The notes under the pieces were generated by a model. The model ran no database searches. It was not told the origin of the DNA and was given only the letters and a program-made list of their open reading frames with translations. From a virus, in the IMG/VR virus record IMGVR_UViG_3300031977_002164, positions 1 to 35,725 of that record: DNA of 35,725 bases. The stretch is one strand, 5' to 3'. Below, one piece after another: positions 1 to 35,725 of the stretch (position 1 is its first letter; every line of letters begins with the position of its first letter). The translations under genes and the position numbers were made by a program.

Positions 1-205
1 CTACCTGCACGCTAACCCACACCTCACATGATCAGTCTTCAAAAAAGACTGGCTCCTTGAAGCTGTACTTTGATGCGGGGTAGTGCTCCATCAATACACC
101 CCATGCCCAAGCCCAGCTTAAATAACTAAGATTGCCTTTTTTCTCAACTTTATGACTAACATCGATCTTGCTTAATGTTTGCCACACTTCTCCTGCAAAA
201 CTCAT
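1..205 (-). CDS. Sak-type (DUF1071) single-strand annealing recombinase, N-terminal part, cut by the window edge
   Basis: N-terminal part of a DUF1071/Sak ssDNA-annealing protein, a family used for phage recombination and replication. The family's N-terminal signature is visible: DVSHKVEKKGNLSYLSWAWA at about residues 15-34. The start at 205 is chosen because AGAGAGG lies just upstream on the minus strand; a longer start at 235 has no such site. An in-frame TGA sits at 34-32, yet the same frame continues past it with SCEVWVSVQV, which fits the family. The remainder is at 35191-35725. The stop would be removed by a single T to G change (TGA to GGA), so it is either an end-of-contig error or a real nonsense mutation. 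It heads the recombination part of the leftward operon, upstream of SSB. Confidence 0.8.
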
Positions 206-250
206 ATTCCTCTCTCTTAGAGCAGTAGCGCCCAAATTATTGTTAATGTA

Positions 251-270
251 ACTAGCAGATAAATGCTAGT
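251..270 (-). other. Hairpin over a stop codon, upstream of the Sak gene
   Basis: ACTAGCA (251-257) pairs with TGCTAGT (264-270), a perfect 7-bp stem with the 6-base loop GATAAA. It spans the TAG of the 62-aa gene ending at 266 and lies about 45 bases before the Sak start. There is no U-run on either side, so it is not a typical terminator. It may mark an mRNA processing or stability site. Function is inference. Confidence 0.35.
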
Positions 271-454
271 GCCTAATACAGTTGTCCTTTCGTCTTTGCT
301 TTTCATTTTTAACTATCTCCGTGCACCTTCTAATGCATTCTTGTTTGTTTTTATTTGCTTTTTGCTCGTGCAGAGGTCCAACAAAATAGAAATTACACCA
401 TCTATCTACTGTTACTATGCTGTGTAACGTATAATGCTGAACCTCGACTCTCAT
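266..454 (-). CDS. Small hypothetical protein, 62 aa
   Basis: Unrecognised. The start ATG at 454 overlaps the TGA of the upstream 25-aa gene as ATGA, which argues for translational coupling. A longer GTG start at 511 is possible but would run across that tiny gene. The product begins MRVEVQHYTLHSIVTV, has a Trp/Cys pair in the middle (DRWCNFYF) and a very basic C-terminal half rich in Lys, Arg and Gln. No transmembrane segment. It belongs to the leftward early operon just before Sak. Confidence 0.55.
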   Translation of the reverse strand: MRVEVQHYTLHSIVTVDRWCNFYFVGPLHEQKANKNKQECIRRCTEIVKNEKQRRKDNCIRH

Positions 455-528
455 AAAGCCCCCGTCAAAAATCCGTAAGTAATAAAGCCTATCCCTATCC
501 AACAAACCCACTCAATCAGATCATCCAT
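451..528 (-). CDS. Membrane microprotein, 25 aa
   Basis: A 25-codon frame starting MDDLIEWVCWIGIGFITY, nearly all hydrophobic after residue 5, so one predicted membrane helix with a short acidic N-terminus. Its ATG lies inside the last codons of the upstream 79-aa gene (ATGGATGA), and its TGA overlaps the next ATG as ATGA. Double coupling of this kind is unlikely by chance in a random frame. Small membrane peptides in phage early operons often act on host envelope functions, but no specific role can be assigned. Confidence 0.5.
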   Translation of the reverse strand: MDDLIEWVCWIGIGFITYGFLTGAL

Positions 529-760
529 GATCTACCGCCCATGGTAAATTACCTTTTTCAGTTGCTGTTTCTAATACACCTAGTACAGCGATAGCAGTTG
601 CTGATAATCGGCGCTGGTATCCTTTCTCTATGTCTTCTATTTCACCCTCTAGCATGTTTATGATGCCGTCTGCAAAAGGGCCTAACCAACTTTCAATTTG
701 TTTTTGGCTTAAGGCATCACCTTGCTTGTCTAGTATTTGCTTTGCTTCATTTATATCCAT
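521..760 (-). CDS. Small hypothetical protein, 79 aa
   Basis: Unrecognised acidic, helical protein. It starts MDINEAKQILDKQGDALSQK and has a middle segment GIINMLEGEIEDIEKGY likely to form a coiled coil. The start at 760 follows GGGAGTGGGAC on the minus strand, a usable ribosome site. Its first bases overlap the end of the upstream 26-aa membrane gene, and its last bases overlap the start of the 25-aa gene. Second gene of the leftward operon. Confidence 0.65.
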   Translation of the reverse strand: MDINEAKQILDKQGDALSQKQIESWLGPFADGIINMLEGEIEDIEKGYQRRLSATAIAVLGVLETATEKGNLPWAVDHG

Positions 761-827
761 GTCCCACTCCCATCATTGCTATTGAAAAACATACAACCCC
801 GATCCCGAATAAAATGTAATCTCTCAT
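747..827 (-). CDS. Membrane microprotein, 26 aa, first gene of the leftward operon
   Basis: A 26-codon frame starting MRDYILFGIGVVCFSIAMMG, one predicted transmembrane helix at about residues 4-20. The ATG follows GGAGACAATAACA on the minus strand, a good ribosome-binding site. The stop TGA (749-747) lies inside the start region of the 79-aa gene at 760. It is the first reading frame downstream of the predicted leftward promoter. Role unknown. Confidence 0.5.
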   Translation of the reverse strand: MRDYILFGIGVVCFSIAMMGVGHGYK

Positions 828-860
828 TGTTATTGTCTCCGTTGTCGTGCGCTGTTATTA

Positions 861-892
861 ATTATATTAGTGAGGTAACTATAATATGTCTA
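861..892 (-). promoter_or_regulatory. Predicted leftward early promoter with operator-like half-sites
   Basis: On the minus strand, TAGACA (892-887) is followed after 17 bases by TAATAT (869-864), which overlaps a perfect TATAAT (866-861). TTACTAG (896-890) overlaps the -35 and GTTAC (879-875) lies in the spacer. Both half-sites match the perfect palindrome GTTACTAGTAAC in the rightward promoter at 1174-1185. This is consistent with one regulator controlling both divergent promoters. The promoter match is moderate. Confidence 0.4.
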
Positions 893-972
893 GTAATAAT
901 TATAGATAATTGTATAATTATTTATATCAAATTAAACTAAGCACAATTAAACTGATATCAAAAGGGTGGGTT

Positions 973-1164
973 ATGGACGTAATAAAGAAAGTAGATTATT
1001 CAAAGATCATTAAAAAGACAGGACTATCTCTATATAGATTAGAAAGAGAGACGGGAATTGGCTACATAACACTAAAGAGACTGCGTGATAATGATGTCAA
1101 TGTTGACCCACAAATTAGTACACATAATAGACTAGCGAAATTTATCAATAAACTTAATAAATAG
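973..1164 (+). CDS. Small helix-turn-helix (Cro/CI-like) regulator, 63 aa
   Basis: A 63-aa basic protein with an XRE-like helix-turn-helix: SKIIKKTGLSLYRLERETGI (about residues 10-29) followed by GYITLKRLRDND, which fits the turn and recognition helix. Start 973 follows AAGGGTGGGTT; an upstream alternative at 910 lacks a ribosome site. It lies between the divergent leftward and rightward promoters, where lambdoid phages carry Cro or CI. The length suits Cro or another small repressor, not a two-domain CI. Likely target: the GTTACTAGTAAC palindrome at 1174. Confidence 0.7.
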   Translation: MDVIKKVDYSKIIKKTGLSLYRLERETGIGYITLKRLRDNDVNVDPQISTHNRLAKFINKLNK

Positions 1165-1167
1165 TTC

Positions 1168-1196
1168 TTGACTGTTACTAGTAACGGATGTATATT
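1168..1196 (+). promoter_or_regulatory. Rightward sigma70 promoter with palindromic operator in the spacer
   Basis: TTGACT (1168-1173), a spacer of exactly 17 bases, and TATATT (1191-1196) make a strong sigma70-type promoter. The spacer contains the perfect 12-bp palindrome GTTACTAGTAAC (1174-1185), placed where a bound repressor would exclude RNA polymerase. It follows the regulator gene and precedes the 1239 gene, so it should drive the rightward early genes. Confidence 0.65.
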
Positions 1197-1238
1197 TAAA
1201 TCATACCAACGACAAACACACAAACACGGAGAGAGACT

Positions 1239-1451
1239 ATGAATAACTCAAAAAACATCGGTTATGTATCATGCCCTACATCAGCAGGGTACGAGTTAGA
1301 GGAGTTAGAATCAGTATCAATCAGAGGATTAAAGCAGCAAGCCACAAAGATGTTCCACATTACAGAAGGCACAAAGCTTTACTTGTACAACGACAGTAAA
1401 GAGGTTATAGCGCACAAAGAAGGCTTTAATAGTTGGGTAGACTGTAATTAA
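1239..1451 (+). CDS. Small hypothetical protein, 70 aa
   Basis: Unrecognised. The start follows GGAGAGAG. The product begins MNNSKNIGYVSCPTSAGYEL and has a Glu-rich stretch then a mixed beta/alpha C-terminal half ending GFNSWVDCN with two aromatic residues. No membrane segment. It is the first gene downstream of the operator-containing rightward promoter, a position typical of immediate-early genes. Confidence 0.65.
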   Translation: MNNSKNIGYVSCPTSAGYELEELESVSIRGLKQQATKMFHITEGTKLYLYNDSKEVIAHKEGFNSWVDCN

Positions 1452-1474
1452 GAATTAACGCTGAGGTAGCAAGT

Positions 1475-1621
1475 TTGAAAACGACAGCAGAACGAGCCAA
1501 GGAATTTAAACAGAGATTAAAAACTCAAGGCTTTAAAAACTACGCTCTGATACTGCATGAGTCAGAGCTAGAAAAACTAGAAAAGTTTAAACGTACACTT
1601 AAATACTACAAGAGAGGGTAA
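1475..1621 (+). CDS. Small basic protein, RHH-like, TTG start, 48 aa
   Basis: A 48-aa frame with a TTG start, preceded at 7 bases by GAGGT. The pattern, an N-terminal basic helix (TAERAKEFKQRLKTQGFK), a short strand (NYALILHESE) and a second helix (LEKLEKFKRTLKYY), resembles ribbon-helix-helix DNA-binding proteins. That assignment is from pattern only. The TAA ends two bases before the next ATG, which fits operon packing. Confidence 0.5.
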   Translation: MKTTAERAKEFKQRLKTQGFKNYALILHESELEKLEKFKRTLKYYKRG

Positions 1622-1623
1622 TC

Positions 1624-1839
1624 ATGGATCTATCAAAAACAGATGCAGCAAAAGTGCTGAAAGAGCTTGAGGCGAATCCAGATGATGAGGAGCAGATTCT
1701 AAAAGGGATCGAAGACGACATAGCTATATATATAGAGCATGAGGAATATGGGATCAGCTGGTATGAATTCTACGATGGCAGCTTGTTAGTAGAGGGTTAT
1801 AAACGCGGGTGGGATGTTGATATAAAGCCAAGCTTTTAG
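1624..1839 (+). CDS. Small acidic hypothetical protein, 71 aa
   Basis: Unrecognised acidic protein, rich in Asp and Glu in the first half (residues 15-37), with an aromatic-rich C-terminal part (GISWYEFYDGSLLVEGY). No transmembrane segment. It follows GAGAGGGTAATC and sits two bases after the 48-aa gene. Small acidic early proteins sometimes mimic DNA or inhibit host enzymes, but nothing here supports a specific target. Confidence 0.6.
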   Translation: MDLSKTDAAKVLKELEANPDDEEQILKGIEDDIAIYIEHEEYGISWYEFYDGSLLVEGYKRGWDVDIKPSF

Positions 1840-1849
1840 GGGGTGATTT

Positions 1850-2113
1850 ATGGAAGTGTTAGCTGGAATTTTTTTTCTTGCGATTGCGGTGACATGCATT
1901 AGTGTTATTTTTTTTTGGTTTTTTACTAATAATCCTCGTTTAGTAGAAGCGCCAGGCGTGACGCTGAATGTTATGTTTCTTTTATCTATGACGTTATTTT
2001 TAATAACAATGTATCGCCGTTTAGTAGAAGCGCCAGGCGTGACGCTGAATGTTATGTTTCTTTTATTTATGACGTTATTTTTAATAACAATGTTTGGAGG
2101 GGGTGATTTATGA
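1850..2113 (+). CDS. Membrane protein with internal tandem duplication, 87 aa
   Basis: Three predicted membrane helices. The first is residues 2-25 (FFLAIAVTCISVIFFWFF). The next two come from a near-exact duplication of 27 codons: RLVEAPGVTLNVMFLL then a short hydrophobic run ending LFLITM, twice. The start follows GGGGGTGATTT; almost the same string precedes the next gene. The stop TGA overlaps the next ATG. Unknown function. One copy may be dispensable, since the unit looks recently duplicated. Confidence 0.55.
   Translation: MEVLAGIFFLAIAVTCISVIFFWFFTNNPRLVEAPGVTLNVMFLLSMTLFLITMYRRLVEAPGVTLNVMFLLFMTLFLITMFGGGDL
1937..2093 (+). repeat. 76-bp direct tandem repeat inside the membrane protein gene
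   Basis: Bases 1937-2012 recur at 2018-2093 with a period of 81 bases, a whole number of codons. I see one mismatch (C at 1986 against T in the second copy). The near identity suggests a recent event or a collapsed/expanded assembly. Confidence 0.9.
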
Positions 2114-2262
2114 TACAGACATTATTATTAGCTACAGCATTTTATATTGGCGAAGTTGAAAACGGTACTTCACACCGTGATTGTTTTTACGAGTATCTGG
2201 GTAGACGTTACACGATAACGATCTCATGGTACAAAATGTGTCCCATGAATATTAATATTTAG
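2110..2262 (+). CDS. Small protein with hydrophobic N-terminus, 50 aa
   Basis: Starts at the ATG overlapping the preceding TGA, after GGAGGGGGTGATTT. Residues 1-13 (MIQTLLLATAFYI) are hydrophobic, like a short signal or membrane anchor, and two cysteines follow (about residues 25 and 44), which would suit a periplasmic disulphide. Tyr/Trp-rich centre (ITISWYKMCP). Unrecognised; the coupling and ribosome site are the main support. Confidence 0.5.
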   Translation: MIQTLLLATAFYIGEVENGTSHRDCFYEYLGRRYTITISWYKMCPMNINI

Positions 2263-2293
2263 CTATTAAACCGGATTAGAGAGGGTGATTAAA

Positions 2294-2311
2294 GGGGGTC
2301 TGCAAACCCCC
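2294..2311 (+). other. GC-rich hairpin upstream of the replication genes
   Basis: GGGGGT (2294-2299) pairs with ACCCCC (2306-2311) around a 6-base loop. The 3' side is CTCATCTG, not a T-run, so a classical intrinsic terminator is not supported. It could be an attenuator or an mRNA-processing site in the 143-base non-coding gap before the initiator gene. Confidence 0.35.
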
Positions 2312-2363
2312 CTCATCTGAACTACAAACACAAGGAGACATCAATCAAATAAGTCAATCAACT

Positions 2364-2384
2364 ATTAACCATTAACCATTAACC
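2364..2384 (+). repeat. Three tandem ATTAACC repeats
   Basis: ATTAACC occurs three times head to tail at 2364, 2371 and 2378, just upstream of the initiator gene at 2406. A related CAATCAA motif occurs nearby (2342-2360). Short tandem sites next to an initiator gene can bind the initiator for autoregulation or origin function. Function is inference. Confidence 0.5.
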
Positions 2385-2405
2385 AACTTATAGGGCGTAT
2401 TTTAT

Positions 2406-3224
2406 ATGGATTTTAATATATTGGTCAATCAACGAGTCTCACAAGAGTGGGGCTTGACTGTTAAACAAGCATTTTTCTTTGCATATCTTTATAAGCTGCC
2501 ATCATGGTCAACAAAAGCAAAGTTGATAGATGATGATCAGAATCCTTATCACTGGGTTACTCAGAAAAAAATCATTGAAGATTTACCGCTTTTAAGCATA
2601 AAACCAGAGTCAATTAGAACATATTTTAAACCACTAGAAGACAAGGGTTTAATTAAGAAAAAGACATATACAAGCACTGGTCGCTCTATGATGTTCATAC
2701 AAATAACTGCAAAGGCAAAGGAAGAGTGGTCAAAAGACTGGGAGAAATCAGAATTACCGACTAACGGGTTTCCAGTAATTCACCATGAAAACGAACCCAC
2801 CTGCAAAAAAATACATACCCACCCGCAAAAATTTGCAGGTGCCCACCCGCAAAAATTTGCAGGCAACCCTAGTACTAATAACCCTGATACTAATACATAT
2901 AATAATACTGCATCTGACGATGCGTTTTGGTTAAAAATTAGAAACATATACAAGGAGTACAATTTTATACCAGGTAATAAACAACAGGCGTTAAGCGCAT
3001 TTAAAAAGCTCAGATTAGATGAATCACAGGTAGAGCACTTAATCAAAAATACAGATGCTCACTTGTCAAACAAAAGAAAAATACTAGACTCTGGCGAGTT
3101 TGTCTCAAATCCACCGCACGTAGTTAGATGGATTAAACATCGAGGTTGGGAAGATGAGCTAGATGTATCAAATAAAAATGTAAAACCTATCGTTAATCAA
3201 CAACGGAAAATCAGAAAATTTTAA
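2406..3224 (+). CDS. Replication initiator / helicase-loading protein, winged helix, 272 aa
   Basis: Probable phage replication initiator of the O/DnaD-like functional type. Residues 1-110 look like a winged helix (VKQAFFFAYLYKLPSW, then a helix pair and the wing SIRTYFKPLEDKGLIKKKTY). Residues 125-165 form a Pro/Asn/Thr-rich linker containing HPQKFAG twice. The C-terminal part (about 175-255) is helical and ends in VVRWIKHRGW. The repeats in the linker are iteron-like DNA, as in lambda gene O. The DnaB-type helicase gene follows after 12 bases, so this protein probably loads that helicase at the internal origin. Specific family not certain. Confidence 0.65.
   Translation: MDFNILVNQRVSQEWGLTVKQAFFFAYLYKLPSWSTKAKLIDDDQNPYHWVTQKKIIEDLPLLSIKPESIRTYFKPLEDKGLIKKKTYTSTGRSMMFIQITAKAKEEWSKDWEKSELPTNGFPVIHHENEPTCKKIHTHPQKFAGAHPQKFAGNPSTNNPDTNTYNNTASDDAFWLKIRNIYKEYNFIPGNKQQALSAFKKLRLDESQVEHLIKNTDAHLSNKRKILDSGEFVSNPPHVVRWIKHRGWEDELDVSNKNVKPIVNQQRKIRKF
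2796..2915 (+). other. Predicted replication origin: iterons plus AT-rich segment inside the initiator gene
   Basis: The 22-base unit beginning CCCACCCGC and ending TTTGCAGG is perfectly repeated at 2818-2839 and 2842-2863 (24-base period). A degenerate copy, CCCACCTGC plus an A-run, lies at 2796-2815. Each full unit has the near-palindromic core GCAAAAATTTGC. Directly 3' is an AT-rich stretch with ACTAATA at 2874 and 2889 followed by CATATAATAATA. Iterons followed by an AT-rich unwinding region inside the initiator's linker is the arrangement of lambda ori. Confidence 0.6.
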
Positions 3225-3236
3225 GGAGAGAGAACA

Positions 3237-4502
3237 ATGATTGAATATTCTTTAATAGCAACAGCAATTAAATCACCACATTTAGTAAGTAGTGCAGATA
3301 TCAGAGCTGATTACTTCGAAAATGAGCAATTAAAATCTATCTGGTTAACAATTCAACGAATGATTTCTGAGAATAAGCATGTCGATTTTTTAACTGTACA
3401 ACAAGAAATGTTGATAGTTACAGGTCAAGATTTAACACCTTATTTAACAAAAATTATGAAAGAAACTATTCCTGCTCGTTCTGCCGATGCTGTAGAGGCT
3501 TGGAGCCAGAGACTGGCAGAGGAGTATCGTTTAAAAGGAGCTAGAGCGGCCTGTGAGGCGTTATTAAACTCATCTGATGCAAATCCCCAGGATATGATAG
3601 ACAAGACCATAGCGGCTCTTATGGGGCTGTCTAAAGAGTCGGTCAATCATGCGACACATATAAATGACGCTGTTAAAGGTGCTATTGATGATATTGAGAC
3701 AGCATTAAAAACAGATGGTTTGGTTGGTATCACAACAGGATTAACTAAGCTTGATCAACAGTTAGGCGGTTTACACAACACTGATTTCGTCGTGATTGGG
3801 GCAAGGAGCGCGATGGGTAAGACTGCTCTTATGGTGAATATGCTTTTAAGTTGTGGCGTAGAAGCTGGTGTAATTAGTTCTGAGATGTCATCTAAGCAGT
3901 TAGCAATGAGAGGTATGTCACTAGTAAGTGATGTAGATCTTCAAAAACTAAGACTGGCTAAATATTCATCTGATGAGAGTGAACGACTATTTGCTCAAAC
4001 AGCTACAAACCTGGTTAACAAACCGATATGGATTAATGATAAAGGTGGCATAACGATCTCAGAGGTACAAAGACAGGCGAGAGAATGGAAGCAAAAACAC
4101 GACATTAAGGTTCTTTTTGTCGACTACATACAAAAGATCAAGCCAACGTTTAACACGTCTAACAAAGTTGAAGCAGTCGGCGAGGTTGCTGAAGGTTTGA
4201 AGAATATCGCTAAAGAATTAGATATTCCTGTAGTTGCTCTCGGTCAAGTCAATAGAGGCGTTGAACAACGAACAGATAAAAGACCAATGATGTCTGACCT
4301 GAAAAACAGTGGAGACATTGAGCAAGAAGCTGACGTTGTTTTGATGATTTATAGGGACGAATACTATGAACCGGATAGCGATAAAAAGGGGATTGCAGAG
4401 CTTTTAATTGAAAAGAATCGGAGCGGTCCGGTTGGGTATATTGATGTGGCATTTAAAGCTGAAACAGTCAAATTTACAGATCTAGTAGAGTACGGTGATT
4501 AA
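3237..4502 (+). CDS. DnaB-like replicative helicase, 421 aa
   Basis: RecA-type hexameric replicative helicase that unwinds DNA at the fork. N-terminal helical domain about residues 1-130; ATPase domain about 160-421. Walker A is GARSAMGKT (188-196), the catalytic Glu is E216 in SSEMS, Walker B is LFVDYIQ (293-299), the sensor is ALGQVNR (334-340) and the arginine-finger region is DLKNSGDIEQEADVV. Start follows AAGGAGAGAGAACA. Length is slightly below bacterial DnaB (about 470), normal for phage. It pairs with the initiator upstream. Confidence 0.93.
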   Translation: MIEYSLIATAIKSPHLVSSADIRADYFENEQLKSIWLTIQRMISENKHVDFLTVQQEMLIVTGQDLTPYLTKIMKETIPARSADAVEAWSQRLAEEYRLKGARAACEALLNSSDANPQDMIDKTIAALMGLSKESVNHATHINDAVKGAIDDIETALKTDGLVGITTGLTKLDQQLGGLHNTDFVVIGARSAMGKTALMVNMLLSCGVEAGVISSEMSSKQLAMRGMSLVSDVDLQKLRLAKYSSDESERLFAQTATNLVNKPIWINDKGGITISEVQRQAREWKQKHDIKVLFVDYIQKIKPTFNTSNKVEAVGEVAEGLKNIAKELDIPVVALGQVNRGVEQRTDKRPMMSDLKNSGDIEQEADVVLMIYRDEYYEPDSDKKGIAELLIEKNRSGPVGYIDVAFKAETVKFTDLVEYGD

Positions 4503-4503
4503 A

Positions 4504-4707
4504 ATGGAAATTGGTAATCAACTGAAAGAACAAACTGCTAAGAACGTTATAAAATGCTACAATGATTTAGCAAAGGAAATCAAATTGCTAAACAGCGTGA
4601 ATAGCTTTGATTGCACTGAATTAAATGATCAATTCGAGCTAGTATCTGAGAATCTAAAAAGTCTGATTATTGAGATAGGGGCTATAAGTGAAAGCGTGGT
4701 TGCCTAA
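4504..4707 (+). CDS. Small helical hypothetical protein, 67 aa
   Basis: Unrecognised. Begins MEIGNQLKEQTAKNVIKCYN; almost wholly helical with heptad-like Leu/Ile spacing, so a small coiled coil is likely. Start 4504 is preferred over GTG at 4495, which lies inside the helicase gene; GGTGAT precedes it at suitable distance. It sits directly after the helicase stop and overlaps the next gene by 20 bases. Confidence 0.6.
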   Translation: MEIGNQLKEQTAKNVIKCYNDLAKEIKLLNSVNSFDCTELNDQFELVSENLKSLIIEIGAISESVVA

Positions 4708-4933
4708 TCGATTGGTAGTAGATGTAGAAAAAGAGGTGCTCCAGCAGATCTCTGATAAGTGCGAATTAATCAAGGGTCAGAGATCTATATTCGCAAGATA
4801 CTCACCGCATCTAATGATTAGAGATCAGAGCGTATATCATCAGTTAGCAATAGTAGCAGTACAAATGACAGATGAGTGCATTAATAAAATTTTATCAAAC
4901 CAGAAAACAGAGAGAGGAAAAAATGGAATTTGA
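4688..4933 (+). CDS. Small hypothetical protein, GTG start, 81 aa
   Basis: Unrecognised mixed helical protein beginning MKAWLPNRLVVDVEKEVLQQ. GTG start preceded by GATAGGGG at a slightly long distance. It overlaps both its neighbours (20 bases upstream, 11 downstream). No membrane segment or known motif. Confidence 0.55.
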   Translation: MKAWLPNRLVVDVEKEVLQQISDKCELIKGQRSIFARYSPHLMIRDQSVYHQLAIVAVQMTDECINKILSNQKTERGKNGI

Positions 4934-5342
4934 GGAGTTTAAAAATAATGTTGAGCAGTGGGCAGAAGAAAGAGGAATCTACGAGCAATCTACAGAGGCT
5001 CATCAGCAAGCTAAAGCACTAGAAGAGATCGGGGAGTATCTAACAGCTGAAAACGATGATGAGCGAATGGATGCTATCGGGGATATTGCTGTTTGTATTG
5101 TTAATGCTGCGTATTTCCGTTATCGGGGCACATTTCCAGGAATTGCTTACAGTGTTCATGACGAAATGCATGACGTGGCACGCCAGATTGTTTATAGAGA
5201 TTATCTACTTGCTATTGGTATATTGCATGATTTAAGTGTTAATCATAAATATGAATTTGAGAATTGTTTAAAGAAAGCATGGAATGAAATTAAAGATAGA
5301 AAAGGCCGCATGATCGATGGTAAGTTTGTTAAAAGTGCGTGA
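4923..5342 (+). CDS. MazG-like NTP pyrophosphohydrolase, 139 aa
   Basis: All-alpha NTP pyrophosphatase type. Metal-binding pattern: EEIGE (residues 34-38) in the first helix and DAIGD (50-54) in the second, in place of the usual EELGD, so the second motif is atypical. The C-terminal end NEIKDRKGRMIDGKFVK matches the tail seen in phage MazG-like proteins. Such enzymes hydrolyse non-canonical nucleotides or alarmones; the substrate cannot be read here. Start 4923 is chosen because AGAGAGGAAAAA precedes it; the longer frame from 4872 is unlikely. Confidence 0.7.
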   Translation: MEFEEFKNNVEQWAEERGIYEQSTEAHQQAKALEEIGEYLTAENDDERMDAIGDIAVCIVNAAYFRYRGTFPGIAYSVHDEMHDVARQIVYRDYLLAIGILHDLSVNHKYEFENCLKKAWNEIKDRKGRMIDGKFVKSA

Positions 5343-5713
5343 TGGTGAATTGTATGATAAGGATAGAGTACAAAGGAAAAACATATCAGAGCAGGTGTGA
5401 AGTTGCTAGAGAATATGGAATTCATATTAAAACAATGCAGAGCAGAATGGATGTAGGGCGAACATTTGAGGAGGCTATAGAATTTAGAGATTCTAGGGGC
5501 GTTGAGTACGAAGGCGTGTTCTACAAGAATAATAAGGTCTTGGCTGAAGCGTTAGGGCTTGATCACAAGCGTTTAATGCGTTTGAAATACAAAACAAAAA
5601 ATGTTTTTAAAGCTATTAAAATTTTGCAAGAAGAGCAAGAAGAAGAAAAGCAAAAACAAGAAAGAATTAATAACTGTTTTGATATTGCTTTAAATGCGAT
5701 GAGGGAGGAATAG
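5342..5713 (+). CDS. Protein with two tandem NUMOD-like HTH repeats, 123 aa
   Basis: Two similar units: YKGKTYQSRCEVAREYGIHI (about residues 9-28) and YEGVFYKNNKVLAEALGLDH (about 53-72), each followed by a basic helix. The pattern Y-x-G-x-x-Y then a helix-turn-helix is that of NUMOD/IENR-type DNA-binding modules found with homing endonucleases. No nuclease domain is present, so this is a stand-alone DNA-binding protein. The Glu/Lys/Gln-rich C-terminus is likely a coiled coil. Start ATG overlaps the MazG-like stop as TGATG. Confidence 0.55.
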   Translation: MVNCMIRIEYKGKTYQSRCEVAREYGIHIKTMQSRMDVGRTFEEAIEFRDSRGVEYEGVFYKNNKVLAEALGLDHKRLMRLKYKTKNVFKAIKILQEEQEEEKQKQERINNCFDIALNAMREE

Positions 5714-5714
5714 A

Positions 5715-6164
5715 ATGGAAGGTAATTACCAATTAGTATCTGATTTGGAGAGAGATAAAAAGTACATCGATAAATTCATCAGCAGCAAGATAAAACCGAT
5801 ATTAGCTAAAGATAAGAAAGCCATAATTAAAGTCGAGGCGTACTCAAACCCTAGATCGTTATCTGCTAATAGACTGTATTGGGCATGGCTTAAGGAAATG
5901 TCGAAACATTTTAGCAAAAAGGGTGATAAGTATAGCTCTGAGGATTTGCATGATATTATGAGGCACAAGTTTTTGGGTTATGAGAAGCCAAAGAAAATAG
6001 GGAAGACAGAGATCTCTAAGCAGTTAAAATCTACTGCCAAGCTTGGTAAGTCAGAGTTTTGTTTTTATATGGAAAAAATCGACCATTGGTGTGTTGATCA
6101 TGGGTTACTGTTGCCAAAGCCAGAATCTGAATATACAGATTTTCTTGCAAAGCAAGTACAGTAG
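5715..6164 (+). CDS. NinB-like recombination protein, 149 aa
   Basis: Similar to phage NinB (lambda Orf), which binds ssDNA and helps recombination by mediating exchange with SSB. Visible: the N-terminal strand with basic residues, the pattern SLSANRLYWAWLKEMSKHF (about residues 49-67) that matches the NinB aromatic helix, the HDIMRHKFLG segment, and the C-terminal YMEKIDHWCVDHGLLLPKP. Length close to lambda NinB (146 aa). Fits with the NinG-like gene downstream and Sak/SSB on the other strand. Confidence 0.75.
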   Translation: MEGNYQLVSDLERDKKYIDKFISSKIKPILAKDKKAIIKVEAYSNPRSLSANRLYWAWLKEMSKHFSKKGDKYSSEDLHDIMRHKFLGYEKPKKIGKTEISKQLKSTAKLGKSEFCFYMEKIDHWCVDHGLLLPKPESEYTDFLAKQVQ

Positions 6165-6173
6165 TGTTATATT
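6145..6173 (+). promoter_or_regulatory. Predicted promoter at the end of the NinB-like gene
   Basis: TTGCAA (6145-6150), a 17-base spacer, then TATATT (6168-6173) preceded by TGT, an extended -10. It overlaps the last codons of the NinB-like gene and would drive the two-gene cassette beginning at 6337. Its leader would contain the first pentanucleotide array. Confidence 0.5.
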
Positions 6174-6203
6174 AGACTTGCTCTATAGATGAGCGCATTA
6201 GAG

Positions 6204-6288
6204 CAACGCACCGCATCGCACCGCATTTCAATGCATTTCAAAGCAATACAGAGCACAGCAACGCAGGGCAGTGCAAAGAAACGAAACG
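6204..6288 (+). repeat. Degenerate pentanucleotide array 1 (about 17 units)
   Basis: From 6204 the sequence reads in strict 5-base register with consensus CA-N-N-G: caacg, caccg, catcg, caccg and so on, ending in two aaacg units at 6279-6288. Most units start with CA and many end in G. It lies between the NinB-like gene and the 6337 start and is non-coding. The same structure recurs at 7356-7460. Confidence 0.85.
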
Positions 6289-6336
6289 AACTCACCACTA
6301 ATTGATGGTGTTTTATTAACTAAAAGGAAACATAAA

Positions 6337-6918
6337 ATGATTAGAGATCTTAAAGTCTCATTTACTGGTATTGATCAGTTAATACATTGTAACCCCGCCA
6401 CAGTAGACCCACTACACCCCCTTTCAAAAGAGAAAAAGCGCTTACAAAGCAAGCGTAACAAAACAGATGAAGTCCTGTTGCAGATCAGAGATCTAGATAT
6501 AAGAGCCGCGCTTTACTGGGAAGATAAAGTTGTTGTTCCTTCTAGCTGGGTTCTGGCTGCAATAAATAACAACGCCTTTTCAATTAGCAAAATATCAAAA
6601 GCAAAATGCAGAGGGGCTATCTTCGCAAAAGATCAGTTTCTAACATTGGATTATGAAGGGCAAGAAAAAGTAAAAGAGCCCTTAGATATCGTCAAGCAAT
6701 CCGAATTTCATTATGTCGTGCCATTGAAACAGGGCCAGGTTCGCATCGTTAAAGCTTTTCCTTGTTTTAAAAAATGGTCATTTTCTTGTGATTTAGAATA
6801 TGACGACATGATCGTTCAAGAGGATGACATTAAAAACATAATTAATTATGCAGCACGTTATGGTGGTTTTGGTAATTTTAGGCCTACTTTTGGCCGGTGT
6901 GAGGTGAGCTATGGATAA
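6337..6918 (+). CDS. Uncharacterised phage protein, 193 aa (cassette gene 1)
   Basis: Start 6337 follows AAAAGGAAACATAAA. Features: the N-terminal strand KVSFTGIDQLIHCNPATVDP, a Pro-rich HPLSKEKKRL segment, a strand pair VVVPSSWVLAAINNN, and a C-terminal glycine motif GGFGNFRPTFGR (about residues 176-187). The layout, beta strand, xPLxxHN-like turn and G-x-G-x-x-R-P-x-[FY]-G-R end, looks like a phage protein family I recognise only as of unknown function. The glycine loop recalls RAMP-type folds, but that is speculation. Overlaps the next gene by 8 bases. Confidence 0.65.
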   Translation: MIRDLKVSFTGIDQLIHCNPATVDPLHPLSKEKKRLQSKRNKTDEVLLQIRDLDIRAALYWEDKVVVPSSWVLAAINNNAFSISKISKAKCRGAIFAKDQFLTLDYEGQEKVKEPLDIVKQSEFHYVVPLKQGQVRIVKAFPCFKKWSFSCDLEYDDMIVQEDDIKNIINYAARYGGFGNFRPTFGRCEVSYG

Positions 6919-7333
6919 GATGGAAGCTTATGAACTATTAAAGAAGCGGGGCCAACTGGAATACGGCTCCGTTATAAGCCTGGACTACTTTAGGGAGGTT
7001 TTTAATATATATGTGCCTGAAGTAGGCACCCATGACGAATTCAAAAAGGCAGCTCTAGAGGAGTTATCCGCAAGTGACTGGATTAGAGGTAGGCTAATAT
7101 CTGAGGGTAAGTATTTTAAAAGTAACCCCACTGGATACCGTGTTTTACTGCCCTCAGAAAACGAAGGTCAGATAATGGCGTATGTTAAAAGCGCAGACAG
7201 TAAGTTAAAGCGCGCTTTAAGACTTCAAAAGAACACCCCAAAGGAGAACATTAAAAAATGTAATTCAGCTAGAATTAAAGCTAAGATTGATAGCGCTAAA
7301 GATTACGCTAGAAAATCTAAGTTTATGGAGTAG
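6911..7333 (+). CDS. Uncharacterised protein, 140 aa (cassette gene 2)
   Basis: Begins MDKMEAYELLKKRGQLEYGS; first 80 residues look like a small alpha/beta or winged-helix unit (ELLKKRGQLEYGSVISLDYF), last 45 are basic and helical (Lys/Arg/Ala-rich), possibly nucleic-acid binding. ATG inside the last codons of the preceding gene, so translationally coupled. The pair is bounded on both sides by pentanucleotide arrays. No known function. Confidence 0.65.
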   Translation: MDKMEAYELLKKRGQLEYGSVISLDYFREVFNIYVPEVGTHDEFKKAALEELSASDWIRGRLISEGKYFKSNPTGYRVLLPSENEGQIMAYVKSADSKLKRALRLQKNTPKENIKKCNSARIKAKIDSAKDYARKSKFME

Positions 7334-7355
7334 CTTTATCTGGAAGTGATGCATT

Positions 7356-7460
7356 AAACGCGTCGCAGCGTACCGCAACGCATGGCACCGCAACGCACTG
7401 CAACGCATTGCAAGACAATGCAAAGCAAAACAATGCAAGACAACGAAACGAAACGCAACC
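7356..7460 (+). repeat. Degenerate pentanucleotide array 2 (21 units)
   Basis: Strict 5-base register from 7356 to 7460: units such as caacg, caccg, cactg, cattg, caaga, caatg, caaag, ending caacg, aaacg, aaacg, caacc. Same consensus and same aaacg-aaacg end as array 1. It fills the gap between the cassette and the NinG-like gene. A reading of the other strand as a Cys/Leu/His-rich peptide is an artefact of the repeat. Confidence 0.85.
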
Positions 7461-7472
7461 TTAGGGTTAACT

Positions 7473-7985
7473 ATGATCAAGCGCACTCCAGCCGATAATT
7501 GGTTCAGTAAAGCGATCAGAATCAGAAACAACTACATCTGCGAATATTGCAAGACCGACATGTCTCACGATCTCGCCAATTTACATTGCTCACATTTCAT
7601 ATCTAGAGGTTATCTAGCAACCCGCTACAATCCAAGTAATGCATTTGCACATTGCCATAGATGCCATGATAAGCTGGGTGGCGGTCGATTTGGCGGAGGT
7701 AACTTTGCTGAATTTGCCCAGCATTATGATGATGTCTTTGGTTCGCAGGAAAGGGAGTATATTAGAAGGTTAAGCAGAACAGAATTTAGGAAGCATAAGA
7801 GCTATATTAAAGAAATATCAGCTCACTATCGTAAAGAGTTCAGAAGAATGGAGTCGCTTAGGCAGGATGGGGAAACCGGCAGGTTAGAGTTTGAAAACTA
7901 TGCTAATATTGAGTTACTAGCAATAGACAATCAGATTAGGGGCGAAATAAAGGATGCTGAAGCCAGATTTAAAGTTTCATTATGA
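7473..7985 (+). CDS. NinG/Rap-like HNH recombination nuclease, 170 aa
   Basis: Zinc-finger HNH protein. CEYC (residues 23-26) and CHRC (61-64) are the zinc ligands; LHCSHFISRG (37-46) followed by N56 and H65 give the His-Asn-His arrangement. The order C-x2-C, (H/C)-x-HFISRG, N, C-x2-C-H matches lambda NinG (Rap), a recombination endonuclease acting on branched DNA. Length 170 against about 204 for lambda Rap. The C-terminal half is helical and basic. Start follows TTAGGGTTAACT directly after array 2. Confidence 0.75.
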   Translation: MIKRTPADNWFSKAIRIRNNYICEYCKTDMSHDLANLHCSHFISRGYLATRYNPSNAFAHCHRCHDKLGGGRFGGGNFAEFAQHYDDVFGSQEREYIRRLSRTEFRKHKSYIKEISAHYRKEFRRMESLRQDGETGRLEFENYANIELLAIDNQIRGEIKDAEARFKVSL

Positions 7986-8250
7986 AAAGCAAGGCCCGAT
8001 CGATCAGCACGTGCAGGAATTTCTGGATAGAGGGGGTGAGATTAAAGTCCAGAAAGTACGTAAAGTGTCAGACATAAAAGCCGAATTTGTGCCCAAATAT
8101 AAAGATATCTCGTTAGATACTGCGGTAGAGATTTGTATGAACCTAAAAAATAAAGGGTTAAATAACAATACAATTTCTCAAAAAATGGCTTGCTCGATAA
8201 GAGAAGTCAATAAATTGATGCGCCTTGGAAAAGGTAAAGACAAATTATGA
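7954..8250 (+). CDS. Small HTH-like protein, 98 aa
   Basis: Unrecognised overall. The C-terminal 45 residues (DTAVEICMNLKNKGLNNNTI followed by SQKMACSIREVNKLM) have the pattern of a helix-turn-helix with a 'which step comes next' helix. Overlaps the NinG-like gene by 32 bases. As the last gene before the late block, it could be a late-gene activator or antiterminator; position only, no motif proves it. Confidence 0.5.
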   Translation: MLKPDLKFHYEKQGPIDQHVQEFLDRGGEIKVQKVRKVSDIKAEFVPKYKDISLDTAVEICMNLKNKGLNNNTISQKMACSIREVNKLMRLGKGKDKL

Positions 8251-8265
8251 TCGGTAGTATATAAT

Positions 8266-8781
8266 ATGATTAGCGACAAATCCGCCGCTGCTGCGGTAGG
8301 TGCATTAACGCATATTGATGTTATAACGATAGCAGCTACATTATTAGTGCTACTTATAGTATCAGTTCGATATATTATTAACATCAATCTAAAGATTATT
8401 GATGATAAGATATACGAATCAGGTAATAAACTTACCAAAACTAACAAAGATGTCGAGAGACTAGCCGAGAAAATCATTGGAGTAGAGGCAATGGCGGCTG
8501 GTGTTGAGAAATTAGCTGAGAAAATCAATGGTGTTGAAGCAATGGCGGCTAGTGCGGGTATACGAGTAGGCAATTTACAATCAAAATTAGAGAGTACTCG
8601 AGCTGTACAAGATGCACACATTGACCGAACTGATCGCGATATCGACAAGCTAGAAACTAGACTTGATGAGATTGACAAGACATTGAAGAGTAATCATACA
8701 GAATTGACTAAAGAGCTATCTTTGATGGCAAAGAATTTGGCTGTTTTGGCGGCAAAGTCCGCAAGCGGGGCGGAAAAGTAA
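8266..8781 (+). CDS. Membrane-anchored coiled-coil protein, 171 aa
   Basis: One N-terminal membrane helix at about residues 17-37 (HIDVITIAATLLVLLIVSVR), then a long coiled coil to the C-terminus. A duplicated unit is visible: LAEKIIGVEAMAAGVE and LAEKINGVEAMAASAG. Resembles spanin or XhlA-like architecture only in general form. Position at the start of the late region. A TATAAT overlaps the bases before the ATG, and the ribosome site (GGTAG) is weak. Confidence 0.55.
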   Translation: MISDKSAAAAVGALTHIDVITIAATLLVLLIVSVRYIININLKIIDDKIYESGNKLTKTNKDVERLAEKIIGVEAMAAGVEKLAEKINGVEAMAASAGIRVGNLQSKLESTRAVQDAHIDRTDRDIDKLETRLDEIDKTLKSNHTELTKELSLMAKNLAVLAAKSASGAEK

Positions 8782-8782
8782 A

Positions 8783-9673
8783 ATGCTTGGTAATCGAATC
8801 AAAGAAACAACTTCAGATAATTTCGGCACGGGCAACGTCACGACATTAGCAGTTGCTACGAATTACCAAAGTTTTAACACAGTTTTCGGAACCAATCGCC
8901 GCTTGTACTACACGATAATAGACGGCACAGCGAATTTATGGGAGACAGGCCAAGGGTATTTAAGTGCGTCTACTACTCTAGTCCGTCAAAATATTTTTGA
9001 TAACAGCAGCGGCACTAAAGCTGCTATTAACTTTGCTAACACGAATGAAAAAACGGTTATTTGTTCTGGATCTTCTTACGCTTTGGCGCAAAGCTTAAGT
9101 GGTTATGTCGGGGCAACATCTGCTAATTACGGCGTAACATCAATACATAACAACGGACAAGCTAACCAAACCTATAGCGTAAGCGCTAACACGCTTTATA
9201 TATTGCCGTGGATAGCTCCGCTTTCGATGGATTGCGATGGCGTTGGTTATTATCATCTGACTAACTCAACAGGTTCAGGTGATCGTTATCAGTTTGGTTT
9301 ATATGATGTTGCAAGCGATGGTACTCCGGGTAATTTGTTGAGAACTACCGGTGACGTTGATTTAAGTACCGGCGCGGGCACTCCAAGCACCACGTCATGG
9401 AGCGCTGGTAACATAGAGGTTTGCGCCGGAGAATCTTATTACATTGTTTTGGGTGTAGGTGGTTTGGGGATAAATTTTAAAGGGCTTGCAGCTAACCAAT
9501 GTGGATCTAATCACTTGGGCGTTGAGCTTAGTGCAGGGAACTACAGGTGGTCGATACAAGCCACCGACACGTTAAGCGGTGGTTGGACTTCTTTACCTGC
9601 GTCGCCTTCAGTCTCTACTACAGTTAACACGCAATCAACAAGCTTAATGCTTTTATTAACAGGTAGCGTCTAA
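8783..9673 (+). CDS. Structural fibre-like protein, 296 aa
   Basis: N-terminal region (residues 1-95) follows a pattern common in phage fibre/appendage proteins: NRIKETT, then TGNVTTLAVA, YYTIIDG, LWETGQGYLSASTTL. The C-terminal two thirds are Gly/Ser/Thr/Asn-rich beta structure (YQFGLYDVASDG, SYYIVLGVGGLG), suggesting a jelly-roll head. Probably a virion decoration or receptor-binding element. Overlaps the next gene by one base (TAATG). Confidence 0.6.
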   Translation: MLGNRIKETTSDNFGTGNVTTLAVATNYQSFNTVFGTNRRLYYTIIDGTANLWETGQGYLSASTTLVRQNIFDNSSGTKAAINFANTNEKTVICSGSSYALAQSLSGYVGATSANYGVTSIHNNGQANQTYSVSANTLYILPWIAPLSMDCDGVGYYHLTNSTGSGDRYQFGLYDVASDGTPGNLLRTTGDVDLSTGAGTPSTTSWSAGNIEVCAGESYYIVLGVGGLGINFKGLAANQCGSNHLGVELSAGNYRWSIQATDTLSGGWTSLPASPSVSTTVNTQSTSLMLLLTGSV

Positions 9674-10116
9674 TGATAAATTATCAAACATTGCCGGGAT
9701 TGGCGGAACATTTAGAGCAAAACGGTTATCGAGTGATAAAGCGTGATGGTGTTTTTGTTGGCTATGATAGCAATGGTAATTCATCTGAGCTGATAGATAG
9801 CGCAATAAATTCTTTGATTGACGGTTATGACCCGATTGATTTCGTGAAAGCTGAAAAAGGCGATGAAATAAAATCAGAAGGCTTAGCGAGAATTAGCGCA
9901 GTTTTCCCAGCGATAAACGACCTCGATGAACTAAAGTTGGAGCAAGAAAGATGGCTTTCAATTGCTCCAGCAGCTAGACAGCCTACAACAGATTATCAAC
10001 AAGCAATCGACATTTATGTTGCTGCAAGAAATGCGATAACGTCTATCAATAGTGAAACTGACTGGACGGTCGTGAACGCCTATGATGTTGTTACAGGTCC
10101 ATCATGGCCAACATAA
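9673..10116 (+). CDS. Probable fibre accessory protein, 147 aa
   Basis: Coupled to the fibre-like gene by TAATG. Contains IKSEGLARISAVFPAI, then LKLEQERWLSIAPAARQPT, a segment seen in phage structural accessory proteins, and a C-terminus ending VVNAYDVVTGPSWP. Could be a chaperone or a small connector of the fibre. Family not named with confidence. Confidence 0.5.
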   Translation: MINYQTLPGLAEHLEQNGYRVIKRDGVFVGYDSNGNSSELIDSAINSLIDGYDPIDFVKAEKGDEIKSEGLARISAVFPAINDLDELKLEQERWLSIAPAARQPTTDYQQAIDIYVAARNAITSINSETDWTVVNAYDVVTGPSWPT

Positions 10117-10331
10117 AGATTAATTATCCAAGTGATATCTGGGTAAAAAATTCAGATGATAACTTTGTGTTTATACCTTGGAATGCTTTGAAATCTATCG
10201 CTATTAACAAACATGAGGCCATAATTTATTTTGAAGGTGGCACGGCTAAGTTTGATAAGGGTGATGAAGCTTACCAGACTATAAAGAATTACGCGGTAGC
10301 TTTCGAAGGCTGCGAAAAATTATTGACTTAA
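10104..10331 (+). CDS. Small hypothetical protein, 75 aa
   Basis: Unrecognised, predicted all-beta with little helix: MANIKINYPSDIWVKNSDDN then an IPWNALKSIAI strand. Overlaps the preceding gene by 13 bases. Sits within the fibre-like set, so likely a virion or accessory component. Confidence 0.55.
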   Translation: MANIKINYPSDIWVKNSDDNFVFIPWNALKSIAINKHEAIIYFEGGTAKFDKGDEAYQTIKNYAVAFEGCEKLLT

Positions 10332-10347
10332 AATAGAGGTGTAGAAG

Positions 10348-10788
10348 ATGGCTCGAGGTGATTTGGTAGTGTTCAACACTGCGAAGGAATGGCTGGCGGA
10401 TGGTACTTTTGATCTAGACACAAATACTTTCAAGTGTGCCGTTTTAGATAATACGACTGCTCCGACCGCGGCTACTGCAACCCCTACTTTATCAGACTTT
10501 ACTGAAGTTGGCACTGGTGGTACTTATGTTGCGGGTGGAACCACTTTAACAGTTACGTGGGTTGAATCATCAGGTACTGTGACTTTTGATAGTTCGACTA
10601 ATCCGAGCTGGGCGCAAAATGCCGAAAATGATACAGACGCATATTGGGGTTTGGTTTATCAAGATGGTCTACACAACGGCACAACAGATGCTGCTTTGTG
10701 TTATATAGACCTAGGTGGTCCGGTAGATATGACTGCCGGTGATTTAACGATCACTTTTAACGCATCTGGATTATTTACACTAGCGTAA
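10348..10788 (+). CDS. Structural beta-sandwich protein, 146 aa
   Basis: Begins MARGDLVVFNTAKEWLADGT, followed by LDTNTFKCAVLDNTTAPT, and is Gly/Thr-rich with alternating strands to a hydrophobic end. The opening and the pattern 'YVAGGTTLTVTW' occur in small phage structural proteins of unknown placement. Start follows AGAGGTGTAGAAG. Likely a decoration or fibre-associated protein. Confidence 0.6.
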   Translation: MARGDLVVFNTAKEWLADGTFDLDTNTFKCAVLDNTTAPTAATATPTLSDFTEVGTGGTYVAGGTTLTVTWVESSGTVTFDSSTNPSWAQNAENDTDAYWGLVYQDGLHNGTTDAALCYIDLGGPVDMTAGDLTITFNASGLFTLA

Positions 10789-10789
10789 G

Positions 10790-11413
10790 ATGATATTAGC
10801 TGATGTACCCTTAGCTGACATACCCTTAGCTGATCAAGATGTCAGTGAGGATGTCGCCGGGCAGGTTAACGCTACTTCTCAATCTCTCGTTATTACTGAG
10901 CAAAACGCAACAGTAAACGCAGAGACAAATGTAAGCGCTACTGCTCAGGCCTTGGTTATATCAGAGCAAGCTGCTGACGTTAATTTAAATGTATCTGTTA
11001 GCGCAACAAGTCAATCTCTAGTCATAACAGAGCAAAATGCGACGATAGACACAGGTTCAGGCGCTACTAATGTAAATGCGACGAGCCAATCTCTATCACT
11101 TACAGAGCAAAACGCATTTGTTAACGCTGAGACGAATGTAAATGCAGCGAGTCAGGCTTTAGTATTAACGGAGTATCAAGCAAGTGTTGTTCTGGGTGCT
11201 GATGTACAAGCTACGAGTCAAGCGCTAACGATTACAGAGCTAAACGCTACTATTACGCGGAATATTGGGGTTAGTGTAGGTGTACAAGCTTTGACAATCA
11301 CGGAGAGAGTTGCAACTATACAGACAGGCGCAATTTGGACAGTACAACCGAATGATAATGGCGTATGGGCAGTACAACCAAATGATAATAGTGTATGGGC
11401 AGTACAAGCATAA
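10790..11413 (+). CDS. Repetitive beta-repeat structural protein, 207 aa
   Basis: Seven imperfect repeats of about 21-26 residues from residue 22 to 182, each with the core A-[TS]-x-Q-[SA]-L-x-[IL]-[TS]-E-x-x-A, for example ATSQSLVITEQNATV. The last 25 residues carry three copies of WxVQ: WTVQPNDNGVWAVQPNDN and a shorter third. Alternating hydrophobic residues suggest a stacked beta fold, such as a fibre shaft. ATG comes one base after the preceding stop. No Cys. Confidence 0.6.
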   Translation: MILADVPLADIPLADQDVSEDVAGQVNATSQSLVITEQNATVNAETNVSATAQALVISEQAADVNLNVSVSATSQSLVITEQNATIDTGSGATNVNATSQSLSLTEQNAFVNAETNVNAASQALVLTEYQASVVLGADVQATSQALTITELNATITRNIGVSVGVQALTITERVATIQTGAIWTVQPNDNGVWAVQPNDNSVWAVQA

Positions 11414-11450
11414 GCAAGAAGCCAAAGAAGGTTAAAAAATAGATCTAACT

Positions 11451-11475
11451 TAGACGGGAATAGACATATTTAGAC
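11451..11475 (+). promoter_or_regulatory. Three TAGAC repeats at 10-base spacing upstream of terS (possible pac/TerS site)
   Basis: TAGAC begins at 11451, 11461 and 11471, exactly one helical turn apart, ending two bases before the TerS start codon at 11477; a weaker TAGAT lies at 11440. The only gap between the fibre-like set and the packaging genes is this 63-base stretch. Repeats next to terS are typical of packaging initiation sites, but an activator site is equally possible. TerS has no clear ribosome-binding site here. Confidence 0.4.
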
Positions 11476-11476
11476 T

Positions 11477-11797
11477 ATGGGCGCAAAAGGTGGACCAAAA
11501 ACAGGCGGTAGAAAAAAGGGCTCTATAAATAAAGCCACGGCTTCTGTACAAGCGAAACTAGAAAAGATCGGGTTAGACCCTATCGCATCTATGGCCCAGC
11601 TAGTAAAAGATGAGATCAAACTTGGAGAAGATATGGATAAGTCGTTAGTCAAAGATCTACTGAAAGAGTTAGCTCAGTATGTGGCCCCTAAAAGGCGGGC
11701 TGTTGAGGTAGATGCGGAAGTGTCAGGCCCTGAGGGTGGTCCTATAGAAGTAAGCAGAATAGAACTGGTGGCACCAAACATTGACTCAACAAATTGA
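11477..11797 (+). CDS. terS: Terminase small subunit, 106 aa
   Basis: DNA-recognition subunit of the packaging motor. N-terminus MGAKGGPKTGGRKKGSINKA is basic and flexible as in many small terminases, followed by a helical domain (residues 20-75) and an acidic C-terminus for contact with TerL. An in-frame TAG lies just upstream, so the start cannot be earlier. Overlaps terL by 17 bases. Confidence 0.75.
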   Translation: MGAKGGPKTGGRKKGSINKATASVQAKLEKIGLDPIASMAQLVKDEIKLGEDMDKSLVKDLLKELAQYVAPKRRAVEVDAEVSGPEGGPIEVSRIELVAPNIDSTN

Positions 11798-13082
11798 GTT
11801 GCCGCCGAAACTAATACCCGTATTTATGGGTGATGCTCGTTATAGAGGGGCTTACGGTGGAAGGGGATCAGGTAAAACTAAGGGTTTTGCAAAGATGGCA
11901 GCTGTTAGGGCTTACATGGCTGCACAGAAAGGTATTAGCGGAATTGTGTTATGTGGTAGGGAATATCAGAACTCATTAGAAGAGAGTTCGTTTGCTGAGG
12001 TTAGATACGCGATTGAATCTGAGGAATGGTTGTTACCACACTTTGAGATAGGTGAAAGGTACATAAGGACAAAGACTGGCCCCGGGAGAGTTGATTTCTC
12101 GTTCCAAGGTTTGAGAAAGAATATAGATTCGATTAAGTCAAAAGCGCGGATATTGATACTCTGGATTGATGAGGCTGAGCAAGTTAGTGAAGAGTGCTGG
12201 AGAAAGGTAACTCCTACAGTTCGAGAGCAAGGCTCAGAGATATGGGTGACGTGGAACCCTGAGCAAGATGGCTCCCCTACTGATCTCAGATTTAAGAAGA
12301 CGCCACCGAAAAATAGTAAGATTGTCGAATTAAACTGGAAAGATAATCCCTGGTGGAACGACACGCTTGAACAGGAGCGACTAGAGGACCGAGAGAAACG
12401 CCCTCATAGCTATGAGCATGTGTGGGAAGGTCAGTATCTGGAGGTTAAAGAGTCAGCATACTATACTGATAATATAATCAAAGCTCGGGCTGAAGGTAGA
12501 TGGGGCGTTGATGTATTAGAGGACCCATTATTAACAGTGAGATTGTTTGCTGATATTGGTGGGACAGGCGCAAGAGCTGATAATTTCGTGTTTTGGGCCG
12601 GGCAATTCGTTGGTGACTGGATTCATTTTATCGACCACTACGAAGTTCAAGGGCAAGACATAGGACATCATCTTAACTGGCTAAGAACTAAAGGTTACAC
12701 GCCAGATAGAGCCCAGATATGGCTACCTCATGATGGTAAGACACAGGACAGGGTCTATTCTGTATCGTATAAGACAGAGTTTGAAAAAGCCGGTTATTAT
12801 GTCGATGTAATAACGAATCAAGGTAAAGGCGCTGCATCTGGTAGAATAGAGATCATGCGGAACAACTTCCACCGAATGAAGTTTGACCGAAAGTGCGAAG
12901 CAGGAATGAAAGCGTTAGCTTGGTATCATGAAAAGATTGATCATGACCGGCGTATAGGATTAGGGCCTGATCATGATTGGTCTTCACATTCGGCCGATGC
13001 AATAGCAATAGCGCCTATCACTTTCAGCAGGCAGACAAATAACTGGAAACCAATTAATTACCCGAAACTAGGTATTGTATGA
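11781..13082 (+). CDS. terL: Terminase large subunit, 433 aa
   Basis: ATPase/nuclease that packages DNA. Walker A GGRGSGKT (26-33), Walker B ILILWIDE (124-131), coupling motif VTWNP (156-160). The nuclease triad fits D258 (FADIG), D318 (LPHDG) and D406 (SADAIAI). TTG start at 11781, overlapping terS; GGTGG precedes it. Length is typical of Terminase_3/PBSX-like enzymes. The stop overlaps the next ATG as ATGA. Confidence 0.93.
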   Translation: MTQQIELPPKLIPVFMGDARYRGAYGGRGSGKTKGFAKMAAVRAYMAAQKGISGIVLCGREYQNSLEESSFAEVRYAIESEEWLLPHFEIGERYIRTKTGPGRVDFSFQGLRKNIDSIKSKARILILWIDEAEQVSEECWRKVTPTVREQGSEIWVTWNPEQDGSPTDLRFKKTPPKNSKIVELNWKDNPWWNDTLEQERLEDREKRPHSYEHVWEGQYLEVKESAYYTDNIIKARAEGRWGVDVLEDPLLTVRLFADIGGTGARADNFVFWAGQFVGDWIHFIDHYEVQGQDIGHHLNWLRTKGYTPDRAQIWLPHDGKTQDRVYSVSYKTEFEKAGYYVDVITNQGKGAASGRIEIMRNNFHRMKFDRKCEAGMKALAWYHEKIDHDRRIGLGPDHDWSSHSADAIAIAPITFSRQTNNWKPINYPKLGIV

Positions 13083-13255
13083 GCATTAAACAACAGAATG
13101 AAATAAATGAACTGCGTAAAAGAGTAGAAGTCCTCGAGCGGAAAATGAATGTGTTAAGCCCTGAGCCTCGCAAAGTTGCGGGTGTTGAAGATAGAGACCC
13201 ACCGAAAAAGAAGCCGGGCAAACCAAAAGCAAGTATCGAAGGCGCTAAAGCGTAA
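13079..13255 (+). CDS. Small basic coiled-coil protein, 58 aa
   Basis: Starts on the ATGA overlap with terL. Residues 6-26 form a short coiled coil (ELRKRVEVLERKM); the C-terminus is Lys/Pro-rich (PPKKKPGKPKAS). Unrecognised. Its place between terL and portal suggests a head-assembly helper. It ends 9 bases before the portal start. Confidence 0.55.
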   Translation: MSIKQQNEINELRKRVEVLERKMNVLSPEPRKVAGVEDRDPPKKKPGKPKASIEGAKA

Positions 13256-13264
13256 AGGCTGAAT

Positions 13265-15238
13265 ATGGCTAAGATGAAAGACCACGAATTATACGCAATT
13301 GTTGATCAGGCTAAGCGTGATGCGGTCATCTATCAGGGTGAGTTTGTCCGTAACTCTGAGGAGTTCCTAGAATACTACCTTGGCTGCCCGATGGGCAACG
13401 AGATTGAAGGGCAAAGCCAGGTTATATCTACAGATTGCGCTGATGTTGTTGATTCAGATATGACTAGCCTAACTCGAATGTTCCTCGGTCCACAAGAGCT
13501 TATGGAGTTTATGCCGAAGACTGGCGCCAATGCGGACATCATAGAAGCTAGGCAAAAAACCCAGCTGGTCAATCATCTTATAAAGAATCAGAAAAACTCG
13601 TTCAAGATATTACATGACTGGATGAAAGATGCACTTATCCAGAAAGTTAGTGTTATCAAGTATGAGTATTGCGAAGAGGAAATAATTAAAGAGCGTGAGT
13701 TTGACGGTTTAAGCGAGGAAGAGATAACGCTCTTACTTCAAGACATGCCGGAAGATGCCGAGATCATAGGACAGGATCAAGACGAAAACGGCTATTATCT
13801 TAAATTCAGGCTTAAATACACTGATAAGGGCCCTAAATACTCAAAGATTCCTCTCGAAAATTTTATCATCTCTCGTAATGCCGAGTGTAAGGATAAGGCT
13901 GAGATTGTTGGTGACTGTACTCTAGTACCTAAAGGTGAATTGATTGCACAAGGTTACGATGAGGAATTGGTTAAATCCCTCCCATCACATGAGGCCGAAG
14001 ACCAAACCAATCTTAAAGCCATTCGATGGAAAGCTGAAGGTGGTCAAGATGACTTTGAGAATGTTCAACATTGGACCTCTGAAGAAGTGGAAGTGTCAGA
14101 CCTTTATGTCCTAGTTGACTACGATGGTGACGGATTGGTAGAGCGTCGTCGAGTCATTATGGCCGGTAATAAGATCTTAGAAAACGAGAAGGTCGAGCAC
14201 GTACCTTTTGCAATAATGTCTGCTGTACCTATGCCTGATTCTCTTATTGGTCGGTCACGTGTCGAGATAACGCAGCAAACACAAGATATTAAGACCGCGA
14301 TTTATAGACAGATACTTAATAACATCTATCGTGTAAATAATGCACGTGTTGTGCTTAATGAACGTGATACAAATATCGATGACGTGCTTGTGAACAGGCC
14401 TAACGGCGTAGTTAGAACAAACACAGATCCTAGGGCCGCAGTTGCGCAACTCGAAACGCCTTATGTCGGTGATAAAGCTTTACAAGTTGTCCAATACGTA
14501 GACTCTGCACGACAACAAACAACGGGCGGCATTACTGCTAACCAGGGTCTAGACGCTGATTCTCTACAAAGAGAGACCGCTACACGCTTCAGAGGCGCTG
14601 AGAAGGCCGCCACAGCCAAGATTGAACACATAGCGAGGGTATTTGCTGAAACAGGCTTTAGAGAGCTCTACGAGGGTATGGCGTCCCTTCTATCTCACTA
14701 CCAAAACGAGAGAATGCAGGTTTTTTACAATGGGGAACCACTTCTAATTGACCCGCGTTTTTGGAGATATGACCACACAATCCGATCAAATGTTGGCCTA
14801 GCTGCGTCAAGTGATGAGCAGCTGATTGTAAACCTAGGCTCATTGTTGCAGGTGCAAGAGCAACTCAAAGCAAGGGGCTCATTAGTAGTTGATGATAAAA
14901 AGACCTATAATCTAATTGATCGAATGATTAAGACTATGGGAATGCATACATCAAAAGAGTTCTTTAATGATCCTGAGCAACCAATTGAACTACTGTTAGC
15001 AGAGAATGAGCAGCTCAAAGCAGCAGTACAACAGCTACAAGAGGCAGCACAAGCCAACCCATTGGCCGAAGCTGAGCGAATCAAGGCGCAAGCTAAGCTC
15101 ATTGAAGCTCAAGGTAAATCACAAGAGAAGATCATGGAGATGCAGCAGAAAGAGAGATTCCATGATGATGACATGGCGATCAAGCTAACAGAGATAGAAG
15201 CAGAGAATCAGGTCAATGTGCCGGGGTCACTAATTTGA
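13265..15238 (+). CDS. Portal protein (SU10-like), 657 aa
   Basis: Dodecameric head vertex channel. Position after terL, size, and sequence such as VVDSDMTSLTRMFLG near residue 65, PHAFA-like VEHVPFAIMSAVPMPDS (about 315-331) and IGRSRVEITQQTQDIKTAIY (about 333-352) fit the podovirus portal group to which SU10 belongs. The C-terminal 80 residues are a Gln/Ala/Glu-rich helix (ENEQLKAAVQQLQEAAQ), the barrel-like extension seen in long portals. Start follows AAAGGCTGAAT. Confidence 0.85.
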   Translation: MAKMKDHELYAIVDQAKRDAVIYQGEFVRNSEEFLEYYLGCPMGNEIEGQSQVISTDCADVVDSDMTSLTRMFLGPQELMEFMPKTGANADIIEARQKTQLVNHLIKNQKNSFKILHDWMKDALIQKVSVIKYEYCEEEIIKEREFDGLSEEEITLLLQDMPEDAEIIGQDQDENGYYLKFRLKYTDKGPKYSKIPLENFIISRNAECKDKAEIVGDCTLVPKGELIAQGYDEELVKSLPSHEAEDQTNLKAIRWKAEGGQDDFENVQHWTSEEVEVSDLYVLVDYDGDGLVERRRVIMAGNKILENEKVEHVPFAIMSAVPMPDSLIGRSRVEITQQTQDIKTAIYRQILNNIYRVNNARVVLNERDTNIDDVLVNRPNGVVRTNTDPRAAVAQLETPYVGDKALQVVQYVDSARQQTTGGITANQGLDADSLQRETATRFRGAEKAATAKIEHIARVFAETGFRELYEGMASLLSHYQNERMQVFYNGEPLLIDPRFWRYDHTIRSNVGLAASSDEQLIVNLGSLLQVQEQLKARGSLVVDDKKTYNLIDRMIKTMGMHTSKEFFNDPEQPIELLLAENEQLKAAVQQLQEAAQANPLAEAERIKAQAKLIEAQGKSQEKIMEMQQKERFHDDDMAIKLTEIEAENQVNVPGSLI

Positions 15239-15504
15239 ACACAGAGCAGAAGAACAAAGCACATAACAGCATCTCAAGAGCTGAAAGAGCTAGGCAAGTA
15301 ATGCAAGACCCTATGCTTAAGGAAGCTTTGACAGCGATGAAAGCTGATAACTACAACAAGTTTATTAATACTGCGTTTGATCAACACGAAGAGCGCGATG
15401 AATTGTGGCGTAAAGCTCAGACAATGCAAAAGTTTGAAGTTTATTTAGAATCAGTAATGACGGATGGGAAGATATCCCAATTAACCTTAGACAAACACAA
15501 ATAG
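15235..15504 (+). CDS. Small head-region protein, TTG start, 89 aa
   Basis: TTG start overlapping the portal stop (TTGA), with GGGGT upstream. Helical, charged: RAERARQVMQDPMLKEALTA, DQHEERDELWRKAQTM. Conserved position between portal and scaffold in SU10-like genomes; likely an assembly factor. Not assigned further. Confidence 0.6.
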   Translation: MNTEQKNKAHNSISRAERARQVMQDPMLKEALTAMKADNYNKFINTAFDQHEERDELWRKAQTMQKFEVYLESVMTDGKISQLTLDKHK

Positions 15505-15516
15505 GAGCAACCCATA

Positions 15517-16452
15517 GTGGATTCCGAATCAAATCAAGAAGCATTAAATTTTTTACGATCTATGCGAGCTGAAGATACTACTAGTACACCCGAAGCCCCG
15601 GAGGATCAAACCGATGCAGAAGCGGAAAACGTCGAAGCAGAGGAAGATCAAAACCTGGAAGAGGTTGAGGTCGAATCGGAGGATAGCGAGGAAGCAGCTG
15701 AAGAGGTAGAGGAATCTTATTATCTAATCGACGATGAAGAGATCACCCTGGACCAAATCAGAGAATGGAAAAACGGCTACTTGCGACAATCTGATTATAC
15801 TCAGAAGACTCAAAGTCTAGCAGCTGAAAGGAAAGAGTTGGAAGGCATACAATCAAAGTCTACTGAGAAGCTGAATAAGTTGGATAGCAAGATTCAAGAG
15901 CTTGAAGCGCTTATTCAGTCGGATGAGCAACAAATTGATTGGGATACCCTCATTGAAGAGGACCCTAGTCAATACCTTAAGTTGCAAAAGAAACAAGCCA
16001 AACGGCGTGAAGCGTTGAAAGCGGCAGAGGAGAAGAAAGCCGCAGAAAATGCAGCCGCTAGGCAAAAGTATCTTGAGCAACAAATGGTAAATATTCGCGA
16101 ACGTATGCCGGATTGGATGGATGCTAGTGGTCAAGCCACTGAAACTATGCAAAAAGACATATCAGCTATCAACGGTTATTTATCAAGCAAGGGTTTCTCA
16201 TCTGATGACATTAACCAAGCTGTCGATGCTAGGTTATGGGACGTTTTCAGAGATGCCGTAAGGTATCAGAATCTGAAAGGTGCTAAACCGAGCGTTGACA
16301 AGAAACTTAAAAAGGCGCCTAAAGTGATCAAGCCTTCTAAGGGGGTGAGAAAAGCCCCTAACTTGAGCATGGCTGAAGAAGCAGCTAAAAAGCTTCGTCA
16401 AACCGGCTCGGAGAAGGATGCTTTAGCGTATCTTAAAGCTAAGAGGACGTAA
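15517..16452 (+). CDS. Capsid scaffolding protein, 311 aa
   Basis: Placed directly before the major capsid gene. GTG start 9 bases after AGGAG. N-terminal 75 residues are extremely acidic (EAENVEAEEDQNLEEVEVES), then a long coiled coil (about 85-185: AERKELEGIQSKSTEKLNKL), then a basic C-terminus (residues 265-290, VDKKLKKAPKVIKPSKGVRK) which in scaffolds contacts the coat. No protease motif seen. Removed or released during head maturation in known systems. Confidence 0.8.
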   Translation: MDSESNQEALNFLRSMRAEDTTSTPEAPEDQTDAEAENVEAEEDQNLEEVEVESEDSEEAAEEVEESYYLIDDEEITLDQIREWKNGYLRQSDYTQKTQSLAAERKELEGIQSKSTEKLNKLDSKIQELEALIQSDEQQIDWDTLIEEDPSQYLKLQKKQAKRREALKAAEEKKAAENAAARQKYLEQQMVNIRERMPDWMDASGQATETMQKDISAINGYLSSKGFSSDDINQAVDARLWDVFRDAVRYQNLKGAKPSVDKKLKKAPKVIKPSKGVRKAPNLSMAEEAAKKLRQTGSEKDALAYLKAKRT

Positions 16453-16455
16453 AAA

Positions 16456-17400
16456 ATGGCTCAACCAACTAATACTTTCAGCACATATGATGCAGTAGGC
16501 AACCGCGAAGATCTAAGCGACTTTATTACTATGGTGTCCCCTACTCGCACACCTTTCCAGGCGGGTTGTGGGAGACGTAAAGCAACTTCAACCAAAGTCG
16601 AATGGCAGACTGATTCACTAGCGGCTGCATCAGGCACAAACGCTGTTATCGAGGGCGATGACGCAACCACCGACGCAACAACTGCTACTACTCGCTTATT
16701 CAACTATACGCAGATTCTTGACAAAGTGCCGCGTGTAACTGGTACTCAAAGAGCTATGGATTCAGCGGGTCGAGCTGATGAAATGGACTACCAAGTAATG
16801 AAGCAAACTAAAGAGATCAAGCGTGATTTCGAGACATCACTACTTGCTAACAATGCTCAAGTTGCTGGTAATGACACTACGGCGCGTGAATTGGGTGGTA
16901 TTGAAACCTGGTTAGCGACCAATGGTTCCTTTGGGACTGGCGGTTCTGCTCCAACTGGCGACGGTACCGACACCCGAACCGATGGCACTAACCGCGCTAT
17001 CAGTGAGTCTCTGTTAAAGTCTGTTATTGCTAGCTGTTACGACTCAGGCGGGGAGCCTGATACCATCATGGTGGGCTCTTTTAACAAGCAAGCAATTAGC
17101 GAATTCTCCGGTAACTCAACTCGCGACATCACAGCGACTTCCAAGACTTTGGTAAACGCTATCGATGTTTATGTTAGCGATTTTGGAAGAATGGCAATTG
17201 TACCTAACCGATTCCAAGTCCAAGAATCTTGTTTAGTGCTTGAGATGGACAAGTTTGAAATCGCTGATTTGAGGCCGTTTGGCAGAGAAGATCTAGCTAA
17301 AACTGGCGATACTGACCGCGTGCAGCTTCTAATGGAATCAACTCTAGTTTCTCTTAACGAAGAGGCTAGCGGCATTCTTGCAGACTGTACAACTGCCTAA
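16456..17400 (+). CDS. Major capsid protein (SU10 MHP/DUF5309-like), 314 aa
   Basis: HK97-fold coat protein. The N-terminal arm carries NTFSTYDAVGNREDLSDFI, followed by TRTPFQAGCG and VEWQTDSLAAAS, the signature pattern of the SU10 major head protein family. The central part has ILDKVPRVTGTQRAMDSAGR and the C-terminus LEMDKFEIADLRPF. Start follows GAGGACGTAAAAA. Length 314 fits. A GC-rich hairpin follows the stop. Confidence 0.9.
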   Translation: MAQPTNTFSTYDAVGNREDLSDFITMVSPTRTPFQAGCGRRKATSTKVEWQTDSLAAASGTNAVIEGDDATTDATTATTRLFNYTQILDKVPRVTGTQRAMDSAGRADEMDYQVMKQTKEIKRDFETSLLANNAQVAGNDTTARELGGIETWLATNGSFGTGGSAPTGDGTDTRTDGTNRAISESLLKSVIASCYDSGGEPDTIMVGSFNKQAISEFSGNSTRDITATSKTLVNAIDVYVSDFGRMAIVPNRFQVQESCLVLEMDKFEIADLRPFGREDLAKTGDTDRVQLLMESTLVSLNEEASGILADCTTA

Positions 17401-17407
17401 CCCAATA

Positions 17408-17425
17408 GGGCGGTTAACGCCGCCC
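17408..17425 (+). other. Hairpin after the major capsid gene
   Basis: GGGCGG (17408-17413) pairs with CCGCCC (17420-17425), loop TTAACG. There is no T-run, so full termination is unlikely. A stable 3' hairpin directly after the most abundant virion transcript can protect the message from exonucleases or lower downstream expression. Confidence 0.5.
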
Positions 17426-17441
17426 GCACTCTAGGTTAAAT

Positions 17442-17765
17442 ATGAAAAAAATTCTTTCTACCGACGGCGATGTAACAGAGATCTTTCATAAGGATGCTCA
17501 TGATCCGAGTAAATTTCATGTTGAGATTGTTCAAGATGTTTCAAAGTATCTAAAAGCAAATAAACATGAATTTAATCAAACGGAAAAAGGGACTAGTTGG
17601 AAGGGTGATATGCACAAAGTTGCCTCTATCCCAGAATCCGTTCTAGCTATGTGGTGGAAGGAATTAGGCTCTAACCCCTTATCAAAAGAGAATCGCGGCT
17701 GGCTGGTAGCTAAATTAAATAGCCGTGAATTTTACCGCTTAAGAACTCGCGCGGGTAGCATATAA
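17442..17765 (+). CDS. Head-associated protein, 107 aa
   Basis: Conserved position after the SU10-type capsid gene. Begins with beta strands (MKKILSTDGDVTEIFHKDAH), then a helical stretch and the C-terminal pattern WLVAKLNSREFYRLRTRAG that recurs in similarly placed phage proteins. No function assigned; a head-completion role is likely from position. ATG of the next gene lies on its TAA (TAATG). Confidence 0.6.
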   Translation: MKKILSTDGDVTEIFHKDAHDPSKFHVEIVQDVSKYLKANKHEFNQTEKGTSWKGDMHKVASIPESVLAMWWKELGSNPLSKENRGWLVAKLNSREFYRLRTRAGSI

Positions 17766-18373
17766 TGCCATTTACAACTTATGCAGAGTTGAAGCAAGCA
17801 ATCATAAATTTCTCACACCGCACAGATACATCTAATGTGGTTGATGACTTTATTGATTTGACTGAAAACGACATTGATAAAAAGCTTAGATTAAGAGCTA
17901 ATGAGCAGCGGGCTACAGCATCCCCTACTACGAGATTCTTAGCACTGCCTGATCGTTTTATTGAAATGCGTCGTTTGTCGTTAATCAACGGCTCAGTGAC
18001 GAAAGATATCCAATACAAGTCACCAGAAGGAATGGCGATAACCGGAACCTCTGGAGAGCCAAGGTTTTTTACTATCACCTCTCAAATTGAGTTTGATAAG
18101 GCTCCCTCAACCACCTACACGGTAGAAATGGCCTATTATGCTGGGATTCAGGCTCTAAGCTCATCAAACACAACTAATGATGTGCTTACTAATTACCCAG
18201 ATATCTATCTATTCGGTGCTTTGACGCATCTCTCGATCTGGGAGAAAGATATCAACCAAGCCCAAGTGTATAAGGCTCTGTTTGATGAGAAACTGAATGA
18301 CGCTAACGAGCAAGAGAGAAGAGGTCGATATGGACCTGCTCCGAGTATTTCAATGGAGGGTTGGACCCCTTGA
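17765..18373 (+). CDS. Head-tail adaptor (SU10 adaptor-like), 202 aa
   Basis: Ring protein joining portal and tail. N-terminal helices (YAELKQAIINFSHRTD, DDFIDLTENDIDKKLRLRAN), then LPDRFIEMRRLSLINGS, a PRFFTITSQIEF strand, the EMAYYAGIQALSSSNTTN segment and a C-terminal helix pair after NYPDIYLFGAL, in the order of the SU10 adaptor family. TAATG overlap upstream. Confidence 0.8.
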   Translation: MPFTTYAELKQAIINFSHRTDTSNVVDDFIDLTENDIDKKLRLRANEQRATASPTTRFLALPDRFIEMRRLSLINGSVTKDIQYKSPEGMAITGTSGEPRFFTITSQIEFDKAPSTTYTVEMAYYAGIQALSSSNTTNDVLTNYPDIYLFGALTHLSIWEKDINQAQVYKALFDEKLNDANEQERRGRYGPAPSISMEGWTP

Positions 18374-19782
18374 CCGACTATAAAACGGTGCAAATCAACC
18401 TAGTTGGTTCTAGCAACCAGAACCGTACTAAGGCTATGAGTTCAGAGAGGACTTTAAACTTGTACCCTGAGCAGGTTCCCAGTGGTGCCTACCCTTCTGT
18501 TTTACTCCCTTGGCCAGGCTCTAAAGTGTTTTCGAACACAAACACAGGTACGAGCATAAGGGGTATCTATACCCATACACGCACTGGGATCGTGTATAAG
18601 GTCGTTGATACCTCGCTTTACTCTGTCTCATCCGCTGGTGTGGAGACTCTAATAGGTACAATCGCAGGTACCGAACAGGTTATTTTTGCCGATGATGGCG
18701 TGAATATGCTTATAGCTACGTCGGCATATGCTTATCAATACAATGGATCTACTCTAAGCCAGATAACCGATTCAGACTATGAGGCTGGTGGGTCAGTTGG
18801 TGTCCTGAATAACCAAGCAATTTGGCAGGGATTAAATGAACGCTTCGCTGTGGCTGATCCTGGTGACCCTGATTCAATACAGAGTCTTAATTACGCTACG
18901 GCTGAATCATCAGGAGACCCCTTGGTTAGGGTTTACGTATTTAGAGAGACTCTATACTTGCTCGGTGAGAAGACAATCGAAAGCTGGTATAACTCAGGTG
19001 TAGGTTCACCCCCTTTTGATCGGATTCAATCTAGTCGAATGGAGATAGGTTTAATAGGAAAGTATGCAGTTGATAGTAATGATAACTTTCTGTATTGGAT
19101 TGGCGATGATAAGAATTTATACAGGGCTAGCGCTTATGATCCGCAATCACTTATGCCACCAAGTATCGCGAATCAATTCGAATCATACGACCTATCAACA
19201 GCTAAGGTCAGATGTTTACGATTAGATGGTCAGAACTTCGTATTATTACTTACAAGTACTAAGTCTTGGTGTTATTCAGAGACAACCGGCGCATGGTTTG
19301 AGCTTAGTTACAACAATGACGAGTCTTTGTATCTAGCTGATGATTATACGTATGCTTACGGCAAACACTTAATACTCAATCGGTTGGATGGGTCTGTTTT
19401 AGAGCTTGATTTCAGTACTTATACCGATAACTCTCAGCCTACTATTAGAGAACGTGTAAGCGCACCACTGAACGCTTCTGCACTTGGTAAAAACGGCGGC
19501 CGCATGATGATGCGTCGCGTTGAGCTGATTATGGAGGCTGGAGTTGGTAACTCCGCAGAAGAAGACCCCCTAATTATGTTCTCAGCCTCATTTGACGGTG
19601 GGCAATCATTCACCAATGAAGATTGGGTCCGAGCTGGTCGAGATGGTGAGAATAGGATACGAGTTGAATGGTATCACATGGCCTCGTTCAGGCAAATCCA
19701 GCTTAAGATACGTACAAGTGACCCTAATTTTTTTACGTTCCACAGCGCTGCAATCGATCTGAAAATGGCTGGAGGGTTCTAG
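18370..19782 (+). CDS. Packaged-DNA stabilisation / tail hub protein (P22 gp10-like), 470 aa
   Basis: Resembles P22 gp10, which seals the portal and supports the tail: early NQNRTKAMSSERTLNLYPEQ, beta-propeller-like repeats with AVGV/LNNQ-type turns, GLIGKYAVDSNDNFLYWIG (about residues 225-243) and a C-terminal beta domain. Start taken as the TTG at 18370, nine bases after GGAGGG and overlapping the adaptor stop (TTGA); a TTG at 18361 touches the SD and is less likely. Length matches gp10 (472). Confidence 0.8.
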   Translation: MTDYKTVQINLVGSSNQNRTKAMSSERTLNLYPEQVPSGAYPSVLLPWPGSKVFSNTNTGTSIRGIYTHTRTGIVYKVVDTSLYSVSSAGVETLIGTIAGTEQVIFADDGVNMLIATSAYAYQYNGSTLSQITDSDYEAGGSVGVLNNQAIWQGLNERFAVADPGDPDSIQSLNYATAESSGDPLVRVYVFRETLYLLGEKTIESWYNSGVGSPPFDRIQSSRMEIGLIGKYAVDSNDNFLYWIGDDKNLYRASAYDPQSLMPPSIANQFESYDLSTAKVRCLRLDGQNFVLLLTSTKSWCYSETTGAWFELSYNNDESLYLADDYTYAYGKHLILNRLDGSVLELDFSTYTDNSQPTIRERVSAPLNASALGKNGGRMMMRRVELIMEAGVGNSAEEDPLIMFSASFDGGQSFTNEDWVRAGRDGENRIRVEWYHMASFRQIQLKIRTSDPNFFTFHSAAIDLKMAGGF

Positions 19783-20328
19783 ATGACTCAAGTAGACCCT
19801 TTCATACACCCGATACCGAAAAGCCTACTAAATAACCCAGACACTCGATCGTATTTTGAGTACTTAAACCGATGGGCCCACGATATGTGGGTGAGAACCG
19901 GCGGTGGTGAGGATTTGATAGACGCAGGAAGTACTAGAGAGACCTATCCATGGTCTGAGGACGTCACAGAGGGCTCGAGGGATAGTTTCTACTCATCCCT
20001 TACCGCTACCCCTGAAATAGATCAGAATATGGTTTATAATTTCCCTATGGAGGAAGTTAAACAGCTAATTACAAAGACAATTAGCAGAGAGACTTATACC
20101 GCACTTGATAACATGTTTATCAATGCCACGAACAATTCAACGTTAATATTACCAAAAAACCCGTGCGAAAATTCACAAGTTGATTTTACTAAAGATGGGA
20201 CAAAGCTCACGCTAAAGGGCAACGGAAAGAAGGTAAACGGCACAAAGAAGAATATTATTTTTAAAAAAGAGCGATTAGGTAGGCAGATAAGATATTTTAT
20301 AGACGTTGATGAGTGGTTTTTTATATGA
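19783..20328 (+). CDS. Tail-associated protein, 181 aa
   Basis: N-terminal half carries a pattern frequent in podovirus tail regions: DPFIHPIPKSLLNNPDTRSY then FEYLNRWAHDMWVRTGGGED. The C-terminal half is basic and beta-rich (GTKLTLKGNGKKVNGTKKN). Precise placement in the virion unknown. Ends on an ATGA overlap with the next tiny gene. Confidence 0.65.
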   Translation: MTQVDPFIHPIPKSLLNNPDTRSYFEYLNRWAHDMWVRTGGGEDLIDAGSTRETYPWSEDVTEGSRDSFYSSLTATPEIDQNMVYNFPMEEVKQLITKTISRETYTALDNMFINATNNSTLILPKNPCENSQVDFTKDGTKLTLKGNGKKVNGTKKNIIFKKERLGRQIRYFIDVDEWFFI

Positions 20329-20483
20329 GCGTAAATGGTGATAATTTTGATAGAGAAGAATACAACACTCAATTACTCGAAGAGATACGCAATTTATTAA
20401 GATTAATCGCAGAAATGTTTGAATTAGTACATGAAACAGGTTTAGAAAACGATAGCGGCGAGGACATAGATCATGGCATTTAG
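20325..20483 (+). CDS. Small helical tail-region protein, 52 aa
   Basis: Starts on the ATGA overlap and ends inside the next gene, whose ATG is at 20473. The centre, EEYNTQLLEEIRNLLRLIAE, is a leucine-zipper-like helix; the C-terminus is acidic (ENDSGEDID). Small genes like this sit at the same place in other podovirus tail clusters and may be trimeric fibre or needle helpers. Confidence 0.55.
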   Translation: MSVNGDNFDREEYNTQLLEEIRNLLRLIAEMFELVHETGLENDSGEDIDHGI

Positions 20484-21003
20484 AGGTGTGACGGGTAATA
20501 TCCCGGACGTGACAGACGATCATCAACTAAAAGTGGTTGGGGCGGTTGAATCTGATCTGGAATATGCTTCAGAGGTTAAAGGGAAAGCGTATTCGTGGTC
20601 AAGCAGCTACGCAGCAACGGCAGCCGACGAAGTATTTTCTCTAAAAAACACATCAAGCACTAATATTCTCGTTATTGATGAAATAATTGTGTGCTCTGAT
20701 ACAACAACCGTCTTTACATTATTTGAGGTTACAAGCGGAACGGCTGCGGGTACTACTATTACGGGGCAGAATCTTAACTTAAGCTCCGGTTTAAGTGCTT
20801 CAGCTACGGCGTACGGTAATGCGGCGGTGACAGGTACACTGGCGGGTAATACACTAGCTTATAAATGTGTCGCAGGCGGTACCAGTACTATACTAGATAC
20901 CAAAGGCGGGCTCATTTTAGGTCAAGACGATGAAATAGCGTTTACGACTATCGCAACTGCAACTGTGTATGTAACGGTGATCGGCCACTATAAGGAACTC
21001 TAA
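20473..21003 (+). CDS. Structural beta-rich tail protein, 176 aa
   Basis: Thr/Ser/Gly/Ala-rich, beta-sandwich pattern: an N-terminal extension (MAFRGVTGNIPDVTDDHQLK), then alternating strands (VFSLKNTSSTNILVIDEIIV, TTTVFTLFEVTSGTAAG). No enzyme motif. Probably an appendage subunit. TAATG overlap with the next gene. Confidence 0.6.
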   Translation: MAFRGVTGNIPDVTDDHQLKVVGAVESDLEYASEVKGKAYSWSSSYAATAADEVFSLKNTSSTNILVIDEIIVCSDTTTVFTLFEVTSGTAAGTTITGQNLNLSSGLSASATAYGNAAVTGTLAGNTLAYKCVAGGTSTILDTKGGLILGQDDEIAFTTIATATVYVTVIGHYKEL

Positions 21004-22070
21004 TGCCACAAAAAACCATGCTTGAGGATGCAAAAGGTAACATTTTTGCGACTAAACAGGATGGCGGTTATACGGCTTTACGTGTCGCATCGGTTGACGC
21101 GTACGACTGGGACTCTAAAACCAAGCTCTTGTTAAATGAAGAGTATGGGCCTAATTTTAACCAAGACGCTGAGCCCAGCGGTACACCAGACGGCATTCAC
21201 AACGGCACTGACACAGCTTTGTGGACCGCTACCGCGCTTAGTGGTGATTGGGACTTTGCGTCTACTACACAAGCGCAAACCGGAACTAAATCAATTGACG
21301 GTACGGGCACAATAAACAATTCCCAGGCTGAGCTGGAACGGTCGAGTGCTATTGATCCAAGGGCGTACAATTCTTTAAGCGGTGGGATTTATTTAACCTT
21401 TTTCAATCCTGCGTCTAACCAGATTAGGTTTAGATTTCGGTTAGCTGGTGTCGATGTCGGGCAAGAGGTTAATCTCGGTGATGTTATTGACGCGTCAACT
21501 TTAGACGCTTGGCAAAACTTCAACATTCCTTTAAGTGACTTCGATTTAACTGGCGATGTGGATCAGTTAATAATCACAACTAAACGACAAGGTGATAAAG
21601 CAGCCAATTTCTATCTAGATAATCTTCAAATTGAGGAAGCGGGCTCAGCCGTTTTTTATGCTGAGGCTACACCTGGTAAGATCTTTGAGATTCAAACAGT
21701 TGAGGTTTTGATGGTCGACGCAATATCAACAACCCTTCTGAACAACTCAATGCCCGCTTTATCGTATGATAAATTTTTGAACGTAAACCAGTTAAACACG
21801 GGAATTACAATTCGACGTTTCAAAGACAATAAAGCTGTATTTTCTTTGACTGCCAGAAAGTTAGGCGATTTATTATACGGTAATTTCACGATTGCAGACT
21901 TGATAAGCGACGGCACAAACACGTTGCTAAAATTAAAAATGGAGCTTGATTGGTGGGCACCTCTTGATTTCAGGACTAGAGACCGGGTAGAGGTTGTAAT
22001 ATCTGATGATTTGAGCGGACTGATTGAAGCCAAGGCGATAATACGGGGAAGAGAGCGAGATTATAGATGA
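21003..22070 (+). CDS. Tail appendage protein with carbohydrate-binding-like domain, 355 aa
   Basis: Residues 70-215 look like a jelly-roll sugar-binding module: LWTATALSGDWDFASTTQ, LSGGIYLTFFNP, an aromatic strand set and ANFYLDNLQIEEAG, the usual final strand of such domains. The C-terminal 120 residues contain TTLLNNSMPALSYDKFLNVN and a beta domain. Probable receptor or glycan contact. Overlaps both neighbours. Confidence 0.6.
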   Translation: MPQKTMLEDAKGNIFATKQDGGYTALRVASVDAYDWDSKTKLLLNEEYGPNFNQDAEPSGTPDGIHNGTDTALWTATALSGDWDFASTTQAQTGTKSIDGTGTINNSQAELERSSAIDPRAYNSLSGGIYLTFFNPASNQIRFRFRLAGVDVGQEVNLGDVIDASTLDAWQNFNIPLSDFDLTGDVDQLIITTKRQGDKAANFYLDNLQIEEAGSAVFYAEATPGKIFEIQTVEVLMVDAISTTLLNNSMPALSYDKFLNVNQLNTGITIRRFKDNKAVFSLTARKLGDLLYGNFTIADLISDGTNTLLKLKMELDWWAPLDFRTRDRVEVVISDDLSGLIEAKAIIRGRERDYR

Positions 22071-22411
22071 CAACTACGTTAAATAACTTTGCAAGTGAAA
22101 CTCAACTAGGAACCACAGCATCTTCTCTAGTCACTACTAACTCTAGTGAAACTAGGTTCATCGGTAATCTAACTTTGACTAACACCTCCACCAACAACGT
22201 TGAAGTTACTTTGTGGCGTATAAACACAGCTACGACGGAAACAACCGGAAGTGGTGGAAACTGGATTTTTAAAGAGACAATTCCGTCAGGAAAGACTGTT
22301 AAAGTTAATAAATTAGTTGGCCATGTACTTGGTAATTCACAGAAGATTTCAGGATTAGCAGCAACAGCTGCGGTGATTAATGTTGATATTTCCGGCACAA
22401 CGGAGACGTAA
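22067..22411 (+). CDS. Small structural beta protein, 114 aa
   Basis: Thr/Asn/Val-rich, all-beta: residues 30-56 (FIGNLTLTNTSTNNVEVTLW) resemble a strand pair of phage appendage domains. No cysteine, no membrane segment. Coupled to both neighbours (ATGA and TAATG). Placement unknown. Confidence 0.6.
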   Translation: MTTTLNNFASETQLGTTASSLVTTNSSETRFIGNLTLTNTSTNNVEVTLWRINTATTETTGSGGNWIFKETIPSGKTVKVNKLVGHVLGNSQKISGLAATAAVINVDISGTTET

Positions 22412-22866
22412 TGGTTGTAATTGAAAGAACAAAAGATTACGAATTAGTAGATTCAATTCTGAATTTGCCTGAGATTATCGAGACTATATCCGCAACCAAG
22501 CTTGACGCCCCTTTCAAAACGCCGAGGGATGAAAGCATATACTACTTACTAGCTAAGTATGAATCGGAGCCAGTTGGTGTTTTTGTAGTTCATAAGGACG
22601 GGCCGTGCAGTTATAAACTACACGCCAACATTCCGAAAGCCAATCGTAAAAAACATTCAAAAGAAGCATGTGAGAACGTTGTTAAATGGATTTGGGATAA
22701 TATCGACACAAACAAGTTGAATGCAGAGATACCAGTTATCTACCCGAATGTTATTAATAGAGCTTTATTAATGGGCTATGAATTAGAAGGTGTGAAGCGT
22801 AAAGCGTTCTTAAAGGACGGCAATGAAATAGATGTAGTCATTATGGGCATGGTGAGGTCGCGATGA
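22411..22866 (+). CDS. GNAT-like protein (P22 gp14/DUF2824-like), 151 aa
   Basis: Fold of the GNAT acetyltransferase type: strand YYLLAKYESEPVGVFVVHKD, strand CSYKLHANIPKANRKKHSKE and helix ACENVVKWIWDNI, then INRALLMGYELEG as the last helix-strand. P22 gp14 lies at this point between the gp10/gp26 genes and the ejection genes and belongs to a similar family. Whether it binds acetyl-CoA cannot be seen; the acetyl-CoA loop is not obvious. Confidence 0.65.
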   Translation: MVVIERTKDYELVDSILNLPEIIETISATKLDAPFKTPRDESIYYLLAKYESEPVGVFVVHKDGPCSYKLHANIPKANRKKHSKEACENVVKWIWDNIDTNKLNAEIPVIYPNVINRALLMGYELEGVKRKAFLKDGNEIDVVIMGMVRSR

Positions 22867-23984
22867 GTTGGGTAGAGGAAAAAGTCAGCAATGAGTTAAG
22901 CAACTTTGAAGATGCGGTAAAGCGTGAAGCCAGTAACCTTGAGGATGAAGTTAGGAGCCTTGGTAGAAGCTTTGAAGAGGAAATAGTTGAAGACCTCTAC
23001 GGCGGCTGGGAGAGATATACAGCAGCGCCTTTAGTTGCTGCCGGGGCAGCGTACGCGTTACCAGCTTTGGCGGCGGGTGCCGGTCAAGTGGGATCGGGCT
23101 TGATGGCTGCTGGACAAAGCGCAATGTCCGGGCTTGGTAACCTTGGTTCAAGTGCGCTTGCTGGGTTAGAGGCTGCGGGTGTCCCAGGTATTGGGGAGAT
23201 TGCATCTTTCTTTGGAGCCCAGGGCGGTATCCCTGGATTAGGGGGTGAACAGGGAGGTCTCTTAGGCGGCCTAGGCAATTTGATCGGATTAGCTAGCGAT
23301 TATTACACCGGTGATAAGACCAAAGACGCTGTTAGAGAGGCTTCACAATTACAGGCGCAGATGTACGAGAGGGGGATTGCTTCCGCTGAAGCTGCGCAAG
23401 CTAGATTAGAAGCAGGTCTAGCCCCTTTTGCACAGTTCGGCGTCCAAGCTCTTGAACCATTAGCTGCTCAAACAAGTCAGGAAAAACCACTAAACCCCCT
23501 TTTACAAAGAGCTAGCGATCTAAGCATGAAAGGTTCTCAGCAATTCCTAAGCCCTGAGATACTAGAAAATCCATTACTTAAGGCTTTGCAATCTGATGTA
23601 ACAAATAGATTAATGGCCAACCAGGCGGCAAGAGGTAAACTAGGCAGCGGTGGAACAGCTAAAGCTCTACAGGAAGCCCTTGTGCCTCAGGCTATACAAT
23701 TTGGGCTACAGCAAGCAGGATTGCAACAGCAAGATATTGCGAACCTGCAAGCGCTTGGCGCAACTCAGGAAGATTTAGGGCAGCGTGGTATTGAGAATCT
23801 ATTCAGATCAGCTGGTATTGGCCAAGCTTCAGCTGCTCAAACTGGTTTATCAGGGGTTGATACCGCCGCAACAGTTGGTAGATTATCTGGGCAGCTTGGT
23901 GGTGCTCTGGCGTTTGATCCGTTAGGTAGAGCGCAAGCGAGGAACCAGCAACTCGGCGGGTTACAAAGCTTTCTTACGAGGTAA
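22863..23984 (+). CDS. DNA ejection protein 1 (gp7-like position), 373 aa
   Basis: Internal head protein expected to leave the virion with DNA and help form the envelope channel. N-terminal charged coiled coil (residues 1-47), then a Gly/Ala-rich hydrophobic segment (about 56-150, AAPLVAAGAAYALPALAAGA and repeats of GLGG) that could insert in membranes, then an Ala/Gln-rich helical C-terminal half. Assigned by order, composition and the GNAT gene before it. Confidence 0.65.
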   Translation: MSWVEEKVSNELSNFEDAVKREASNLEDEVRSLGRSFEEEIVEDLYGGWERYTAAPLVAAGAAYALPALAAGAGQVGSGLMAAGQSAMSGLGNLGSSALAGLEAAGVPGIGEIASFFGAQGGIPGLGGEQGGLLGGLGNLIGLASDYYTGDKTKDAVREASQLQAQMYERGIASAEAAQARLEAGLAPFAQFGVQALEPLAAQTSQEKPLNPLLQRASDLSMKGSQQFLSPEILENPLLKALQSDVTNRLMANQAARGKLGSGGTAKALQEALVPQAIQFGLQQAGLQQQDIANLQALGATQEDLGQRGIENLFRSAGIGQASAAQTGLSGVDTAATVGRLSGQLGGALAFDPLGRAQARNQQLGGLQSFLTR

Positions 23985-23986
23985 TT

Positions 23987-25174
23987 ATGGCTAGCTTAAG
24001 TGAAAATATGGCTGCATTGCAGGGTATATTAGGCGCCCAGCAACAAGGGTTTACACAATCTAGGGCTAGAGCAATGGCCCCTGAGCGTGAAGCCATGGAG
24101 CGTGAAAAATTCAGACAGAATCAGCTAATTAATCAATTGAATATACAAGAAGCGCAGCAAGCTTTGCCATTACAACAGCAATTACTGCAATCTAAGGTTG
24201 AAGCCTTGCCAATGCAAAGACAGCTAGATCAACTGAAGTTACAAAAACTTGAGCAACAGCTCCAAACAGGTCGGCAAGGTATCGCAGAAGCAGATCGGCA
24301 GAGCAAAATCAGAGACGTGATTGCCATCGGTAACATTGCGGAGCAAGTAAAGGCGCAGAATATACAAGACCCTCAGGAAAGGCTTAACTTTGCTCGTGGC
24401 CTAATGTCCCAAGCTGGTTACGAAGGTATTATCCGTCCCGGTGATGAGTCGATTGATAAGATAAATAGGGCAATTGCGGCTAGAGATTCGTTTATTAAAA
24501 GTCCTGATTTGAGCGCTGGTGAACGTGAGTTCGATATGTTGACCGAGGGATTAAGTGAAAGAGATAAAGAAATAGCGCGAAGAATAAAGCTAGGGTTAGC
24601 GCCTAGGGCTGTTGGTAGCGCCTCACAGACCATTGCTGAAACCGGTAGAACTGGTGCGGTTGCCGCTAGTGAAGCGGAGATTGCAGGCGCCAAGAAAGAA
24701 GCCGGGTTAACTGCTGAGCTAAAGCTAAAGCCTGAAATAGAGAAGGCTGTAGCTACATCGGTTGCATCTGCCAAGGCCGACGCTGACGCCATAGCGAATC
24801 AGAAAAGCGACGATGCCGCCTTTAACCTTTATCAAACAGCTTTCTCGGGTCTTTCGTCAGCTCTTGGTCAAACCGCAACTGGTCCATTCTTCGGTTTAAT
24901 ACCAGCGTTCACATCTAAGCAACAAATAGCTGATGGTGCGATTGCCGCAGTGGCTCCGATACTTAAGCAGATGTTTAGGGCCGCTGGTGAAGGCACGTTT
25001 ACAGATAGCGATCAAAAAATATTACTTGATATGATCCCTACCAGAAAGGATAAGCCTGATGCGAGGGAAGCTAAGCTTCTAAATATCGACGCAATAGTTC
25101 GAAGTAAGTTGAAGCAAGCGGAAGGCGGTGGGAGAAGGTTTAAATATAATCCTGCAACAAGGGAATTTGAATAA
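23987..25174 (+). CDS. DNA ejection protein 2 (gp20-like position), 395 aa
   Basis: Gln/Ala/Leu-rich N-terminal helices (residues 15-130, ALPLQQQLLQSKVEALPMQR) and an Ala/Lys/Glu helical centre. The C-terminal 100 residues are more globular (TGPFFGLIPAFTSKQQIADG). No catalytic motif. Position two of three consecutive ejection-type genes. Stop overlaps next start (TAATG). Confidence 0.6.
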   Translation: MASLSENMAALQGILGAQQQGFTQSRARAMAPEREAMEREKFRQNQLINQLNIQEAQQALPLQQQLLQSKVEALPMQRQLDQLKLQKLEQQLQTGRQGIAEADRQSKIRDVIAIGNIAEQVKAQNIQDPQERLNFARGLMSQAGYEGIIRPGDESIDKINRAIAARDSFIKSPDLSAGEREFDMLTEGLSERDKEIARRIKLGLAPRAVGSASQTIAETGRTGAVAASEAEIAGAKKEAGLTAELKLKPEIEKAVATSVASAKADADAIANQKSDDAAFNLYQTAFSGLSSALGQTATGPFFGLIPAFTSKQQIADGAIAAVAPILKQMFRAAGEGTFTDSDQKILLDMIPTRKDKPDAREAKLLNIDAIVRSKLKQAEGGGRRFKYNPATREFE

Positions 25175-27234
25175 TGCCTACTATCGTAGAAGTTAACGGC
25201 CAGGAGTTCGAATTTCCTGATTCTATGTCTCAGGATCAGATTAAATCTGTACTTGACCAAAGGTTTTCACAGCAACCTGAACAACCTACCCAACCAATTA
25301 TGGCCGGTAGACGTGGGCGGCGTAGTCAAAGGCAGTCTAATACTGAAAGTTTGCTGCAGCGTATAGAGGCTGGTGAATTATCCGCTCAAGACCTTAGCGA
25401 TGAAGAGTTCGGAAGGGTTGAGCGTCTGAGAATGTCTCAAGTACCAGAAATCAGTCAAGCTGGGATCAAGTCAGTTGCGCCAGAGGCTGGGCTAGGTACA
25501 GCCATGCTAGGATTGACCACGTTTGACCCTCAGGAATTTGCCCAAATACTCAAAACACAATTCCCAAACATAGGCATCCAATCACAACCTAACGGTGAAA
25601 TATTCGCATTTAATCCTGAAACACAGCAAAGAGTTAGCTTAAATAGGCCAGGCTTATCCCCAATGGATGTTTTACAAGGGTTGGGGGTAATGTCTGCTTT
25701 TGCTGGACCAGCTGCGGCAGCCTCAGCAGCTCCACAAGCCGCAAGTAGATTGATTGGACAAAAGGTTGCTGCACCAACGGCTTTGAGGGCCTTGGCGCAA
25801 ACAGGGGCCGCCATGTCAACCGAAGCAGGAATCCAAAAAGCGCAGGAATTGGCGGGAGGAGAGTTTGACCCAGAAGACGTTGCGCTGGCTGGTGCTGCGG
25901 GGCTTGCAGGTGAATTGGTTGTCCCAACTGGAAGAGCAATAGCCGGGAAGTTTAGGCAGGGGCAAGAAACTGCGGAGCAAGCAGCTAGGAGACAGCTTTT
26001 TGAGCAAGAAGGTTTAATTCCAACAAGAGCGCAGGTTACAAGGGATGCAGGAGAGTTTCAAACTCAGCAATCTTTAATAAAAAGACAACCAGACAGCCCC
26101 GTACAAGCAAGACTAGAGCAACAAGAAGCATTATTAAGCGGTGCATTTGAGAAAAGAGCTGTTGATAGTGGAGGTAATGTTATTACTTCTACTTCTACGG
26201 CCATTGATGAGGTATTGGAAAGATCTATTGCGCTAGATGAAAATATTAGCAACCTATACCAAAAAGCCAGAGAATTAGCGCCAGGTGTTAAAGATATCAG
26301 ACTAAATAAGCTTGCCGGAACCTTAAAAACAATGGCTGGTGAGGAGCGGGTTAGTGGTGGCCTTTATTCCGCCGTTAGAGATAACTTAAGGCAAAGAGGG
26401 GTATTAGATAAAAACGGTAAAATTGTTGGACGAATTGACGTTGAGACATCAGAGGCTATTAGGCAGGATATTAACTCATTATTCGACTCTTTATCTGACA
26501 GAGGCAAGCAGTTATCTAGAACTCTTAAAGACTCATTAGACGAAGATGTGTTAAAAGCCAGAGGGGATGACATATTCGCTGAGGCTAGAGCAGCTAAAAG
26601 AGATTTTGAAAGAGGTTTAGAAAGAGCTGGGCTAAGTAAATTCGATAAGCGTAGAAAAAACATTGTTAGGGATATGCTGGAAAATAAAATATCCCCCGAT
26701 ACATTTGTTAATGATGTTGTGTTTGCAAAGGGGGTTCGGCAGGAAGATTTAAACCAGCTTAAGGTTTATCTAAACCAGACAGACAAAGGCAAGCAGGCCT
26801 GGAACGATTTAAGAGCACAAGCAATAGAAGCTATTAGAGAAAAATCATTTAAAGGTCCTGTTAGAGAAGACGGGGTAACTAGGTCTCTATCTAGGGATGC
26901 ACTAGAGAGAACCCTTAAGTCAATAGATAAAAAATCCATGGTCCTGTTTACTGCTGAAGAAAGAATGTTTTTAAACAGAATGAAAGAGATAGCAAAACTT
27001 AGGGAGCCACCACCCGGTAGAGCCATTGGCGGCGGTCCCACTGAGGTCGCTGTTAATCAAGCTAAATCCAGATTTCCGATTGTCGGGGCATTGCTTGACG
27101 ATCTAAGTGACTGGCGTAAGAACAAGCTATTATTGCGATTACCAAAGAGAACTAAATCCAGGGGTACTAGGCCAACCAGATCCCCTACCCTATCTCCAGC
27201 AGCACAAACACTTAGAACAGACGAGGAAAAATAG
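25174..27234 (+). CDS. DNA ejection protein 3 (gp16-like position), 686 aa
   Basis: N-terminus VEVNGQEFEFPDSMSQDQIK is a typical short module found at the start of phage internal proteins. Residues 165-250 are Ala-rich and hydrophobic (LGVMSAFAGPAAAASAAPQA), suiting membrane passage; residues 260-600 are charged and helical. No lysozyme motif found in it, unlike some internal virion proteins. Last of the ejection set, just before the tailspike. Confidence 0.6.
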   Translation: MPTIVEVNGQEFEFPDSMSQDQIKSVLDQRFSQQPEQPTQPIMAGRRGRRSQRQSNTESLLQRIEAGELSAQDLSDEEFGRVERLRMSQVPEISQAGIKSVAPEAGLGTAMLGLTTFDPQEFAQILKTQFPNIGIQSQPNGEIFAFNPETQQRVSLNRPGLSPMDVLQGLGVMSAFAGPAAAASAAPQAASRLIGQKVAAPTALRALAQTGAAMSTEAGIQKAQELAGGEFDPEDVALAGAAGLAGELVVPTGRAIAGKFRQGQETAEQAARRQLFEQEGLIPTRAQVTRDAGEFQTQQSLIKRQPDSPVQARLEQQEALLSGAFEKRAVDSGGNVITSTSTAIDEVLERSIALDENISNLYQKARELAPGVKDIRLNKLAGTLKTMAGEERVSGGLYSAVRDNLRQRGVLDKNGKIVGRIDVETSEAIRQDINSLFDSLSDRGKQLSRTLKDSLDEDVLKARGDDIFAEARAAKRDFERGLERAGLSKFDKRRKNIVRDMLENKISPDTFVNDVVFAKGVRQEDLNQLKVYLNQTDKGKQAWNDLRAQAIEAIREKSFKGPVREDGVTRSLSRDALERTLKSIDKKSMVLFTAEERMFLNRMKEIAKLREPPPGRAIGGGPTEVAVNQAKSRFPIVGALLDDLSDWRKNKLLLRLPKRTKSRGTRPTRSPTLSPAAQTLRTDEEK

Positions 27235-27236
27235 CA

Positions 27237-29327
27237 ATGGCTTGGACTCCTATATCAGGGACAATGACCCAATATTCAACTAGCGCTAACTTGTTGGCGT
27301 CTGGTTATTTTCTTAAAATGTACCAATCAGGTACTACAACAGCGTTCAACATGGCGACCGATAGCACAGGTGGAACAACGCTTGATAAATGCCAACTTGA
27401 TTCGAGTGGTTACCCTACAACAGATGGTACTACTCGCTTCATCCCGCATGTTGACCAGACTTATAAGATTGTTTTATACCAAAACGCAACCGATGCTGAT
27501 AATAACACTACTGGAAGTGCTGACTGGGTTATTGACGCTATTGCTCAACCGGCTGATAACACCGATATTCAGGCAACTCTAACACAGATACAAAGCGACA
27601 TAGACCGGGTGGGTCAGTTATATGTGTTTGAAACGGTGTCAGATATGGTTGCAAGCACTGATTTAGTTGTTGGGGATTGGTGTATAACCCTAGGTTATAA
27701 CTCAATTGGCGATAATGGCGGGAACCAGTACGATGTTGTTGCTGCCGCAACCGGAACAGCTGACGGTGGGTCATATATAAACCTAAGCACACACCAAGCT
27801 GAAGCTTTGTTCCCTTACGGCGTGCATCTGGTGGATCAGTGGGGTGCGGTTGGTGATTCTGTGACTGATGACACCACCGCAATACAAGCGGCATTAAATT
27901 ATGCCGGTGAGATAAGCCTGTCTCCCGGAAAAGCATACTTAATAACATCAACTATAAACATACAGAGCAATACAGAATTAGACGGGCAAGGCTCTACCAT
28001 AAGATACAGCGGGACAGCCGGTAAACCAATCCTTGTTAACCAAAAGACTAACGTAAAAATATTCAACCTAACGTTAGATGGTCAGTCGGACACATGGACC
28101 ACGGCCCTTAATTACGGCATTGGCTTATCCCAATCAACAGATGTATGGATACATAACTGTGAGATTCTTGAATGCCTCGGAGCAGGGATAGAGATGATAG
28201 ATCTTGCAGCAGAAAGCGACAGGCTATGGATAACAGATAACTACATACACAACATAGGTACGGCTAGCCACCCAGGCGGGGTTAGTTACGCATATGGTAA
28301 TGGTATTGCTTTAGTTGATTGTAAAAACGTTGTTGTCAGAGGAAATATAATTCACGATATTTATGGGGTTGCCGCCATAAACTCTGAAGGCAATCTATCC
28401 AACAATATCATTATCGACGGTAATATAATATTCAACACGATATTTAAGGCGGTCGGAATACAAACATTCTCCTCCGGTCCAGTTGAAAGACAAGTTATCA
28501 CTAATAACATTTTGTATGATCTTAACCTAGACGTTACAACGAACGATGCTCGACCAGCGATAAGGTGCAGATGGGGTGAGAATATTATCGTTAGCGGCAA
28601 CATTATAGAAAACGGGAATGGGTTCGGCATACTCGGTGAAAACGTTGTAGAGTCTTTTATTTGTGATAATAATATTGTTAGACATATGGAGCACGGCATT
28701 CAAATAAAAGGCGCTGGCAAGCACGTCAAAGTTACAAATAACTCTGTAGTTGCAAACTCAGCAAACACTACAGACGATTGTAAGTTTTACATTGAAAGCG
28801 ACTCATCCACAGCCGGATCTATGATAGTAACCGGCAACAACATTGAAGGCTCACAAAATGAGGCTTTTGAGTTTGTTAATTTTTCCAGACTTATCTTTAC
28901 AGGTAACGCAATAACTAATTGTAGAAGCGCAGGCACCTTAGGTTATGGCGTTAAACTTGGCTCAGCTAACAGTGCGTTAAACTTTCATGATTGTGTAGTT
29001 GGTAATAACTCAATATATGACGATTTAGGAACTGTTGGCACAAGGTTTACAGCAATGTATCAGTTTACCGCTGTTACTAATGGCCTGGTATATCAATCGG
29101 ACGTTTGGGATGTTGACACTGCATTAGTGAGATATGATGTAACAAGTAATAGCGGTGCCATAATTTCAAATGAAGCCCTGTTAAGTGCGGCGCCAACGAA
29201 TGGCGAGCATAGACAAGGATGGATTGTGTGGAACGCAAACGCTACGGCAGGGGGGACAGCCGGATGGATATGTACCGCAGCGGGAAATCCTGGCACATGG
29301 AAAGCGTTTGGCACTATTGCGACATAA
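27237..29327 (+). CDS. Tailspike / receptor-binding protein with parallel beta-helix, 696 aa
   Basis: N-terminal virion-binding region (residues 1-105): GTMTQYSTSANLLASGYFLK, then YPTTDGTTRFIPHVDQTYKI. Residues 130-190 carry the LVVGDWCITLGYNSIGDNGG module. The pectate-lyase-type beta-helix starts at WGAVGDSVTDDTTAIQAALN (about 203-222) with repeated IxGNIIxN turns. A short C-terminal domain (HRQGWIVWNANATAGG) follows. Likely degrades or binds surface polysaccharide. Confidence 0.88.
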   Translation: MAWTPISGTMTQYSTSANLLASGYFLKMYQSGTTTAFNMATDSTGGTTLDKCQLDSSGYPTTDGTTRFIPHVDQTYKIVLYQNATDADNNTTGSADWVIDAIAQPADNTDIQATLTQIQSDIDRVGQLYVFETVSDMVASTDLVVGDWCITLGYNSIGDNGGNQYDVVAAATGTADGGSYINLSTHQAEALFPYGVHLVDQWGAVGDSVTDDTTAIQAALNYAGEISLSPGKAYLITSTINIQSNTELDGQGSTIRYSGTAGKPILVNQKTNVKIFNLTLDGQSDTWTTALNYGIGLSQSTDVWIHNCEILECLGAGIEMIDLAAESDRLWITDNYIHNIGTASHPGGVSYAYGNGIALVDCKNVVVRGNIIHDIYGVAAINSEGNLSNNIIIDGNIIFNTIFKAVGIQTFSSGPVERQVITNNILYDLNLDVTTNDARPAIRCRWGENIIVSGNIIENGNGFGILGENVVESFICDNNIVRHMEHGIQIKGAGKHVKVTNNSVVANSANTTDDCKFYIESDSSTAGSMIVTGNNIEGSQNEAFEFVNFSRLIFTGNAITNCRSAGTLGYGVKLGSANSALNFHDCVVGNNSIYDDLGTVGTRFTAMYQFTAVTNGLVYQSDVWDVDTALVRYDVTSNSGAIISNEALLSAAPTNGEHRQGWIVWNANATAGGTAGWICTAAGNPGTWKAFGTIAT

Positions 29328-29331
29328 GTTT

Positions 29332-29454
29332 ATGCTGGAACAAATAACGATAATTTTTACAGCCGGAGTTTTCTGTACTTTCATATTCGTTAGTGTTGTG
29401 AAGTTATCAACCCATCCTAAAGTCAGGAGGTTTTACAAGTGGTTATTAAAGTAA
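29332..29454 (+). CDS. Small membrane protein, 40 aa, lysis region
   Basis: One predicted helix at residues 4-24 (QITIIFTAGVFCTFIFVSVV) then a basic tail. It lies between the tailspike and the endopeptidase and overlaps the latter. A small anchor or pinholin-like role is plausible from position only. Ribosome site is poor, so expression may depend on coupling. Confidence 0.5.
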   Translation: MLEQITIIFTAGVFCTFIFVSVVKLSTHPKVRRFYKWLLK

Positions 29455-29855
29455 TACCTCCTGAGCGTAAATCTGATCGATGGGGTGCTGGTCATTGGCA
29501 CGCTCGAAGGGGTGAACGAAAACATGAAGGCATCGATTATGATTGTTCGCCCGGTTCGGTTGTTCTTTCAAGTGTAGACGGGATTATCACAAAGCTAGGA
29601 TGGCCCTACTCCCAACGGAATAGACAGCATTTACGCTATATTCAAGTTACCACAGATGAAGGTCATCACCACCGTTATTTTTATGTTAAACCTATTGTAC
29701 AACAACACGGTCGCGTCAAAGTTGGCGATGCAATTGGTATTGTTCAGACCCTTCAAGATATTTGGCCGGGCATTACTGACCACGTGCACTATGAAATAAT
29801 AGTAGAAGGCGATAAAGTTAATCCAACTAACTATTTGTTTAAATGGAGTGATTAG
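29439..29855 (+). CDS. M23 family peptidoglycan endopeptidase (endolysin), 138 aa
   Basis: Zinc metallopeptidase that cuts peptide cross-links of peptidoglycan. Motifs: H29-x3-D33 (HEGID), HHH at 76-78, and H115-x-H117 (DHVHYE), the usual LytM/M23 zinc and catalytic set. No signal peptide, so it relies on a holin. GTG start after a perfect AGGAGG, the strongest ribosome site in the lysis region. Ends on TAGTG overlapping the next gene. Confidence 0.85.
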   Translation: MVIKVIPPERKSDRWGAGHWHARRGERKHEGIDYDCSPGSVVLSSVDGIITKLGWPYSQRNRQHLRYIQVTTDEGHHHRYFYVKPIVQQHGRVKVGDAIGIVQTLQDIWPGITDHVHYEIIVEGDKVNPTNYLFKWSD

Positions 29856-30097
29856 TGCCTGAAAAAGACTGGTGCCCGGGTAATTGGCATAGCCTTGTAA
29901 TATTCTACCCTTTAGAAAACAAGAATTATAGAAAGAGTAAACAAAAGTGGTATATAGTGATAACTGAAGACTGTGTAATCCCAGCAAAGTGGGATGGTAA
30001 GAAGTTTTTAGATGTAGACGGGGAAGCGGTTAACAACATTAAATTTTGGGGACGATATCCGACGCACCCCAAAAATATTCTTGATAGGAGATGGTAA
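29855..30097 (+). CDS. Small hypothetical protein, 80 aa
   Basis: GTG start overlapping the endopeptidase stop. Trp/Lys/Tyr-rich, beta-type: DWCPGNWHSLVIFYPLE, then WYIVITEDCVIPAKWDGKKF and a C-terminal KFWGRYPTHPK. No signal or membrane segment. Place in the lysis set is the only hint; unrecognised. Confidence 0.6.
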   Translation: MPEKDWCPGNWHSLVIFYPLENKNYRKSKQKWYIVITEDCVIPAKWDGKKFLDVDGEAVNNIKFWGRYPTHPKNILDRRW

Positions 30098-30507
30098 TGG
30101 GCTGGTTTGGTAAAATATTTGGGTCAGATAAGACCATAGAAAAAACCCTAGACGCCGCTTATTCTGGGCTTGATAAAGTTTGGCACACAGAAGAAGAAAA
30201 AGCAGACCATTTTAAATCACTGTTAAAACTCTACGAGCCTTTTAAACTTGCACAAAGACTTTTAGCCCTAATCGTTACATGCTCATACTGTGGAATTTGG
30301 GTAGTGTGCGCCCTTCTCTTTAGCGTTTCGGCGTTTTTTGACCCGTGTTTAGAGATATGCAAAGCAAGCCAATTGATGAGCATAAGCCAGGAATTAGCCA
30401 GTTTTAATAATCAGATCTTAGGGACCCCCACCGCGATAATTTTGGCGTTTTATTTTGGCGGGGGTGCTGTCGAGGGCTTTGTTAAAGCGAAGGGCTTAAC
30501 TAGATAA
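30097..30507 (+). CDS. Holin, 136 aa
   Basis: Two clear membrane helices (about residues 54-81, LLALIVTCSYCGIWVVCALL; and 108-127, TPTAIILAFYFGGGAV) after a helical cytoplasmic N-terminus (SDKTIEKTLDAAYSGLDKVW, HTEEEKADHFKSLLKLYEPF). The pattern fits the GTA/3TM-type holins. Start 30097 gives a 6-base gap after AGGAG; the ATG at 30091 would touch it. It overlaps the convergent leftward gene by 12 bases. Confidence 0.75.
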   Translation: MGWFGKIFGSDKTIEKTLDAAYSGLDKVWHTEEEKADHFKSLLKLYEPFKLAQRLLALIVTCSYCGIWVVCALLFSVSAFFDPCLEICKASQLMSISQELASFNNQILGTPTAIILAFYFGGGAVEGFVKAKGLTR

Positions 30508-30867
30508 ATCAGGCAAATAAGCCCACTTTAATACTCTATAACCGTTACTTTCCTGGTCTAGCCACAAATATTCCGCTGTGTTTCCCCACCCATCGGGCCT
30601 GTATCTAGATATTGAGTAACTTTTTAGTGTCCCGTCCCCGCAGTCGCGAATAACTAAGACGGGTTTTGAACAACCGCCAGGCTGATCGCATTCTGGCTTT
30701 TCAGTAAAAGCGCATTTGAAACCAAAGTCGCTCAATTTTGCAATCCGTCCCGGTTTTTGCTTTGTATCAATTTTTCCTTTTACTTTAACCATCTCATTTG
30801 TTAATAATTTATAATCTCTATCCCGCTCTATCTCCTCTTTAATCCGCTTTATTATCTCACAGCTCAT
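30496..30867 (-). CDS. Hypothetical protein, 123 aa, last gene of the leftward operon
   Basis: Unrecognised. Helical charged N-terminus (CEIIKRIKEEIERDRDYKLL), then a Cys-containing central part (KCAFTEKPECDQPGGCSKPV, possible metal site) and an aromatic C-terminus (YLWLDQESNGYRVLKWAYL). Start 30867 follows AGGTGG; 30876 is a poorer option. Convergent overlap with the holin leaves no room for a terminator. Confidence 0.65.
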   Translation of the reverse strand: MSCEIIKRIKEEIERDRDYKLLTNEMVKVKGKIDTKQKPGRIAKLSDFGFKCAFTEKPECDQPGGCSKPVLVIRDCGDGTLKSYSISRYRPDGWGNTAEYLWLDQESNGYRVLKWAYLPDLSS

Positions 30868-31207
30868 TTTTACCACCTATTTTTTCGTACTGGTTTATCT
30901 TACATATTCTATGATATTGTCCTTCACAATCTTCAAGCATAAAAGACATGAAGTGATCATCAAAAATAATTGCACCTTTCAGATCTCTAAAAATAACAAT
31001 ATCCCCAACAAACAAATCAACGCCGGTTTTACAACACTTAATTCCTGGCGCGTATTCCACGTTATATTCATCAATAGCGTCATCTAAATATGGGCCGGCT
31101 GCTTGATATCTTAATATCATTAAATCACCAGATTCAGATAAATAGAAGTCTTCTAGGTCAGTCGCATATCGATTTAATTTTCTGTTCCAAACCCTAAATT
31201 TAAACAT
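30857..31207 (-). CDS. YopX-like protein, 116 aa
   Basis: Begins MFKFRVWNRKLNRYATDLED, the usual opening of YopX-family proteins, with the later GVDLFVGDIVIFRD matching their 'x-G-D-I-V' core. Function of this common phage family is unknown. Start ATG overlaps the preceding stop as TGATG; GAAGGTG lies upstream. Confidence 0.75.
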   Translation of the reverse strand: MFKFRVWNRKLNRYATDLEDFYLSESGDLMILRYQAAGPYLDDAIDEYNVEYAPGIKCCKTGVDLFVGDIVIFRDLKGAIIFDDHFMSFMLEDCEGQYHRICKINQYEKIGGKNEL

Positions 31208-31377
31208 CACCTTCTACCCTCCAAAATTTCCATTTGTAATTCGATTATCTGTCTTATGCCGTCATCGTATGCTTTAAAGATTGCCTCAATTTCTTTTGCT
31301 GATTGATGCATACTAATAATAGTAAATAAACAATATGCCATTACTATAGTAGCTATTGCTGCAACGCCGTATATCAT
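31207..31377 (-). CDS. Small membrane protein, 56 aa
   Basis: One N-terminal membrane helix (MIYGVAAIATIVMAYCLFTI) then an amphipathic soluble helix. Start follows AAGGAGGGGGGGCAT on the minus strand and overlaps the upstream stop (ATGA). Stop overlaps the YopX-like start. Unknown function. Confidence 0.6.
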   Translation of the reverse strand: MIYGVAAIATIVMAYCLFTIISMHQSAKEIEAIFKAYDDGIRQIIELQMEILEGRR

Positions 31378-31541
31378 ATGCCCCCCCTCCTTAGCTCATC
31401 GATCAACCGCATCTGATGCTTTTGTTGCTCTATCAAATGAATCTCGATAGCGTCAATGCTGCCATGCATTTTTGCTAACTGTACGCTGTTATACAGCTGG
31501 ATTGCTGCTAAAGCAGCGATCGTTATTAATAATAATTCCAT
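31374..31541 (-). CDS. Small membrane protein, 55 aa
   Basis: Starts MELLLITIAALAAIQLYNSV, one predicted helix, then a charged helix with His/Gln (HLIEQQKHQMRLIDEL). The ATG overlaps the preceding TAA (TAATG) and GTGAGGG lies upstream. Its own last codons overlap the next gene (ATGA). Same general form as the 56-aa gene after it; unknown function. Confidence 0.6.
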   Translation of the reverse strand: MELLLITIAALAAIQLYNSVQLAKMHGSIDAIEIHLIEQQKHQMRLIDELRRGGI

Positions 31542-31759
31542 TATTTATCCCTCACTCTCTTTAAAAAATTAACTGACTTAGTGTAGACCCACTCGACAAC
31601 TTTACAAGGAATCATCAGCGTTAAATATACGGCGCCCATCACTAGGACGCCTAACACTTTTGCAATACTCAAATTCGTTTTATAAACAAAGTTATCAGTA
31701 TGTGATGTTTGATAATTCGGTTGATAAGTTGGTTGGTTGTAACGTATTATCTGTGCCAT
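31541..31759 (-). CDS. Small membrane protein, 72 aa
   Basis: N-terminal Tyr/Gln/Asn-rich tail (IIRYNQPTYQPNYQTSHTDN), then a helix (about residues 33-52, LGVLVMGAVYLTLMIP) and a basic C-terminus. Start 31759 is chosen for GGAGATCGAGA upstream; the longer 31807 start lacks a site. It overlaps the 140-aa gene by 65 bases. Confidence 0.6.
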   Translation of the reverse strand: MAQIIRYNQPTYQPNYQTSHTDNFVYKTNLSIAKVLGVLVMGAVYLTLMIPCKVVEWVYTKSVNFLKRVRDK

Positions 31760-32117
31760 TCTCGATCTCCATATAATGTCTGTTAACTGCAATCCCGATA
31801 AAATCATATATCAGGTCTCTCTGCTGCATTGCTATCACATCTGATTTTACCCATTGATAGCAAATACTCTCAACCTCTGCCATATCGTCAAGACTGGGGT
31901 CTATCAGCTCGTACATGTTCCAGCCGAATTTCTCCAGCTCATATCTGAACTTTTGAACTCCTCCCCCCGGCAAAGCCAGGGAGAAAAAGCCAAACACTTT
32001 TAAAGAATTTGGAAGCTTGTTATTAAGATGTACTACACCGCTATCATCCTCATAGACTGGTCTAGACATATCACAAAACCAAGCCGGCACATTATCGCTA
32101 CATGTTAATCTGATCAT
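31695..32117 (-). CDS. Hypothetical protein, 140 aa
   Basis: Unrecognised globular protein: MIRLTCSDNVPAWFCDMSRP at the start, a LPGGGVQKFRYELEKFGWNM segment and a helical part (DDMAEVESICYQWVKSDVIA). GAGGATATACAGCA precedes the ATG, which overlaps the preceding stop (ATGA). The last 65 bases are shared with the next gene in another frame. Confidence 0.65.
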   Translation of the reverse strand: MIRLTCSDNVPAWFCDMSRPVYEDDSGVVHLNNKLPNSLKVFGFFSLALPGGGVQKFRYELEKFGWNMYELIDPSLDDMAEVESICYQWVKSDVIAMQQRDLIYDFIGIAVNRHYMEIENGTDNTLQPTNLSTELSNITY

Positions 32118-32269
32118 TGCTGTATATCCTCAATAGTATCAGTGACAAATTCCCAAACGTCTTTTACTACATCCCAAACATCTAATGATAGTGGCATTGG
32201 ATGGATAAGTTGAGCAATAAAGAATCCCAAACCAACTAAACCGAACTTGTTCCAATCTGCTTTACTCAT
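32114..32269 (-). CDS. Small protein with one hydrophobic helix, 51 aa
   Basis: Starts MSKADWNKFGLVGLGFFIAQ, a probable membrane helix at residues 9-24, and continues with an acidic amphipathic helix (LDVWDVVKDVWEFVTDTIED). AAGGAGATTAAAGC upstream is an excellent ribosome site. Its ATG overlaps the TGA of the -1 frame extension, its TGA overlaps the next ATG. Confidence 0.65.
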   Translation of the reverse strand: MSKADWNKFGLVGLGFFIAQLIHPMPLSLDVWDVVKDVWEFVTDTIEDIQQ

Positions 32270-32619
32270 GCTTTAATCTCCTTAGGAAATGCGCATTTAT
32301 TGGTCCGGTAGTATCTGTTTGAATTGGTCCGGGCTAGATAACCGTCTGAGACCAATTCTTGATAAACATCTAAGACCAGTTCCTTTCCGACAGAAAACCG
32401 TTTAGCTACGTAACTAGACCCAACTCTTTCGCCCTCATTTACTACATAATCCCAGATTTCTTGTGCAATATCTCGATCGGTCCCGGTCCGTCGATTGGTC
32501 GTATTTGCCGTAAATAGAACCGTTTTTTGGTCTGGACCGTTTTTTTCCTCCTGTTTTACCTCTTTCAGACCGTTTTCATCCTCATCTAGACCATATTCGG
32601 GATCTAGACCTGGACCATC
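32266..32619 (-). CDS. -1 frame extension encoding a winged-helix-like domain, 117 codons, likely made by frameshifting
   Basis: Open for 117 codons from the end of A AAA AAG (32625-32619) to a TGA overlapping the next gene's ATG. It has no in-frame ATG, GTG or TTG for more than 80 codons and TGA TAA stops just upstream, so it cannot be started normally. The N-terminal 45 residues are an acidic linker (LDEDENGLKEVKQEEKN). Residues 48-106 read as a winged helix: DRDIAQEIWDYVVNEGERVG, SYVAKRFSVGKELVLDVYQE, LVSDGYLARTNSNRYY, similar in pattern to the DNA-binding gamma domain of FtsK. It would be joined to the membrane protein at 32619-33377, giving 370 aa. Confidence 0.65.
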   Translation of the reverse strand, partial: DGPGLDPEYGLDEDENGLKEVKQEEKNGPDQKTVLFTANTTNRRTGTDRDIAQEIWDYVVNEGERVGSSYVAKRFSVGKELVLDVYQELVSDGYLARTNSNRYYRTNKCAFPKEIKA

Positions 32620-32641
32620 TTTTTTACATTATCAGACCTTT
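32584..32641 (-). promoter_or_regulatory. Predicted dnaX-like -1 frameshift signal
   Basis: Read on the minus strand: SD-like AAAGG (32641-32637), 11 bases, then the heptamer A AAA AAG (32625-32619) in the correct phase (zero-frame codons GTA AAA AAG). After a 9-base spacer comes a 9-bp stem (32609-32601 with 32592-32584, core TCTAGA/TCTAGA, two G-U pairs, 8-base loop). All three parts match the Escherichia coli dnaX arrangement in order and approximate spacing. The zero-frame stop TAG (32606-32604) lies in the stem. Confidence 0.6.
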
Positions 32642-33377
32642 CTTGATCGTTTGCAGCTTCAGACCGTTTAGCCTGAGCGGCTGGAGATGTACCCAAAACA
32701 TGTGCCATCACAGCAGTAAGCAAGAGAGGGGTTATCACCATTGCGATACCGAAAGCCAATCTCGCTAAGGTCTTGAACATGTCTTGATCAATCCAAGCAG
32801 GCATGAAGGGGTCCATCTTTTCAAACACTACTTGGTTAGCCGGGGTGGAGGAGTCGAGCTTTGAGATCTCGTATATTAAATCATCCCTTTTTTCGATAGC
32901 GTCGTTTAGAGTGCGCTGGAACTTTGATCGGTGATTAATCGTGTTAGCAACGTTACGCTGCCATGTTTCAACATTGTCGTTTGCTTGTGCGAGGGCCATC
33001 TCTAACTGCTGACGTTTAAAAGCATCTCCCGTACTAGCCTTCTGCGCGTCTAAAGCGATGATACAGCTAAGACACGCGAAGAGCGACAAGGCTATAAGGT
33101 ACGTAAACCAGACACTAGCAGCAAACTTCATGATGCCTCGTACCGCACCCGCGAAGATAGCCATTGCTAGGACCAGGGCGGCCACATCCAGAAAAGAGTA
33201 GGCCAGTGGCATGATGTACCATGTATTGTCTGATGGGCTAGCTGATAGCCTTCCCAATCGCATGTTAAAATATATACTACAAACTGTTAGGATTAACATT
33301 GCTGAAAAACCAAACAGCATTTTGTGATTATTGAACTTCTCGAACCAATCGCTCGCTAATTGCTCTGCTTTACTCAT
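32604..33377 (-). CDS. Four-helix membrane protein with coiled coil, 257 aa (zero-frame product)
   Basis: Predicted helices at about residues 19-38, 53-80, 86-110 and 206-229, with a long coiled coil between the third and fourth (about 115-180, QQLEMALAQANDNVETWQRN). Even helix number puts both ends in the cytoplasm. The last codons are V-K-K-M-V-Q-V after the slippery heptamer, so most ribosomes would end here and a fraction would shift to add the winged-helix tail. Start follows GAGAGGGTC. Function unknown. Confidence 0.75.
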   Translation of the reverse strand: MSKAEQLASDWFEKFNNHKMLFGFSAMLILTVCSIYFNMRLGRLSASPSDNTWYIMPLAYSFLDVAALVLAMAIFAGAVRGIMKFAASVWFTYLIALSLFACLSCIIALDAQKASTGDAFKRQQLEMALAQANDNVETWQRNVANTINHRSKFQRTLNDAIEKRDDLIYEISKLDSSTPANQVVFEKMDPFMPAWIDQDMFKTLARLAFGIAMVITPLLLTAVMAHVLGTSPAAQAKRSEAANDQERSDNVKKMVQV

Positions 33378-33414
33378 TTTTGACCCTCTCTCAATTTATA
33401 CATATAGTTAAGTA

Positions 33415-33443
33415 GCGGGGTTTATCCATGGCCCCGCGTTTTT
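33415..33443 (+). terminator. Rightward intrinsic terminator inside the leftward operon
   Basis: GCGGGG (33415-33420) pairs with CCCCGC (33432-33437) followed by GTTTTT on the + strand. On the minus strand no T-run follows, so it points rightward, against the genes around it. Confidence 0.55.
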
Positions 33444-33480
33444 GCCCTAGGCCCTCTCTCTGACCTTCCAAACCTAGGGC
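33444..33480. repeat. Inverted repeat GCCCTAGG / CCTAGGGC
   Basis: GCCCTAGG (33444-33451) and CCTAGGGC (33473-33480), 8-bp perfect arms around a 21-base loop, lying between the two rightward terminators. Could form a third hairpin in either strand's RNA, or serve as a protein site. No T-run. Confidence 0.55.
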
Positions 33481-33484
33481 GTTT

Positions 33485-33508
33485 GGCCCCATCTTAGGGG
33501 CCTTTTTT
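33485..33508 (+). terminator. Second rightward intrinsic terminator
   Basis: GGCCCC (33485-33490), loop ATCTTA, GGGGCC (33497-33502), then TTTTTT (33503-33508). A textbook intrinsic terminator for + strand transcription. It overlaps the stop of the leftward 80-aa gene at 33507. Confidence 0.7.
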
Positions 33509-33749
33509 ACTTCCACATCCCGTTTGCTTGTGCCCATCGTGATTTAAGTTCGACTACAACCGCTTCATCGACTTTGCACTCAATAGGGCGCTCATCATCT
33601 TGGTCATCCATCAAAGCCTTCAAGCCCCGCAGAATTCCTTTGCGTATCGCCTGAATGTCCTCGGACCTCGTAATTAAAGAAGGGGTTGGGGTGGTACGTA
33701 TAGCGTTTATTAATCCTTCTATCTGTTTCCGTGGATCGCTCGATGACAT
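33507..33749 (-). CDS. Small hypothetical protein, 80 aa
   Basis: Start follows TTGAGGGAGCTATAA; an in-frame TAA lies right before the ATG, so the start is fixed. Helical and charged; the early RKQIEGLINAIR resembles the KQIEGAINVI stretch of the preceding gene, which is read in another frame. Overlaps that gene by 146 bases. Unknown function. Confidence 0.6.
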   Translation of the reverse strand: MSSSDPRKQIEGLINAIRTTPTPSLITRSEDIQAIRKGILRGLKALMDDQDDERPIECKVDEAVVVELKSRWAQANGMWK

Positions 33750-33909
33750 TTATAGCTCCCTCAATTTGTTTTTTTGCAATCATAACTCTCGTTTTAATAT
33801 CGTCGCTACGCTCATCCGCAGGGTATTGTATGCCGTCTAGTGCGTTAAATGCCGTCCGTAGTCGACGTCTAATTTCTTGCGTTTGAATAATGATTTCCGT
33901 TGCATCCAT
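33604..33909 (-). CDS. Small hypothetical protein, 101 aa, C-terminal half doubtful
   Basis: Start 33909 is preferred since GAGGATGAAAGAC precedes it. The first 55 residues (EIIIQTQEIRRRLRTAFNAL and on to KKQIEGAINVI) look like a real helical protein. The rest is shared out of frame with the next gene and has low-quality composition, so the true end could be affected by an old frameshift. Confidence 0.5.
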   Translation of the reverse strand: MDATEIIIQTQEIRRRLRTAFNALDGIQYPADERSDDIKTRVMIAKKQIEGAINVIERSTETDRRINKRYTYHPNPFFNYEVRGHSGDTQRNSAGLEGFDG

Positions 33910-34198
33910 GTCTTTCATCCTCGAATTGCTCAATAATTGAATTTAAAGTTTTAATGTTGCTAGGCATAAAAGCTAAGTCTAGATATCTGTAATATGCTGC
34001 ACGTACTCCGGGATATTTCATGTCTGCTACGTAGCATATAGTCTCTAAACTGTGCTTCAGTGCCTCCTTTGCTAAACCTACAAAAATCTGCTTTCCTTTG
34101 TGATTGTTGCTCCTCCTTTTTAAGTCTTTAATTTGAAAACGCTCTTTTATTATTTCCTGTAGTAGTAATAGTTCGTTTATCTCGCGTTCACTTATCAT
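33869..34198 (-). CDS. Hypothetical protein, 109 aa
   Basis: Helical, basic in the first half (RFQIKDLKRRSNNHKGKQIF). Middle: GLAKEALKHSLETICYVADM then GVRAAYYRYLDLAFMPSN. No known motif. Start follows AAAAAGAGGTGAATT on the minus strand. Overlaps the next gene by 41 bases. Confidence 0.65.
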   Translation of the reverse strand: MISEREINELLLLQEIIKERFQIKDLKRRSNNHKGKQIFVGLAKEALKHSLETICYVADMKYPGVRAAYYRYLDLAFMPSNIKTLNSIIEQFEDERHGCNGNHYSNARN

Positions 34199-34218
34199 AA
34201 TTCACCTCTTTTTAATTA

Positions 34219-34401
34219 CTATTTACCGTCACCTGAACCGTAGCCGTAACCGTAACCGTCACCGTCACCTGAACCGTAACCGGAACCGCAACCGTAACCG
34301 GAACCGTCACCTGAACCGTCACCCCAACCGTAACCGGAACCGTAACCGTAACCGTTTATATCATCAGAAAATCTATACTCACCGTTCTCTATTTTAATCA
34401 T
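34219..34401 (-). CDS. Gly/Tyr-rich repeat protein, 60 aa
   Basis: After a unique N-terminus (MIKIENGEYRFSDDINGY) the rest is a run of Gly-X dipeptides with X Tyr, Ser, Asp, Trp or Cys, from a 6-base DNA repeat (consensus GGTTAC and variants, 34223-34349). No membrane segment. The ATG overlaps the preceding TGA (ATGA), so it is an expressed operon member. Such low-complexity chains may phase-separate or bind by Tyr stacking; function unknown. Confidence 0.65.
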   Translation of the reverse strand: MIKIENGEYRFSDDINGYGYGSGYGWGDGSGDGSGYGCGSGYGSGDGDGYGYGYGSGDGK

Positions 34402-34781
34402 GATTGCTCAGCCGTTTCTAACTTAATGATCTCTCTATAAATACTATTGCTTAGTTCAATGGTACCGCACCAATGCTCGTTTTTCGGAATGACAACATTG
34501 TCACAAATAGCAGTAGCTTTTGTTCGCTCAGGGTCCGGGCCGTTTTTGGCTAAACTCTCAAGAGCAATCCCAGAAATGGGCGCCCATCTCCACAACTTTC
34601 TGCTTTGTGTTATCGTGTAGGCTTCACTATCTTCTCGCTCAACAATTCCGACATTTACGCCAAATTTATGATGCCGTATCAATACTGGTCTACCGATAAG
34701 CGGGTATTGATCACTTGTTACAGCCTGAGGTTGCCCCGTTAACTCTTCTTTTAAAATCTCTTTGATTAAATCTTTTAACAT
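34398..34781 (-). CDS. DUF6948-like protein, 127 aa
   Basis: Core pattern RPVLIRHHKFGVNVGIVERE then SRKLWRWAPISGIALESLAK matches a phage family of unknown function (DUF6948-like): a beta-rich N-part with a 'RxhWxWxG/S' turn followed by a helix. Then ATAICDNVVIPKNEHWC. Start follows AGAGAGAAACGTA. Lies between SSB and the Gly/Tyr protein. Confidence 0.65.
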   Translation of the reverse strand: MLKDLIKEILKEELTGQPQAVTSDQYPLIGRPVLIRHHKFGVNVGIVEREDSEAYTITQSRKLWRWAPISGIALESLAKNGPDPERTKATAICDNVVIPKNEHWCGTIELSNSIYREIIKLETAEQS

Positions 34782-34801
34782 TACGTTTCTCTCTCTGTTG
34801 A

Positions 34802-35191
34802 TTAAAAGGGCACATCTTGTTCAAATGATTGTTGTTGCGGCGCAGGCTGCTGCTTTTTATCACCTCCAAGCATTTGCATATCCCTAGCTTTAATGTGTGT
34901 TGTGTAACGATCTTGACCGTTCTTGTCTTGCCATTTATTTGTCTCTAAGCTGCCATCGATGTAGACTTTGGCACCTTTTGACAAGTATCTCTCTGCAATC
35001 TCTGCCAACTTTCCGAACATCACAATCTTATGCCATTCTGTCTTTTCTACCTTTTGACCTGATTTTTTATCTAGCCATGATTCAGATGTTGCTAAAGATA
35101 GGTTGGCTATAATTCCTCCGTTTTGTGTTTGTCTAAATTCTGGATCTTTTCCCAATGTTCCAAGTAAAATTACGCGATTTACACCTTTCAT
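34802..35191 (-). CDS. ssb: Single-stranded DNA-binding protein, 129 aa
   Basis: OB-fold [23 protein letters not shown] opening, [40 protein letters not shown], and [18 protein letters not shown]. After residue 108 a Gln/Pro-rich linker leads to the tail EQDVPF, the partner-binding end seen in bacterial SSBs (usually DDIPF). Overlaps the Sak gene stop; probably loads or exchanges with Sak and NinB. Confidence 0.93.
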
Positions 35192-35725
35192 TATTTAACC
35201 TCCGGTAATTGTTTAAGTTGTAGTAATTCCTCTTTTGTCAGTCCCTTTGCAATCAATCCTTTTTCATGCTCTTTAATTTCGTCTCTTAGCTCTACAAGCC
35301 CAGTAAAATCCTGATTTTCAATAGCCTCCTTTATCCCAGTAATGTATTTGTTTATATGTTTGTGCGCATCAGATATCAGCTTATCGATTATCTGTTTATT
35401 CTTAGTTATCTGACCTTTCTCAAAAGAGTTGTATAAATCATTTTGTTTTTGCTCTGATAGCTTTGACCAAAATGCTAAAAACCCTGTTGCATCGGATTTA
35501 ACAATCAGCCTGTCCATCATCTCTTTCTCGCCGTCAGTGTAGGAGCGGGGTACGCTGATACTTCCAGCCTCCGGTAAATCCTCTCCAGCATATATGTAGT
35601 GACCCAATCCAAACATGGCCAAACACTTTGTCAAACACCTCATGCGAGTATCGCTGATTGCTCGTGAATCAGGATTCTGTATCGCTTTGTTGCGATGATC
35701 CATAACCGGTAACCACATCTCATGC
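35191..35725 (-). CDS. Sak-type (DUF1071) recombinase, C-terminal part, cut by the window edge
   Basis: Continuation of the gene at 1-205. The frame is open to the window end and reads [20 protein letters not shown], then [20 protein letters not shown] and YIYAGEDLP, the conserved core and end of the DUF1071 domain. The remaining 120 residues are a charged helical C-terminal region. Joining base 35725 to base 1 directly puts the halves out of phase by one, so a few bases (3n+1) are probably absent at the joint. Confidence 0.85.

Follow-up and report, generated by a model that had tools for sequence, protein, structure and literature searches.

Known phage frameshifts mainly concern virion and assembly proteins (PMC5009743). 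The gene dnaX is expressed as two products by a route that differs between species. In a survey of motifs in Escherichia coli, A_AAA_AAG was among the most shift-prone and efficient heptamers. Our criteria for stimulators follow the same source: a Shine-Dalgarno (SD) sequence of the experimentally proven set, to which GGAG belongs, 6 to 17 nt before the motif, and a hairpin or pseudoknot, normally 5 to 8 nt after it (PMC4066793). Here, we analyzed a 35,725-nucleotide stretch of DNA from a small tailed phage (IMG/VR record IMGVR_UViG_3300031977_002164, positions 1 to 35,725; referred to below as the window). One of its early genes (33377-32266, minus strand) probably gives rise to two proteins via a -1 frameshift and may have a DNA-binding role at the membrane. 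Judged from its sequence, the locus adds a new candidate to the cases of programmed -1 frameshifting, and our search of open-access papers found no description of a phage membrane protein that gains a winged helix by frameshifting.

The slippery heptamer and the -1 frame

The zero frame, rederived from the sequence, encodes a membrane protein of 257 aa (33377-32604, minus strand). Four codons before its stop lies the heptamer A_AAA_AAG (32625-32619, minus strand), in phase with the zero frame and followed by ATG GTC CAG GTC and then TAG (32606-32604). The -1 frame continues as an extension of 117 codons (32266..32619, minus strand), from GAT at 32619 to GCA at 32269 and a TGA at 32268-32266, and encodes an acidic linker followed by a predicted winged helix. 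This TGA overlaps the ATG of the next gene, which starts at 32269 (ATGA), encodes 51 aa (MSKADWNKFG...; 32114..32269, minus strand), and has an SD of its own, AAGGAG. Upstream of the heptamer, the -1 frame is closed by TGA 32634 and TAA 32631-32629. Together with the zero-frame TAG, these stops confine a shift to a 25-nt overlap, and the heptamer falls inside it. Within the -1 frame, 91 codons of a 120-codon open stretch pass before the first ATG, GTG, or TTG, which is TTG 32355; if standard start codons are required, the extension would be accessible solely via frameshifting. The initial annotation had read the heptamer, the 117-codon frame with its TGA overlap, the nearby upstream stops, and the lack of a start for more than 80 codons from the sequence, and all of these were recovered. 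The rederived frames also agree with its product lengths of 257 aa and 370 aa, the latter being 253 plus 117 residues.

The site stands out among comparable sequences. In-phase A_AAA_AAG occurs twice in the 10,937 codons of the phage genome, so the chance of finding one in the 25-nt overlap is ~0.001. Window genes contain 28 in-phase shift-prone heptamers, and only the one at 32625-32619 leads to a long -1 extension (117 codons; the next longest has 47). The tail frame is also the sole sense-strand frame of at least 100 codons without a start in the 35.7 kb; the remaining two such frames are antisense to other genes. Codon usage marks the tail frame as coding: its score is 0.23, compared with 0.03 and -0.05 for the other sense frames of the tail and 0.11 for the membrane part. 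Rfam gave no match.

The stimulatory elements are less uniform. An SD-like AAAGG (32641-32637, minus strand) is located 11 nt upstream of the heptamer, where the initial annotation had placed it, but it is weak: it lies outside the proven stimulatory set, and no member of that set is present there. The predicted stimulatory hairpin (32578..32615, minus strand) combines a 9-bp stem with an outer 4-bp helix. The stem was rederived at 32609-32584, includes two G-U pairs, and begins 9 nt after the heptamer, as first described and beyond the normal 5 to 8 nt; with the outer helix (32615-32612 paired to 32581-32578), the structure begins 3 nt after the heptamer. The predicted energy is -17.3 kcal/mol over 60 nt, which is unexceptional against shuffled sequences (z of -0.8 to -1.4), and the region is within the most folded 1.1% of nearby windows of the same size. 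Both arms of the hairpin are copies of a repeated motif (see below), and the stem may thus be a by-product of the repeats. The comparison with dnaX extends to the heptamer and to the predicted hairpin, but with its weak SD the window compares only partially with dnaX.

Two explanations of the broken frame do not involve the ribosome. The first, which we consider improbable, is a sequencing or assembly error: the true run would have seven A's, and the gene would be one unbroken frame of 370 aa. Runs of A are the usual site of indel errors, loss of an A from a Lys-Lys stretch would create the heptamer automatically, and an in-frame TGA occurs close to the left end of the record. We found no second record of the window phage across the A-run, and the window by itself is compatible with an A lost from a run of seven. 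However, six A's make a short run, and the window has no other sense-strand startless frame of at least 100 codons. The second explanation is that RNA polymerase slips on the A-run and changes the frame. Frames are also joined by slippage during the transcription of A-runs, for example, in dnaX of some bacteria, but we regard this here as extremely improbable: reported cases mostly need at least eight A's, compared with the six in the window, and the G after the six A's favors -1 slippage of the ribosome.

Several further features of the window were noted. A 129-nt intergenic leader 5' of the membrane gene (33378..33506, minus strand) has three strong hairpins in succession (33410-33506, between two minus-strand genes; z of -3.5). 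On the plus strand, T-runs follow two of the three (33415-33437 and 33485-33502), a sign that a plus-strand transcript may end antisense to the early operon. A 60-aa open frame at 34219-34401 (minus strand) consists almost only of Gly-Tyr-Gly-Ser/Asp repeats and is the window's most extreme local cluster of ACCG/ACCGT repeats. At 1850-2113 (plus strand), a small membrane-protein frame has a near-exact tandem duplication of ~26 residues (RLVEAPGVTLNVMFLL.MTLFLITM). The gene for a Sak-type single-strand annealing protein is split over the record ends (1-235 and 35191-35724, minus strand), which makes circular permutation of the phage probable, a few bases being absent from the record where the ends meet. 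This gene has an in-frame TGA ~35 bases from the left end, at a position where the homologue in record L089 has Gly. TGA terminates 15 of the 53 window genes, and the one in the Sak-type gene therefore looks like an end error or a mutation and not like a different genetic code.

Relatives of the gene

Used as queries against viral contigs, phages, plasmids, and genome contigs, the complete membrane protein, the tail, and the 370-aa fusion each found no relatives. A shorter query covering transmembrane (TM) segments TM2-TM3 (residues 41-125) returned three viral records (L131, L132, and L133). These have replication, structural, and lysis-region genes in common with the window phage at roughly 25-85% protein identity, which places them in the same wider phage group. 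The membrane domains are 65% identical between the window and L131, 63% between the window and L132, and 69% between L131 and L132. When 119 related viral records and about 770 genomes were searched with profiles, no further full-length members came to light; two records (L142 and L143) matched the winged-helix part weakly. Two weak genome matches were set aside, as they look like chance similarity to unrelated membrane proteins.

L131 has A_AAA_AAG in phase at 1896-1902, and its membrane ORF ends in ...YVKK SLAAA, with a TGA five codons past the heptamer. In L131, the heptamer is preceded at 11 nt by GGGAG, which includes the proven GGAG and is spaced like AAAGG in the window (spacers TCTGATAATGT and TCTCAATATGT). 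The -1 extension has 112 codons, ends as in the window with its TGA overlapping the following ATG (ATGA), and matches winged-helix families (HTH_Crp_2, 3e-5; phrog_270, replication initiation, 2e-6). In L132 and L133, in contrast, the membrane part and the tail form a single 352-aa frame without the heptamer, and the gene is identical in the two records. The in-frame C terminus of L132 is homologous to the window tail (30% identity over 92 aa; E = 1e-13; global z of 10), and a three-sequence profile locates the membrane part and the tail in neighboring frames, in the window as well as in L131. The one-frame fusion of L132 thus indicates that the membrane part and the winged helix belong to one protein. 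As for the signal proposed in the initial annotation, its heptamer recurs in L131 with an SD-like element of another sequence, and the structure after the heptamer is weak there (-8.8).

Fused relatives without a slippery site, named in the initial annotation as grounds for rejecting the frameshift, thus do exist. They agree with an unbroken gene in the window, but they occur beside L131, another phage from another data set, whose frame breaks at the same heptamer and in the same direction. This makes an isolated assembly error, or a recent mutation, in the window unlikely, and the fused genes argue for a real fusion product rather than for an artifactual site. A genuine indel mutation that separated the frames and left the tail as a decaying remnant is very improbable. 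A-runs commonly lose one base by mutation and fused relatives are at hand, but the tail retains 117 open codons, a coding signal, homology to L132, and the overlap with the operon, and L131 has the same layout with a tail that has diverged yet stayed open.

L131 also bears on the possibility of two separate proteins, in which a stand-alone winged helix would be translated from a nonstandard start coupled to the stop of the membrane gene. A GTG in L131 overlaps the zero-frame TGA, and the L131 tail could alternatively start there by coupling; the window has a CTG at 32568 with GAGGA about 10 nt upstream. However, the GTG lacks an evident SD, the window has no start of this type and no ATG, GTG, or TTG for about 90 codons, and the acidic linker of the window tail, with its Gly-Pro/Gly-Leu pattern, starts right at the heptamer, ahead of the CTG. 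With L132 encoding a fused protein and A_AAA_AAG left unexplained in both phages, we give coupled translation little credence. A programmed -1 frameshift that joins the membrane part to the tail is well supported by these comparisons. It is very probably genuine rather than the result of a sequencing slip.

The history of the site can be read in two ways. The linkers of the window and L131 do not align and differ in length, for which reason the heptamers are out of register in a MAFFT alignment of the DNA. The heptamer follows the last conserved glycine by ~24 residues in the window and by ~11 in L131. An ungapped comparison anchored on the heptamer gave 9 of 14 matches just upstream (P of ~0.004), which is supportive, although the anchor was chosen. 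With two sequences carrying the site, unaligned linkers, and these spacings, common descent and independent origin look alike. The slippery site is kept in one of the two distinct relatives, and L131 is slightly closer to L132 than to the window, so that either fusion removed the site in the L132 line or the site originated twice. The fused genes further imply that some relatives do without the short form. We read the long form as the constant and the short form as the option, as for dnaX, and the in-frame homologue in L132 offers a natural control that makes the long form only.

The tail and the repeat array in its coding DNA

The initial annotation had described the tail as a linker plus a winged helix, and structure prediction agrees. 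AlphaFold, run on the tail alone as a single sequence, gave low confidence for the linker (residues 1 to 44) and a winged helix at residues 48 to 105, with pLDDT mostly at 66-78. The predicted elements are three helices (48-62, 68-75, and 79-92) followed by a two-strand wing (95-97 and 103-105). Compared with the PDB, the model matches winged helices of many families (best Z of 8-8.6), with the GntR type common and Zalpha folds also present. We assign the tail as a winged helix with moderate confidence. We did not assign the tail to the GntR family, since Pfam PF00392 scored 14.9 bits against a cutoff of 27 (E = 0.022).

The DNA encoding the tail contains an array of 16 GGTC/GACC sites (32302..32665, minus strand), compared with about 2 expected. 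It reaches from the last part of the membrane gene across the frameshift signal into the tail, and it is one of the window's three most extreme clusters of a 4-mer. In 15 of the 16 sites, GGTC is followed by a pyrimidine, and the third base is likewise a purine in 15 of 16, compared with about half elsewhere; the array unit is therefore close to GGTCYRR. Sites occur in all three phases and begin in the zero-frame part. The tail alone has 14 sites, against a mean of 3.3 in codon-preserving shuffles, and none of 5,000 shuffles reached 14. A check for helical phasing showed that the four distal sites are exactly 24 nt apart, the rest having no phase. The array, whose repeats supply the two arms of the hairpin, was absent from the initial annotation.

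Related arrays occur in the relatives. The tail region of L132 has 9 GGTC/GACC and 7 GTCC/GGAC sites, and that of L131 has 10 GTCC/GGAC sites and a repeated AGTAC. Pooled GGTC and GTCC counts exceed the codon-preserving null in the window, L131, and L132, which points to a DNA-level array common to the group. The motif is altered in L131, the phage whose tail has diverged most. Besides GTCC/GGAC, L131:1925-2195 contains several palindrome-like units (AGTACT, AGTCCT, and AGGACT), possibly the full operator of the L131 tail. Upstream of its membrane gene, L131:15-212 is a low-complexity Ala-Leu/Ala-Met repeat frame comparable to the Gly-rich repeat frame of the window at 34219-34401.

The GntR-type regulator NagR binds GTGGTCTAGACCAC (PMC4333415), and GGTCTAGA, the core of the NagR site, is present in the window array. 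By-eye alignment, however, puts Ser and Lys in the tail at the positions of the base-contacting Arg38 and Arg48 of NagR. With these arginines apparently replaced, recognition of GGTC by the tail is not predicted directly. The tail may thus be the reader of the array, for which the support is circumstantial.

Proposed role and comparison with known systems

The 257-aa protein has four hydrophobic segments, centered near residues 28, 69, 99, and 215, and the stretch between the third and fourth is helical, probably a coiled coil. The AlphaFold model of the membrane part was poor (pLDDT of 55) and was used for helix limits only. By eye, positive charges lie at the N terminus, in the TM2-TM3 loop, and at the C terminus, and from this distribution we propose an N-in/C-in topology. 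With these three parts placed in the cytoplasm, the tail would face the DNA.

These elements suggest the following scheme, in which we infer the occurrence of frameshifting, the topology, DNA binding, the target sites, and tethering from sequence. Some ribosomes would read four codons past A_AAA_AAG and stop, producing the four-TM protein of 257 aa with both termini inside. The remaining ribosomes would slip back one base, aided by the hairpin and the weak SD-like element, and would add the cytoplasmic tail of 117 residues (acidic linker and winged helix) to give 370 aa. Both forms have the membrane part and probably coassemble; if so, the slip would set the number of DNA-binding tails per complex. 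The likeliest role would be to hold phage DNA at the membrane through the GGTC-type repeats in and just before the tail-coding DNA. The initial annotation had already proposed a tether to the membrane, carried by a putative fixed fraction of the protein. An alternative or additional role could be autoregulation by binding within the gene itself, with the same array serving. A more specific form of the tether is possible but doubtful: frameshifting would set the share of membrane subunits with a winged helix, and the winged helix would bind the ~16 short sites in its own coding DNA and anchor the genome there in a centromere- or origin-like manner. If this self-addressed tether were true, divergence or exchange of the tail, as in L131, would change the array motif alongside. 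Should the arrays be the binding sites of the tails, they would provide a compact, testable system for the placement of phage DNA at the host membrane and would show a DNA-binding domain and its sites changing together.

The closest parallels are with recoded genes. E. coli dnaX (tau/gamma) has A_AAA_AAG, an upstream SD-like element, a downstream hairpin, and an N-terminal part shared by two proteins, each with a counterpart, seen or predicted, in the window. However, the shift shortens the product of dnaX and would lengthen that of the window gene, the window SD is weak (that of L131 is good), the main stem is 9 nt away, and the proteins are unrelated. The two-ORF type of dnaX, in which recoding gives the longer product, is nearer to the layout described here. 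Setting the ratio of a membrane protein to a version with a DNA-binding tail would be a new use of dnaX-type recoding. Transposase frameshifts of the IS3/IS911 type likewise combine A_AAA_AAG with SD and stem stimulators and join functional domains, but the window has no transposase or insertion sequence features. Other phage -1 shifts (the lambda G/GT tail chaperone, the T3/T7 coat protein, and Ig-like extensions) resemble the window in giving a minority product a C-terminal extension (PMC5009743). Those cases are virion or assembly proteins, whereas here an early-region membrane protein would gain a DNA-binding domain.

Other systems resemble the predicted product rather than its expression. 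By its description, phi29 p16.7 is a functional analogue, an early phage protein that sits in the membrane and recruits the phage DNA to it (PMC4974454); unlike the window gene, it has a single product without a frameshift and acts via single-stranded DNA and the terminal protein. GntR/HutC regulators (NagR/DasR) gave the best Pfam hint for the tail and were among its best structure matches. The tail differs from them in scoring below the Pfam cutoff, in lacking a ligand domain, in the apparent loss of the arginines, and in its fusion to a membrane part. CadC and ToxR share with the predicted extended product a winged helix held at the membrane; their winged helix is N-terminal, is linked to a single TM segment, and is made without a frameshift.
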